Assembly: GCF_964204645.1 (NCBI RefSeq)
Contig: NC_134030.1
Coordinates: 9,980,278-10,044,277, forward strand
DNA: 64,000 nucleotides
From: Tubulanus polymorphus
Lineage: Eukaryota; Nemertea; Palaeonemertea; Tubulaniformes; Tubulanidae
Reading direction: 5' to 3'
Program-made: the position numbers and the translations under genes
The notes under the pieces: model-generated
Databases searched by the model: none
The model's input: the letters and a program-made list of their open reading frames with translations, nothing else
Told to the model about the DNA's origin: nothing
Shown: positions 1 to 64,000 of the stretch, one piece after another
How positions within the stretch are numbered: position 1 is the first letter of the stretch
Layout of the letters: every line of letters begins with the position of its first letter

Positions 1-1810
1 ATGGAGTATTGGGGAACTGGAGCCTGAATAATCGTCCATAAGAGTCCATAATCGAAATTGAAATATGATCCGTAACATAAAAATAAAGACTCAAACATAT
101 AATACATATGTATGCAGTTTAAATATCGCGATTGCAATCAGAAAATTAATATTTGAGCAATAAACAATAAATTTAAGTAAATCTATGCGTGTAGCAAGAG
201 TACATACCGGGCAAGACGATAACGACATTTTTGGCACAATATACAAATTTTCACACTTATAATACAAAAAATCAATGGTCGAGGGTCAGACCGGAATTTA
301 TAAAGTACTATACCGGGTATGTACGAATTCCAGCGATTTAATTATGGATTCTAGGCTGCTCAAACCACGAGGAACAAAGCCTAGAGTGCGCCAAATATAC
401 CAACAATAGTTACTATAACGCGATTAAGGTCATTAAAATTTCGAACGAAACCGACGCACGTAAAACGTTATTATAGGTACAATATACCTGTGCACATGTA
501 CATAGAAATAAAACTTTGAAAATAAAGAGAAAACGAGACGCGAGAAATTTTTCCATAAATTTTCTACACAAGATATATAACACGTTGATATAAATATGAA
601 CACGGGAAAAACCTCCACATTAGAATCAGGCGTAGTTCGAAAGAATTTACATATCCATTCAGATATAACATCAGTGATGCTACTGTTGACGTCTCTTTTC
701 ACGAGTAATATATTAAAGTCTTCGTGTAGTTATATAATCTTCCAATTTGATTGCGCAGGAACCTCATCTCAACTGACATTTTCGATTGAAATAAGCCAGA
801 AGTTTCAAATCGGAAATTAAGTACCGGTACAAAAGCCGGAAGTTTGTCATCTGATCACCGTGCTTTCAAGAACTGATCATCAAAGCTTCATCAAACAATG
901 GTGAATGTCTTCAGAGGATTGGTTTCAAGCCAGAGATAGATATCCGTATTGATTTAGATGTACAACACGGAACCGAATATACAATCTTTTCTTTTTACGC
1001 ACAAGAAACCGACAAAATTGATTCAAATATTCATTTTCGAATTTTCTCTTTTAACGCGGATAAGGAATCAACCAATTTTTTCTGCTAAATTCTCACTTAC
1101 GTACATTTACAAAACGTCCTGTCAAAATTTCATCACAGCCTTAATAACAGTTTTCATATTTCACTATTCCCATATATGATATCGATATATACATTTTTCA
1201 CTCTATATTAATCCCTGTCCTTCACAAGTCTGAAGGCCAAGCCTACTAGATTAAAGAAAACAAAGTCCAAAAACATTAAAATAACCAGTACACAGGCCTA
1301 CCGGTTTACAATAAATACAAGAGGGCAAATTTCGGATTGAAGTTCCAGCTGTACTGTAGCTACAATGAACATAATATACCTGGAAGTATTGACCTGAATT
1401 GATCAATAAAATCGATAAAGTGACTTGAGGGGTCCAGCCTTAGAGAACCACCCTTATCAAAATAAGCAAAGCAGAATCATCTCTCTTCTTCGTCAAAACA
1501 TTGAACCTTGCTTTTGCGGAATTTCCACACGCAACAGTTACATCATTTCTTTGTAACAGTCGAGAAAGTAAGAGAACTTCTTTTCATCTTGTTTTACACC
1601 GATGAATACCTCAATTAGTTAACCCACACAGTTTCAAAATCAATCAAATATTATATCATTCGTAGTTAATCAAACAAATAGTTAAACTAGATCTATTTGG
1701 AATGGTGTTTCCATTAAGCGAGAACTAATGTGATCTTCATCTTTTTCAATTAACGTTTCTGCAGTTTTTTTGTTGTTATTTTTCTAATTAAGAGTATACA
1801 TAGTTCTATA

Positions 1811-1834
1811 CATACATACATACATACATACATA
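1811..1834. repeat. (TACA)n microsatellite
   Basis: About six uninterrupted copies of the tetranucleotide TACA, followed by a short imperfect extension. Confidence 0.9.
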
Positions 1835-1844
1835 TGTAAACTTT

Positions 1845-1850
1845 TTTATT
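1845..1850 (-). promoter_or_regulatory. Candidate polyadenylation signal AATAAA
   Basis: AATAAA on the minus strand lies about 78 bases after the TAA stop of the TAX1BP1-like gene, a usual distance for a short 3' UTR. It is assigned by position only. Confidence 0.5.
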
Positions 1851-1927
1851 TCATTACATTAACAACAGGCAATCGAAATCTTGTTCTTCGAATATTGGTT
1901 TTAATTTTTTTGTAGATTCTAAGAATC

Positions 1928-4900
1928 TTACTGCGTTTTGAAGTGTTCTTCGATGTGTTTATTCAACGCGTCCGGACTGTCGAACAGGCGTTGACACATT
2001 GGACAACTCATGCCGAAATGATTCTGCACGTGGTCTTCGAATTGAAGTTGCGGATATTCCGAGCTGAACGTGACGCCGCATACCGGGCAAAGTTTCTGGG
2101 GTTCGCCGGCCGCATCAGAAAACCTACAAAATTTAGAATCTTTCTATCAAAACGCTTGCCATTCCATTCCTTATGTTGTCTTTAAAACCGTCAGTTGAGG
2201 TATCAATCCCCTGCCTGTACCCATACCCTAAGACAAGTATCATTTCCCATCATCATCATCATCATCATCATACAGCACCTCATAAATACAAATTTTGTGG
2301 GCAAAAGTGAAATTGTCGTATTAACCCTTTCAGTGCTGACTAATCAATGAATAGTGCTGGAGATGATTTGAAAATTTTGGAAAATTCCACCCTTGTGTGT
2401 TGAATAACGGGAATACCACTATAGTGCATACACACCGCGGCGCGGTGAATCGTTAGTTACTCATATTTCACTACATTTGACAGGTGCTGCCATTTTCAAT
2501 AGAGATAACAACTGATGATTACTAATTACATCAATACACCGCAGTGCGGTGTACTAGCAAAATCCATCACCGATTTATACACCGCACTAGAGTGTAGATG
2601 CACCCGAAAGGGTCAGAGTTTTTCATATTATCCAAATCTTGGGCTGGTTGCTGAAAAGTTGGTTACAGTTAACCATTGATAACCATTGATAGATAATTGA
2701 CATGGTGACAATTAAAAGTTCGATAGATAATTGATAATCAATAGATAATTGACATAGTGACAATTAAAAATTCAATGTTACTAAAGTATTTATCCGTTGG
2801 TTATCTTTAACCGACCTTGGACTGGCCCCAGCAACTGGCCCCAGGATTGATATAGATATGTTAGCTGGGACATGCTGGAAATCATCATAATAAATGGGTT
2901 CCATCTTGAACCGAATCGTAATTACAAGGTTCAGCCGTATCATTGTTTACCATCAAAGAAGGCCATAAGTCTATATATACAACCTCTTAGCTTTGATATT
3001 CAATGTCCTTTGTAAAGAAGGTACTTAACATACCTCTCTTTGTTTTTTTGAGGTAGCTGCCATAAAAATGTCCTACTTATTTATCTTGTACATGGTTCTA
3101 AAAAGTTTCTATGAAATGAGTTTATCTCTCGTTGAAAAATATCAACCCTTTCAATATCCATTTTTGTGCAATTTCCAGCGCGTGTGGTGATCACAGGGAT
3201 AAAATGTTTTGTCCGTCATTTACAAATAAAGATACCTCGCGCTGGGTCCAGACAGGAGACTTTCACGATCAATAAGGATGGCAATAGTCTGAAGACTGTT
3301 GGAGGGAGGGTTCAGACAGTAGATTGATAGCTGAATCGATGATACTCATTTTGTATAGACACTTCTTGAAATCACTATATCATAACTGATAGTTACCAGT
3401 ACGGGGACACACATATACATACCCTTCTTCATCATCACAGTCTTCACCAGTTTCAGGAACGATATGATCAACATTTTCGCGTACTCGAATGTCTTCTACA
3501 ATGTAATCATATCATATTATTATTTACTGTCAAAGGAAGGCCATAGCCCTAGATAGGACATGTAGATCTTTAGTGTCCTTTGTGATATAGGTATTCACAA
3601 AGTAGCTCTCTTAAATTGTTAACTGCTATAAGTCCTACTTTATGTCTCATGGTTTTGGCTTAAAGTTTCTATCGTATAAGTTTTCATATATCCTAATAGT
3701 CATCTTCAGGAATACTGATACAATACTCCTGGAGATAACTGTTAGGATATAATCAAAACGTCAAATGAACTAACTACTAGCTCAAGAAAACGTTTTTGCA
3801 CCTTATCATTTTTCTTTATTAATTGTCGGATTCCCTTTATATATCATTGTCACAACACAAATATAGTGTCTTATTAATGGTGACTCTCATACTGTTAAAT
3901 GTTGAAATTAAGAAAAAAAATCAGAATTTTCGGTCGTTCTCTAAGAACTGTTATTATGGAATGATAATGGTTTTAAGGGAAAGACCGATAATCAGGATTT
4001 TTAGAATAAAATTTCAACATTACGATATTTTAGATTTTTCGTCTCATGATTGTGAGACTTATCTAAGCTTATCTAACTTTCATACCTAGTCTAGTTGGAG
4101 TTTGGTAGCTATCGTTGACGTGGTGCACCGCCTTGAAAACCGCGGCGAGTTTAGCAGACGGCAAAACCTCTGGTTGCAACGGCAGCGGATACTCGGTCAC
4201 CGGCTGCGACAGTATGTCCGACGAGTCGTCGGTGTCGTCGCTCGGCGGCGCCGTCGGTTTGACGACGATATTCGCGCGGCAGAATCCATCGGTTTCCGAA
4301 ACGGGCGGCGATGACGACGACCCAGCCGATGCCTCATCATATTCGTCATCGTTACGTCGTCGTTGTTGAAGCGATTTGATGCGGTCGTTGATGTACGACT
4401 CGAATCGCTGTTTGTCTACGTTGTCGCCGTCAGTCGCGGTGTTGCGATTCGACTGAACTAATCGCGCGACGCCTGGGAATGTTTTGCGATCCAAACGCAC
4501 GACTTCGAACTTCGTCGGATGCGTCGCATTGGACGACGTGGTGAGTTTAGCCTGAAATGAATGTGAAAATTATATCTAATTCATCGTTCCCAAGGTTACA
4601 TGACTTAGAAATTCCCAAGTATTTCAAATGGGTGATTTTTCCAAATGGAAATTGGGCCTTAATTAAAATGAACAGATGCCATCATTCGTACTACATTTTA
4701 ATGTTTGCTGGTTGATAAAGGAGATTTTCAGGATAATTTGCTGAAGAAAGTTCCCCTTGGCAAATGCAATACGTGAAATGTATATGAATTTCCCCCAATA
4801 TCTCCCTGACTAGAAGAAAATTTCTCAAATATTTCCAAACTGGGATTTATCATTTCAAAATTCCCAAGTTTTTCCCAATTTCCCAGTACTGCGGGAACCG

Positions 4901-7900
4901 TGCTAATAGCATTCGTCCTGGGAACCGAGAAAATAGCACAACGTAAAAGTTTTTACCATTTTAAACCCTTACGTTTGGTTTTCGGGATTTTTGAGTAAAC
5001 GGGTTCATGTTTATAAGACTTGGAAGAATAAATAAACCCGGTAGAATATGACTGATGTATGTAAAACCACGTTCGTAGATATTTACCTCATTTCTCCAAA
5101 ATCTGACTTCATTTTTCAACGAATCGATTTCTGTCTTTTGCCTGTCAATAACATCCTGCAATGCATCCACATAGAATTCATACATATTCCGGTTATTTAG
5201 AGGCTTAGCTTATCAAGACGAATAAGCCACGATCGCGCGAGCATCCATTGGCCAAGGAACAACTGTTCACACAAGGGTGCCAAATGGGCCCATGTCTGTT
5301 TGGCCCGACCAAAAATGTCAGACCAGACCCTAGCCGAATTTTAGCACAGGTCAAACTGGTGCACGTGAATTGCAACTGGTTCCGGAAGCGGTTGACTTTG
5401 GTTTTTTTAAGAATTGCTTAGGATCGAGTGAGTGGTTTAAGCGTGAACGCACCCTCTAATTAGGCAAAATTTGACTCGGGTCTGATCCAGGCCAACTTGG
5501 GCCTGTCTGAAAAGGTTGGTACTGGCCGCAGATAGATACCGCCAAATCGAATGACGATCATAGTACGTACGCACCTGTAGAACATGCACGCGTTGATTGT
5601 AATCGAATTTGAGATCCTCCATATTCTTATTTGATCTCTCAAGATTTTTCCGATACTGACGCACTTCGTCGAGAAACTGCTGTTGCAGCACGGTGTTACG
5701 TTCTTTCACGTGTTGCAGCATCTGTTTGTATTTCACTTTCTTTTCGGTGCGCGACTCCAGTTCGACGGAGAGCGATTCCAGTTGAGCTTGTAAATCGACC
5801 GGTATGTGTTGTTGCTCGGCTTCGGTCGCGTCATCGTCGCGGATGATATCATCCTTTTCGACTTGCGTGCAACTTTCGCGTAGGGCTCCTGTCATTTAGA
5901 AATAGGGAAAATGTTTTTTTACGGACGACCACGCGCAATAATTTTGGTCAATTCTTTTATCTATACTATATAAGAACAACGGCGAAACTTTGCTTCAAGT
6001 TTGCACGGTCGGTGCGCTATTCATTAACAAGTTTATGTTACCAAATGAAAGATACCGAAAGGTTAGTTATAAGTCATAGCTTCAAGCTTAGGTGCCTAAT
6101 ATGAATGCAGCTGACAGATTTCAAAATTGCTGAAACCGATTGATGACCCTCGATCTAGCATCAATTTAATTGCTCTATTGCTTTACTCTATCACTATTGA
6201 ATTACGCGAACTTACGGTCGAGGAAACTACGTAATTCCTGGTTTCTCGGGGTCGGCTGCTTGTCAATACACGCCGTTGACGATTTAGTCTGCAATTGTTG
6301 GCTTTCGCAAATGACCGGAGTACTGGTGCCGCTGGTCACTTGTGAAACTGAAAAATGCAAACCGTACAAGGGTCTTGTAACAGAAGCCCGACAACAATAT
6401 ATCTGCCCATTGATACCTGTACCCCTTGTTCATATATGTTCACCAGCAGTCACCTCTTTCCAAGTAAATAGAAATGGAATCTGATCTCTGATCAACAACA
6501 AGGGGCCAGTTTCACAAAACGAAATTATCCATAAGTAGTTGACAAACTATTCATTTTGACAAACTCGTCGACAAAACTTTTCAAACTCACTTCTCATGAG
6601 CCAAAGCTTCTCTCGTCATAATGGAAAGTTTGCAATTCTAAATAGCAGGAAATCATTATTTCACAGTTGTGAAACTGGGCTATTGTTTCTTGCAGGTTTA
6701 AAATTGAAAAGTACCGATTTTCTTTGTTTTCTTCAGTTCACTGTGCAGCTTTCTGCATTCAACGAATTTTGCCTTGTACTCGTCAGCACCCATACACAAT
6801 CTCTCCTTCAAATCGGTGATCTCGCGACGCAAATCTGACTCGACCTGTTGCTTCAAACGCTATAGTCAAGAAAGATGTACAAATCAATTTACGTTCCGAG
6901 GAAAATAATTTTATTAGTCATTTGTTGCGATCGCATCGTTCTTTTTTTTCATATTCTATCTGTATATTCTAACACCTCAATACTTGTGGATATATCCGTT
7001 CCATAATATTTATTGTACCGTATTGTATTTCTATTATAGTGACATGTTAATAAATCATGAGTTATGAGTAGAGACCATGACAATGATTTAAGGATTTTAG
7101 AGCCCATTCCATGATACTCAAGACCTCGAATTGACCCATTCCCATTTAAAAAATTTTAACAACTTCATGGACTGCCATGAACTGGTATGTTTACCCATTA
7201 GACACCGCAACTTCATATTTATGTTCCAGAAAAACAAACGCTTAATTAGCCAATGAAATTTGCATATAAAGATTAAGTAGAGATACAGTGTGATAACTAC
7301 TGAAAATTATGAATTATAACAATTGGTTATTCTGAAGATAATCATACAGGCTTTCCATCGCTGTATAGATTTGGTCAATCATTGGTCAAAAGTTTGACCT
7401 TTGACCCCGTCAAACTATAGGTGGCGTAACAGTACAACGGACGTAGGCGGACGTTCTGCGGAGATACGAGTCGAACGTCGACGGATTCTGCGGTCTAATG
7501 GGTTAATACACTATTGCACGTACAGTCAATTGGTTACAGACAATTTGGTTAGGCTAAGTCATCGTAGACGAAACAATCGTTATGTTGATGCTTCATCCAA
7601 ATGATGACTGACGCTTAGAAAATTGAACTGTACATATGTACAAATTAGGACTCACAAATACTGACGAGTTCAGAAATGTGACTAATTAACAAGCGTTGAC
7701 CGTGTAGGACGATACGCGAATAAAAAGTACGTACCTGAGTTTTGATTGTGTCTTCCAGTTGTAGGCGAATCTCTTCGTATTGTTTGCGATATTTCGACAG
7801 GCGTTTCTCCAAACACAGCTGCGCCGTTTTCATCGCGAAGATCGCGCCGTCCTTCTCCTTCTCTTCCTCTTTCACTTTTTCGACGTATGTCTGCTTCTCC

Positions 7901-10900
7901 TCGAAGCCGTCGTTCAATTCTTCGAGCAAATTCACTTTCAACTTCAAACTCTGATTCTCCTGTAATCGAGTGAAACAGTCAAAACCTGCTTATTTTCAGA
8001 TTGCTGAACTGTTTTTTGAAAGTGCTGGGGATAATTTGAAAATTTTCGAAAAATTCCAACCCAGAGCATTGAATAACGGGTATACCGCTTTAGTGTATAC
8101 TCCATGGTGCGGTGTATCATTAGTAACTAGATATTTCACTAACTTTGACAGGTGCGGCATCTGTCAATACAGATAAAACTCATAACTAATTGCATCAGTA
8201 CACCGTACCGCAAAGTTCATCCCCGATTTATACACCGCACCGAAAGGGTTTTAATGATTAAATTCTGATGCGAAAACGAACTAACTACAGTTGAGTTACA
8301 AACAACTGACATTCTATCACCATACTTTCGTGATCATCGAGCCTTTGGCCAATCCATACTCGAGTCGACATAAACCAGTTGAATTTCATCGGTTTCAAAT
8401 AATCTAGATTATCAAGTAGGTAGGTTTTATTGTATTTTCTATAGTTTTCTTGCAACATCATTCTGGTATAAATTTTGATAAATCTAATAACTACCTGGTG
8501 TACTCGCGATACGCACCTTATCAAGTCTGTCAATTTCCTCCTTAAGCGTGAACGTCTTGGTCTGATAATCGGCCTCTAGTCGCGCCACTTGTGACTTTAT
8601 GATGTGCTCCTGCGAACGTGCCTTCTGCAACAACAAAACTACACGGTGTAGATATCTTTCAGTATCTTATTCTCGATTGCATACGATAAAGACCTGGGTT
8701 CAGGTACAATATGTCCACATGGTGAACTAAGGTGACAATCCAGGGCTGGTGGAAGCAAGTTGACATTGGCCTGGCTTATATTTAATGGCGCAAGGCATCC
8801 GCAGAAAAACTTTTTTCAAGCTAGGAGTTGGCGGTCTTCCCTGTCAAAATTAATTTTAAATGGTTGCATTTCGAAGGCTTCAGGGACTATTTGAAACCAA
8901 ACCATAGTTTTCCGGTATCATGATTTAGACGCAGCTGTTTCAAAATCAATCATACGGAAAAGGGACGAAACATGAACGCAAGTCCCAAGTTGGCCGATAA
9001 AATCCTTCATTTACCTCGAGACTTTCGGCCATTTTGTCATGAGCCGCGTGAACTGCGATGACCTCATCGTTCAGCATAGATTTACACTGTTGAACAGTAA
9101 CAAGTTTGTCCTCGGAATTCTTCAGCTGTTCTTGTAGATCGTCGATTTGTTGCTGAAATTTACAATTTTTTTCTTTTTAGTCATGTACCGGTCTTTCTTC
9201 GCTTTGACATTTCTTATTGCCTATTTTCCGAAATTGAAGGAGATTTTATTGAAGATCCTTCAATTTTGAGAATTAGGTAATTAAAAAATGTTTGTAGTTG
9301 TGCAATTAACTATGAATTGTTGGCATTTCACTCAAATTAAAGGATATTCAAGGACCTTGAAAAATATTAATGGTTTAGGAGAAGTTTTTAAGGAATCAAT
9401 GACCTGCGAAAGGAGTTTCAGGCATTTTGCTCAAATAAAAGGAGTTTCAAGCACATGATGGCAGCAAAGATGGCAGCACCTGTCAAACATAGTGAAATAT
9501 TAGTAACTAACGATATACCGATCCGCGGTGTATACGCACTTTGGTGGTATTCCCGTTATTCAACACCCGTTATTCAAATTATCTCCAGAATTAGGGTATT
9601 GATTAGTCAGCACTGAACGGGTTAAGGAATCATGGAGTTGTAGGGACCCGGTTACCGCAGTACATATATGAGTTAAACTTGACACGAACCTTGTCACAAG
9701 CGGAAATAGATGTCAGCTGATCGAGTTTTGCACGTTCGTCATTCAGTTCGGTTTCCATTCGGTTCAGGAGATGTTGTTGAGCTTGTTTACTGTCGTCTTG
9801 TTTTTTCAGTTTACATTTCAAAGACTCGATTTCTTTCACGTAGCTGCCGACCACCGATTCCGAGCTCGTGAAATGGTTCTGAAATACGTGTGTGAAACGT
9901 AAGCATCTTGAAATGAAATTATTCAGTGTGTCCCTCAACACCTATTATTATCATTCATATATTAATAAAGAATCCACAATTGACTGTGGCAATCGAGGAT
10001 TCCATTTGTGGCAAACAAAAGATCCATCTCCCAGCAAGAGTGTTCAATAGAACATCGGTGCCAGGTTTTTTCTCAGATTCGATTAAAATCTAATTCATGA
10101 TGAATGATGAATAAATTGGGCGCCAATGTAATAGCGGATACGGCGTAGTTTTCTAGTATAAGTAGATAAACGCTAACCATCGGATATCACGAAAAACAAT
10201 GAAGTTTTCGTTGTCCTGCGACTGTAATCCAGAGAAATCTCACAATAAATCAGCGAAAGATGTTAAATTTAGTAGAAGACGACAATATGTTTAGAGCAAC
10301 GTTTCACCTGAACGCTATAAGCCATCATCTGGATCCAGTTCCACAGTTGTGAGTTAGAGTTAACTCTGAGTTAAAATTAGTTCATTTTCAATGAGTTAAG
10401 TCAGGGTCAAATTTTAACTCTGAACTGTGGAACTGGACCCAGGCATTTGCGAGTACTGCGGGATTTCTCTCGATTATTCACCTTACACGGATATTGTGCA
10501 TCATCTCACTGCGTCAACTAACCACTGACAAACATTTGAGCAACTAGCTTCAGGGACCAGTTCCATAGTCATGGCTTTGACTTAAGACCAATCTAAGACC
10601 AACTTAGTTCTATAGCCAATCTAACAACTTAAGACCAGTCTTAAGATTTAAGACCACTCTTGGACTGTGCAACTGACCTCAGGGGCCAATTTAATTCCAA
10701 AAGTGGTCTTAAATCTTAAGACTCGTCTTAAGTTGTTAGATTCAATGGCTATAGAACAAAGTTGGTCTTAGACTGGTCTTAAGTCTAAGCCATGACTATG
10801 CAACTAGCCTGCGTAACGATGATTGCAGAAAAATATCTTCGTCATCTCTCATTTACTCATACCTTGTAGAGTTCTTTTTCTTCCTCGAGCATTTTCAGTT

Positions 10901-13900
10901 TGCCGAACAGCGCGTCTTTCTCGCTAGTCAAGCCTTTTATCTTGTCTTGCAGCGCCTTGATGTACACCTCGTTCATCTCCAGTCGTTTCAGGATTTCATC
11001 TTTCTCCTAATAAACAAAAAAAGAACAGCTCCGCGTGGATATATAGACGATGATTTCACCGTTAATTCTAAATTCTGAAAATTCTGAAGTTCATATTTCA
11101 GACCAAATACAGGTACCCGGTATCTCTCGAAATTTACTACAATCTACAGTAAAAAAGTCCTTTTCGATGTCACCGATGAGACCATTGAAAAATATGGCGT
11201 CATAACGAATATGGCGTTAAAAAAGAATGGGTACATGTATTTTCAACGAATTTGGGTTAAATTGAGCAAATTTGTTCTCTGGAAATGGCTGCATTAAAAC
11301 TTCGTTGATTAACTTTGACTGTAGTTGGTCGATACACAAATTCATATTGGTTGAATATTACTGATTCATTTTTGTGACGTAATATATAGGCAGCAAAACT
11401 TACAGTGGAAATGGTCTTAATTTTCTCCCTTAACGATTCCTGCAAGAGAGCCATGTCATTCGCCTCCGACAGAAGACTATCAGACTTTTCTTTTAGTTCC
11501 TGAAATGCATATTCAAGTCATACACAGTACAAGTCATAGCTACTATGCATTGTTAGACTGGCACCGAGCAAGGTGCAGTCTGGTGTATTTGTACTAAAGT
11601 ATCTCTCGTATTATACCTTCCAGTAACTACAACGGCACATTTATAAAAACGCCATCAGCGTCGGATCCCTGTTATAAGCCTGTGCTTAAGAAAACTCAAT
11701 CACTATTGTATACAGTGTGTTTGTGTCAATAAAATCCAGAAGTAAGATTTATGATGCCCTACCACACTGCGGAACACAAAAACATAATTCTTTTATTCCA
11801 CTAACTAAAACATATTCCGACTAGGGAATAACCATCTGGGATCAAGTAAAGCATTGCCAAGATTTTATGTATGGATTCATATCTACTTTGTTCCTCTTAT
11901 AAAATGAAATACCCTTGCTATTAGTGATATGCATGACACCTAGTGGCTACTATCTAGTTAATCAAGTTAGTCTCGAACTCCTTTTCATCACAATACTTTA
12001 TTTAAGAAAGGCCGCTAAACAACCCGACCTTGTTAAAGATATTCCTCAATCTTGAGGTAACCATGCTATTGGTTTAAGGAAAAAAAACTTATTGGAAAAC
12101 TTATTCAATAAATTACCTTGTTTTCTTCCTGTAATCTGTCAATTTTCTCATGATCGCTAGCCACTTGTTGACTGGCTTCAGCGAGCTTCACCATTAAATT
12201 AGAACGCTCTTTGTCCAGTTCAACGCAAGCCTTAAAAAGACGTTAGTCGAAATGTAGACGGTAATTGAAGCGTGATAAGGGAATGAATGATCCCTAACCC
12301 AGCGCCACTAGCAGAATCCTTGCTTGCCGCAGTAGGTACGCGGCTATTATCCGATATTCGAATTTCGAGTCGAAAGTGAAAACCTACCTGATCGAGTTTG
12401 GCATTTTCATCTTTCAGCTTTTGAATTTCGGTTTCGAGTACGATAGTCTTCGACGTGACGACGAGCATGTCGCATTCGTCGTCGCTGACCTCGACGAAAT
12501 CGTTCGCACACGGGCTCTTGAATTGGAACGGCGTGCTGGCACCGCGAATTTGTCCCGAATTCGCGACGTAGCAGAACTGATAGAAGTCACCGTCATCCTT
12601 GGGAAGGACGTGAGCTGAAAGTCAACAAAAATGCATAGTTTGTACGAGTGAACTGATATTAATAAATTTAACAAATAATAACCCGCAGTAGATATATAGA
12701 AAAGTTTACTATCTGACAGTTTTGGGGTTGCTTAAAAACGCCATCATAAGAGGATCTAAAATGACCAATAATGTATTGTATCATTATTGTATCATTTTAG
12801 TTTCTCTGATGATGGGGTTTAGAAGTAACCCCGAACTGTCAGATAGTAAACTTTTCTTTTTCTATAGGCCTATATCTAACTGTGGTTTTTTATTTGTTAG
12901 CGTAGTTTGTATGATTGAATATTAAGTCCAGCAATAACATTTAAAATCCAGGATCCAGTTCCACACTTCCACACTTCCACAGCCTAATTCAGTGTTAAAA
13001 TCAGTTCATTTTCAATTCTATCACGTCATATAGGCCTATTTGAATTTTTAGTACATGTATAACAGTTAACACAGCTAAATCCAGATCATTTATGGTTAAT
13101 GAATTCAATCCGGTTTATGACTGGTAGACTAAATCTCAGTATTCAAAGTTAATTAGCAAAACCCGCAGTTGATGATACAGTTGTTAAAAATTTATTCTTA
13201 TCTGACAGTTTCAGAGGGGCCTGGTTCGACAGTTGTGACTTTAACTAAACTCAAGAGTTAAAATCAGTTCATTTTCAATTTAGTCGAATCTAGTCAGTAA
13301 CCTGCGCGTGGTTTAGTTTCACGATCGGATATTTCAAGCCCATCCGATTATAAAAGCTTACCACTGACGATTAGGCCTGCGTTTTTCAAAGCAGTGTTAA
13401 GTTATCCCTGTGATAAGACTATCCCAGTGTTAAATTTAACTATCCCAGTGATTGTTATCATAGGGATAACTTCTCGTTTTTCAAAAGCATTTTATCCCAG
13501 TGATAACTATCACCGGGATAAGAGCTTTATCCCAGTGATAACAAAAAATCCCAGTGATAACAAAAAGAAAATGGCAGCCATTTTGATAATTTATCCTGGT
13601 GATAGTGTTGCTATCACCACCTCGGAGGTGTGTTAACTTTATCACTGGGATAGCTGATTTTATCTCGGTGATAAAGTTAACACAGGTTTGAAAAACACAC
13701 TATCCCAGTGATAAAAATATTTAACACCGGGATAGCGATTTATCACCGGGATAGGGCTTATCACCGCTTAGAAAAACGCAGCCTAGGTAACTAACTAAGT
13801 CGAATCTTAGCCCGTGGAACTGGATCCTGAACGTCTTCCTAAAGACCGGATATTTTTCGGCCTACCTTGAAATAGAACGTTTCCCCTACATTCCGATCCC

Positions 13901-14169
13901 GGCTTGTAATCGGACGGCAGCACGACCCAATGAAAATAGATGTACTCGCGCGAAGAACTCCAGCCGACCTTGTACAGCCCGATCCAATCATACGCGGTCG
14001 CGTTGTGTAGCGGGGTCACCGTGAAGCGGCACTCGACGTGCGCGTCGGTCGGGTAGGTCTCGGCGACGTTGTGAAATATGACCTGCGCGTAGTCGGACTG
14101 TGCGAGCGCGTTGTACATCGCGAAGCCGGCTTCTTCGTCGATGTTGATATGTTCGTAATCGATTTCCAT
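1928..14169 (-). CDS. TAX1BP1: TAX1BP1/CALCOCO family selective-autophagy receptor (SKICH, coiled coil, zinc fingers)
   Basis: Family members are cytosolic autophagy receptors that link ubiquitinated cargo to LC3. I rebuilt 16 coding exons (minus): 13866-14169, 12388-12614, 12117-12230, 11404-11499, 10863-11006, 9690-9878, 9015-9152, 8517-8624, 7735-7959, 6715-6859, 6216-6347, 5575-5888, 5087-5155, 4086-4551, 3423-3495 and 1928-2123. All have GT-AG borders and matching phases, giving 979 residues with stop TAA. Residues about 27-134 form a SKICH domain, including VIFHNVAETYP and KVGWSSSREY. It is followed by DMLVV (150-154), at the place of the LC3C-binding LVV motif of NDP52 and TAX1BP1. A long heptad-rich coiled coil fills most of the rest. 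An acidic, Ser-rich segment precedes two C-terminal zinc fingers: C-X2-C-X15-H-X3-H and C-X2-C-X12-H-X3-H, the arrangement of TAX1BP1. I chose the start MEIDYE; an upstream in-frame Met at 14220 lies before a possible splice acceptor. It is longer than human TAX1BP1 (about 790 residues). Confidence 0.92.
2246..2270. repeat. (CAT)n microsatellite in the last intron
   Basis: Uninterrupted ATC/CAT trinucleotide run of about eight units inside the terminal intron of the TAX1BP1-like gene. Confidence 0.9.
2323..2613 (+). mobile_element. MITE family A, full-length copy
   Basis: About 290 bases bounded by the inverted ends AACCCTTTCAGTGC and GCACCCGAAAGGGT. The internal part contains repeated ACACCGC/GCGGTGT palindromes. 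There is no coding capacity. Related copies lie at 8010-8253, 9476-9627 (inverted), 29000-29025 and 31401-31570. The superfamily is unknown. Confidence 0.75.
2655..2775. repeat. Short tandem repeat around ATTGACATGGTGACAATT
   Basis: Imperfect tandem units containing GATAGATAATTGACATGGTG and a related copy with ATAGTG. The unit resembles the minisatellite at 21437-21577 and lies in the last intron of the TAX1BP1-like gene. Confidence 0.6.
2955..3690. repeat. Pair of diverged direct repeats (2955-3150 and 3530-3690)
   Basis: Two intronic blocks share AAGGCCATA, GTCCTTTGT, GTAGCT, GTCCTACTT and AAGTTTCTAT in the same order and spacing. They look like two copies of one unidentified repeat. Exon 15 of the TAX1BP1-like gene lies between them, at 3423-3495. 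Confidence 0.55.
8010..8253 (+). mobile_element. MITE family A, 5'-truncated copy
   Basis: It shares the internal sequence of the copy at 2323-2613, including the TTGAATAACGGG segment and the right end GCACCGAAAGGGTT. The left terminal repeat is degraded. It is intronic in the TAX1BP1-like gene. Confidence 0.7.
9476..9627 (-). mobile_element. MITE family A, partial inverted copy
   Basis: The reverse complement matches the left half of the copy at 2323-2613. It ends in GTCAGCACTGAACGGGTTAA, the complement of the family's left terminal repeat. Confidence 0.7.
10331..10440. mobile_element. Palindromic MITE family D (GGATCCAGTTCCACAG ends)
   Basis: A nearly perfect palindrome of about 110 bases. 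The left end GGATCCAGTTCCACAGTTGT is mirrored by CTGTGGAACTGGACCC, and the middle repeats AGTTAAAA/TTTTAACT. Other copies lie at 12950-13030 and 13217-13827. Confidence 0.7.
10552..10811. mobile_element. Head-to-head pair of MITE family E copies
   Basis: Two roughly 130-base copies sit next to each other in inverted orientation (10552-10682 and 10683-10811). Each contains CTTAAGACCAGTCTTAAG and AGACCAACTTAGTTCTATAG. A third copy is at 25427-25566. They lie in an intron of the TAX1BP1-like gene. Confidence 0.7.
13294..13795. mobile_element. Middle MITE (family B) of the nested insertion
   Basis: The ends are TCAGTAACCT and AGGTAACTAAC, which pair as an inverted repeat. The flanks carry an imperfect duplication around AGTCGAATCT. 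It is interrupted at 13375-13783 by a third element. The intact copy at 31431-31542 shows the empty-site sequence GATTAGGTAA. Confidence 0.7.
13375..13783. mobile_element. Innermost MITE (family C), rich in TATCCCAGTGATAAC
   Basis: The terminal inverted repeats GCCTGCGTTTTTCAAAGC and GGCTGCGTTTTTCTAAGC (as complement) are flanked by a TAG/TAG 3-bp duplication. The inside is a set of about a dozen TATCCCAGTGATAA repeats in both orientations. It has no coding capacity. Confidence 0.75.
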
Positions 14170-14519
14170 GATTATTCGATCCACGCTATAAACGGAAGTA
14201 GAAAATTTTAAAATCTGCACGTTTATCTTAAAGACAGACCAGTGGGGCCAGGGTAAAAAAACACTAAGGCTAACACTAATGCACTAAGGCTAGAAAAATT
14301 GGTACCTTGTTTCTCTGCTCTGCTGAGCTTAAAAGTTGACGCGGCTGGCCACCTATCTACCCTGTACATTACTTTTTTATAAAATCGTGATCAATTTTAC
14401 CATAACAGACCCTATATATGCTACAGAAATGAACTGATTATAAACTTTATTACATTTTACAAAAATGACCCGACCGCTGCGGAGAAACAAGGTATCATTT
14501 TTGTTTAGCCTAAGACTAA

Positions 14520-14900
14520 GGACTTTTTCAGCAATTTAGACCCAAAAGGAAAGACTTTTCAACTTGGAAAGAAGTACTTTCCAGTAAAATGAGGGCTCAA
14601 AAGGAAGCACTCAAGCAATGCCTTCCCCAGAATACTAGCCATGTAGACCAGTCATACATTCCAGGGTAATTCCATAGCACTTTCCTGTACATTCAATCCT
14701 GACTGACAATTGAATTACCAGGCATAAGTACTAAATACTTGTACAGTCGAATTAATTAGCAATAAAATTGCGTGTGAAAAATACATAAAAATCAAATTTG
14801 GATGGAATTTTTCATCAAAAGGAAGGACTTAGAGTCAAAAAGAAGGACAAAGATGATGTTTGTTCAAACTTTTTCCAAAAGTAGGACTCGGAAGGAAACC
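14520..14900 (-). repeat. Unclassified interspersed repeat, uninterrupted copy
   Basis: As reverse complement it matches the sequence on both sides of the Penelope insertion at 50416-52922. Shared parts are GGAATTACCCTG, the AGTCATACATTC complement and the AAGTACTTTCCAGTAAAATG block. It therefore gives the empty target site. It has no coding capacity. Confidence 0.7.
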
Positions 14901-15957
14901 CTGTAAGAGCTGGTCATGATCTATGGTGATAAGAACCCAGAAGGCGCTGTTTATTGATAAAAAGAGATATCAAGGCAATGTGGCATTATTCCAGTAAAGG
15001 CTATTACGCTGACCTTTATACTGGGTATGATACATAATTAGAAAATCTATCTCAGTGCCGCCAACCTCAGAAAGGTGCTATCAGTAACAAATTGAATTTT
15101 TCCAGTAACATTCCATTGAAATATATGAAAGAGAATGTTCAAATTAATCGGTAGGCCTAATCAACAGTAAGACCTTCAGTAACATCGTTTATATTTTTGT
15201 ATGCATCAAACTAAGCATTTCTCGTTATAAAATGGTAACAAATACTGAATATCAGGAACAGTTGGCAGCTCTCCTATTTTTACATCTACGGTAAAAACCG
15301 GGGGTTGGAGTTAAGAATGGGAGGGGGGTTAGGTTTCGGGCTAGTTTAAAATTCTATTCATATCTAATTTTGATATTCAGGGATGGAATTATGACCTAGT
15401 AAGGTTTCTGAGTTGGAATTTGGGCTAGATTCAAGCGTTAGCTAGTCTGAATCCTAGAGGGGTAGATACTAGACTAATGGTAAGGGTAAGGTTCAGGATT
15501 ATGAAAAATAATTAAAAGTTTGGACAACCGAACGCTAGGCCTATACCTGACGTATAGAAAAGTGACCAAAAATGCAGTCTCATAACAATGGATGGACAGG
15601 CGGTACATCTAAAACTTGGAGGTGATATTTTGCCGATGCAGCATTATTCAACTAAAAGCTTCTTTGTGGACATCTATGTATATATCGAGATTTACTAATA
15701 AAAATAACAATAAAATCATTTTATTAGGTAAGGGATAGGGGTTTCGATAGGGTTAGGATCTTAGTTACCTAATCGGTGGTGGTAAGCTTTAAGGGCTTAT
15801 ATCCGATAGTGAAACTAACCCACCAGTCCCTAGGGCTTAGAGGGTTAGGGTTAGGTTTAGGATCGATTTTACACAGCTGGGAATTAGGTAAGGATTAGGT
15901 TGAGTGCTATATGTAGTTCCAATAGCCATTCGTAGAGATTCAAAGAACCTCTATAGT

Positions 15958-16115
15958 AGAGAATCCCACACTGATAAAACGAAAGTAGATTAGAAGTCCG
16001 AAAAAAAGTTTCCTATAGGCCTATAGCTCATGTGTTTTTATTCATTCGACGTTTCAACTATAGACTAATAGTCATCTTCAGGAATATTGAATTAACAAGA
16101 AATTCTCTACTATAT
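15958..16115 (-). mobile_element. Penelope-like element terminal fragment with hammerhead-like core
   Basis: It resembles the 3'-side repeat of the element at 50416-52922: AGAGAATCCCACA at the start and the block ACTAATAGTCATCTTCAGGAAT. On the minus strand, 16051-16081 reads CTGAAGA, an imperfect stem, then GAAAC, the layout of a hammerhead core. Confidence 0.6.
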
Positions 16116-16439
16116 CGTTACAACACGAAATAGTGTTTCTTCAATGGTTATCAAAGAACCTCTATTGTTTATCTATGCTTAGTTAGTTACCAAATCGTTG
16201 GTGATAAGCTTTTATAATCGGGTGTTCGTAATGTCCTGGCGTGAGTTCGGGCAATCTCTTTTTACTCGATTTTCTCCAAATCCCCAATTTTCAAAGTTGC
16301 GCGTAGTGTAAATTTAGCCAAATCAGAACGAGTTAAAAGTCGTCAGCAATAGTGTTACCTTTTTTATTAGGTAGAAGATATTTTACCAGATCCGGTCACC
16401 GACTTCTGAACTCTATTTTTCCGGATATCGTCTCTAATT

Positions 16440-16640
16440 GGTTGATTTACTCCGCGCATGCGCAGAGAGGTGCGCGACTTAGAAAATTCGAAGGAAGTGT
16501 GGAGAACAGAGTTTGAGAAAATAGAGCGGATAGAGCGAGACTCGAACCGGGGCTAGTAAATCCCAATAGACCACCGAGCTCGCTGAAAACCACCCGAATG
16601 TTTTAACTACATATAGCCTCTTCTTAACCTACCCTAGTTA
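16440..16640 (-). mobile_element. tRNA-derived SINE, inverted copy
   Basis: On the minus strand it reads AGCTCGGTGGTCTATTGGGA, followed by CCGGTTCGAGTCTC, which look like polymerase III A and B boxes. The tail with GTCGCGCAC and GCGCATGCGC is shared with the plus-strand copy at 18870-19045. It matches no usable tRNA gene, because the acceptor stem does not close. Confidence 0.65.
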
Positions 16641-17191
16641 GTTACCTAATCGTTGGTGGTAAGCTTTTTATAATCGGATGGGCTTATACCAACGTTAGGG
16701 ATGACAAGGACCAAAACACGGTTGAAAAAAGTAACACTTCAAAAGTATACTTTCTATTCACTTCAGTCCACAATTAATGGCTTAATTCATAAACTAACAC
16801 AGGTACCTTTCGAAATAATCCAATTTTAAGTATGTTTCGAGTGGTTAATCAACATTATTTTGAGAAATTAATTAATTTCTCCACCAATTTCGCCATTGGC
16901 CGCCATTTCTCTGTATTGCACATGTGGCATGATAAGACAAGGGGACCTACAAGGATTTATATAAAACTTCCAAGACGAAACGACAATTTTTGTTTTCGAT
17001 GGTTTTCCAACTTATATTTCAAATCTTCGTGTTTTCCATAATAAATAATGAAATAATAAATTCTGGTAAAAGAAAAATGTGAATAAGTGTTGATTTCTTA
17101 ATTTTTTTCAATTTCGTCGTTTCGCTTCGTTAGTTTGTGCTGTTGTCCTGGCCTCAGTCCACAGGTGCCAGCACCTCCAGTAATTTTCAAA

Positions 17192-17350
17192 ATGGCAGCT
17201 GTTGACCCGACGGATATTTACTCTCACTTTACGGCCGATTTGCACATGGATTAAGATCATCAGGTGAGGTGTTATAGGTATCAGACAAACTACGAATCTG
17301 TTGTGCGTCGATTACAACAAAAAATAGACGGATATCTTAAGAGACAATGA
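17192..17350 (+). pseudogene. Short coding-like block with an in-frame stop
   Basis: From an ATG in good context the frame reads MAAVDPTDIYSHFTADLHMD, then TAA. It continues in the same frame for about 30 more codons (with ESVVRRLQQKIDGYLKRQ) to TGA. The amino-acid composition looks like a real protein N-terminus, which is unusual for AT-rich intergenic DNA. I do not recognise the family. It could be a decayed retrocopy, a first exon whose stop lies past an unseen splice site, or chance. Confidence 0.3.
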
Positions 17351-18571
17351 AATGCCAGGCAAATTACTCGTCAGTCAAATTGGCTGACGAAGATTTCATA
17401 CAAAAATGACCTTCCCATTCCTGACTGTGGTTTGTGAAAATATCCGATTGTGAAACTAAACCACAGACAGGTTACTGACTAACCCTACCCTACCTATCCC
17501 TAGTTGTGAAACGGAACCCTCTGGACTCTCTTCTCACCTTCTTGACACTAACGCTATCGAAACCCTAACCCTAAACCCAATAAAATGATTTTATTGTTAC
17601 ATAATATTCGGATCCGGCAAAATAGCGTTCAGAAGACGGTGACCGCATCCGGCTAAATAATCACTTTTTTATTAATTAGGAATAATGCCACGTCAGAGAA
17701 TATCCACTGCCCTAAACCTTTACTTAGCGATGTGATATTAGATGACAACATTCAGAATCAGAATGAATGAAAATTTGACTTTGTTTACAAATATAATTTC
17801 AATCTGAATGAATCAATTTCCTTTTGGATATGGAATGGATTTCGGATTGCCTACCGTCCGTCCTTTGTTTTTAGACAAGTAAGAAGACAACCTTCTCGAT
17901 AAGTGATCGTGTACGAATCAAAGTGAGAGTTGACAACAGTAGTTTCAATATCACTAATTCCCCGTATTGCTAATACGTATGTGATTTTTATTCACCACAC
18001 AATTGCAATGTTTTTATTTGTATGTGACGTCATCGAATTTACTTCCGCGTTTGCAAACTTCAGACGCCAGAGAGCGGTACTAGCTTGAACTACCTTCGAC
18101 CGGGTTCGAATCCCACAATAAATGCTGAATCAAAAAAGAATCGTATTGAAATCCTATTTATCAAATACAATTCTGATACAAGAAAATAAAATGATAACAA
18201 TAGAAAAAATAGGTTAAGCTGAAACTACCAAAAAATGCCATTGTGTATCGTCCTAGGTCTATGCTGGTTACGATCTAACCGTAAGCCGAACAGTTTTACG
18301 CCGATTATCAAAATCTGATTTAATTCCTCCAATTTCGCCTTTTAGATTGCGGATACCTATGAATGATTTGGACGTGTCGATTCTAAACGATTTTCTCCGA
18401 TATAACAGAAGTACTTTTTTGTAATTTTATGAATGTCCATCGTAGAATTTGAGACGTTGTCAATGTCAACAAACAAATTCAATTCAATTAATTATTTAAT
18501 AACCTTTAAAATTTTAATTGATTGAAGTTTATCTAATCAGGTCTTTAACGACGAATATGGAGTGATTGATA

Positions 18572-21500
18572 ATGATGATGACGGATGAAATTAAGGCTTT
18601 AGGTGAAGTTGGTGCCCCGGCTCTTGTCAAAAGTATTTCAAGGTAATCTTCAGTAGCCTTTTTTATTAAAAAGTGGCTATATTTACGGCGTTGTAAACGT
18701 AAAGCGGTCGTAAATTCTATATTTACGACGGTTTTATATTGAATTTAGGATTATGCTCTAGAGAGGAGACGATTAGTGTCAAGAGGGTCCAGAGGGTTAG
18801 GGTAAGGGTCCGTTTTACCCCCTAGGGATAGGATTAGGGTCAGGTGAGGCTATATGTAGTTAAAAAATTCGACTGGTTTTCAGCAAGCTCGGTGGTCTAT
18901 TGGTATGATGCTGCGCTAGTGATTTACTGGCCCGGGTTCGAGTCTCGCTCTATTCCGCTCTATTTTCTCTAACTCTATTCTCAACACTTGCCTTGAATTT
19001 TCTAAGTCGCGCACTACAGTGCGCATGCGCGACATGAATTAGCCAATCAGAATGAAACGTCGTAAGTATAGCTGCTGTCGTCCGTCTACGGCGTCGTAAA
19101 AATATCCTGAGCGTTTTTTATTGTCGAAACCAATTTATCACACATTTCTGTACCGGTATGCTGTTCCTATCTGAATGTAGTAGTTAGGCTACTGGCATTT
19201 AATATCTATGTCTTAACCCTGGAGTTGAAATGATTGAAAATGAATTTGTCTTTTAGGAATACATAGGACCTTTTTGTTTTACATATTGTCATTGATGCTA
19301 ATTATCAAGTAGTCCTAGTTTGGTTTTGTTTTGCTAGGACTAGTAATTCAATGTCTTACCTTTAGGCCAAATTCAAGCAGTGGCGCGAGACCCCCATCAC
19401 GAGATGGTGGAAGACCCCCTTCGCGAGATGGAGCAAGACCTCTTTCACGAGTAAGATTGAGTACCGTATATCTTGGAATATCGCTCAGTTTTATCAAGGC
19501 AAAAATTAGTCTCTTAGTCGTCTATAAGTCACTATTGTCTCTTTTTAAGCAAAGTTCATCGGGTGGAATTGAAGTATTACCATCCACTGGTGTAGAAAAT
19601 TCACTCGAAAATGGATTCACAGTAAGGTAATATCATGATGTAGAGGGCCTCAATTGCTAATAATTGTATGAATTTGTTCTGACATCCCTCATACAGGATG
19701 ATTCCTCAATCAGCAGCCACTTAGGCTTAGTGCACTGTCAAAGTCTATTAAGAGACCAGCAATAGGACAAGAAAAACATTTAGCTTAAGGTCATAACAAA
19801 TTTAGTTAGCCCTAGAGTTCATCAAATTTGAGCACGATTCGGCGCCATTCGTTCTTAGAAAAGCTTTGCATTTGATAAAGAAAGGATGTAAGCAGAGATT
19901 TTAACAGAGGCGATGTCTTCTTTTATTGATTATAATTCTTTTATTGATTAATCTCTTTATCGTATTTTAGAAGCCGTCCTGACTCCGCGCGAAGCATAAC
20001 TCCCGTGAAACAAGTGGCACTACCTTCGATTCCGCGAAAATCTGAAAAGTCAGTGCAAAGAGAATATTCGAAATCTTTTCGAATGTTTTTTTTTTTTTAA
20101 TTCTCTTCTGTATCGCATTACGTTGATTTTCCTTCCACAGAAAAGAACCTGCGTCCGATTACGACTATCACAACGAACAGAAAGTGAATTTGAAAATGAG
20201 TAAAGCTGGAAGGCAGAGGTATGTGCAAGCTTTGAATCTTCCATTAAAGGAAATTCCCACATGAAGCAAAGAAAGAATGAGTGCCCCCCGTAATTCAATA
20301 GTAGAGGATTCGGAAAATTGAACGCATTTAAACTGACTGAGAAACATCTGGGCTGGGTTTCATAGACGCAGAATCAAGATAATCCCCCGGAACATTTTGA
20401 AATTTGTCAGTTATTACTATGGTCAGGGGCGGATCCAGACCGTATTAGCCGTATTGCCCAATAGGGTCTAGAATTTTTAAGTGCCCTTCGAAATTTCACC
20501 GGCAATATTTTTGACGGCATTATTTCAGCAACCGCTAATTCCTTGTCCGTAATCCGGGCATAATTATAAAATTAATCGGTATATACTGCTGCCGAGAAAA
20601 TGAGGAGAGATAATCATATTTGTAAAGCCTTTAATCATGATGAATTAAAAAGGGCACTTTCCTTTTGCAAGGGGCACTCATGCTTTAGATGAGGGCACCT
20701 TGTCCTTGCCTTTTCAGGGAGGGCTAAAGGGGCACTCGTACTTTAGAAGAGGGCACTATACGCGGAAAATGTTGAAGAAAAGGGCAATTTTTGCCTAATT
20801 TTTAAAATTTTAGGGGCACTTTCGGTTTGGAAGATGGCACACAACATAAGGATAAATGTGAAGACGAGGCAATTTTTGCCGATTGTTAACAATGAAGGGG
20901 CACTTAGCCGTATTCTGTATAATTGTTAAGGGGCACTTTTAAAGATTATAGGGGCACTAGGCGAAGTTGGCGACAACCATTCTTTCATGGGTTCGCCAGC
21001 TTCATTTTTTATTCGCATCTGTTGAAATCTTGTCTCGAATTCGTTTATTCTGGATTGCTCTGCTAGCCTCTAGAAGCCCTCTAAAAGCCTTTAAATGGTA
21101 CCATATTTTCAAAATTTTCTGGGGGTGGGCCTTCGGCGCTCGCATTAACCTGGATACTGGGTGTGCCCTAAGATCAGAAAGGTGCCCTTAAATTTCCTTC
21201 CAATGCTGTCTACCCACCCCCCTGGATCCGCCCCTGATGGTTTTTCATTGTTACTATGGTGGTTGTCACCCAGAGGTTGAAGATTTACCCCTAGGGGTAA
21301 CTTCGATACCCAGTCTATGAAATCGGGCCCTGCTTTTCTGTAAAGGGTATGGACTGTAGATGCAGTTTTCACTAATAAAGCGCTGGTGAACATTTTTTTA
21401 AATGACAAGGGCGTTATATGAATTTACAGATAATAATTATAGTTAATTGACATACAATTAAGCCTGTTAATTGATGTGGTGACTATTAAAACTGTTAATT

Positions 21501-24500
21501 GACATGGTTACAATTAGAACTGTTAATTAACATGGTGGAAATTAAGACTGTTAATTGACATGTTGACAATTAAAACTGAACTTACAAGCGAAATCCCACA
21601 ATTGAAGACTACATAAGTTAGAAAACTGAATTTCTTTTAGACCACAACGTTGATGGAGTTGCTTGAAAAAGCAACATCATAAACTTTAGAAATTTTCAAT
21701 TCTTCATGTATGGGGATTTTCCTTTAATTTTATTTTTTCACCGATGAGTGTGTTTCAATCACGCGTAAAACTGTATTGTTCCGTGTGTGTCCAAATGGTG
21801 CCATGTTTTAACCAACTTCTGAACGAGCCAGATTTCATAGGTTCATTTGTGGCAGAAATCTCTGACACTTTTTTTCATTCAATAGTCACGATGCCAGAAA
21901 TCCGGAAAATCAAGGAAAACTAATAAAGCCAATCGAAGAAATGGACTTGAATGATGGTGATATACCTGTAGGACCTGGTGGTACGGGTAATTCATACATT
22001 TCTTTTTTATATTCGATATTGAATATGAAATTAGCTTACTGTTGTCCTACTCGCACAGCTAATGATCGGCTTGCCAGAACCATCCACCTTCAGACATTCA
22101 GCATTTTAGTCTTGACGATCTCGTTTCAAAGTTGGGGGTAAAATAAATAATGTTGGTAATTTATTAATATATCAGTTCATTTTCAATCAAAGATCTCTGT
22201 AAAAAGATCAAAGACAAAGGTGGAGTCGTGAACACAGGTAGAGCTTGAGGAAGAGCTTGCATGATTAAAATTTGGAAACATTGTAATAATGGATCGCATG
22301 TCTTGAGGAGTTAGGCCCATAAGGCAGCAGTACCTTTGTTTAACCTGTGTGGAACATTTGAACACTTGTAAAAGAGTTTTCCATGATAATGGTGATGAAA
22401 ATAATAATAATGATGATAACTATTTAGGCATAGATTTATATAGTTCCTGTTCCATTCAAGAAATGTTCAGCAGCATTGCCAATCTTCCATGCATTAATCA
22501 TCCGTTGTTCCAATGGTTTATTGAGCTAAGATCTTTTATACCCAATCCGCAAAATCCATAGGAGATCAGTTCGGACCGAATGATGAAGACAGCAATGATG
22601 ACGATGGCGATGAAGATGAGACAAGTAGTGAGGAGGTTGAAGACGATGATGATGATGAACCAGTAAAAGCACCTACTGAACTCATCATGGAAGTAAGAAG
22701 TCTGAAGTATTTGAAGAATTGATAATCCTGTCATTATCACTATCATGGACTGGGGTCCTCTTAGTCTTCATTTCTGTGGTTTAGTTTCACAATCGGCCAG
22801 CTCACTAATTGGTGAACTCAGTCAACTAGGTCGAGTGGCTAGGCTAGTTCAGTCAACTAGGCTGGTTCAGTCAGGCGGATCAGACCGGTCCGGTCAATTC
22901 AGTCATCTAACTACATACCGGTACCTAAGAATTGATTGTAACAAAGGGAAACGTCACATAGGTTTAAGCCAGCGTTCATCATACCTTGTTGAACCCTTTT
23001 TTCTCGGTAACTGAATGATTAGAACCAAAGCAGACCCTGTGATGTAATCAACCTAGACCGATGTTGAGCAGCTTCATTTATATGCAAATCAAAAAGAAAA
23101 CAATATTTTGTCACCTGCAATTCACAGAACATGTATGGACAATTTCACTATTTGTTGATTTTCAGTTTCTGCATTTTGTAATGAATGAAGAATTCGAGAA
23201 CGCCCAGAAACTGTGTAAATTAAGTAAGTCTCCCTGTAGTATAGTACAAGTTTTATTTGTACAGTAGACCGCGCTTTAAATCCGATCATAAATCCGATCT
23301 ATTACAAGAAATCATGATTAAACATCACATTTTGTATAGGTGAACTGTAAATGATACTAATCCCGATTAAACTGATCTGATTTAAAGCTGGGTCTAAAGC
23401 TTAATTGAGAGAAATTGAATTCCTCGACAATAAACAAGTAATTTCATTTTCAGTTTTGGTTTATGAACCGGATAATAAAGAGGCAAATACGTTCCTTCCG
23501 CTCATCGAGGAAAAGCTACAATTAGGCAAGTTGAAATTTTGAAATGAATCGTAGATTTAATAATTTCGGTAAAGCTAGTTCTTCTCATATCGTAGCATTT
23601 CCATTCAAGATTCTTTTATTTCGTTGACTGCAGATGAGGAGAATTCTGACAATTCAGATTCCGATGAAGATTCTGGTGATGACGACGATGAAGATGATGA
23701 TGGTGAGAGTGACAACCAAGAGGAAGACAGTGATGTATCTGGCAGGTATGTTTTGTTTAAGGCACATCATCAGTATTTAGTCAATAGACCATTTCGTCAG
23801 TTTTAAGAGAATTTCCGGTACAATGAATAATCTATACACTACCATAGAACACAGGAATTGCCAAAAAATTTCCTCATATTTTTTTGATTATGCAAATTAA
23901 TGCAAATGAGGCATGAATTTGAGGTGCAAAAGAATGTATCTTTTAAATGGTGGTGCGCAAAGATTTTTGATTGCAGACAAAGATGGATACAATCTCTCAC
24001 TTAAACCCTAATACATTGCATTTACAGAAAAAATGGCAGATTTTGCAACAGAGGGGGAGGGGGTTGAAAAATTCAAATTTTATGCGTACGTAATAAATGA
24101 ATGATCCTCAGTCAAACCCGCTTAATCTGGATCGGCTTAATCCGGATTTTGGTCTAATGTGGCTTAATCCGGATTTTGGTCTAATGCGGACAAGATTTGC
24201 AGTTCATGTGGTCATTAGTACAAGTTAATGACTTAAAATCTGGATTTCCTGTAAACTGGTAAAGAGTTTTGTTGGTCCCAAATCATCCGGATTAGGCGGA
24301 TTCTACATGTAATGTATGGAATAACAAACTGTAGTACAGAGTGTATAATAAATGATTAATAAGCGAATGGAAAAAACCCATTATTATGCATCACTGAACA
24401 TGCCATGTCTTTAATTGCTTTTTGTTCGATGGACAAGCGGAACAGGGGTTAGTGCAATGTGGACATTCTGTGCACTGTCAAAAGGGTCAAATTTTTTGCT

Positions 24501-24659
24501 GGCGTCTTTTATGGACAACCGCTTATCATTTGTTTTCTTTTTTCGTATATACATAGTAGTTCGGAAGAAAGTAGCAGCAATGAAGAGGACAGCGATGAGG
24601 ACAATGATAAGGCAAAAGAGGAGGGTGATGAGAACCGGGAATTGACAAAAAACAACTGA
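18572..24659 (+). CDS. ERICH2: Glutamate-rich protein 2 (ERICH2)-like
   Basis: Eleven exons: 18572-18642, 19366-19450, 19550-19626, 19971-20048, 20141-20218, 21886-21986, 22562-22692, 23166-23223, 23454-23525, 23634-23745 and 24557-24659. Phases are compatible throughout and give 321 residues ending in TGA. The N-terminal part is Ser/Arg/Pro-rich with three PPSRDG-type repeats (exon 2). The middle and C-terminal parts are acidic Asp/Glu/Ser runs. Between them lies the conserved core: KAPTELIME, then FENAQKLCKLILVYEPDN, then a LPLIEEKLQL helix. This order (APxEL, AKKLCxxILIYEP, LIEEML) is what I recall of vertebrate ERICH2, a poorly understood protein associated with testis and cilia. Intron 9 uses a GC donor (AG|GCAAGT). 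The start is the first of three consecutive ATGs; an upstream non-coding exon is possible. The function is not established from sequence. Confidence 0.8.
18870..19045 (+). mobile_element. tRNA-derived SINE in intron 1 of the ERICH2-like gene
   Basis: It contains AGCTCGGTGGTCTATTGGTA (A-box-like) and GGGTTCGAGTCTC (B-box-like), then a tail with GTCGCGCAC and GCGCATGCGC. It is preceded by a TTAGGGTTAGGG-rich lead also seen at 15830-15910 and 54140-54190. It is the forward counterpart of 16440-16640. Confidence 0.65.
20424..21236 (+). mobile_element. Non-autonomous hAT-like transposon with 5-bp target duplication
   Basis: The 15-bp perfect terminal inverted repeats are CAGGGGCGGATCCAG and its complement. 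They are flanked by ATGGT at 20419-20423 and 21237-21241. The interior (813 bp) is built around repeated GGGGCACT motifs and encodes no transposase. It lies in intron 5 of the ERICH2-like gene. A second, shorter copy is at 32913-33147. Confidence 0.85.
21437..21577. repeat. Minisatellite, about 30-bp unit
   Basis: About five imperfect tandem units of CTGTTAATTGACATGGTGAC plus AATTAAAA. It is intronic in the ERICH2-like gene. Confidence 0.8.
24110..24306. mobile_element. MITE with GTCAAACCCGCTTAATC ends
   Basis: The left end GTCAAACCCGCTTAATCTGG is mirrored at the right by CCGGATTAGGCGGATTCTAC. Internal direct repeats of GGCTTAATCCGGATTTTGG are present. It resembles mariner/pogo-derived MITEs, but the superfamily is only inferred. 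It is intronic. Confidence 0.6.
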
Positions 24660-26633
24660 CCCCTGCAGTTGACTGGTTCTGAATGGAATCATTTCAAGTC
24701 GTTTGGATGCATTTAAAGCAAAATCCAGTCACTTGTACATTCGGGATTAATGACGGATGAATTTGGATGTGCACTGCTTCTAGATTTAATTATATTTTTC
24801 ATTACGAAGTACTAGGTGCGCGTATTTGAAAGACCAGAAATCGATATGATCTGTGATACATTTTAAAACGTTGTGTTTTCCGTCCAGCTATGAGCGATCG
24901 TAGTTTAATGTTTTTATGATCAACTACGCCTCTCTGCAGCGTAGGTTTCACTTGTATTATCCCATTGTGCGTGAATATGGCATCATTGATCGGGTGTCAA
25001 GCTGGTGTACGTCGTTTTCATATTAGTAGTTACATAAGGGGATGTATCCTATGGGATTTTGACGATACCCAGCATCTACAACGAAATTGGTCCCCTATTA
25101 ATATTAACCGAAAGTGAAAACGGTAGTTTAAAGTGTTTGTGTGAAATGAAACGTATCAGTTTTATCAAAAAATCGTTGTATCAAAATTGTATGAAAAGAA
25201 ATGTTTGCTTGTATCCAATGTACGAAATACATCGAAACCTTGTGTTCTTGTAAAATATATATATATATATATATATTATACGACTTGATCGAAATTCTGA
25301 AGTTGGTTGTTTTTTTTTTTTGGTCACCATTTCTTGTAGGCTGAAGAAATATGAAAAACACAGCAAGGTGAAAAACCTATCCACGGTCATAGATTAAGTT
25401 ATATCCTCGGCACATTTTAATCACCAGGGGCCGGTTGCATAGTCATGGCTTAGACTTAAGACCAGTCTAAGACCAACTTAGTTCTATAGCCAATCTAACT
25501 ACTTAAGACCAGTCTTAAGATTTAAGACCACTTTTGGACTTACATCACGACTGTGCAACTGGCCCCGGAAAAACGGATGTCGGTCCGCGAACGCTCTAAT
25601 CAACGCGAGAAAAGTCATTTTCACTGAATTATTTCTCTATGTCGAAAAAATTATATTTGTTCTCTGATATTTTATTGTCAAAAACTCTTAAATCACCGGG
25701 AAAAATATATCTCGATGCATTTTTTATTAACGTGTATTAATTCTCACCCACTAAGCGGCGTACGCTCGATTTGATCGCTACGCATGCCCGCTTGTATCGG
25801 GCGTATTGCAGGCGAATTCGTTGGTGAACTCAATCGTGGCGATCGGGCGAAAAAATACGACCGTGTGCTCTTAGCTTCAGGGTACCTATTTAAAAAGGAA
25901 TAGTAGTAAAGCACATTGTAACACAATGATTCAGTGAAATATGGCGCCAAACGCCAACACGCTTGAGTTTAGAAAGCAATATGAAATTCGTGGTACATGT
26001 AGCATATGATGGACCACAAAACTCTCAAAACATACCGGTACATTTTTCACACCAAATGGGCCCTGTCCCGTTTTGCGCTGAATGCTATGTGGGTCACAGG
26101 GCCCGTTTGCGCTTGCGGCCCGATCGCATTACCCAAACTACCCTTTTCAAATTGCTGCCCTTAAGTGCCTATTCCAGTTTTTAGCTTCAAAGAATCCTAG
26201 ATCTGCCCATGAGTCTAGGGGTCATACATTTATTATACGTACGCATTGGGGCCGAGGGGTCTCCTTCATTGTTCGATTACTTGACATAGGCTTCGCCACG
26301 AACCGGCCATTATCGGGACTGGGTGAATGGTGGCCATGCTCGGCCTTGATCACTATTAATTTCGGACTAGGTCTCGTAAATTGCGGCCCGGTGGTTTTGA
26401 AATCAGCAAATCGGGTGGTGAGGCTAACCTGGCAACTGACTGAATCAGACTTGATCACAAATTAAAACTACCGTTAACTTGGAGTCAAATTCAACATTTG
26501 AAACGCGTCAGCAGTAAGCTATACAGATTGTAATGGATATTTCTAGCTGTAAACCGCGCGTGAGCAAATTTGAGAAATTGATAAATTCTGTGTTCATCCC
26601 AAACATATATACACCGACAGTTCATCAGAAACC
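24660..26633. other. Intergenic stretch between the ERICH2-like gene and a GPCR pseudogene
   Basis: No supported gene. It holds a short TA microsatellite near 25252-25276, a family E MITE at 25427-25566 and a fragment of the TTACGTACGC-ended MITE near 26218-26265. Confidence 0.6.
25427..25566 (+). mobile_element. MITE family E copy
   Basis: It has the ends AGGGGCCGGTTGCATAGTCA and TGTGCAACTGGCCCC and the internal CTTAAGACCAGTCTTAAG. It matches the inverted pair at 10552-10811. Confidence 0.75.
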
Positions 26634-27765
26634 TCATTTAGAACAGGCTTTCCTTAGAATATCAACGGACGACTTTCTGAATTTGTCATGTGTCACACAA
26701 TATATAATGAAATTAACTGACGAATCAATGATAGAAAATGCCAAAGCTATTTGTCTAAAACCAACATCCAATTTAAGTAAAATACGAAACATGGCGTCTA
26801 ACCGATCGAGAAAACCAAAACCTTCACAAATAATAAACAATAAAACTACCGATAAAACCATCCTTAAAACCCTCATTTCCCTTCTAGACGATTCATCAGT
26901 TACGCCGAGCTTTGAACGTCGAGTAACCCGACGGTAAAATATCACCGAAATAAGAATTAAATTGATAAATGCTAAAAAGCACCCAAGTGGAAACGCGGCA
27001 GTAAGGTACAGAAAGATAATCGGCTCAGAAAGTCCAGAATTTTAAAGCAAAAGACTTCCGGATTATGGTGGTACGATGCAAAATGTATGGCCAATGGTCT
27101 GGACAGTTCAGGAATCCGATATGTCGTCTGGTTATAAACTGACAAAAATGTCCAGAAAATGCAACCAATGAAATAAACAACATCGCATATTTGGAGATCA
27201 AATGTTTGGGGGATCGCTCTAGACTGAGTCTCAGTACAGCGCACCAGTTACGTGTCATCTGAAATATATAGAAAAACGGCAAAGAAATTGAAATAAAGAT
27301 CAATCCGAAACTCCAGTCATCTACGCGAAATAATAAATCACCCAAAACGGTGTAAATATACGCAGTTCTAAGCGGATAAAGAATGAACGCAGCGATCATA
27401 AACAAAAGATCGTTCAAAGCGAGAATTTTGATGAGAAAATAAACATCAGATTTAAATTGTTTTAGAACTAACAACGTGAATGCGTTGAATGTTAAACCCA
27501 GTACCGACGCCGGTAGATAACATCCCAAATACATTAAAACATTGAATTCTAATTTGGTTTTAACCGGGTAAGTTAGACCTTTCTGACACAAGTTGAGCTT
27601 CAAAGTTGGGCCGCTCCCAGTCGTAACAGAACGAGAGATGTCATCGAACATCTCCAGCGATATGAAAGCTCTGCTAGACTTTTCTATTGTTCTATTATTT
27701 GCCTCCGGTCGAATCGTCCCTAATTGAAGCGTAAATTGGACGTAGATTCTTCGCCGTTTCATCAC
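26634..27765 (-). pseudogene. Rhodopsin-like (FMRFamide-receptor-type) GPCR with a frameshift
   Basis: The single-exon frame starts MMKRRR. It has an N-glycosylation site (NNRT), TM1 with GLTFNAFTLL, TM2 with LALNDLL, and TM3 ending TRNWCAVLRLSLERS, where ER replaces DRY. TM4 follows. The frame then stops at TGA 27025-27027 in extracellular loop 2. The next frame opens within about 15 bases and carries TM5 (FLYLTAAFPLG), the third loop, TM6 (VLSVVLLFIICEG) and TM7 with NFIIY in place of NPxxY, ending at 26634. A one-base indel near 27028-27043 therefore splits an otherwise complete receptor of roughly 380 residues. The TRNW/ER pattern fits the large invertebrate peptide-receptor-like family. 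The ligand is unknown. A sequencing error would make this an intact gene. Confidence 0.75.
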
Positions 27766-28106
27766 GCCGGCCCGGTTTGATTCTCTGCCATAGAATTGTC
27801 ACCCGCTGTAATTTATCTAACAAAAGACTCATAAACTAGGCGTCCACGATTCAATTCATACGACAAACTTTTTTCGCATTTCATCATTTCTCTGGTGCAG
27901 TGTCTGAAAACAGCGCCAGGCATTGTGTCGACGTACTAACCTTAAATAGATTTTGAGTAGTTTGCATTTTTCATTAACTCGAAATAGAATTTGCAAACCT
28001 TCAAATTACATAAGACTCCGAGGTAATTAACCGAGCGAATCTTTCGTCCACAATTATAAATCCACAGATCATATCAAATGTTTTTGACGTTTTTGGCGCA
28101 GGAGTT
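27766..28106. other. Intergenic, no feature seen
   Basis: Unique-looking sequence between the GPCR start and the foldback element. It should include the GPCR promoter, but no core element is evident. Confidence 0.5.
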
Positions 28107-28165
28107 ACCCCTGTGAAGCTGGCTCCCGGTTCCCGGTTCATTATTCGGCTCCCGATTCAAAATGC

Positions 28166-28457
28166 TTTTGAACCGGGAGCCGAATCGGGAACCGGGAACC
28201 GGGAGCCGGCTACTGGTTCAGCTCCCAATTCAAAATGCTTTTGAACCGGGAGCCGAATCGGGAACCGGGAACCGGGAGCCGGCTACTGGTTCAGCTCCCG
28301 ATTCAAAATGCTTTTGAACCGGGAGCCGAATCGGGAACCGGGAACCGGGAGCCGGCTACTGGTTCAGCTCCCGATTCAAAATGCTTTTGAACCGGGAGCC
28401 GAATCGGGAACCGGGAACCGGGAGCCGGCTACTGGTTCGGCTCCCGATTCAAAAGCA
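28166..28457 (+). repeat. Left tandem array of the foldback element (4 x 73 bp)
   Basis: Units start at 28166, 28239, 28312 and 28385 with almost no divergence. Each unit ends in CAAAATGC and contains an internal imperfect palindrome around AATGCTTTTGAA. Confidence 0.9.
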
Positions 28458-28999
28458 TTTTGAACCGGGAGGAAATCGTCACACGCGTGGTGTTAATTCA
28501 GACGTCTCGATTAGCCTGGTGGCCGAGGTCAAGGTCGCACTCATTTCAGCAGACATAGTTACGTAATTATGTTTACCTGCTGTCCGCAATAGAGTCGAAT
28601 CGAATAAGTAGCCAGCTTCACATTTTGCAATTGAGACGTCTAAACAACCATCTTATCTCTGCGCCAATGTTAGTGGTCTCACTGTTTTACCATGCAGCCG
28701 TGGTAACTATTGGATTAGAATTTTGTGTGCGCTCTCATTTCAAGCTATTTTCGGTTTAGGGATGAGAAAAATGTTCTTTTATGTTTTCTATGGAATTTGA
28801 TAGATAGGAAAATATTAAGTTTAATAGAATATTGAAGTGATTGTTTTTTCATCTTCGACAATGGATTTACCCTGCATGAAGGGTGATTTATACGGCGGGC
28901 AGAAAGCGTCTGTTTATTTTATATCTTACAATTTCATGGGCTTGCAGATATTGTTTTCTTGGGGATTCGATAACTTTCGTTAGAAACTTTCTCTCTTCT

Positions 29000-29025
29000 T
29001 AACCCTTTCAGTGCTGACTAATCAA
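29000..29025 (+). mobile_element. MITE family A end fragment inside the foldback element
   Basis: The sequence TTAACCCTTTCAGTGCTGAC matches the left end of family A. The rest of the MITE is missing. Confidence 0.55.
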
Positions 29026-29393
29026 TACCCTATAGCTCGGGAACAATCGATGGTTTATTGATTAAATGATTAAAGAGGCGAATAACATATGAAGAAGTCG
29101 ATTGGTGACGAGAAAAACGACCGAGCAATACGCACGTTCTTAAACCAAGTTATGTTATTAATAGACGCAGCTTACTGACGTATAGCTACATACAGCTGAC
29201 CGCGAGTCTCGCGGTCGCATACGCAATCGTGTTTACACGTCTGGATTGGCTCGCGCCACACCTGGCGATTTCTTGTCAAGGTCGAGGTCGAGTTTGTTTA
29301 TCAGCAGAGTAGACATAGTTACGTAAAATGTCTGGACTACGGCATAGTGTATACCAACGCCACCTGGCGAATAAGTAGCCAGCTTCACATTTT

Positions 29394-29790
29394 GAATCGG
29401 GAGCTGAACCAGTAGCCGGCTCCCGGTTCCCGGTTCCCGATTCGGCTCCCGGTTCAACAGCATTTGAATCGGGAGCTGAACCAGTAGCCGGCTCCCGGTT
29501 CCCGGTTCCCGATTCGGCTCCCGGTTCAACAGCATTTTGAATCGGGAGCTGAACCAGTAGCCGGCTCCCGGTTCCCGGTTCCCGATTCGGCTCCCGGTTC
29601 AACAGCATTTTGAATCGGGAGCTGAACCAGAAGCCGGCTCCCGGTTCCCGGTTCCCGATTCGGCTCCCGGTTCAAAAGCATTTTGAATCGGGAGCTGAAC
29701 CAGTAGCCGGCTCCCGGTTCCCGGTTCCCGATTCGGCTCCCGGTTCAAAAGCATTTTGAATCGGGAGCTGAATAAGGAACCGGGAACCGG
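29394..29790 (-). repeat. Right tandem array of the foldback element (about 5 x 73 bp)
   Basis: These are the same units as the left array, inverted. Small differences occur, such as AACAGCA in three units versus AAAAGCA in the outer ones. Confidence 0.9.
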
Positions 29791-30123
29791 GAGCCAGCTT
29801 CACAGGGGTGCAGGAGTTGGGAAAATGAACATTGCTGCAGAGTTCTGATACCACCACACAAAACCAGTCAGTCCCGCTTTCCAAACAAATCTAACCGGGC
29901 CGGATTCAGTGCGTTTTTGCAGAGCGGACTAGCAACACTAGCTTTTAACTGAAAAAAAATCAATTGGTTCCTATTTTCTAGAAGCTATCAATGAAAGTTA
30001 TCTATTCGAAAAGAACTTCTGGATAAACACTATCGAGATCTGATGAACCGCTGCCCGAGTAGTACCCAGTCGCACTTCTGGCGGCCCGCACAGGTGCCGG
30101 ACCGGTGCCCGCGGATCAGATGA

Positions 30124-30186
30124 AAGCCGAGGCCACTGGGCGATTTCGTCGGCGGACGAAATTGCCCAGTGTGTCTTCGGCTTCGG
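30124..30186. repeat. Imperfect hairpin (about 25-bp arms)
   Basis: GCCGAGGCCACTGGGCGATT pairs with AATTGCCCAGTGTGTCTTCG read on the other strand, around a short GGCG loop. Confidence 0.6.
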
Positions 30187-30217
30187 GACAGACATACTCA
30201 AAATCAATAAAAGTATG

Positions 30218-30365
30218 GCCTTCTCTTTCGGTCTTTTAGACCTTTTGAGCACTGGAATTCCACGTATATCCCACCTCTTTCGGTCTTTAGACCTTTTTTG
30301 AGCACTGGAATTCCACGTATATCCCACCTCTTTCGGTCTTTTAGACCTTTTGAGCACTGGAATAT
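30218..30365. repeat. Tandem triplication, about 52-bp unit
   Basis: Three copies of a unit beginning TCTTTCGGTCTTTTAGACCT and containing GAGCACTGGAATTCCACGTA. The minus-strand frame across it (29998-30474) has no domain and is probably not coding. Confidence 0.85.
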
Positions 30366-30714
30366 ACGGCGTGGAATTCAGGGCCCGAGACCGGCAGCGC
30401 CCCGTGGCGCGGCGTGCGCGACGCCCGGCCACCAGAGATGTCTGATAAATCGAAATATTTTGCAACAAAACCATAGAAATAATAAAACTTTTATCTCTTA
30501 AGTCACTTTTTTTGTATTATGTGATATTATCGCTTTTCCCCAGCCCACGCTTCGTAGCAATAACGTTTTATTGAATTGAATTGTTGATGCCGAAGCCGTG
30601 TTTTACTTGATTTGAATTGTGTTGAGTATTCAATACAATTCAATTCTCAACATTTCAAGGTCGTAGAGTTTAAAATTGCTGTGTAAAGAAAAAATTTTCA
30701 ATCGCGGCGAAAAA

Positions 30715-33700
30715 ATGCCTGGACTCGTGGATGAGACGAAATGCAAATTGAAGGAGCTAATGAACAAAAAGGAATCGATTGAAAGTGATATCAAAGAATT
30801 AAGTGAGGTTTTAGAGACGGTAAGTAGCCATGGTTGGTAGGAGCTAGTTAGTTACCTAATCCAAATCGTTGTTGGTGGTAGCTTTTTATAATCGGATGGC
30901 TTATAGTTATACCATCTGTGGTTTGTGAAAATATCCGATCGTGAAACTACACACAGGGGTCGAACTGCAGTTTGGGTCACCTATCCACTGGGTGGCGCTA
31001 GTGTTATTAAAGAATAGTGTTAGTTATGGTAAGGTTAGGTACATAACCGACCATTTAGGGACACCTAAACTGCAGTCATACCTAAAATACTAACTTTTGG
31101 GCACAGTAGACATAGGCCTAGTAGGAAAATTGTCGGACTTAAAATAGTGATGATTATTGTCCATTTTGCAGCAACAGAATGTTGGTATGGATGGACCATT
31201 AGTCAATGAAGAAAGATATCCCAGATCGGATATCGACGTGTATTCGGTACGCCATGCGAGACACCAAATAATATGTACGTATCAACCGATTGTTAAAATA
31301 GTGAGTACAGTGGAACCTCATCCCAAAGAACTGCAGGTCGAGAGAATCTGTTGTTGATCTAGCATCTTATGTCTATTTCAACGTAGCTTTAGAAGGCCAT
31401 CAATGATTTATACATCACACTGCCGTGTAGTCAGTAACCTGTCTGTGGTTTAGTTTCACGATCGGATATTTTCGCAAACCACAGTTGGTATAAGCCCATC
31501 CGATTATAAAAAGCTTACCACCAACGATTAGGTAAATAACAAACTGCCGTGTAGAGGCACTGAAAGGGTTAAAGTTAAGCAGTGGATAGTTGACATACTG
31601 ATAACCAGAAGTTCATTGTCACCATTGATAGAACACTGTGGGGTCATTCATTTATTACGTACGCATTAGGGGAGGGGGAGGGGTCAATGCAATTGCATAC
31701 TGTAATGCTTAATTTATATGAAAAAATAGCCGCTTTTGTGTACATGGGGGGAGGGGGGTTGAAAAATTCAAATATTATGTGTACGTAATAAATGAATGAG
31801 CCCACAGGGGTTTGACGCTACTAGAAAAGCGTGACGACCGTCTGATAATGATTGTTACGGACCAATTGTTTATCGAAACTTTATAGCGGATAAATAAACA
31901 ATATAAACACAAGGTATTTCCGTGATATTTTGAATTTATTCGCAGTTCATATTTAGCGCCATTCTCGCGAGATTATCAACAACCCGGAAATAAAATCCAA
32001 GCCCATCGTCAAACCCCTGTGAATGAGCCCTGTCCGTGTTGTGACGATGATATAAGAGAAATTCAAAAGTTAAATAGAGAATAAAAGTCCATTGTAATTA
32101 TGGTATTCATCCATTTGTTATCTTTAACCAACTGGCCGATGGGATTCAGACTCATTGGAATTATAATGCATATTGAATATATTGAATTCTTACATATGAT
32201 ACATGTAATAATGATAATATATTTTCTTATATAGCGTGGTTATAAAATCTTAACCACTGCGCTTAACATTCTAAAACTGCATTATAAAAAGTACAAGTTA
32301 GAAAATTGATCACCATAGGTGTTAGTAATAAAAAGAAAAGTTCTCAACAATGCAGGTTTGAGGGCAGAGACAGATGCAGACTCTCTTATGCTATGAGGTA
32401 GTTCATTCCAAAGGGTAGGAGCTAAATAGTAAAATGACCTCCCACCAAAAACCTTTTTTTGGCATAGATTTAATTAAAATTGTGGAATCGTTACCTCACC
32501 GGTATGAAATTTTCAGTTTGCAAAATTCGGATTAATTGTCGTGATCCGAGTTCCTTCTACAATGAGGTTCCGCGGTACAGTCACAAGTTGTGAGGTATTT
32601 TTTGGTGTCGTAACAGATTTTTTTTTATTTCCGCGAAAAAAGGTCTGCAAAACGATTTGAAAGCCGTCATGAAAGAAATCGAAGAAAATCTTCACAAACT
32701 TCACGCGGAAGCGAGAGAAAAGACGGTGGATAGCGGGGAAGAGCAGCGGATGGAGATCGGGGCATCGTCGCAGGATTTAAATGCATTCGCTCGCGTCGAT
32801 AGAGTGGATGAAGGATCGCCTGCCTCTCAATCGGTTAGTGCTTCGGTGTCAAACTTGTTGTTAGTTGCTCATTAGTTTTTCCGATGATTAAACCAGTCAA
32901 TTTGAGGCAGATCAGGGGCGGATCGAGGAAAATTGAGGGGCCGAGGTCCAAAAGGAATTTTCAGGTAAAGCAGCCATTTCATATCAGGATCCCACCCTTT
33001 TAAATGTGTCCGAAAATACGCAATTTCCGAAAAGATGAGTGTAAAATTTGCAGGTTTTAAATATCTTTTACTTGATGAAGAAAAGGGTGACCTCAATGGG
33101 AAGGCAGGAGTCCAGACCCCTGAGACCACCCTCTAAATCCGCCCCTGCAGATTTTCAGATGGGGCTTCTCTGCTGAAAAATTTTGAAAATCTATCTATTA
33201 GTCTCATTTTCATGGATGCAGAGCGTTTTAGGCACTGATCAACATCCGGATTAATTCAATCGGTCTCAAGTTGTTAATATTGAGCTGGGTCTACCTTATT
33301 ATTGTTAAGTTTAAAGCTTGTCCATCTGTTCCTTATTATACTTTGTTCGTTCGTATTTCTTTTAGGGTTTGCGAGTAGATGACAAGCTTCTCGAATTCGG
33401 ATCGGTTAATTCTACGAATTTCCAAAGCCTACAAAATGTGGCTACGGTGGTTCAACATGGCAAAGGGGTACGTAAATAGAAAGTCTTAATACATACTTAT
33501 GCAAAATGTGAAATTAAATGCTGTATCCTTGATATGATTATTGCGATTCAATTATTACAGCGACCTCTTAACGTGACTGTGATACGCAATACTGAAGTGG
33601 TTCACCTGGCTTTGACTCCAAACACTTGGACTGGACGTGGTTTATTGGGGTATGTAAAAGGTTTTGGCCCATTAGCGGTCTGAAACACAAACTACAGTCT

Positions 33701-34165
33701 ACCCTTTAGACATTCACACCATTATTGCCATTAATAACCATGTACTCCGCTAGATTTGACTTAAGTTATTGACGGTTTCTCTTCAACTTGACTGGTAGAC
33801 TGAATCTATCTCAGCATTTCAGAGTTATCGGTTATAAACAAAATCCACACAGTTGATGATTTTACAATTCGTTTTCAGACATTTTCCCGTTTTCACTATA
33901 CTTCATCATCAGATAAAATAAAAATAAAATCATAATGGTATACAGTAGTTAGAAATATAGACTATGGAAGTATAAAGACATTTTCTCTCAGAGCGGGAAG
34001 TGTATTTTGACAAATATAACCTACCAACAGATTGCATCATTTATGAAAAAGCGATTATTACAGGCTGGCCAAAGTGCCCCTTGGAACTCTTGTCTCTTCA
34101 ACAACTTACTGTGTATATTAATTATTTCCTATTTCAGATGTAACATCGTACCCATTACAAGGTGA
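30715..34165 (+). CDS. PSMD9: 26S proteasome non-ATPase regulatory subunit 9 (p27/Nas2 assembly chaperone)
   Basis: Six exons: 30715-30819, 31172-31274, 32643-32833, 33366-33467, 33561-33649 and 34138-34165. Phases join cleanly to give 205 residues, close to human PSMD9 (223). The family binds the C-terminus of the base ATPase Rpt5/PSMC3 and helps assemble the 19S base in the cytosol and nucleus. An N-terminal helical coiled-coil region ([20 protein letters not shown]) is followed by the family signature around [19 protein letters not shown], with [16 protein letters not shown] across the exon 2-3 join. A C-terminal PDZ domain begins at [13 protein letters not shown] and continues through [15 protein letters not shown]. 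The tail [16 protein letters not shown] is the conserved PSMD9 end. The acceptor of exon 3 has a purine-rich AAAAAAG end. Introns 1-3 carry several MITEs. Confidence 0.95.
30843..30965. mobile_element. MITE family B copy in PSMD9 intron 1
   Basis: It contains TAGTTAGTTACCTAATC, a degraded GTTGGTGGTA, TTTTTATAATCGGATGG and GTGAAACTACACACAG, the family B landmarks, in order. Confidence 0.65.
31401..31570. mobile_element. MITE family A right half, split by a family B element
   Basis: Family A sequence (ATTTATACATCACACTGCCG, then GAGGCACTGAAAGGGTTAAA) is interrupted by family B at 31431-31542. Confidence 0.7.
31431..31542. mobile_element. MITE family B, full-length copy with 12-bp duplication
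   Basis: The 112-bp element starts TCAGTAACCT and ends AATAACAA. It is flanked by ACTGCCGTGTAG at 31419-31430 and 31543-31554. It contains GTTTAGTTTCACGATCGGAT and AAAGCTTACCACCAACGATT. Confidence 0.75.
31641..31803. mobile_element. MITE with CATTCATTTATTACGTAC ends
   Basis: Inverted ends of about 25 bp (GGGTCATTCATTTATTACGT and its near-complement at the right) flank a G-rich core. Fragments of the same family lie at 24050-24105 and 26218-26265. It is located in PSMD9 intron 2. Confidence 0.7.
31804..32020. mobile_element. Mutator-like MITE with 10-bp target duplication
   Basis: The 217-bp element has perfect 14-bp inverted ends ACAGGGGTTTGACG, flanked by GAATGAGCCC at 31794-31803 and 32021-32030. 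It inserted at the right end of the neighbouring MITE. Superfamily assignment rests on duplication length only. Confidence 0.8.
32913..33147 (+). mobile_element. Short hAT-like transposon copy with 5-bp target duplication
   Basis: The ends CAGGGGCGGATC and GATTTAGAGG...: the right terminus reads AAATCCGCCCCTG. They are flanked by CAGAT at 32908-32912 and 33148-33152. It is related by its ends to 20424-21236 and lies in PSMD9 intron 3. Confidence 0.8.
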
Positions 34166-35039
34166 ATTCAATGAAGAAAAATCTTCTCCCCAAGATTGAC
34201 AATTTATTCTGTAAATCTATTCAATTAACTTATATTAAAGCCATGATCATTTCGTTTTATAAAACACGAATCTTGTTTTTATTATTGGACAGTAAGGTGG
34301 AAATCTGATCAAAATTTGTTAACCCGCTACTGCCCGTTTTACTATAGGTTCTTACTGGAGTTATTTCTATGTCACTTGTACTGGTCTTTAGCTGTGTGTT
34401 GAGCCTGGTCCCAGATAAGACCAGCTGAAGACAGTTCAGTGGTGATGATGCGTCTCCATGTGGTTTTGAGGGGGCCACGCCTACATCTACCCAGGAGGGG
34501 TCGCCATCTCTGTGCAATTTTTGGGATACGGGACTGACTCATCCTGAGGATGGTCCGAACCAGTTCAGTCTTCTACGCTCAATTTCAACTTATAGACTTA
34601 GGCTATAGTATTGGTCATTCTGAACAAATTCAAATTGGTTATCCTGTTGGGCCAGAATAGGTGACATGTTTTTCAAAGGCATCGATTGTGGAAGGCGTCA
34701 AGTTTGTCCGTGTCACTTTTGATGATTCGCCAACATTCCGCTCCTTAAAGAAAAACTGACTGCATATTGCTGTTACACAACCTCTTTTGTCTTGCGACTG
34801 TACAGCTGGGTGTTTAGAGACTAAGAAGACCCAAAATCAGTTAAAGATATCTTTCTTCATACTTTCCATACGATATAATTTATTTTAAATTTACATGCAT
34901 TATCATTATTTTTAATTTAGTAGCCTAGTTTCAAAGCAACAATTCCATTCATTAACATACCAGTAGTGAAAACTTTAAATATTCAAAAAAGTCACTCAAA
35001 AACAATAAGATTCAAAAATACATGTATTCTGAGCACATA
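34166..35039. other. Convergent intergenic gap between PSMD9 and SPATA20
   Basis: It holds the two 3' UTRs. ATTAAA at 34234-34239 is a possible PSMD9 polyadenylation signal and the minus-strand AATAAA at 34879-34884 a possible SPATA20 one. No other gene is seen. Confidence 0.55.
34879..34884 (-). promoter_or_regulatory. Candidate polyadenylation signal for SPATA20
   Basis: AATAAA on the minus strand about 155 bases after the TAA stop at 35040-35042. Confidence 0.45.
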
Positions 35040-38000
35040 TTAATTCAAGACTAGTTTTTCCAATTCTTGCAGGTCATTTACTGGCAATGAACAAGTAAAG
35101 TTTTCGCACACGTAAGCCGTAGGTTTCCCTTCTTTTTGCGACAAATGCTGCAGAATATCGAGTCTTTCGTAGAGAAAATTCTCCTCTGCGCCGTTCGCCA
35201 ATATTACGATTTTATTCGGTAAGAAGTGCGAACCGATCAAATTGACCATCGCTTGCGTTTCTTCGTCCTCTCGCTTACCGACGATAATAATCTGAAAACG
35301 TCGGACATAAATATGGGCATATGGAAAAAGAATCTACGTGAGTACCTCGCACGCAGGTGGAACCACCAGGAATTTAAAATAGTTATATAGTTATTAGGTA
35401 CAGAAATTATAAGTAGGGAATAATTTGGTCAAAGGAATGCGATCAACAGGATGTGGGGGTTTGAGTAAGCAGGATCTGTGTGGACCGTGATGGAAACCAG
35501 ATGTTGGCTGCATCACAAGATCCTCCAGACATTAGAAAGAGATTAGAGGGACAAAGGGAGTCGAGCTAGAGATCTTGTAGAGGCAAGATGTATATTAGAG
35601 CCTCGACATTTCTGTAAGAATATCATCAAGAATGAAATATATCATATTAAGAACAGAGTTTTGTTATGAGAATCTAAGGATCCAAGCCAACTACATCTCA
35701 TGAATGGACCAGGGACATCAAGAATCCTCGGCCAAAACACAACAATAGGAGGGGTCCCAAATTTCCTAGGCTAAGTCGTGTATACATTATGGTAGATGAT
35801 TATTGCAAGCGCTGTTCGTGAAATTCCCCAAGAAAATTTTCTGAGCATCCAGAGTGATTCTAGAACAAGATTACTGTGCAATTATGTTATCCCGGCAAAA
35901 AATAAGGGGGACGGCCCCTTAATTCACCCCTGGCTCATTGTGACAGGGTACCAGACCTCATTATAGAAATAATCATCAAAATTCCCCAAATAAATGAGCA
36001 AGTATTTCATTGATTTCAGGAATCCGAGAATACTATATCATGAATTCAATTATAACTTTTCAACATTTCAATTAAAAATTCATTATCGACCTCAAACAGT
36101 GACCAGCCTACAGACTAACCACGTAAAAATATAAATACATAGGTACCTGTTTTGGAGAGCCGAGGAAAGAAATCAGTCCGCACATCATTTCTGGCACAGC
36201 CATTGGAATTTTTTCGAGTCGATCGCCGTACAATTTGAGCATCTTTTCTGCTTTCGCGAGAAGGTCTTTTCTGTCGAGCAAGTTACCGAGGCGAACCAGA
36301 TTTCCAGTGGCGACGGAATTGGCGCAGGGTTCCGCACCATCTTGATCTTTAACGACAACATTTTTTAGATATAATGACAATTTAGTAGCTGGGATAATTT
36401 GGTATATATCATATCGCTTCTGGCAATTGTTACTAAAACTATGCACTACTAAAAGGAAGCAACCCCTTTTAAATGTTATGGCATACTTGCTTACCACGGT
36501 TCTCCTATTTTCAATTTTAGGTTACATGCCTAATGTCTTACTCAGGGTTCATAGTTGTCAGGCCTTGGTTAAAATCAACAATTACGTATCATCATCAGTG
36601 AAAATCAATATTCTTTTTATCAAATACGCAAGCCATCAACAACTGTCACGCCGAAACTTGAGTCGCATACTACACATTTGATAACAAACGTAATGAAAAG
36701 GCTTTGTCGATTGTATTGATAATTGGCACTTAATATGTACTTTAACGGGCCTACATTGCTTGTTCTAGGTCGGCGATGTGTAACTTAAGGGTGGGGAAAA
36801 TGAAATTGGGAAACCTGTATCAACCCTGGAACATGTATCTTGAATCTAACTAGTCGAAATAAATAATTTGTTAGGCCACACCAAAAAAAAAATCATGTTT
36901 CTCGTGCTGGGCAATCACCAAAATGGGTAGGTCGGTAGGGAATTTTTAAGGAAGGGAATCAAGTCGTCTTGGTGCCGACATCACGATTTCACGAAAAAGA
37001 AAAAATATTTACGAGAATGAAGAGCTTTGTAGTCGGTCGGCCACTTATATATTTTTGAAAATAGTTATTTCATCCACAATTTTGAAATAGGGTCAGTAGG
37101 CAATTTTATTTTATTTCGAAAATAATTATTTGAAATGACGAAATATTGGGTCGGTCAGGCCCAAGAAACAGGGTTTTCTTTTGGTGTGGCCTTACCGTCT
37201 TTCATTCGAAGAACGAGCGATTTATCGGCTAATCCCGTGCTGAAGTAAGCACCATTCGAAGTATCCCAGAAAATATCATCCTGCATTTCTTGTAATTCTT
37301 CGGCCCATTTCAACAGACGACTGTCGAAGTTAGACTCGTAGAGATCTAGCAACCCGTGGATTAGAAACGTGTAATCGTCCACAAATCCTTCTATTGGTTC
37401 CGCCCTGAAAACATGATGCATTCTCATGAGTACAGGTCGATGTAATCTGGTTCATAAAGGGTCTGGGCTTATATGAAATTCCAAATTACCGAGCAATATT
37501 TTTCATGCTTTTTACTGGAACAAATATTGGTCCACTGACAAGTGCTAGTTTGGGAAGGTAGAGTTGACTCATTCAAAACAATCTACAATTCGACTAATAT
37601 TTCAACTTGACTTGAAAGTAAATCAGGTAGCCTAGCTTAGTCAGTTTTGATGGAACATGCCAATAAAAGTCTTATTAGGATAAGAAAAGACTGGCACTTG
37701 AACTAAAACATCGTTTTTTAACCCATTTCAAACTGTATTGAAGGACACCAAAAAGTCTTCATTGAAATGGGTTAGATAAAGAAAAGTGACTCCCATTTTG
37801 AGGTATGTACTACCAAAAATAACTGAGCTAGGCGACCGGATGTGCTCTCAAGTCAAGTTACTTCAGACTTGATTGAATGAACCAAATTCTTCATAATTCC
37901 GTAATTCATTAAAATTAAATGCTATTCAAGGCCTTAAAAAGATTTTCTCAATTCACAGCTATTTCTCACTTCGAACGCATGTAAATAGCCCTCTACGATA

Positions 38001-41000
38001 CGGACGTTACTACGAAAAACAACGTTTCCTTCGACGATCTCGTAACTTACAAATGAACGATGTTTCCATCCTGGTCGCAGTAACAACTTCGTAAAAGTCT
38101 CTTCGTTTCGTCGTCGTACAAATGACGATGCACAAATTCGGCGGCTAACTCGGCTCGATTAGTGTACTCTTCACGCGAAAACGCTTGACCACATTTAGCG
38201 AATGCCGATATCATCAGACCTTGAACGAGACAGAGACGGATATAGATTTTTTTCAACCCTCAACCAGGTGAGGTCGTGTTCGATGTTTCTTTGATTCCAA
38301 TTAAGGGGATTTGAGAGGCTTCGCACCCATGAAGCCTCGATTGATGGCGGCTTTAAACCTGCTGGCCCCTACACCTCTCTCACTGCTTGTTGACCAGTCA
38401 TAGTAATAAGCGCTCATAATTATAGCCATAGTAATATGTGTACCGCCATTACATTGATGACTTGCACTTAGTACCAGCAAATCGAATTGGGACATTAAAA
38501 TACTAGAGACAAATTCAAGTAATCTGATGACTTTGATAATGATGACTTGAGCGTGATTGACTGTAGATTGATTATTCAATGAATAGAAATATCAACATGT
38601 GTAATAGGTTTTAGAACAATTCCAGGTAAACGAAGGATTTTCGAATCATGATTGTTGAATCCACGACTCAGAATAAATAAGTACCAGTAAATCATTATTA
38701 TATGTTAACTTATCTCCCCTTCAAAACAAATAAAATCTGATAAAACTAAACCGTAGGATCTGATATTTCATACCAGCATTTTGAAATGATTAGAAATAAA
38801 AGTACCATTCCAGGCGGTGACGATCTTGTCATCCAGGTGAGGTCGAGGTCGCTTCAGACGTTCTTTCAGTAAGATCTCTCGACTTGTCTGCAACAGTTCC
38901 TTGACTTGATCGACGCCGAGATTAAAATATTCAGCAGTTTCTTCGACAGTCGACACTTCCATCAATACGTTCTTCAGCCTCAATTCGTCATGAGGATCCT
39001 GTCGAGAGAAATTCATTATGAAAACCATAAAACTCGATCTACTCGAATCGGGTCCATTATCTTATCTTAGTTCCCTCGCCGAGCAAGGTATGCACTTTTT
39101 TCCATGAAAATTCCCCGAGTAAATCCGAGGAATTTCTTGGTTTAAAATGTTTTCCAGGATTTTTCCCAAAAGTGTTCCCTGATTTTTTTCTATATTTTTT
39201 CCCTGATTCCCTAAGTTTTTCAGGTTTTCCAGGTCAGTGGCCATCCAGCCGAGAATTTGATTTTGATCAGGTAAGGTATCAATCTGCTGCCTGGGCTCCG
39301 CCCCATACCTGCATCGGGTCCACATTTCCAGTTTCTTGAACGTCGTAATGATGTGAAAAAACATCGGCCAGCGGAACATCGACGGACGGTATCTTTTCGG
39401 CTAAATGGCGCTGGATTTCGTCGTAAGACCACACGCAAAACGCACCTTCTTTTTTCACGGTATCTTCCGCCGTCGGTAAAGAATCCGCATCTTCAGCACT
39501 GTAGAAACCTCCTGTCTACAAAGGAACGAGTATCGATCGAGTCAAAATACGAATAATCTCCAGTTAAACTGGATTAGCCTTATTAAATTCTGCGTTCCGC
39601 AGTTGTTCTCTGTCAAAATCTGACTCTTTAACTATCGGTAATTTAAACTGTAGTCTACAGTTTAAATTACTGATAGTTAGAGTCAAGTTTTGCGAGTCGA
39701 TACATTCTACAGTAGAATGCATCTTAACCTTAATGTGAAATAAATGGAACTGAGCTAAATCTAACTTCGGAGTCAAACTTAAATGAGATCTTTGGAACTG
39801 GGTCCCGTCGATATACAATTGCTCACCTTACTACTGAGATCCCTATTGACATAATGAAGTATGTCTTGAGCAGTCTCTTTGAAATGAGTATTCTTGGTCA
39901 ACTGCAATCATCAACAAAACAACTTTCATGTAAATTGAGTATACTTAGAGTGGTGATAAATGTCTTAACATATTGTGGTTTTAGTTCATTTTTTCACACC
40001 TTCAATTAAGGGCCTGAACACAGTGAAACGAAGCTTCTGACTATCAGAATTTGGATAAATAGTGATAATGCATGAGTGTCTGGGTTGCAGGCAGGATAAT
40101 GATAGAATAAGAATTTGTATTCTAATAGTGTTGGTTTTTTATTTGGGAGCTAAATTCTGATCAAAAACTGATATAAATGATACATACTTGATAGGCTTCT
40201 GCATAGACGACTGCTAATTGAGCCTGGTCGTACAACATTTTCTCGAAATGGGGCACGTGCCATTCTCCGTCAGTCGAATAACGATGGAAGCCCTGAAAAT
40301 GAAACGCATATAATACATATTGCGAGTCCTCATAGGCCTCATTCCGCAGATATAGTCACACTGGCGGATCTAGGCAATCATATGAAATGTCCGTATTGGC
40401 CTTAAAATTTTTTTTTGAGTGACCTTTCAACAAATCAACAATCAACTTTTAAAGGCTCTTTGTCGAAAGTTCACAATTTTGCAGGAGAAAAATCCGAAAA
40501 CACATCAGGGTGGCCACTTTCCGCACATATACAAATTACCTGCCTTTTCCCTGATTTTTCCACCTTATAACACAAAATTCCCTGAGTGAATCCAATAAAT
40601 TTCTCGTTTTGAAATGTTATATTCTAATCATTTCTTATCATTCTCATTATTATCTTCAATCATTTCTTAGAATCATATATCCGAATTCCCTGAGTTTGCC
40701 AGGTTTTTTTGTGCAAAATTTGTGTTTTCCCAGATTTTCCAGGTCGGTGGCCAACCTGCACTTTCTGTCAAATCGAAGGCACAATTCTGTTGAAAATATG
40801 ATACCCGATATTTTTCTGTGCAAGAATGCACACTTCTTATTATCAATTCACCATAAAAACTCAATACGACCCTCAGATTTGATCACCTGAATCAGCAACT
40901 TTCTGAAGCTTACCTGACCGACGTGATCGTGCATGCCGCCTTTAGCCATCATCTTCAACGTATGACTGACCATAGATGAGATTTCGATCTTTTCGACCTC

Positions 41001-44000
41001 GTCGCTGCTGCCATGTAACATTCTCATCAGAAATCGCAGATTAACTGTAACAAAATTCTTCGTAAATCAAACAAGCCATAGGCAACAATGGTTCTCGGGC
41101 TCAGGCGCCAACTCCGAAATTACCAAGTGTTAGTTCCCATTATATTTTGGATATGTTGTATCTGGGGCAAATAGCTAAATTTTGTCAAGACTTCCTTTGA
41201 ATTTCGACCTTGTTCCTCAGTTATGAGGTCATCTTCAAGGTCACGTTGTTGAAAAACAAGAGTTTATAACGCCTAGTTCTGCCGCTAGGTGACGCACTTG
41301 GCCCATTCTTTGCAATGCACAACTACAGACCCCCATACTAACATTGTACCCAAGTTTCATCAAGACCGACCCATTATTAACGAAGCTAAGTAGCGGAAAG
41401 CCAGACATAAAGACCCACACACAGAGACAGATTGACAGTACGAGAATAAGGATCTAATGGAAGCCTGAGAACAAAAAAAATTACATATGGAGGTAGCATT
41501 CAAGTTAAACCAGTCAATGGGAATAGAGTGCAAAGCTGATAAAAGCGACATTTACTTGAAAGCAAAGCAACTACTGTGAACCCCCAATATACCGCCCTCC
41601 CATATACCGCCAGGTTTTCTCAATAAACATCTCTATACAAATACATAGTAAAACACCTCCGATATACTGCCATACTCTCTATACCGCCAAAATCGGTCTG
41701 CACTGATGTGGGCGGTATATCAGGGGATTACCGTATATCATTTTGATATTTCTATACCTGGCTGTGGAAATTTCGGAGCATTGCCAAAGCCACCGAATTC
41801 CGGATCGTACGTTTTCGAAAGCTGCTGAAAACACAACGCGATGCAGTTTTCAGACGGGACAGATTGCTCACTATCGACTGCGGGGTTGTTCAACTTCTTC
41901 AATGCTTCGAGGATTTCTGAGCCCTGCTTTTGAAATTTGGCTGGATCCTCTCGCCACTGCGGGTAAAAACAACAATTCACACGGTAAGCGCCATTTTATA
42001 CAGATTTTCAATTTTCGTATGACGTAATTACAAACTTTTTGCGATATATTCTTGAGCACGGTTGAGAATCCTGGCCGACCGTAGTAGACATCGTCTGGAG
42101 GAAAGTACGTTCCGCCGATAACTGGCTTTAAATCCGGAGTCAGCCAAACACTCATCGGCCAGCCACCTCGACCAGAGGTTGCCTGAAATCGAAAGGACAC
42201 AAAATATAAAAAGATCTCAACTAGTATTCAAACGCATGATTTTCACACTTTACTTAAATTCAAAATTCACAAGTTTTTCATAAGTATTTCATGGGCGATT
42301 TTTCGATTTTCCCAGATGGAAATGGGGACCTCCATATATGATCATACTACAGAGACGTCATCATCTTAATGGTGACTGATTGAAAAAGGTGACTTTCAAG
42401 AAAAATTGCCGAAGAAAGTTGTTATTGCCAAATGCGACATTAAGTGTTAAACGAATATCGCAAATAATTTGCAGATTTAGGCGAAAATTCATGAAATTCC
42501 AAAATATTTACAAATTGGGCAATTGTCTAATCGAATAAGTACCATAACTTATTTAAAATTCACAAGTCATTAGAATTGAATATAGCAAACCCCTCCAAAC
42601 TCAAACCAATTGGCATCAGTTATTTTTGTTTTGAGTTAAGCAATAGTTCAAGTAAAACAATATGAATCGATATAATTGATTTCAATTGCAATGATTCTAA
42701 GATTCGAGATAAGCGATTATTCAACATGGAAGCTGTGTAAACTAATATCAATCTCAGTAGTTAATGAGTAAAACCTGCAGTTGATGATTTGACAATTAAT
42801 TTTCTGGCAAATGAATCAATGGTAGATCACAATATCCGTGATAAAACGATACGAGTAAAGTCCCACAATAAAAGAATTAGATGATAAAATGTTTATCAAA
42901 ACATATAAGAAATATTTCGGGTGGTTACTACCACCCTTCTTCAGTCTAAAATTTTAGACTGAAGAAGGGTGGTAGTTTTAGACATTCGTTCATTTTAGAC
43001 TGAAGAAGGGTGGTAGTAACCACCCGAAATATTTCTTATATGTTTTAATAAACATTTTATCATCTAATTCTTTTATTGTGGGATTTTACTCATAATTTTC
43101 TGACAGTTTTGGCTCAGTTTTTTCATTTCTCTGATGATAAAGTTAAGTCAAAACTTGGAAACTATCAGAATAAACTGTTAACTTATCAACTATGGGATTT
43201 GCTCTTTAAAACCAAATAAATCAAAATTTGGACGGATTTTTTCGACATGGTGCATCGAGCCACAGATGACCCAGCACGACGTTTACCTGAACGAAAGCCA
43301 TATAGATTTTGTCCACATCGGGTCGTTCCTCGCGATCGACCTTCACGCAAACGAAATTCTCGTTCATGATCTTCGCGACGCCTTCGTTCTCGAATGATTC
43401 TCTTTCCATAACGTGGCACCAATGACAGGTCGAGTAACCAACTGCAAAAGTAATTAATGCCTGCTGTATTTTTAGTTTAGAAGAGTTTTACGTCCCAACT
43501 GCAAGTACAGTGTGTAACTCTAGTACGTCTTAAGAGACGGCCAGGGCATTTTTACTGGTTGTTATGGCTCACAACCTGACTAAGTAAGCTGAGGTTAGTC
43601 CATGTACGTGTCTCGACAGCTAACGCCAGAGGTGGTTTCGAACTAGGGACCTCTTGGTTCCCAGCCCTCCACTCAACTAACTGAGCTAACTGCACAGGAC
43701 ATTATAATTGTGTAGTAAACACAGGCCATAGGGCCCTCCAAGCGGGCCATATAACTAAGTGGACCTAAACCAAATCAGCATTTTTCAGCCTAAGGCACCG
43801 CCCCTTTCATTTCAACTTTTTTTTGTAACATAGGTAGTATGTCTTGAGCAGTCTTCATTTGTAATACATACATTACACAGATGTAGGGTATTAGAAACTT
43901 TTGAATAAACCAGAAATAGGGACAACTTCATTGGCAAATTGCGGACCTTTACTCTGAAGAATGAAAAAGTCTGCAAAATGGAAGCTAATCGGTCCCGCCA

Positions 44001-44579
44001 GATTTGAACTGATTCTACTGATATCTCGAGTAATCTATTTCGATACATACCTGATAAGAATATCAACTTGTTCTCATCTACTGCTTTACGAAAAGCCTCT
44101 TCTCCCCAGGGGTACCTAGATATTAACACGTTGACTTAAAATACCGTATACCGAATGAAAAGAGAAATAGTATGTTCCTAAAGTGACATCAACAACAAAA
44201 GAATAAATACCACGCAGGGGTGGATTGAAGTTGCCCTTTTCATCGAGACAGTGATCATCAAAATCTGCCAATTTTACACTCTGCCTTTCCGAAATTGTAT
44301 ATTTTTGGACGCATTTCAAAAATACCAAATAGGCCTACCGAGGTTGGGACCCCGATATAGAAGCCTATGAAATGGCTATCTGAAAAAGTGCCTTTTCTCT
44401 TCTTCCATGGGCCCCAGCCTTCCAAATTTCCTAGATCCGCTGAAAAGTATTTGTTCAAAATTTTAGCAATAAAGGACATACCAATCGACCGGATTTGATG
44501 CATGCTGCAATAAATAGGGCGACCGTTCCTTTGACAATCTATTGACAGCATTTCTTTGTTGGTTAGTCGACAAAGCCAT
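35040..44579 (-). CDS. SPATA20: Spermatogenesis-associated protein 20 (thioredoxin-domain, YyaL/DUF255 family)
   Basis: Fourteen exons (minus): 44482-44579, 44051-44115, 43287-43441, 42036-42182, 41758-41956, 40914-41044, 40188-40292, 39827-39901, 39309-39515, 38806-38998, 38051-38219, 37196-37404, 36147-36346 and 35040-35291. Phases match at every join, giving 734 residues (human about 786). The N-terminal thioredoxin-like domain carries [20 protein letters not shown], then [16 protein letters not shown] with the CxxC pair, [14 protein letters not shown], and [17 protein letters not shown] with GGTYFPP. A long alpha-helical barrel of the six-hairpin glycosidase type follows, with [65 protein letters not shown] and [16 protein letters not shown]. 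It ends in an AYVCENFTC segment. The family occurs from bacteria to man; the reaction is unknown and in mammals it is linked to spermatids. I start at MALSTNQQ; upstream ATGs in the same frame exist. Confidence 0.95.
39621..39683. repeat. Long near-perfect palindrome in SPATA20 intron 8
   Basis: TGACTCTTTAACTATCGGTA is mirrored by TACTGATAGTTAGAGTCA around a TGTAGTCTACA centre, inside a larger family-D-like MITE (about 39546-39806, ending GGAACTGGGTCCCG). Confidence 0.7.
40506..40758. mobile_element. MITE with CAGGGTGGCCAC ends
   Basis: The left end CAGGGTGGCCAC and right end GTGGCCAACCTG frame a sequence rich in TTTCCCTGATTTTTCC. A related block lies at 39080-39245. It is hAT-like by its ends; I could not find a clean target duplication. 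It is located in SPATA20 intron 6. Confidence 0.6.
41581..41729. mobile_element. MITE with CCCCCAATATACCGCC ends
   Basis: CCCCCAATATACCGCCC at the left and GGGCGGTATATCAGGGG at the right form imperfect inverted ends. Internal ATACCGCC repeats are present. It is located in SPATA20 intron 5. Confidence 0.6.
42826..43092. mobile_element. Penelope-type terminal fragment, inverted duplicate with hammerhead-like cores
   Basis: The block is a palindrome. The segment ending TCTTATATGTTTT and CATCTAATTCTTTTATTGTGGGA occurs in both orientations. Cores of the form CTGAAGA, GGGTGGT-AGTA-ACCACCC, GAAAT lie at 43000-43029 (plus) and 42915-42944 (minus); a third, 3'-truncated one starts at 42959. It is located in SPATA20 intron 3. 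Confidence 0.6.
43640..43705 (-). mobile_element. tRNA-like SINE head or tRNA pseudogene
   Basis: The minus strand reads CAGTTAGCTCAGTTAGTTGA (A-box-like), then CCCTAGTTCGAAACC (B-box-like). The cloverleaf does not close well, so a SINE is more likely than a working tRNA gene. Confidence 0.45.
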
Positions 44580-45170
44580 CCTCCTGAAACAAGGTTTATT
44601 GAATAATATCATTGCTCATGACAAACCCTTATTCATATTCATTGAAACAATTCTGTTCCCGGTTTTGAATATTGGTCGGCCTACCAGTGTTCATTTAGGC
44701 TAATTATTTACCAGTTACTTCTTATCCCATACTGCACTTACGTTGTAATGACCAAGCGCCGTAAAACCCTGTTCGTAAAATTTGCCAGAAACATCCGTCA
44801 CGAGTGGCCCAGTGGGCGGAGCAAATCCAATACAGCAAATACAGTTGTTGGCATTAGATGGTCAGTTGATCGTGAAAGGGCATCACTTAAATTATTAGGA
44901 TCTACTGAATCAAAAAGGCTTGTCAGTGAAAAATCTCTTAGGGCTTAAGACACCATTTGGCTTACTCCAGAATCTTAGGATAAGAAAATTTGCTAATGTA
45001 TCCTTGCTTCTTGGGTAGTACGTCAACTTTTGTCCTCCATTTAGACCACATGGGCTCGTATACTAGGCCTACCAGACCACATGGGCTAGTATAGTCTAGT
45101 ACCTAGCCGTTGTTCCTCAAACAACGTTGTAGGGAACCGTAACAACGACTGGTATTCAGACTAGGGCTAG

Positions 45171-45306
45171 TATAACTATCAGAGTTATAGAGTAGGTAGT
45201 GCAAAAACGATAATCTTTTAATCCAGTATCTTTTTATATACATTATAGACACTGGATTAACAGATCATCCTTTTTACACTACTTACAACTCTGATAGATA
45301 GTTATA
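45171..45306. mobile_element. Palindromic MITE with TATAACTATCAGAGTT ends
   Basis: The arms of about 60 bases (TATAACTATCAGAGTTATAG and TAATCCAGT against their complements) leave a short AT-rich centre. Flanking TA dinucleotides would fit a Tc1/mariner-type target, but this is only inferred. Confidence 0.65.
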
Positions 45307-47879
45307 CGAGCCCCTGTGATTTAGACCCCCAGCTTATTCTAGATGACTATGAGCCCCCTCTGGATAGTCTAGTAGTATCTAGCTGTTGTTCCTGTCACCA
45401 AGAACCTTATGTCTGATGTTAGGGAGCACAGTTGGGTACACTAAATAAAATTGTAGGGCACCCGACACAGATCATTGACACTGACTGTGGATACAACCAC
45501 TTCCAGGACTGGGTGAACTGTTTCCCAAACTACTGTTGTAGGGAATCATTGCAATGTCTGGTATTCAGACTACTCTCTGGACTGTGTGTGTTTGCTCCAC
45601 TACGACACAACACCACACAGAAAGACCCGTCCCGAGCAAGAACAAGCAAGAAGAAGAAAAGGATCCGGGAAATTATTGACACAACTCTTTCTAATTTTAT
45701 GCCCTGACATACTTTGAGGACACTTAAATTTGAAAGTATATGTTGTTTGGCACAGTTAACATACACTCTGAAGTAAATACCCCGCTTAATTGTTGTAAAA
45801 ATCAGAAAAATATATTAGATTTTTCTGCAGTGTAAATTGTCCGTAAATTGTCGCTCGACGACCTTGAAAACGTCTCGGAAATGAAATGAAGGGTTCGCTG
45901 TGTAGACTGGTTACCGGTCTTGGACAGGCAACCAGTCTATGTATAGTTGTGGTCACTTTTGCGCGAAATACAAACTACTTCAGACACACGTGCCACGACG
46001 CCGTGCCGAGCCGATCGTTCTTCGAATCAATCATCAAAACCTTACTTCTAAATGTTTACTACGAATGCAACATGGCCCGATCGTATTGAAAAGTTTGATC
46101 CCATGGAACATCTATGAAAGTTAATATGATTCTCGAATTTCGTCAAAACTAGAAATTATCATAATGAGATAAAATGTGTACATTGTATCAGTTTTGATTG
46201 TGTTACTTGCTGTTCATTACACCAATCTCAAATTCTCACTGTCAAACTCTTTAGGCAAAAACTGTGTTCAATTGTTCTTTTTTGAATTGATATATCTAAT
46301 CTATCCCCAGAAATATTCAACATCAAATATGTTCATCCATATTTAAAGCCTGTGTTTCGTGGATTTCATTCAATAGTGAAATTCGCTGTAAGATTCCAGC
46401 AAATAACTATTATGTAGTATTGATTCAAGATGTTTCGAAGATATCATAATGTATGGCTGTGGATAGCAACATTTCTTAAATCTATTTGATTTCATTCTGT
46501 GCACAGGTTCGCTGTATTTCAACATATGACATTATGCTCCAATGAACTTCTATGAACTCAGTGACGTGACCTTGAGGACATTGTTTGACAATAGCTAGAA
46601 TGTTTCCAACTGACCCACTGGTCCACACAGAGAACTACGTGACTCTATAATGTTTCAAAACTGATCCATTATGGTGAGTAAAAACCATTGATATCTTTTT
46701 GCAGTTTAAGGTAATTAATTCTATCCTCCCTGGTTTTTCATTTCTAAACTGATAGTATGAAAAGAACATAAGCCTTTTTGATAAGTCAAATAAGAAGCCC
46801 TGATGTGTATATTTAGAAACAAGCGCATTGAAGCGTTTTGATCTCGGGTCATTCATAAACAAGTGATGGACTATACCATTTATGCGGTTTGTGAAAGAAT
46901 TTTAAATGCATTTGAAGCATTGCTATTTCTAATCAGAACCAGCAAGTTGATCAGATGAATATTTGTATTGTGGCCAGAAAACACATTTGATGTGTTTAAA
47001 GGCAACGTGTATTGTTATTAGTTATTAAATTTAGAGCTTTTACTGTTTGAGTTGATGCATTTTGAAACGTTAACACAGAAAATTGGTACATGATACATTT
47101 AATCCTTCTTAGAATGATATATTTATCTATCTGTTCACTGAGGGTATTTTGAATCTTTTTTTCGTTGTAATTCTAAACATATTTCTTCATTTGGATTTTT
47201 TTCAATAATCATGATACAACACACAAGCAACTAGATCAACATAATTTTTCGATATCGAGTATTGAGGCTTTACTTTACGTAACATTTATATTTCTTTCTT
47301 TCACGCGCTTGTCTATTCAAGATGAGCTCATGCAGAAACGTTCTAAAATATATTTCGAAATGATTTCTTGTAATTTTAAGGAAGCTATTTAAATGCAAAC
47401 TCTTCTGGTTATATTTAGCCGTGAGTATGTCAAAGCAATCACTTCATCAGGACACAATGTACCTTGTTTTAGATAAGAAAAAAAAGAACATAGACCTTTA
47501 AAGACAAGTCCTATTACACATAAATGCTTTCATAATAATGATGATTATAATAAATGATAATAATAGTAATAGTAATAGTAATAGTATCAATCGCAATCGC
47601 AATAGTAACAGTAATCATAATCGTAAAGACAAATTCATGTCGCTCGTCAATTTTGAAATAAACAAAGCAAAACGTTTCTAAATCACTGGACAATCGCGTC
47701 AACGGTTCAAGGAGCATAAAATATCTTGTAAAAGATTTCTTTTAGGATATTTGAAGCATTTCAATTCCTAATCATCATAGCCAGCAACTTGAATTGATGT
47801 ATGTTTATTTTGTAGTTACCTGTACAATACTATAAACATTTGAAAGAAACATGTGCCATATCTTTAAATGGTGAAATCT

Positions 47880-49620
47880 TTTTTAGTTAATGAACAAAAT
47901 GTGCACCTTTATGAGATGAAACCTCATTCCCTACAAAAAGATGAAATCTTAGACGAATAGCTACATGTTCGCAGTGAAATCTACAGTCACCTATGGTGAA
48001 CGTACAAAAATGGATCTGTTTTTGAGTTTCCTCTCCATTTAAATGTTTTATCATCCTTTTCACTAATTTTTCGGCAGGTTTTGCAAGTCCTCTCTCTCTC
48101 TGCACTGTTTTCAGTCCCGTTCAGATCATTCTGGTTTCAACCCACCGTAATTGCTGAAACTTCAATTCTCGAAAATTTTCCGGTGATGATTCCAGAGTTT
48201 AACACAATTTAGTGTAGGCAATTACATCATTGGTTCATAGCATGACAGCACTCCCAGACTTCACAGACAAAATACAACACTATCGGCAATCATAATTCAC
48301 TCATTTAATTTTGAAAAAAAAACAAATCGCTCCATTTTTAAGATGAAATCTCTGAAGATTGAATGACCAAAGTGCCTCAAGACTACACACTGTCAAGGTA
48401 GGTTTCAGTGCGAAAAATATGACATATTGGATGAATAACTACATCTCCTCATTGTAATCTAGTGTCGTCAACTATGGCAAGCACGAACATACATACAAAA
48501 AATGCATTTGTTTTTGGGTCTCCTCTCTCTCTTCTCTGTATCGGGAATCTAACTCCACAGCCTGAAACCTTCACGGCCGCCAACCCGACTGATGGCTTCA
48601 AGCCCGACTGTATGACGCTGAACAGGAAATGTATCGGTCAGACAGGGTCAGTTGGTGGTTTCCTGGCCTTGGTTTGATGAATTTTGCCAGTGCGCTACGC
48701 CGGTGCGAGCCAGATACTGGTCCAGGGTTCACACGGTTTTCATCGGTAGGTCTGGAGAGGGGGCTAGACTATCCAGCACGGGCCGCTGTCGGGAGGAGTC
48801 AGCTAAAGTTAGTGAAGGGCTGCAACATTTCTCAGAGAGTCATTACATTTGGACCCTTTTTACTGTTTAATTTGACTTATTTGAAGCATTTGCGCAGAAA
48901 ATCAGTTTCGAAATTAGAATATTTACTTACGATGATACGCTTTAAAAAGTATCATTCGGGATATTTTTGAACACATAATCTCTGATTAATAAGCTACGTT
49001 ATAGATTTTGGCAGACAACACTCAAACTTTACAGATAAATGTACAACTCGATCGCCCCATTTTTAAGATGAAATGTCACAGTGCATCAAGACTACAGAAC
49101 AGTATAAGGTAGGTTTAAGCGAAAAGATGAAATCTTAGATGAATGACCACATGCCCCCGGTGTAATCTACTGTCACCTATGGCGATCATCCATAGAAAAA
49201 TGGATTTGTTTTTTTTTTGTCACCTCATGCTCTTTGAGTTTATTTTCGGCAAGTTTTGCGTTGCAAGTCCCCTGGCCTAACTCTTTGCACTGTTTTCAGT
49301 AGTCCAGTTCAGATCAGTCTGTTTTCAGCCCAAGGATATTTATCTGGTCATTATTGCAGAAACTTCAGTTAGTCCTCGAAAATTTTCCAGTGATGATTCA
49401 AGTGTTTAACACGATTTAGTGTAGGCAATTACATCATTGGTTCATAGTATGACAGCACTCCCAGACTTCACAGACAAAATACAACACTATCAGCAATCAT
49501 AATTCACTCATTTAATTTTGAAAAAAAAACAAATCGCGCCATTTTTAAGATGAAATCTCTGAAGATCGAATGACCAAAGTGCATCAAGACTACAGTGTCA
49601 AGGTAGGTTTAGGTGCGAAA
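47880..49620. repeat. Degenerate three-copy tandem duplication, about 0.6-kb unit
   Basis: The ordered landmarks recur three times: AAGATGAAATCTTAGA, ATGGATTTGTTTTT, TCCTCTC, TTTAACACAATTTAGTGTAG, CAGCACTCCCAGACTTCACA, CCATTTTTAAGATGAAATC, GTGCATCAAGACTACA and AAGGTAGGTTT. Copies begin near 47880, 48411 and 49113. The 48170-48410 and 49370-49605 segments are about 90 percent alike by eye; the middle copy is partly replaced by other sequence. No conserved reading frame is visible. Confidence 0.7.
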
Positions 49621-50821
49621 AATATATATCCCATATTGAATTAACTCGTTATGTGCTGTAAATAGAAATTACAAAATATTCTAACATTCATAGATAATCT
49701 TAAGAATTTTTGTCTATGAAAATATTCAGTGAGGAGTTTGTAAATATGAAATTCAATCTGAAGCCTCATTCTGTGACATTTATTTCATGATAAATACACC
49801 GACTTCAAATTAGAATTCAAAATATATGGAATCCATCAAAAACTTACAGTAATAGTCTTCATGGTGGAGTTAACAGATTACTGTTGATAAATACAGATTT
49901 TGCAGTTAGTTCACTTTTCAGCAGTTAAGATATCACCATGTTAACAGATTTACAGGAAATCTCAAAATAGTATATTCTTAAACGATTATTTCTATCAGTT
50001 TTTCAGTATGTTTAGTCGTCTTAGAAAATTCGAAGTTGTATACTTCAAAAATAAGGATTTGAACACGCAAGCTCGAGTGCCAACTATTAGCAATTTTTAC
50101 TATATTTACATTCATTACATTTGTGCCTATTGTTTTCCTCCTTAAAACCCGAATTCTAAACTACATGTATTACTTTGACCCTAACCTAACTCTGGCCCTT
50201 TGGACCCTGTAAATCTAATCCTTTACCTTCTTTTTGACTCTTAGTCATTCCTTATGATAAAAAAGTCATTCCGTATTTGAATTTGATGTATTTTTCACGC
50301 GCAATTTTGTCATGAATTAGACTGTTGAAGTATTTTATTAGTAAGGCCTGGTAATTCACTTGTCAGTAAGATGGAATATTCAGGAAAGTGTTTTATGGAA
50401 TTACCCTGAAATGTAGAGAGAATCCCACAATTATAACGAAAAAGTCCGAAAATGAAACTTCGAGATAGTAGTTTATTTCAACGTTTCGACTATATCCTAA
50501 TAGTCATCTTCAGGAATAATGAGAAACTACAAAAATTATGAGATATATATACAATCCAGAGACAAAGAGACTAATTCAAGTAATTAGGGATGATACAAAC
50601 TAAAGGAAAATTAACGTAGAATCAGTTACGCGCTAAAATAGATTAAAGGGAAGCAAACTAAGGGGTAATTATAAACAACAATAGTGAGTATAAATATAAA
50701 TTAGAACTTGAAATCAGTAGTAAAAAGACAAACTAGGGGGCACTTAAATTAAAACAATGGTGAATACAAGTTGAGAGACTAAAATAGATGAGAGAACAAA
50801 TAACAAATAATCAAAGGGGAA

Positions 50822-51319
50822 TCAAGTGTTGAGTTTAACCAGTTGACAGAGGAATTTAGATATAAGTTTATTATGGGGTGAAAAACCATTGTTTAGGTTT
50901 ACAACGTTGTTAGAATTTTCAATTATTAATGCAGATTCCAAAATATGTCTTTTAGTTTTATCGCTGCAAAGGTAAATTAATTCAGCATTAGCGAAATCAA
51001 AATTGTGTGAAGTCTGAAATACATGACTAGCAACTCCGCTTTCAGGTTTAAAGTTTTTTACATCTAACTTATGCTCTTTTATGCGTTGATTAAGGTTCCG
51101 ACCTGTTTCTCCAATATATACTTTGTCGCAAACTTTACAAGGTATTTTATAAATTCCACAGTTTAGGGATTCAGTTTTCGGTTTGTTATTGATCAATATG
51201 TTACTAAGTTTATTATTGTATTTAAAGATAAGTTGTTTATTTAGTGACCGAAGAGAAACTTTAGAATTCTCGAGGAAAGGTACATACGGTACAATGATAG
51301 GCTGTTTATCGGTAGCCAA
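50822..51319 (-). pseudogene. Penelope GIY-YIG endonuclease domain
   Basis: This frame carries the linker PIIVPYVPF, then the GIY-YIG motif as CGIYKIPC...KVYIGETGRNL and QRIKEHK, ending at a natural stop after LCQLVKLNT. In the intact element it is fused to the reverse transcriptase. Here a one-base insertion in a T run near 51340-51345 breaks the join between THF and RNNN. The domain nicks target DNA to start reverse transcription. Confidence 0.88.
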
Positions 51320-51344
51320 GGTAGGAGTTCTAAGGTTGTTATTT

Positions 51345-52545
51345 CTAAAAATGCGTAGTACGAGCTTTAAGGAGAGCTTTTTTCAATATGAAATCGGGGT
51401 AGGCAAGTTTTTTGAGAGATTGGTTAATATGTTGAATTTCATCGGGTAGAAATAAGGGGTCGCAAATTCTCAAAGCGCGAAGAAATAATCCTTGAGCTAA
51501 ACCAAGTTTAATATCTCGAGAAGTAAAAGAGAAGTAATGGAGGTAGGATTCAGCGTTGGTAGGTTTCCTATAAACCGCGAATTTCAAAAAGGATCCACAG
51601 TTAAAAATCAAAACATCCAGAAAGGGTATTTTACTATTAGATTCCCATTCATATGTAAAAGCCAGAGACGGGTAAAGGGAGTTTAAATATATAAGAAAGT
51701 TATCAACATTGAAGTCAAAGGGAACCAAAGCCAGAACATCGTCAACATATCTGAGCCAGATTTTAGGGTGAATATCAGTATAAAGAGGCGATATTTCAGA
51801 TTCAACATGTTCTAGGAATAAATTAGCTAGAATAGGACTAAGAGGGTTTCCCATAGCGATACCGAATGTCTGTTCGTAAAAACAATTGTTGAATTCAAAA
51901 AAGGAGTCCGTCGTACAAATAGAGATAAGGTCGATGATACAATCCGTAGGAATGCCGAAGTTAATATTAAGTGATGGTAATCTGCGTTTTAAGAAATCAA
52001 GAGTAGGTCCAAGAGGAACATTGGTAAAAAGGGAAGTAACATTAAATGATATAAATTTGTCGTTGCCAGCGATAATATTCTTAATACGTTCAAGTAAGTG
52101 TTGATTATGGCGAAGGTGCGACGGAGAGAACGAACCGAGCACAGGAGATAACTGTTTCGCGAGCAATTTTGATAAGCGGTATGTAGGAGAATTACAATTG
52201 GAGACTATAGGGCGCAGTGGACCATTATCTTTATGAATTTTAGGCAATCCATAGATATATGGTAAAGAGGGAAGACGTGAATGGAACTTATTCAGAGTTT
52301 CTTTAGCGGTGGGAAAACGTTTAATAATATCCGAAAGACTTCTGTTGAAATTAGCTTGCATACGAGGAAGAGGATTCGATTTAAGCTTTTTATAAACACC
52401 AGGATTATCCAAGAGAGATTGCATTTTAACATAATAATTATCCAGATCTAAAATCACAATCTTGCCACCTTTATCAGCCTTAGATATTTTAATAGTCTTT
52501 AACTTCCGTAGTTCTTGGAGGGCGAGCCGAAATCGACGAGGTAGA
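51345..52545 (-). pseudogene. Penelope reverse transcriptase
   Basis: The open frame starts in KTIKISKADKGGKIVILDLD and carries LPYIYGLPKIHKD, RPIVSN, the FTNVPL segment, GIAMGNPLSPILANLFLE and the catalytic box as RYVDDV. These are reverse transcriptase motifs typical of Penelope-like elements. It reads into KARTTHF and is then shifted out of frame from the endonuclease. The N-terminus is separated by a short insertion at about 52546-52660. Confidence 0.9.
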
Positions 52546-52660
52546 TATTCATTTCATTTCATTTCGTTTATTGTAACTTTGTACAAAGTACAGTATACAA
52601 ATATCGTTCATGTAATACATATTATAATATAGTGGCAATACATACATACAAAGAGTTTCC
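52546..52660 (-). mobile_element. Short retroelement 3'-end insertion inside the Penelope element
   Basis: On the minus strand, about 100 bases ending in ACAATAAACGAAATGAAATG plus further ATGAA repeats separate two parts of the Penelope protein that should be continuous. The microsatellite-like tail is usual for truncated LINE or SINE ends. Confidence 0.5.
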
Positions 52661-53472
52661 TGTTGAGTTGATCGCAAATAGCCTGTAGATTCATGAATAT
52701 AAAGTTATAGTCCAAACTGTTTGGAGATGATTTGCGATATTCCAATTGGTTGACAAAGTCTAAAACATGTTTATCTTGATGAGGAAGAGAAAAATTCAAA
52801 CCGTAGCCGAGAAGTTGACACTGAGTAGAAGATAACGTGGTAGATGACAAATTGACTATGTTTTCGGTGTTGCTAAATCTAGTCCAAGGGCTGGAATCAA
52901 TGAGTTTATTCAGTTCAGTTTATACCCTGAAATGTATGACTGGCCTACATGACTAGTATTCCGGCAAAGGCATTGCGAAAATGCGCCCTTATGGGCCCTC
53001 ATTTTACTGGAAAGTACTTCTTTCAAAAAGTCCCTCCTTTTGGGTCTTAAATTGTAGAAAAAGTCCTTCTTAGTACTCTTATTTACTTTGGCCTTACCAC
53101 TGGAAACCCTGATTCATTAAGAGGCATAATGGATTGGCCGTACCCGCGAGCAGGTACGCGCCGCACCGGCTCCGGGTCGGACGACGGTTCTCTGAATTGT
53201 GTGTGACGACGGTTCCATGAATTACGCGTGTTTGTTATTTTGGTTTGGTGCCATATTTCTAGTAAACGAAGCCGGATATATCGAAAATGTGTCAACTTCC
53301 TGGAACCCAGGGCTCGTGACCTTACTATTAGGAATCCGTGTAACACCACGTGGTGCGTGCATGTAAGCCTGTCATAATAACAATAATCCGCAACGTGCAT
53401 TGCATTCATAGTATGAATTGATCTGACATTCGAATGGTGGTAAATTTAGAATTTCTTTTGTCCACATATTCG

Positions 53473-53480
53473 TATAAAAG
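53473..53480 (+). promoter_or_regulatory. Candidate TATA box
   Basis: TATAAAAG lies about 118 bases upstream of the ATG of the small membrane-protein candidate. A chance match is likely in AT-rich DNA. Confidence 0.25.
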
Positions 53481-53597
53481 TTTTAACAATCCGTTATGGG
53501 AATTTTCGTCAAACCGCCGAACTTCAGACGTGACAAAATGACGGTTTACAAGCAAAGCCACCCTGAACCGGCTAAAAGCAACCGACTCGTATCCAAA

Positions 53598-53870
53598 ATG
53601 GAGCCAGATCAGCAGACGACGGAGACAGCTAACGATGACGGAGCCGACAACCTTATTACAGGAATTGTTCTTTTGCTTTGTTGCATCATGTACAGTTCGA
53701 TGTTGTTTTTGCTGTTCGGTTTTTTTGGAAAAGACAGCACGATTGCTCGACTTACCGTGCGATATTTCGGGCGAACAAGTAGTGGTAAGTGTCAATTTCT
53801 CAACAACTGTTTTGCAATCGATACTAAATCAGTTTGCGCCAATAACGAAAACGGCGGGGATAACGGCTAG
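53598..53870 (+). CDS. Candidate small single-span membrane protein or first exon
   Basis: An ATG in good context (AAAATGG) opens a frame with an acidic, polar head, then one strongly hydrophobic helix (GIVLLLCCIMYSSMLFLLFG) and a basic segment ending VRYFGRTSSG. A strong donor (GTG|GTAAGT) follows at 53784, so this may be exon 1 of a gene whose other exons I cannot place. Unspliced, the frame runs on to TAG at 53868-53870. I do not recognise the family. A longer in-frame start exists at 53496. Confidence 0.3.
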   Translation: MEPDQQTTETANDDGADNLITGIVLLLCCIMYSSMLFLLFGFFGKDSTIARLTVRYFGRTSSGKCQFLNNCFAIDTKSVCANNENGGDNG

Positions 53871-54119
53871 ATTTTGAGCTATTAACTTTGTAAAAAACTG
53901 TTTTGGTCATCGCACTGGATAAGTAATTATGATACTTTTCGCCTCCACTAAGTAAAATAGTTTTAGGGCAGGCAAAGGTGAACGGTATATGTTCAATAGA
54001 AGTAAGTTCATCAATTTTGGTGAGGTTTTCTCAACAATTAAAAAAAACTAATATTTATCAAATAATGTCATGATAATTTCGATGTGAACACGATTCGGTA
54101 AGAGTAAAGATTAAGGGAC

Positions 54120-54310
54120 TAGCTCATTTACACGCCTAGGTTTAGGGTCTATTTTACAGCTAGGGATAGGGTTAGGGTAAGGTTTGGTAGTATGTAGTTA
54201 AAACATTCAATGGGATTCAATGAACACCATTAGTCTAGTGGGGAGACGGCCTCCACTAGTAATATCGCCGGATTCAGTCCCCTATTCTTAACTTGCACCC
54301 AAGATTCAAC
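54120..54310 (+). mobile_element. tRNA-derived SINE-like fragment
   Basis: A TTAGGGTTAGGG-like lead and GTAGTTAAAACATTC, as in the SINE at 18870-19045, are followed by TTAGTCTAGTGGGGAGACGG and CGGATTCAGTCCC, which are A- and B-box-like. Confidence 0.5.
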
Positions 54311-54984
54311 GGAAATTTTAAACCATCTGGAGATGATGGAAATCAGCGTTGCATTTCTATTTCGGGTTGGGAGTCTGAATGTAGATAAATCTAATTGTTA
54401 GTTATAATCAAGAGATTTTATTTGGTCGTTTGTAAAGTAACGATCGGCACGAAATAAAATATTATTTTTGCCAACATCTTTTTTAAGACGACGACGGCGA
54501 TTCATTGATTTTCTACGTTAGGATACGTAAAGCATTTATGGTTGAACGATTCTGTAACGTGAGTTCATACCGGACATACATCAACAAAGGGATTAAGGGA
54601 AGTAAATGGGGATAGTCCGTCGTGAGATTTGGACGGCGCGTGGTTTAGACTTTAGAGCTACTTAAACAAATAAATAGATTAATGAAATTGCGGCGATAAC
54701 GGAAACCGACTCCCGTACTCGATCAGCCTCGAACTTCGGAACGGCGAGTAAAGTACACAATGCATCGTAAGACTGAGATTTGATAATCGAATGTCAACAA
54801 ACGCGACACCGATTGAAGTCCAAATGTTATTTTGTATATGTAAATAAGATTATTGGAATCCTGTCAAAAATTTCCAAATTCCCTATCCATGTTTACAGTC
54901 TAGTAGTTCTAAGAATGAATGTGTAAAAAAAATTGACATTTTTATCCATGTTTACGCTAGTTCTAAGAATGAATTAACTTTGAT

Positions 54985-55254
54985 TTATCCTAGAGAAAAC
55001 AAGAAAACTAACTTGAAAGTTTGTTGACGCCTTGAAAATAATACATACATAAATTCCTTGAGATTGTCGACAATAAATAATATACATGTAGTATAAAACA
55101 CATCATCCATTAAGTAAGGACCAATAAAGTTATTTTTGGATTTGAATATATCGATATTTGAATTGAACTGACCAGTAACCATATAACCCAATATATTGAT
55201 GACGTAGGGTAGCGCACATCCACACAAGAATAATTCTTGAAATGCATCAAACAT
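54985..55254 (-). pseudogene. Possible GPCR fragment (TM6-TM7-like)
   Basis: The frame holds two hydrophobic segments: FLCGCALPYVINILGYMV, with a Cys-x-x-Pro reminiscent of TM6, and FYTTCILFIVDNLKEFMYVL, with an Asn and Tyr spaced somewhat like the TM7 NPxxY region. It opens without an upstream TM1-TM5, so at best it is a remnant or a terminal exon. Confidence 0.25.
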
Positions 55255-55918
55255 GAAATATTTTACGGTTTTTACGGCGACAAGAATCGGATTTAGAGAC
55301 TTTCGCTCGGATTAAAAAGTATTTTTATTTACTTCAGAAAATTGTATGGATTCAAAGAAGGTAAACCGGGTCTCGTTGAGCGATGGCGCGTACACGTGAA
55401 GAATTCGAGCATTCGTGATATTGGTAAATAATCGTGTAGCTAAGAGGAACCGAAACTGTCTCCGAACTAAGTCCCAAACTGAATGTTTAGGGAACTAGGT
55501 GGCTCTTTTGTCACGTATAAATACGTACGGTTTGCTTCAAAGAAGCTGTTTGTGTAAAGTCTAAAGCGATGATATCAACAAAAGAGTATCCCAACTCCAG
55601 CCGGGAACCGGAAATTTTTGCACATAAATTGTAAAGATTAAGTAACCTGCCTTAAAATCTGCCAAAATCATGGTCTTCATAGTCTTCAAAATGAATATTT
55701 TATTTCAATTTTTATACGAAAAAAGATTTAAAAAAAAACAAAACACCGGCCTGCCGGGTTTGATTTCCAAATTCTGACAAATTAGGTACATTTCTTAGCC
55801 TAATCGAAATATAGAATTCCGAAATGAAACTGAATAAAGAGCTTAATTATTTTCACCATTATTTTCGATTGTTAATGGTTTTTACAAATCGTATGCCATG
55901 TATGTGGGTCCATGGATC

Positions 55919-57217
55919 TCAATTCGCCATCGAGCAGGAGTCGTCTAGTCTTATCACCCTCTCCAGCGAACACAAACTTGCCATCGAAATGACCGACTGC
56001 TTCTGATTTGGACTGGGCACCGAATCTTTCGGTGGTATCGCAACGGTGGAGACGCCGCTATTTTTGGCAGCCGAGCGCGGCTTTTCGATATCGCAATAGC
56101 AACGAACGATCGATAAAACGTGGTCGAAAAATTTTGCCAGGCGACGTATGATTTTGAAAGCCACTTCTTTCACCTCCCGCGACCGCAGTCCGTATACGAT
56201 TTCGTTCAGGAAACTGCTCGCGTAGAGAAACCACACGTACAACATGGACATATCTTTGGGTACGGCTTCGGGGTTTATCAACCGAGCCAGTCTGACCAGA
56301 ATCAACGGTGCGTGCGAACACGCAAAACACGCGAACATGATCGCGAGCGTCGTAGCCGACCGCAGACGAGATTTGTAGCGAAACGCGACGCGGTTGCCGT
56401 CTGTATGCTGACGCGCCATCTCTCGGATATGACGCTGCGCTACGATGTAATTGCTAACCGCGGCGTATATATTGAATATGAATCCCGCTAAGACTAGCGC
56501 GTACGTGACGAAGAAATAGTCCATTATCGGCGTGGCTTCTTCGCCGGTCGGGTCCATCAGGAATCCGCACTGTTCGTAGTTGGCGTCGTAAATTCCTCCG
56601 AAGATTATCGCCAGTACTGTGTGGTACAACGTGATCGCCGCGATCACGGCGAGCAAGGTAGCGATCACGTTCTTATTACTGGCGATTACCGGGTATTTCA
56701 ACGGGTAGTGGATAGCTATATACGTTTCGGTGTTGACCAGTACCATTCCCCAGTACGACACGTTTATACAAATGCCGGAGACCCAGGCGGCGAGCGTGCA
56801 CGCTGGATACGGATGAGGCCATCGACCGAGGATACCCGCTTGTATGCTGACGGGCATCGTAAATGCGGCCTGCGTGAAATCGGACAGAGTCACCGCTATA
56901 AGCAATTTACCGTGCTGCGAACGTCGCAGACTCTTGCTATAAACGAACGTCGCTAACATAAACGAATTCGACACGCAGCCCAGCGAGCAGATGAGAATCT
57001 TTACGGCGACTATACTCAAAAATCCGGCCGCCGATATCGACAAAATTTTGTCCGCATCGTTCTCCGAATCCGCGGCACTGATATTCCACAACGCTGGGGA
57101 CGATGTATTATTCTCCGGTGACAAGTTCATAACGTCAGAATCCACGAGCGACGACGAATGGTCGTGATGGTGGGAAACGATACATTTACCGCATATTTTA
57201 ATATGAAAACCGCACAA
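55919..57217 (-). CDS. Orphan rhodopsin-like GPCR lacking the DRY arginine
   Basis: An intact single-exon frame of 432 residues. The N-terminus has several N-glycosylation sites (N31, N36, N37, N45). Seven hydrophobic segments follow: TM1 with N84 (CVSNSF), TM2 with D113 (TLSDF), C140 and C217 for the loop disulfide, and TM3 ending E164-T165-Y166, then IAIHYPLKYP. TM6 has a CSHAP in place of CWxP, and TM7 has NEIVY (338-342) in place of NPxxY. TM4 lacks its usual Trp. The tail of about 80 residues is Ser-rich. The fold is class A; the nearest subfamily and ligand are unknown. Loss of the TM3 arginine suggests altered G-protein coupling. The Met at residue 30 is an alternative start. Confidence 0.85.
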   Translation of the reverse strand: MCGFHIKICGKCIVSHHHDHSSSLVDSDVMNLSPENNTSSPALWNISAADSENDADKILSISAAGFLSIVAVKILICSLGCVSNSFMLATFVYSKSLRRSQHGKLLIAVTLSDFTQAAFTMPVSIQAGILGRWPHPYPACTLAAWVSGICINVSYWGMVLVNTETYIAIHYPLKYPVIASNKNVIATLLAVIAAITLYHTVLAIIFGGIYDANYEQCGFLMDPTGEEATPIMDYFFVTYALVLAGFIFNIYAAVSNYIVAQRHIREMARQHTDGNRVAFRYKSRLRSATTLAIMFACFACSHAPLILVRLARLINPEAVPKDMSMLYVWFLYASSFLNEIVYGLRSREVKEVAFKIIRRLAKFFDHVLSIVRCYCDIEKPRSAAKNSGVSTVAIPPKDSVPSPNQKQSVISMASLCSLERVIRLDDSCSMAN

Positions 57218-59400
57218 TTTTTTATATAAATCTCTTAGTCTTCTAAAATTGTGAGATTAAAAACACAGAATATTTCGAAGGGAGCGATTGTCATAAAATA
57301 TGTATAAATATTGCGTTTTGATTAGGCATTTTGTAGCTTAAAAACAGTGTGAATTTCTGTTAACATTTGCATTTCGTCCCTTTTCGTTAGTTTCTCAAAA
57401 TTAACACTTTTTCTCACGACTATTCGTTCTAAAATCGATCTAAAACAGAATCAATTGGGTTGAAATTATTTCAAGTTAGATAATGTAATAAAACGGTTCG
57501 TTGTCAAGTTCCTTTTCTCCTTAGTATTTTTTCGACTATCTCGACTTTTTCGACCTACTTCTCGCTTATACTGAACTCACCTTTCCGAAAACTGTTTTCG
57601 GAATAAATTGAAATCGTCACCTACGATCGCGGATCTATCAGATCTATCAGACACGTCCATGAGCACATTCTATTTCTTCATCGAACTCAAATCGCATCCA
57701 TATTCAGTTGTATTATGATTTCAATATACGCTTTGTAACCGCGTATCGAATCTGATGTATAAATTGATCACAGCCTAATAGACGACTTCTGATAACAACG
57801 GGACTAATTTTCAATTTAGATAACTTATAAATTAGATAGTTGATATACGATCCGATACAGGTGGTACGACAACAGGTCATTAAATAAAATATTGCGTCGC
57901 GTCCACCTCCACAGACCTCGATATCTCGCTTTCTAGTAGTCGAATGAAACTCCCTAATCCGTGTACACTGTAGGTAATCGAGGTTAATCGAATCACTTCT
58001 ACTCCACTAAGTTAAATGATTTATATCCAGTCTGAACTGTTCATAGAATTGTGTGGTTTCTACAGTACCCTGGTTGTATTCATTTGTTGCTTGTTCTGTT
58101 TACCTTAATTCTGATACTTAAGCTTTTGTTTATGTCCTCTGAATTTATCTGCTCCGTTACATCTGTTTTTGGTCATTCCACCTGATGATGGCTGTTTGTC
58201 AACAGCCGAAGCGTTGTGGTATCGTCTCAATAAATTATATCGTATAAAAATTCGAATTGTGGGACTTCTTCGATTATCTTTCATTCCACTCGCTCTTTTT
58301 AAGGTAGCGACATTATCGGTACGTAATTAACGTTTAATGAAATCAATCGCAATGTTGGTTAGAAATATTTCGAACCGCTTCACTTATAGCGGGGTAAGTG
58401 ATAGCTTTGTAACTGGGAGTGAGACCATAAGAGAAAAATCAAGGATGTTTGACGAATCGGTAGATCGGTCCAAGGAACGTCCAATCAGAGTCATCATGGG
58501 ATCTTTACAGGAATAGGCTTGTATGTGCATCTATAAATAATAGCCGCGATCACACGGAGACGATTCGGCCCGAGCCAAATTAGAGGGCGCGCTCACACGC
58601 AAACCATTCACTCAATACTAAACAATGCTTAAACAAACTGAAGTGAGTCACTGCCGGAAACAGTAGCAATTCAAACGCATTATTTGTCCCGTGCCAAAAA
58701 TTTGGCTCGGGCCTGGTTCGATGTTTTTGGTCGGGCCAAACAGGCATTTGGTACCCGCGTGAACAGTTGTTCAGGGCCAAAACGCTCGTGTGATCGCAGC
58801 TAATGACTATTCACTAAACGGTATCGAAATGGCAAAGAATCTCTCAAACAGGAACTGCGACTGCTGCTATCAAGAGAAGTTCAAGTTCAAGTTCAAAAGA
58901 GAGGTGTGTCGCCTGACGATGATCTCTAGGGTAAGATCGAAACGTCGTATTTTCTATATATTTTACATTGAATAAATAAATTCTTGTTTTAATCTGTAGA
59001 TAGTGGGTTTTTATCTTATTATGTATATGTATATATGACGGCTTCTAAATCCGGAATATGATTAGTGTGACTTGGGTTTTCCGATCAGCCCTTGAAATGT
59101 ATACAGAACGCGGTAGGGGATATATCATTATCATTATATACATAACTTCCATTTCCCAATTATCATTCCAAGAGGGCATTAGGCTTTTTATTCAATGTAT
59201 ACCCCCCTTGAGTCCCTTTTTGTCCTTTGCCTCTATTACGCTGCACAATGTAGAAGTATTTTCCTTACATTTCTCATGTGTTGGCTTTAATTTTGTATTG
59301 CACTTTTGAGTAAAGAAACAAACTTATATATAATTAAAAATCAAAATGGCGGCGTAGACACAAACACATTTCCGAAGCTCCGCTTAAAAGTTGGTTTAAG
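57218..59400. other. Intergenic stretch with a Penelope-type end and a MITE
   Basis: No supported gene. It contains hammerhead-like cores at 58182-58212 and 58913-58943 and a MITE at 58541-58802. The final few hundred bases probably belong to the 5' UTR of the LINE that starts coding at 59401. Confidence 0.55.
58541..58802. mobile_element. MITE with TAGCCGCGATCACACG ends
   Basis: The 262-bp element has inverted ends TAGCCGCGATCACACG and (as complement) TAGCTGCGATCACACG. A related block in opposite orientation lies at about 5215-5500 in the TAX1BP1-like gene, sharing TTTGGCCCGACCAAAAA and GAACAACTGTTCAC. Confidence 0.75.
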
Positions 59401-60429
59401 GTGGTCCGGTGTAAGTTTTTTTTGTGTGGATTTTTTCGTTATATCGCATCATTGGTACTGTGGATGTTCACTATGGTTGGTGGAAATGGTAAAAAGAAAC
59501 GCAATAAGTCTGGATCTGATGTTACCGCGGTAAAACGTCGTGATCAGAAAAAGACCCCTAACAAGAATCCAGAATGTACTGGTGACATAGGTGACTGTTC
59601 ATCCGAATCGAGTGATCACGGTGATAAGCCTAATATAGACAGCGGAAATGACAGCAATGCGAGTCTCGGTGATATTGTTGCTATGTTGAGCGACATGTCA
59701 ACGAAATTAAATCGGTTGGAGCCAATCGAAAAGGCAATGGAAAATCTGTGCACAAAATATGACCAAGTGTCGACTGATAACAAAATCACGAATGAAAAAA
59801 TCGGTACATTGACCGCCGAAGTTGGCCGTTTACGCATGGAAAACGTGAAGTTGAGCAATACCGTGCTCGACTTACAATCACGATCTATGAGGGATAACCT
59901 CCTCTTTTTCGGCGTGCAGGAGGAAAAAGATGAAATCGTGGCAGATAGAATCTACAACATTTTAACGTCGGAGGCTGGAATAAATGATGCGCGTGACAGA
60001 ATAAAGTTTGTACGTGCACACCGTGTCGGAAAATATAGTGCTGGAACTGTGCGACCGATTGTCGTTAAGTTCCACTTTTACCCTGATAGGGAAGAAATTC
60101 GTGGAAAATCCGCACTTCTGAAATCTCGTGGTCTTAGAATCGCCCAACAAGTCCCTAAAGAAATCCGAGAACGTAGAAAAGCGTACAACAACGTTGTGGA
60201 GGAGGCAATTACCAGAGGTGATAAATTTCATTTCATTGGAGACAAACTTTACCTGAACAACCGCTTGTTCCAATTCAATGAGAAAGATTCAACGACACCC
60301 CCATCCAGACTTAATAAGAACGGGCTGGACAGCCAGATTGTTATCGATCGCGAACAGAGGCACAATAGCGATGTCCGTGACGTGAGTGATGCCTTGCGCG
60401 AGGCACGTGCCACCCTCGATATGGAATAG
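59401..60429 (+). CDS. LINE ORF1 protein (coiled coil plus RNA-binding domain)
   Basis: 342 residues; the likelier start is the ATG at 59473 (MVGGNGKKKRNKSG), giving a basic N-terminus. A coiled coil runs from about LNRLEPIEKAMENL to LRMENVKLSNTVLDLQSRS. It is followed by an RRM-like segment starting MRDNLLFFGV and a conserved KFVRAHRVGK...RPIVVKFHF part, the layout of L1-type ORF1 RNA chaperones. It ends in TAG at 60427-60429 in the same frame as ORF2. Confidence 0.8.
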   Translation: MVRCKFFLCGFFRYIASLVLWMFTMVGGNGKKKRNKSGSDVTAVKRRDQKKTPNKNPECTGDIGDCSSESSDHGDKPNIDSGNDSNASLGDIVAMLSDMSTKLNRLEPIEKAMENLCTKYDQVSTDNKITNEKIGTLTAEVGRLRMENVKLSNTVLDLQSRSMRDNLLFFGVQEEKDEIVADRIYNILTSEAGINDARDRIKFVRAHRVGKYSAGTVRPIVVKFHFYPDREEIRGKSALLKSRGLRIAQQVPKEIRERRKAYNNVVEEAITRGDKFHFIGDKLYLNNRLFQFNEKDSTTPPSRLNKNGLDSQIVIDREQRHNSDVRDVSDALREARATLDME

Positions 60430-63400
60430 GAAAGCGTCGGAAATAATAATAACGCGGAACGATTGAAACTCTGTTTCTTAAATATTAAAGGATTATTCAG
60501 TCGGAAAGCTGGTACACGGACATGTAAACTGGACCTTCCGGAAATCCAGGCTTTATTAGACGTGAATGATATAATCGCATTCGAGGAAACCTGGAACTCT
60601 AAAGACACCGTATTTTCAGTACCCTGTGGATATACGTTTTTTCAAAGTACGAGAATGAAAAACCCTCGCGCGCGTCGAAATTCTGGCGGATTGTTGCTAC
60701 TTTTTAAATCCGAATTACGGCAGGGTATTGAATTATTAGAAAATAACCATCCTGATATTTTATGGGTGAAATTATCAAAAGAATTCTTTAATTTTGAAAG
60801 AGATATGTTTGTTTGTTTAGTGTATGTAGCTTGTGATAATCGTAGCACGGATGACTTCTTTCATGATCTGAGTTGTCAGATACTTGCTCATCAACTTGAT
60901 GGCAATGTATTGGTGGCTGGTGACATAAATGCACGGACCAATGTATACTCGGGTCTCCCTCCCGATCCGGATGCTATTAATATGCAATTCCTTGAGTTCG
61001 AACATGGGGTACGAAAATTACTTGAAGACCATGATATTGACACAACTAGATCACCTCAAGATGATACTGTTAGACCAGATATTAGAGGCATGAATATGAT
61101 AAACATGTGCATAGGTTGTAATTTGTTAATATTAAACGGTCGGGCATTTCAGGATAAATCGGTTGGAAAGTTTACGTGTCATCAACCAGGTGGCAAAAGT
61201 ATGGTCGATTATGTATTAGCCGATTTTAACATGATTGATATACTGTCTGACTTCCACGTGTCTGACGAATTACCTTTCTCTGACCACGCGATAATTTCTT
61301 TTAGTTTGCAGGCTAGGATTGATAAACACGATAATACCTCAAATACAAATTTTACGTCCCATAACAAAACTACTTGTCACAAATTCAAATGGCGTAAAGA
61401 AAGGGAAGTTGAATTTGCTCAGTATATGCATTCAGATGATACCCAATCTTACCTCAACGATATTATAAACAATGCAATGAATAGAGAACATAATGAGTTT
61501 TCAATTAACGAATTGGTTAATGATTTTTCAAAATTCTTCCAGACTGCGGTCGAAAAAGTTCATGGTTCATTTCAAAATTCGAGGAACATGAATAACAATA
61601 GGCCTATATCATGGTATGACGGCTCGTGCAGAAAAGCACGACACCGACACAGATTATACCCGAATGATTTAAACCGATTTCTGGTCAAAGAAGCACGGGA
61701 TAAATACAAGTCCACTATAAATAGTGCTAAAGCATTGTATGATGAACGTATGCTGGATGACCTGCTGAAAGCGCTAGATTCAAATAACCACAGAGATCTA
61801 TGGTCAAAATTTTAAGGGCCCAATGAATACGTTGATACTCAACTAAGCATTGATGACTTATATGAGCATTTTAAAAGTATCTCGTATGAAGATCGCCCTC
61901 CACTGGATGTTGATATCGACGTATCTGATCACATAATTGATCAGCAAATCACATTGGAGGAGGTTAATAGAGCATTTAAAATGCTTAAAAGAAATAAATC
62001 TGCAGGAATAGATGGTATAAAAGGCGAGGTATTTATCGCTGGTGGCAACCCAATTGTTACTCAACTTACTATTCTTTTTAATATTATATTAGATAGTGGA
62101 CGGTATCCCGAATCATGGAGCACTGGCTATATTGTTCCACTACACAAGGGTGGTTCAAACAATTCAGCAAATAATAACAGGGGCATAACCATCTTGTCGG
62201 TATTTGGCAAACTCTTCTCAATAATTTTGAATACTAGATTAACTTCATGGTGTGAGGCATACTCTGTTCTATGGGAGGCGCAAGCTGGCTTTAGGCCAAC
62301 TTATAGTACAACGGACCAAATATTTGTATTGAATTCAGTTATAAATCACCTGTTAAACAAGAATTGCAAATTATACGCGGCCTTCATTGATTTTTCGAAG
62401 GCGTTTGATTTGGTTGACCGCTCGTTATTACTACAATAACTCTCTGTGAGTGGGATCTCGGGTAAAATATTATGTATTATCAATCTATGTATATGTCCAC
62501 AAAATCATGTGTAAGATATCAAAACCATTACTCTGATTATTTCATTTGTGAAACAGGGTGAATGTCTATCACCTTTACTTTTTAGTCTCTTTATCAATGA
62601 TATGGAAAGCTGTGTGAAATCCGGAAATTATGAGGGAATTGATATGGGAACTCTGAAACTATTATTACTCTTATATGCTGATGACACGGTAGTGCTGGCA
62701 GATTCTCCTGACTCTCTTCAAGTGGCGCTCGATAATGTTTATATCTATTGTGAAACCAAACATATTAAGATAAATTATGATAAAACAAAAATAGTTATAT
62801 TTAGGAAATCTGATAACGCTCGGTTATATAAATGGACAATTAACGGTCGAGTACTTGAATGTGTGAGTCATTTCAAATACCTAGGCTTGGTATTTAATTT
62901 TAATGGAAAATTTACTCAAACTATAAACTCGCTAGCAAATAATGGAAAAGCAGCGTATTTCACATTTCGCCTATATCTTTTACGCTACCCAAACATAACA
63001 ACACGCTTAGCATTCAAGTTCTTTAACCCCATGGTTGTACCGGTCTTAAACTATGGATGTCAAATATGGGGGTTTCAGGTAGAGAAGAAATTGGAGCGCA
63101 TTGTTCTTAAATTCTATAAATCTCTACTGGGTGTAAAACAGACCACACCGGACTTTTTTGTCTATGGGGAATTAGGTGAATATCCACTGTTTATTAACCA
63201 GCGACTACAGGTACTGAAATACTGGCTAAAGATCATTAAAACAAAACCTGAAAAATTTTCAAAAAGAGTAAATGATTTCATGTTCACCGAATGTCAAGGT
63301 TCACTTCACATAGTAAATTGGGCATCAAAAGTTAGGGATCTGTTGAATAGCCTGGGATATGGCGAATTCTGGATTAATCAGAGGGTTGAAAACGAATTGT

Positions 63401-63609
63401 GGTTTATCCGTTCAGTCGAGCAACGTATGAAAGATATTTATTGTCAAAATTGGTTTAATGCAATATCTACGTCTAATATAGCGTTATACTATCGGGACTA
63501 TAAAATGACTATCATGTATGAGCCATATCTGGACATGTCAAAATTTATTAGAACTACTATAGCAAGATTTAGGTGTTCAAGTCATGATTTAAAAGTGGAG
63601 ACTGGTAGA

Positions 63610-63633
<24 letters not shown>
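60430..63633 (+). pseudogene. LINE ORF2: APE endonuclease and reverse transcriptase, broken
   Basis: The same frame continues directly after the ORF1 stop. The N-terminal AP-type endonuclease shows LCFLNIKGLF, FEETWNS, VAGDINAR, NGR, VDYVLAD and SDHAIISF. The reverse transcriptase follows with KRNKSAGIDGIKGE, VPLHKGG, NNRGITILSVFGKLFS, QAGFRPTYSTTDQIF, FIDFSKAFD, QGECLSPLLFSLFIND and the catalytic YADDTVVL box. It ends [17 protein letters not shown]. Stops interrupt it at 61813-61815 and 62437-62439. A short shifted and deleted segment lies around 62470-62555, where GTGAAACAGGG appears once although the protein on both sides seems to need it twice. The copy cannot be active. The exact LINE clade is undetermined. 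Confidence 0.88.
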
Positions 63634-63919
<286 letters not shown>

Positions 63920-64000
63920 ACGCACGTCGGTTTTAGAATCAGTTCTCGAAATTGTATGCTCGCTGCAGGGGCAAATCCATCCTCGCTTGCCAGGGGCCTG

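Follow-up and report, generated by a model that had tools for sequence, protein, structure and literature searches.

A non-coding foldback element with mirrored 73-bp repeat-array ends and its family in the genome of Tubulanus polymorphus

Two opposed arrays of a 73-bp unit, enclosed by inverted ends and by the same 9-mer on either side, raise the question of how such a structure came to lie in a chromosome of Tubulanus polymorphus, how its unusual ends were formed and which enzyme moved it. The structure is part of the window, the whole stretch of 64,000 nucleotides analysed here (C6:9980278-10044277 of a 267.8-Mb genome).

The element in the window

The copy in the window measures 1703 bp and is flanked by two exact 9-mers (Table 1). 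A first-pass annotation had given its span as 28098-29818, which is correct if both 9-mers are counted, while the element itself occupies 28107-29809. The exact outer ends and the identical flanks described there were confirmed, the 16-bp motif at one end being matched without exception by its complement at the other. The opposed, nearly identical arrays were likewise recovered by TRF, with 97% matches in the left and 98% in the right array, and the outer arms (28107-28456 and 29460-29809) are 98% complementary over 350 nt. No frame of at least 150 amino acids is present in the copy, and no Rfam match was obtained in the window. The description of a 0.9-kb centre without a transposase thus stands, but this centre is not a neutral spacer, as it matches the inner domain of one arm of the long relatives described below. 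Long inverted tandem-repeat ends around a variable centre, the build by which foldback elements are recognised, are found in this family, and the assignment of the window copy to a family of non-coding foldback elements with mirrored-repeat ends is well supported.

Table 1. Features of the foldback element in the window (window coordinates)
Feature	Position	Strand	Basis
Left target-site duplication, 9 bp, GCAGGAGTT	28098..28106	.	Sequence; family-wide 9-bp duplications
Complete non-autonomous foldback element, 1703 bp	28107..29809	.	Ends, arrays, flanks
Outer terminal motif ACCCCTGTGAAGCTGG	28107..28122	+	Sequence; 27-mer has 133 ends in the genome
Left array: 73-bp unit with its own palindromic core, 4.5 copies	28144..28471	+	TRF
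So-called centre, equivalent to the inner domain of a single arm in long relatives; starts at the conserved junction ...CGGGAG/GAAATCGTCACACGCG	28472..29387	.	
First internal head motif, reverse complement of TGTGAAGCTGG	28601..28627	-	
Second internal head motif, on the inner margin of the right array	29368..29394	-	
Right array: same 73-bp unit, 5.3 copies, in the direction opposite to the left array	29388..29772	-	TRF
Outer terminal motif, complement	29794..29809	-	Sequence
Right target-site duplication, 9 bp, GCAGGAGTT	29810..29818	.	Sequence

Two other elements were observed in the window. On the minus strand, two adjacent frames at 50822-52553 are reverse transcriptase-like and GIY-YIG-like (NCGIYKIPCKVCDKVYIGETGRN), and presumably represent a Penelope-type-like element. 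A LINE-like run of four frames at 59338-63885, with a coiled-coil ORF1, an endonuclease and a reverse transcriptase as judged by eye, ends in a (TA)n repeat at 63644-63885.

The family, its target duplications and empty sites

A DNA search of the genome gave 203 matches. The outer 27 bases of the element occur at 133 places with at most three mismatches and a reversed-pattern control at none, so the family ends are not due to chance; 100 of the 133 places were listed, and the comparisons of ends with transposase matches refer to these. Ends were paired and flanks read for 36 copies (30, one copy on C5 and five further copies). The outer boundaries, whose variation between copies had been named beforehand as evidence against a transposon, do not differ in the other paired copies. 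Of the 36, 19 are flanked by a perfect duplication of 9 bp (16/30, 1/1 and 2/5), and 25 have at most one mismatch in it (20/30, 1/1 and 4/5). More than one of the nine positions differs in the other 11, among them L051 with an 8-bp repeat and copies whose flanks are unrelated, a pattern that an exchange of ends by recombination among copies would produce. When 80 distinct ends were compared all against all, exact complementary 9-mers paired only the ends of the same copy, with the exception of an extra pairing between E8 and L038, which has a flank in common with E8.

The search for empty sites started from 17 copies with perfect duplications. In each, the two flanks were fused across a single 9-mer, and scoring covered 40 of 2660 first-look candidates. 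Among these, element-free target repeats were found for four of the 17 copies, each carrying the 9-mer once. Two places, C12:8473600 and C8:8396772, match the joined flanks of the 11.8-kb copy E1 at 100% over 150 bp, and many more do so at 99%; the 9.8-kb copy E8 has three such places (95-97%), the C5 copy one (98%) and the 1.1-kb copy L065 seven (84-93%). No empty site was listed for the other 13 copies, including the window copy, among the 40 candidates scored, and no locus was seen in both its filled and its empty state. Target duplications and empty sites are the marks of transposition in a foldback element, and the first-pass reading of a foldback-type transposon with a 9-bp target duplication is borne out for the family.

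Recent activity, also proposed earlier, is indicated by the C5 copy (C5:17075862-17095416), which has TGTGAATGT on either flank. Its last 1638 bp differ from the window copy at three positions (99.8% identity), and this near-identity means that the movement was recent. Inside its left array (L070, L035) lies an insert of ~18 kb with inverted ends of its own (AGTAATAGGGATAATAGGC...) and a 6-bp duplication, ACCGGG, read at two edges only; we take this combination to be the Maverick/Polinton pattern. Gene conversion, the alternative named in the first-pass annotation, draws no support from a comparison of unit-to-unit distances within and between elements. For 39 units from 13 elements, a difference as large as the observed one arose in 45 of 500 shuffles, and the comparison was discarded as unsound because its anchors mixed registers, with 45 of 100 units being 73 bp long.

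A pattern for the same 12-bp end with another interior, covering part of the possibilities, gave eight places, two of which are family members, against two for the control. Ends leading straight into the inner module occur at only two places at three mismatches, both of them array-like. Solo ends (L071-L075, L078, L079 and L081) are read as fragments or captured ends.

Size range, inner layers and the origin of mid-size copies

In size, the copies extend from a near-perfect hairpin of 115 bp up to 11.8 kb or, where nested material is included, 42.8 kb. Sixteen are shorter than 400 bp, and 11 of these fit a length of 115 + 73n, with seven copies of 115 bp, three of 188 bp and one of 261 bp; the remaining five measure 102, 143, 176, 235 and 387 bp. 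Two 115-bp copies, L052 and L053, folded as single DNA strands into hairpins with a 3-nt loop, the first paired throughout and the second with one small internal loop. Their folding energies are -78.4 and -73.7 kcal/mol (z -23.5 and -20.4), and none of 200 shuffles of either folded as well. The large end comprises copies of 6-12 kb and two still longer spans, one of 32.9 kb with a single mismatch in its flanking duplication and one of 42.8 kb between perfect copies of ACCAGAAAT.

The 5.8-kb inner stretch of the 42.8-kb copy that was read contains foreign genes. In this nested piece (L110, C6:17996000-18001800), frames at 828-3095, 3195-4760 and 4735-5799 resemble what we take, by their motifs, to be a virus- or Maverick-type DNA polymerase; they gave no Pfam polymerase match and only weak matches in a PDB search. 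An intein interrupts them, with matches to TIGR01445 intein_Nterm (31.4 bits against a cut-off of 24.5) and LAGLIDADG_3 (31.0 bits against a cut-off of 22.5). The intein-bearing piece has at least 114 genomic matches of 87-100% identity (114 of 1537 candidates scored), some with stops and several in open frames near 1690 amino acids. An intein within a many-copy element of a eukaryotic genome is worth a separate study.

The long copies have kilobase segments in common, which are ~89-99% identical and often inverted. Inside E1, E4 and E8 the head motif TGTGAAGCTGG occurs 18 times, always pointing inwards, and it occurs twice inside the window copy. Sixteen of these 20 internal motifs come directly after an array that breaks off at its palindrome tip (...TTCAAAA/TGTGAAGCTGG), as if material had been inserted at the tip of a hairpin. 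This arrangement would fit small copies being the original form and the long ones having grown by capture of sequence into the palindrome tip, and such capture would account for the inner layers better than recombination between arrays does.

The junctions of the mid-size copies tell against growth as the whole account. In seven of the eight long copies, the exception being E7, an internal array is followed by the junction ...CGGGAG/GAAATCG, which is separated from the end on that side by 5.3-10.6 kb containing two to six head motifs. The window copy and its C5 twin, as well as L040, L065, L068 and L069, have this junction 68-360 bp from an end, and no head motif intervenes. In L064 a second internal-array junction is 121 bp from the end, compared with 8.9-10.9 kb in E1, E2 and E3. 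Altogether, a fused edge is found in five of the six complete mid-size copies (980-1703 bp), namely the window copy, L064, L065, L068 and L069; the sixth, L066 (1121 bp), is unfused, with 729 bp and two head motifs between end and junction. L066 and L068 have no duplication, although L068 has the fusion, and the duplication of L064 has one mismatch. As this class needs deletion or exchange, we consider it unlikely that the small copies came first, with capture at hairpin tips as the route to the long ones.

The simplest reading of the junctions is that an internal array recombined with the far terminal array and the rest was deleted, and the window copy itself looks like a deletion derivative formed by array-to-array recombination. 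Deletion by recombination and growth by capture at hairpin tips may both have occurred. In the mechanism that we propose, a transposase supplied in trans would recognise the ACCCC-TGTGAAGCTGG termini and might also recognise the adjoining repeats. As arrays of the same kind sit inside the long elements, an inner array could recombine with an outer one, which would delete the intervening DNA and keep a working end. Mid-size copies, the window copy included, would be the product, and the 115-bp hairpins with their 73-bp increments may have arisen in the same way. More tentatively, and with somewhat less than even confidence, we suggest that one palindromic unit plays two roles, building the ends and providing internal recombination sites that re-cap inner segments; the sizes of a family without recognisable genes, from 115 bp to 11.8 kb (42.8 kb nested), would then be set by array recombination and not by random deletion. 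The second fused inner array, in L064, strengthens the case for such a dual role.

Source of the transposase and known relatives

The first-pass annotation had pointed to longer copies with the same ends as possible carriers of a transposase. Longer copies were found, but no transposase gene with these ends. None of the stop-to-stop frames of at least 130 amino acids in the eight long copies is recognisable as a transposase, and six-frame Pfam scans, which covered parts of two of the eight long copies (E2, 9.1 kb; E7, 4.6 kb), gave only matches below cut-off. Introns and divergence may hide an autonomous copy.

Two candidates from elsewhere in the genome were rejected. A 471-amino-acid SWIM/MULE frame, present in three copies that are 99.7-99.8% alike (L041-L043), is placed 9.95 kb away from an element. 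The sequence read stops short of the frame's own ends, and the flanks downstream of it resemble additional exons together with a tandem repeat. PF20700 gave 44 matches in the whole genome, none within a paired copy as judged by eye, and was dismissed because the young copies compared have TTAAGGTAG-type ends. These young PF20700 'Mutator' transposons (L083-L094) include two pairs, L084/L085 and L086/L088, with TTAAGGTAG-like ends, which are suggestive of a TTAA-targeting superfamily.

The genome also holds a coding foldback element of another family. Its two copies (L048, C5:10706212, and L049, C7:13341325) are ~2.7 kb long and 99.7% alike, with a frame of 444 amino acids that contains MULE and FLYWCH domains. 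Their ends are inverted arrays of a 16-bp unit, CCACTAGTCCGGGGGT, unlike the ends of the window family; the duplication is 9 bp in L048 (TTCTGATAC) and 8 bp in L049. The presence of this foldback MULE makes mobilisation of the window family by a MULE likely. According to PMC6446971, Mutator elements have target duplications of 8-11 bp, and Rehavkus elements a 9-bp duplication with a minisatellite near the TIR; the family agrees with both descriptions, and its 9-bp duplication hence suggests a MULE or Rehavkus. The link to Mutator made earlier is plausible, but none of the 56 PF10551 matches listed for the whole genome lies in a family copy, and the nearest are ~10 kb from a family end (both among the 100 of 133 ends listed). 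On balance, a Mutator/MULE-type enzyme, the Rehavkus branch included, is the likeliest source of the transposase, and probably the actual one.

A 9-bp duplication is not diagnostic of any one superfamily. The elements could be foldback derivatives of another superfamily with 8-9 bp duplications, for example Merlin, that supplies the transposase, and 43 whole-genome matches to PF12762 (IS1595/Merlin) show that such transposases are present in this genome. None of these lies within a paired copy, so that the IS1595-type transposase expected of a Merlin element was not seen within these ends (by eye, 100 of 133 ends listed). The perfect family duplications are moreover 9 bp long, save for the one 8-bp case, L051, and a foldback MULE exists in the same genome; a source of this kind is rather improbable. 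A reading without any transposon, in which gene conversion and segmental duplication multiplied the arrays as a satellite or palindrome, is barely credible in the face of the 9-bp duplications, the empty sites and the unrelated flanks. In its favour, the number of 73-bp units varies and some copies have spread by duplication. Two family ends in opposite orientation 1.2 Mb apart (L080, C2:12776960, and L082, C2:14000550) have their flanks in common, as well as ~1 kb of 99.9% identity, and represent either an inverted segmental duplication or an assembly effect.

With good confidence, then, we regard the family as a non-autonomous, cut-and-paste foldback DNA transposon that would depend on an enzyme supplied in trans, most likely of MULE type, and whose mid-size copies probably arose through array recombination. 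No paper with the family end and unit sequences was found in a literature search, and the family, of a known foldback build, is new as judged against the literature and not against a repeat database; its unusual traits are the ladder of a hairpin plus 73n and the layered reuse of the unit. It bears on the question of how foldback elements gain and keep repeat-array ends. In a single genome, copies that share their ends occur as hairpins, as ladder forms, at mid-size and with several layers, next to empty sites and a foldback MULE from a different, coding family; how events followed one another and what array recombination contributed can therefore be tested directly. The near-perfect 115-bp hairpins, at seven loci read, are natural substrates for studies of chromosomal palindrome stability.

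Drosophila FB elements have long inverted tandem-repeat ends and a 9-bp duplication. The window family resembles them in both traits, and differs in that no gene was recognised in any scanned copy. Comparable too are the Tetris/DAIBAM elements of the Drosophila virilis group, which have a foldback build, tandem units of ~220 bp in the TIRs, 8-10 bp duplications, no known coding copies and a short MITE-like relative with the same ends (PMC4079207). Lacking a transposase, the authors of that study inferred Mutator membership from the 8-10 bp duplications and from other foldbacks (PMC4079207). Compared with what is given there for Tetris, the present family has a 73-bp unit, 36 paired copies read as against three structurally complete ones, a near-perfect hairpin of 115 bp as its minimal form and several inner layers in its long forms (PMC4079207). 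Tm1 of root-knot nematodes (PMC3169594) is similar in its foldback-like composite TIRs, its mostly 9-bp duplications and its MITE-like and larger forms, and differs in its units of ~14 bp, its asymmetric terminal motifs and a known transposase-bearing copy, one element encoding a putative MULE transposase. Rehavkus, whose transposase has a PHD finger, combines satellite-like repeats in the inverted termini with a 9-bp duplication, as the family does, but has, in Rehavkus-1_TC, a unit of 164 bp instead of 73 bp (PMC10218199 and PMC6446971). Galileo, of the P superfamily, likewise has long repetitive TIRs into which inner sequence was recruited, and recombination between copies has been proposed to reshape them; it differs in its P-type transposase and its TIRs of up to ~1.26 kb, and the available sections of PMC3573991 describe no hairpin ladder of the kind formed by the 115-bp copies and their 73-bp increments.
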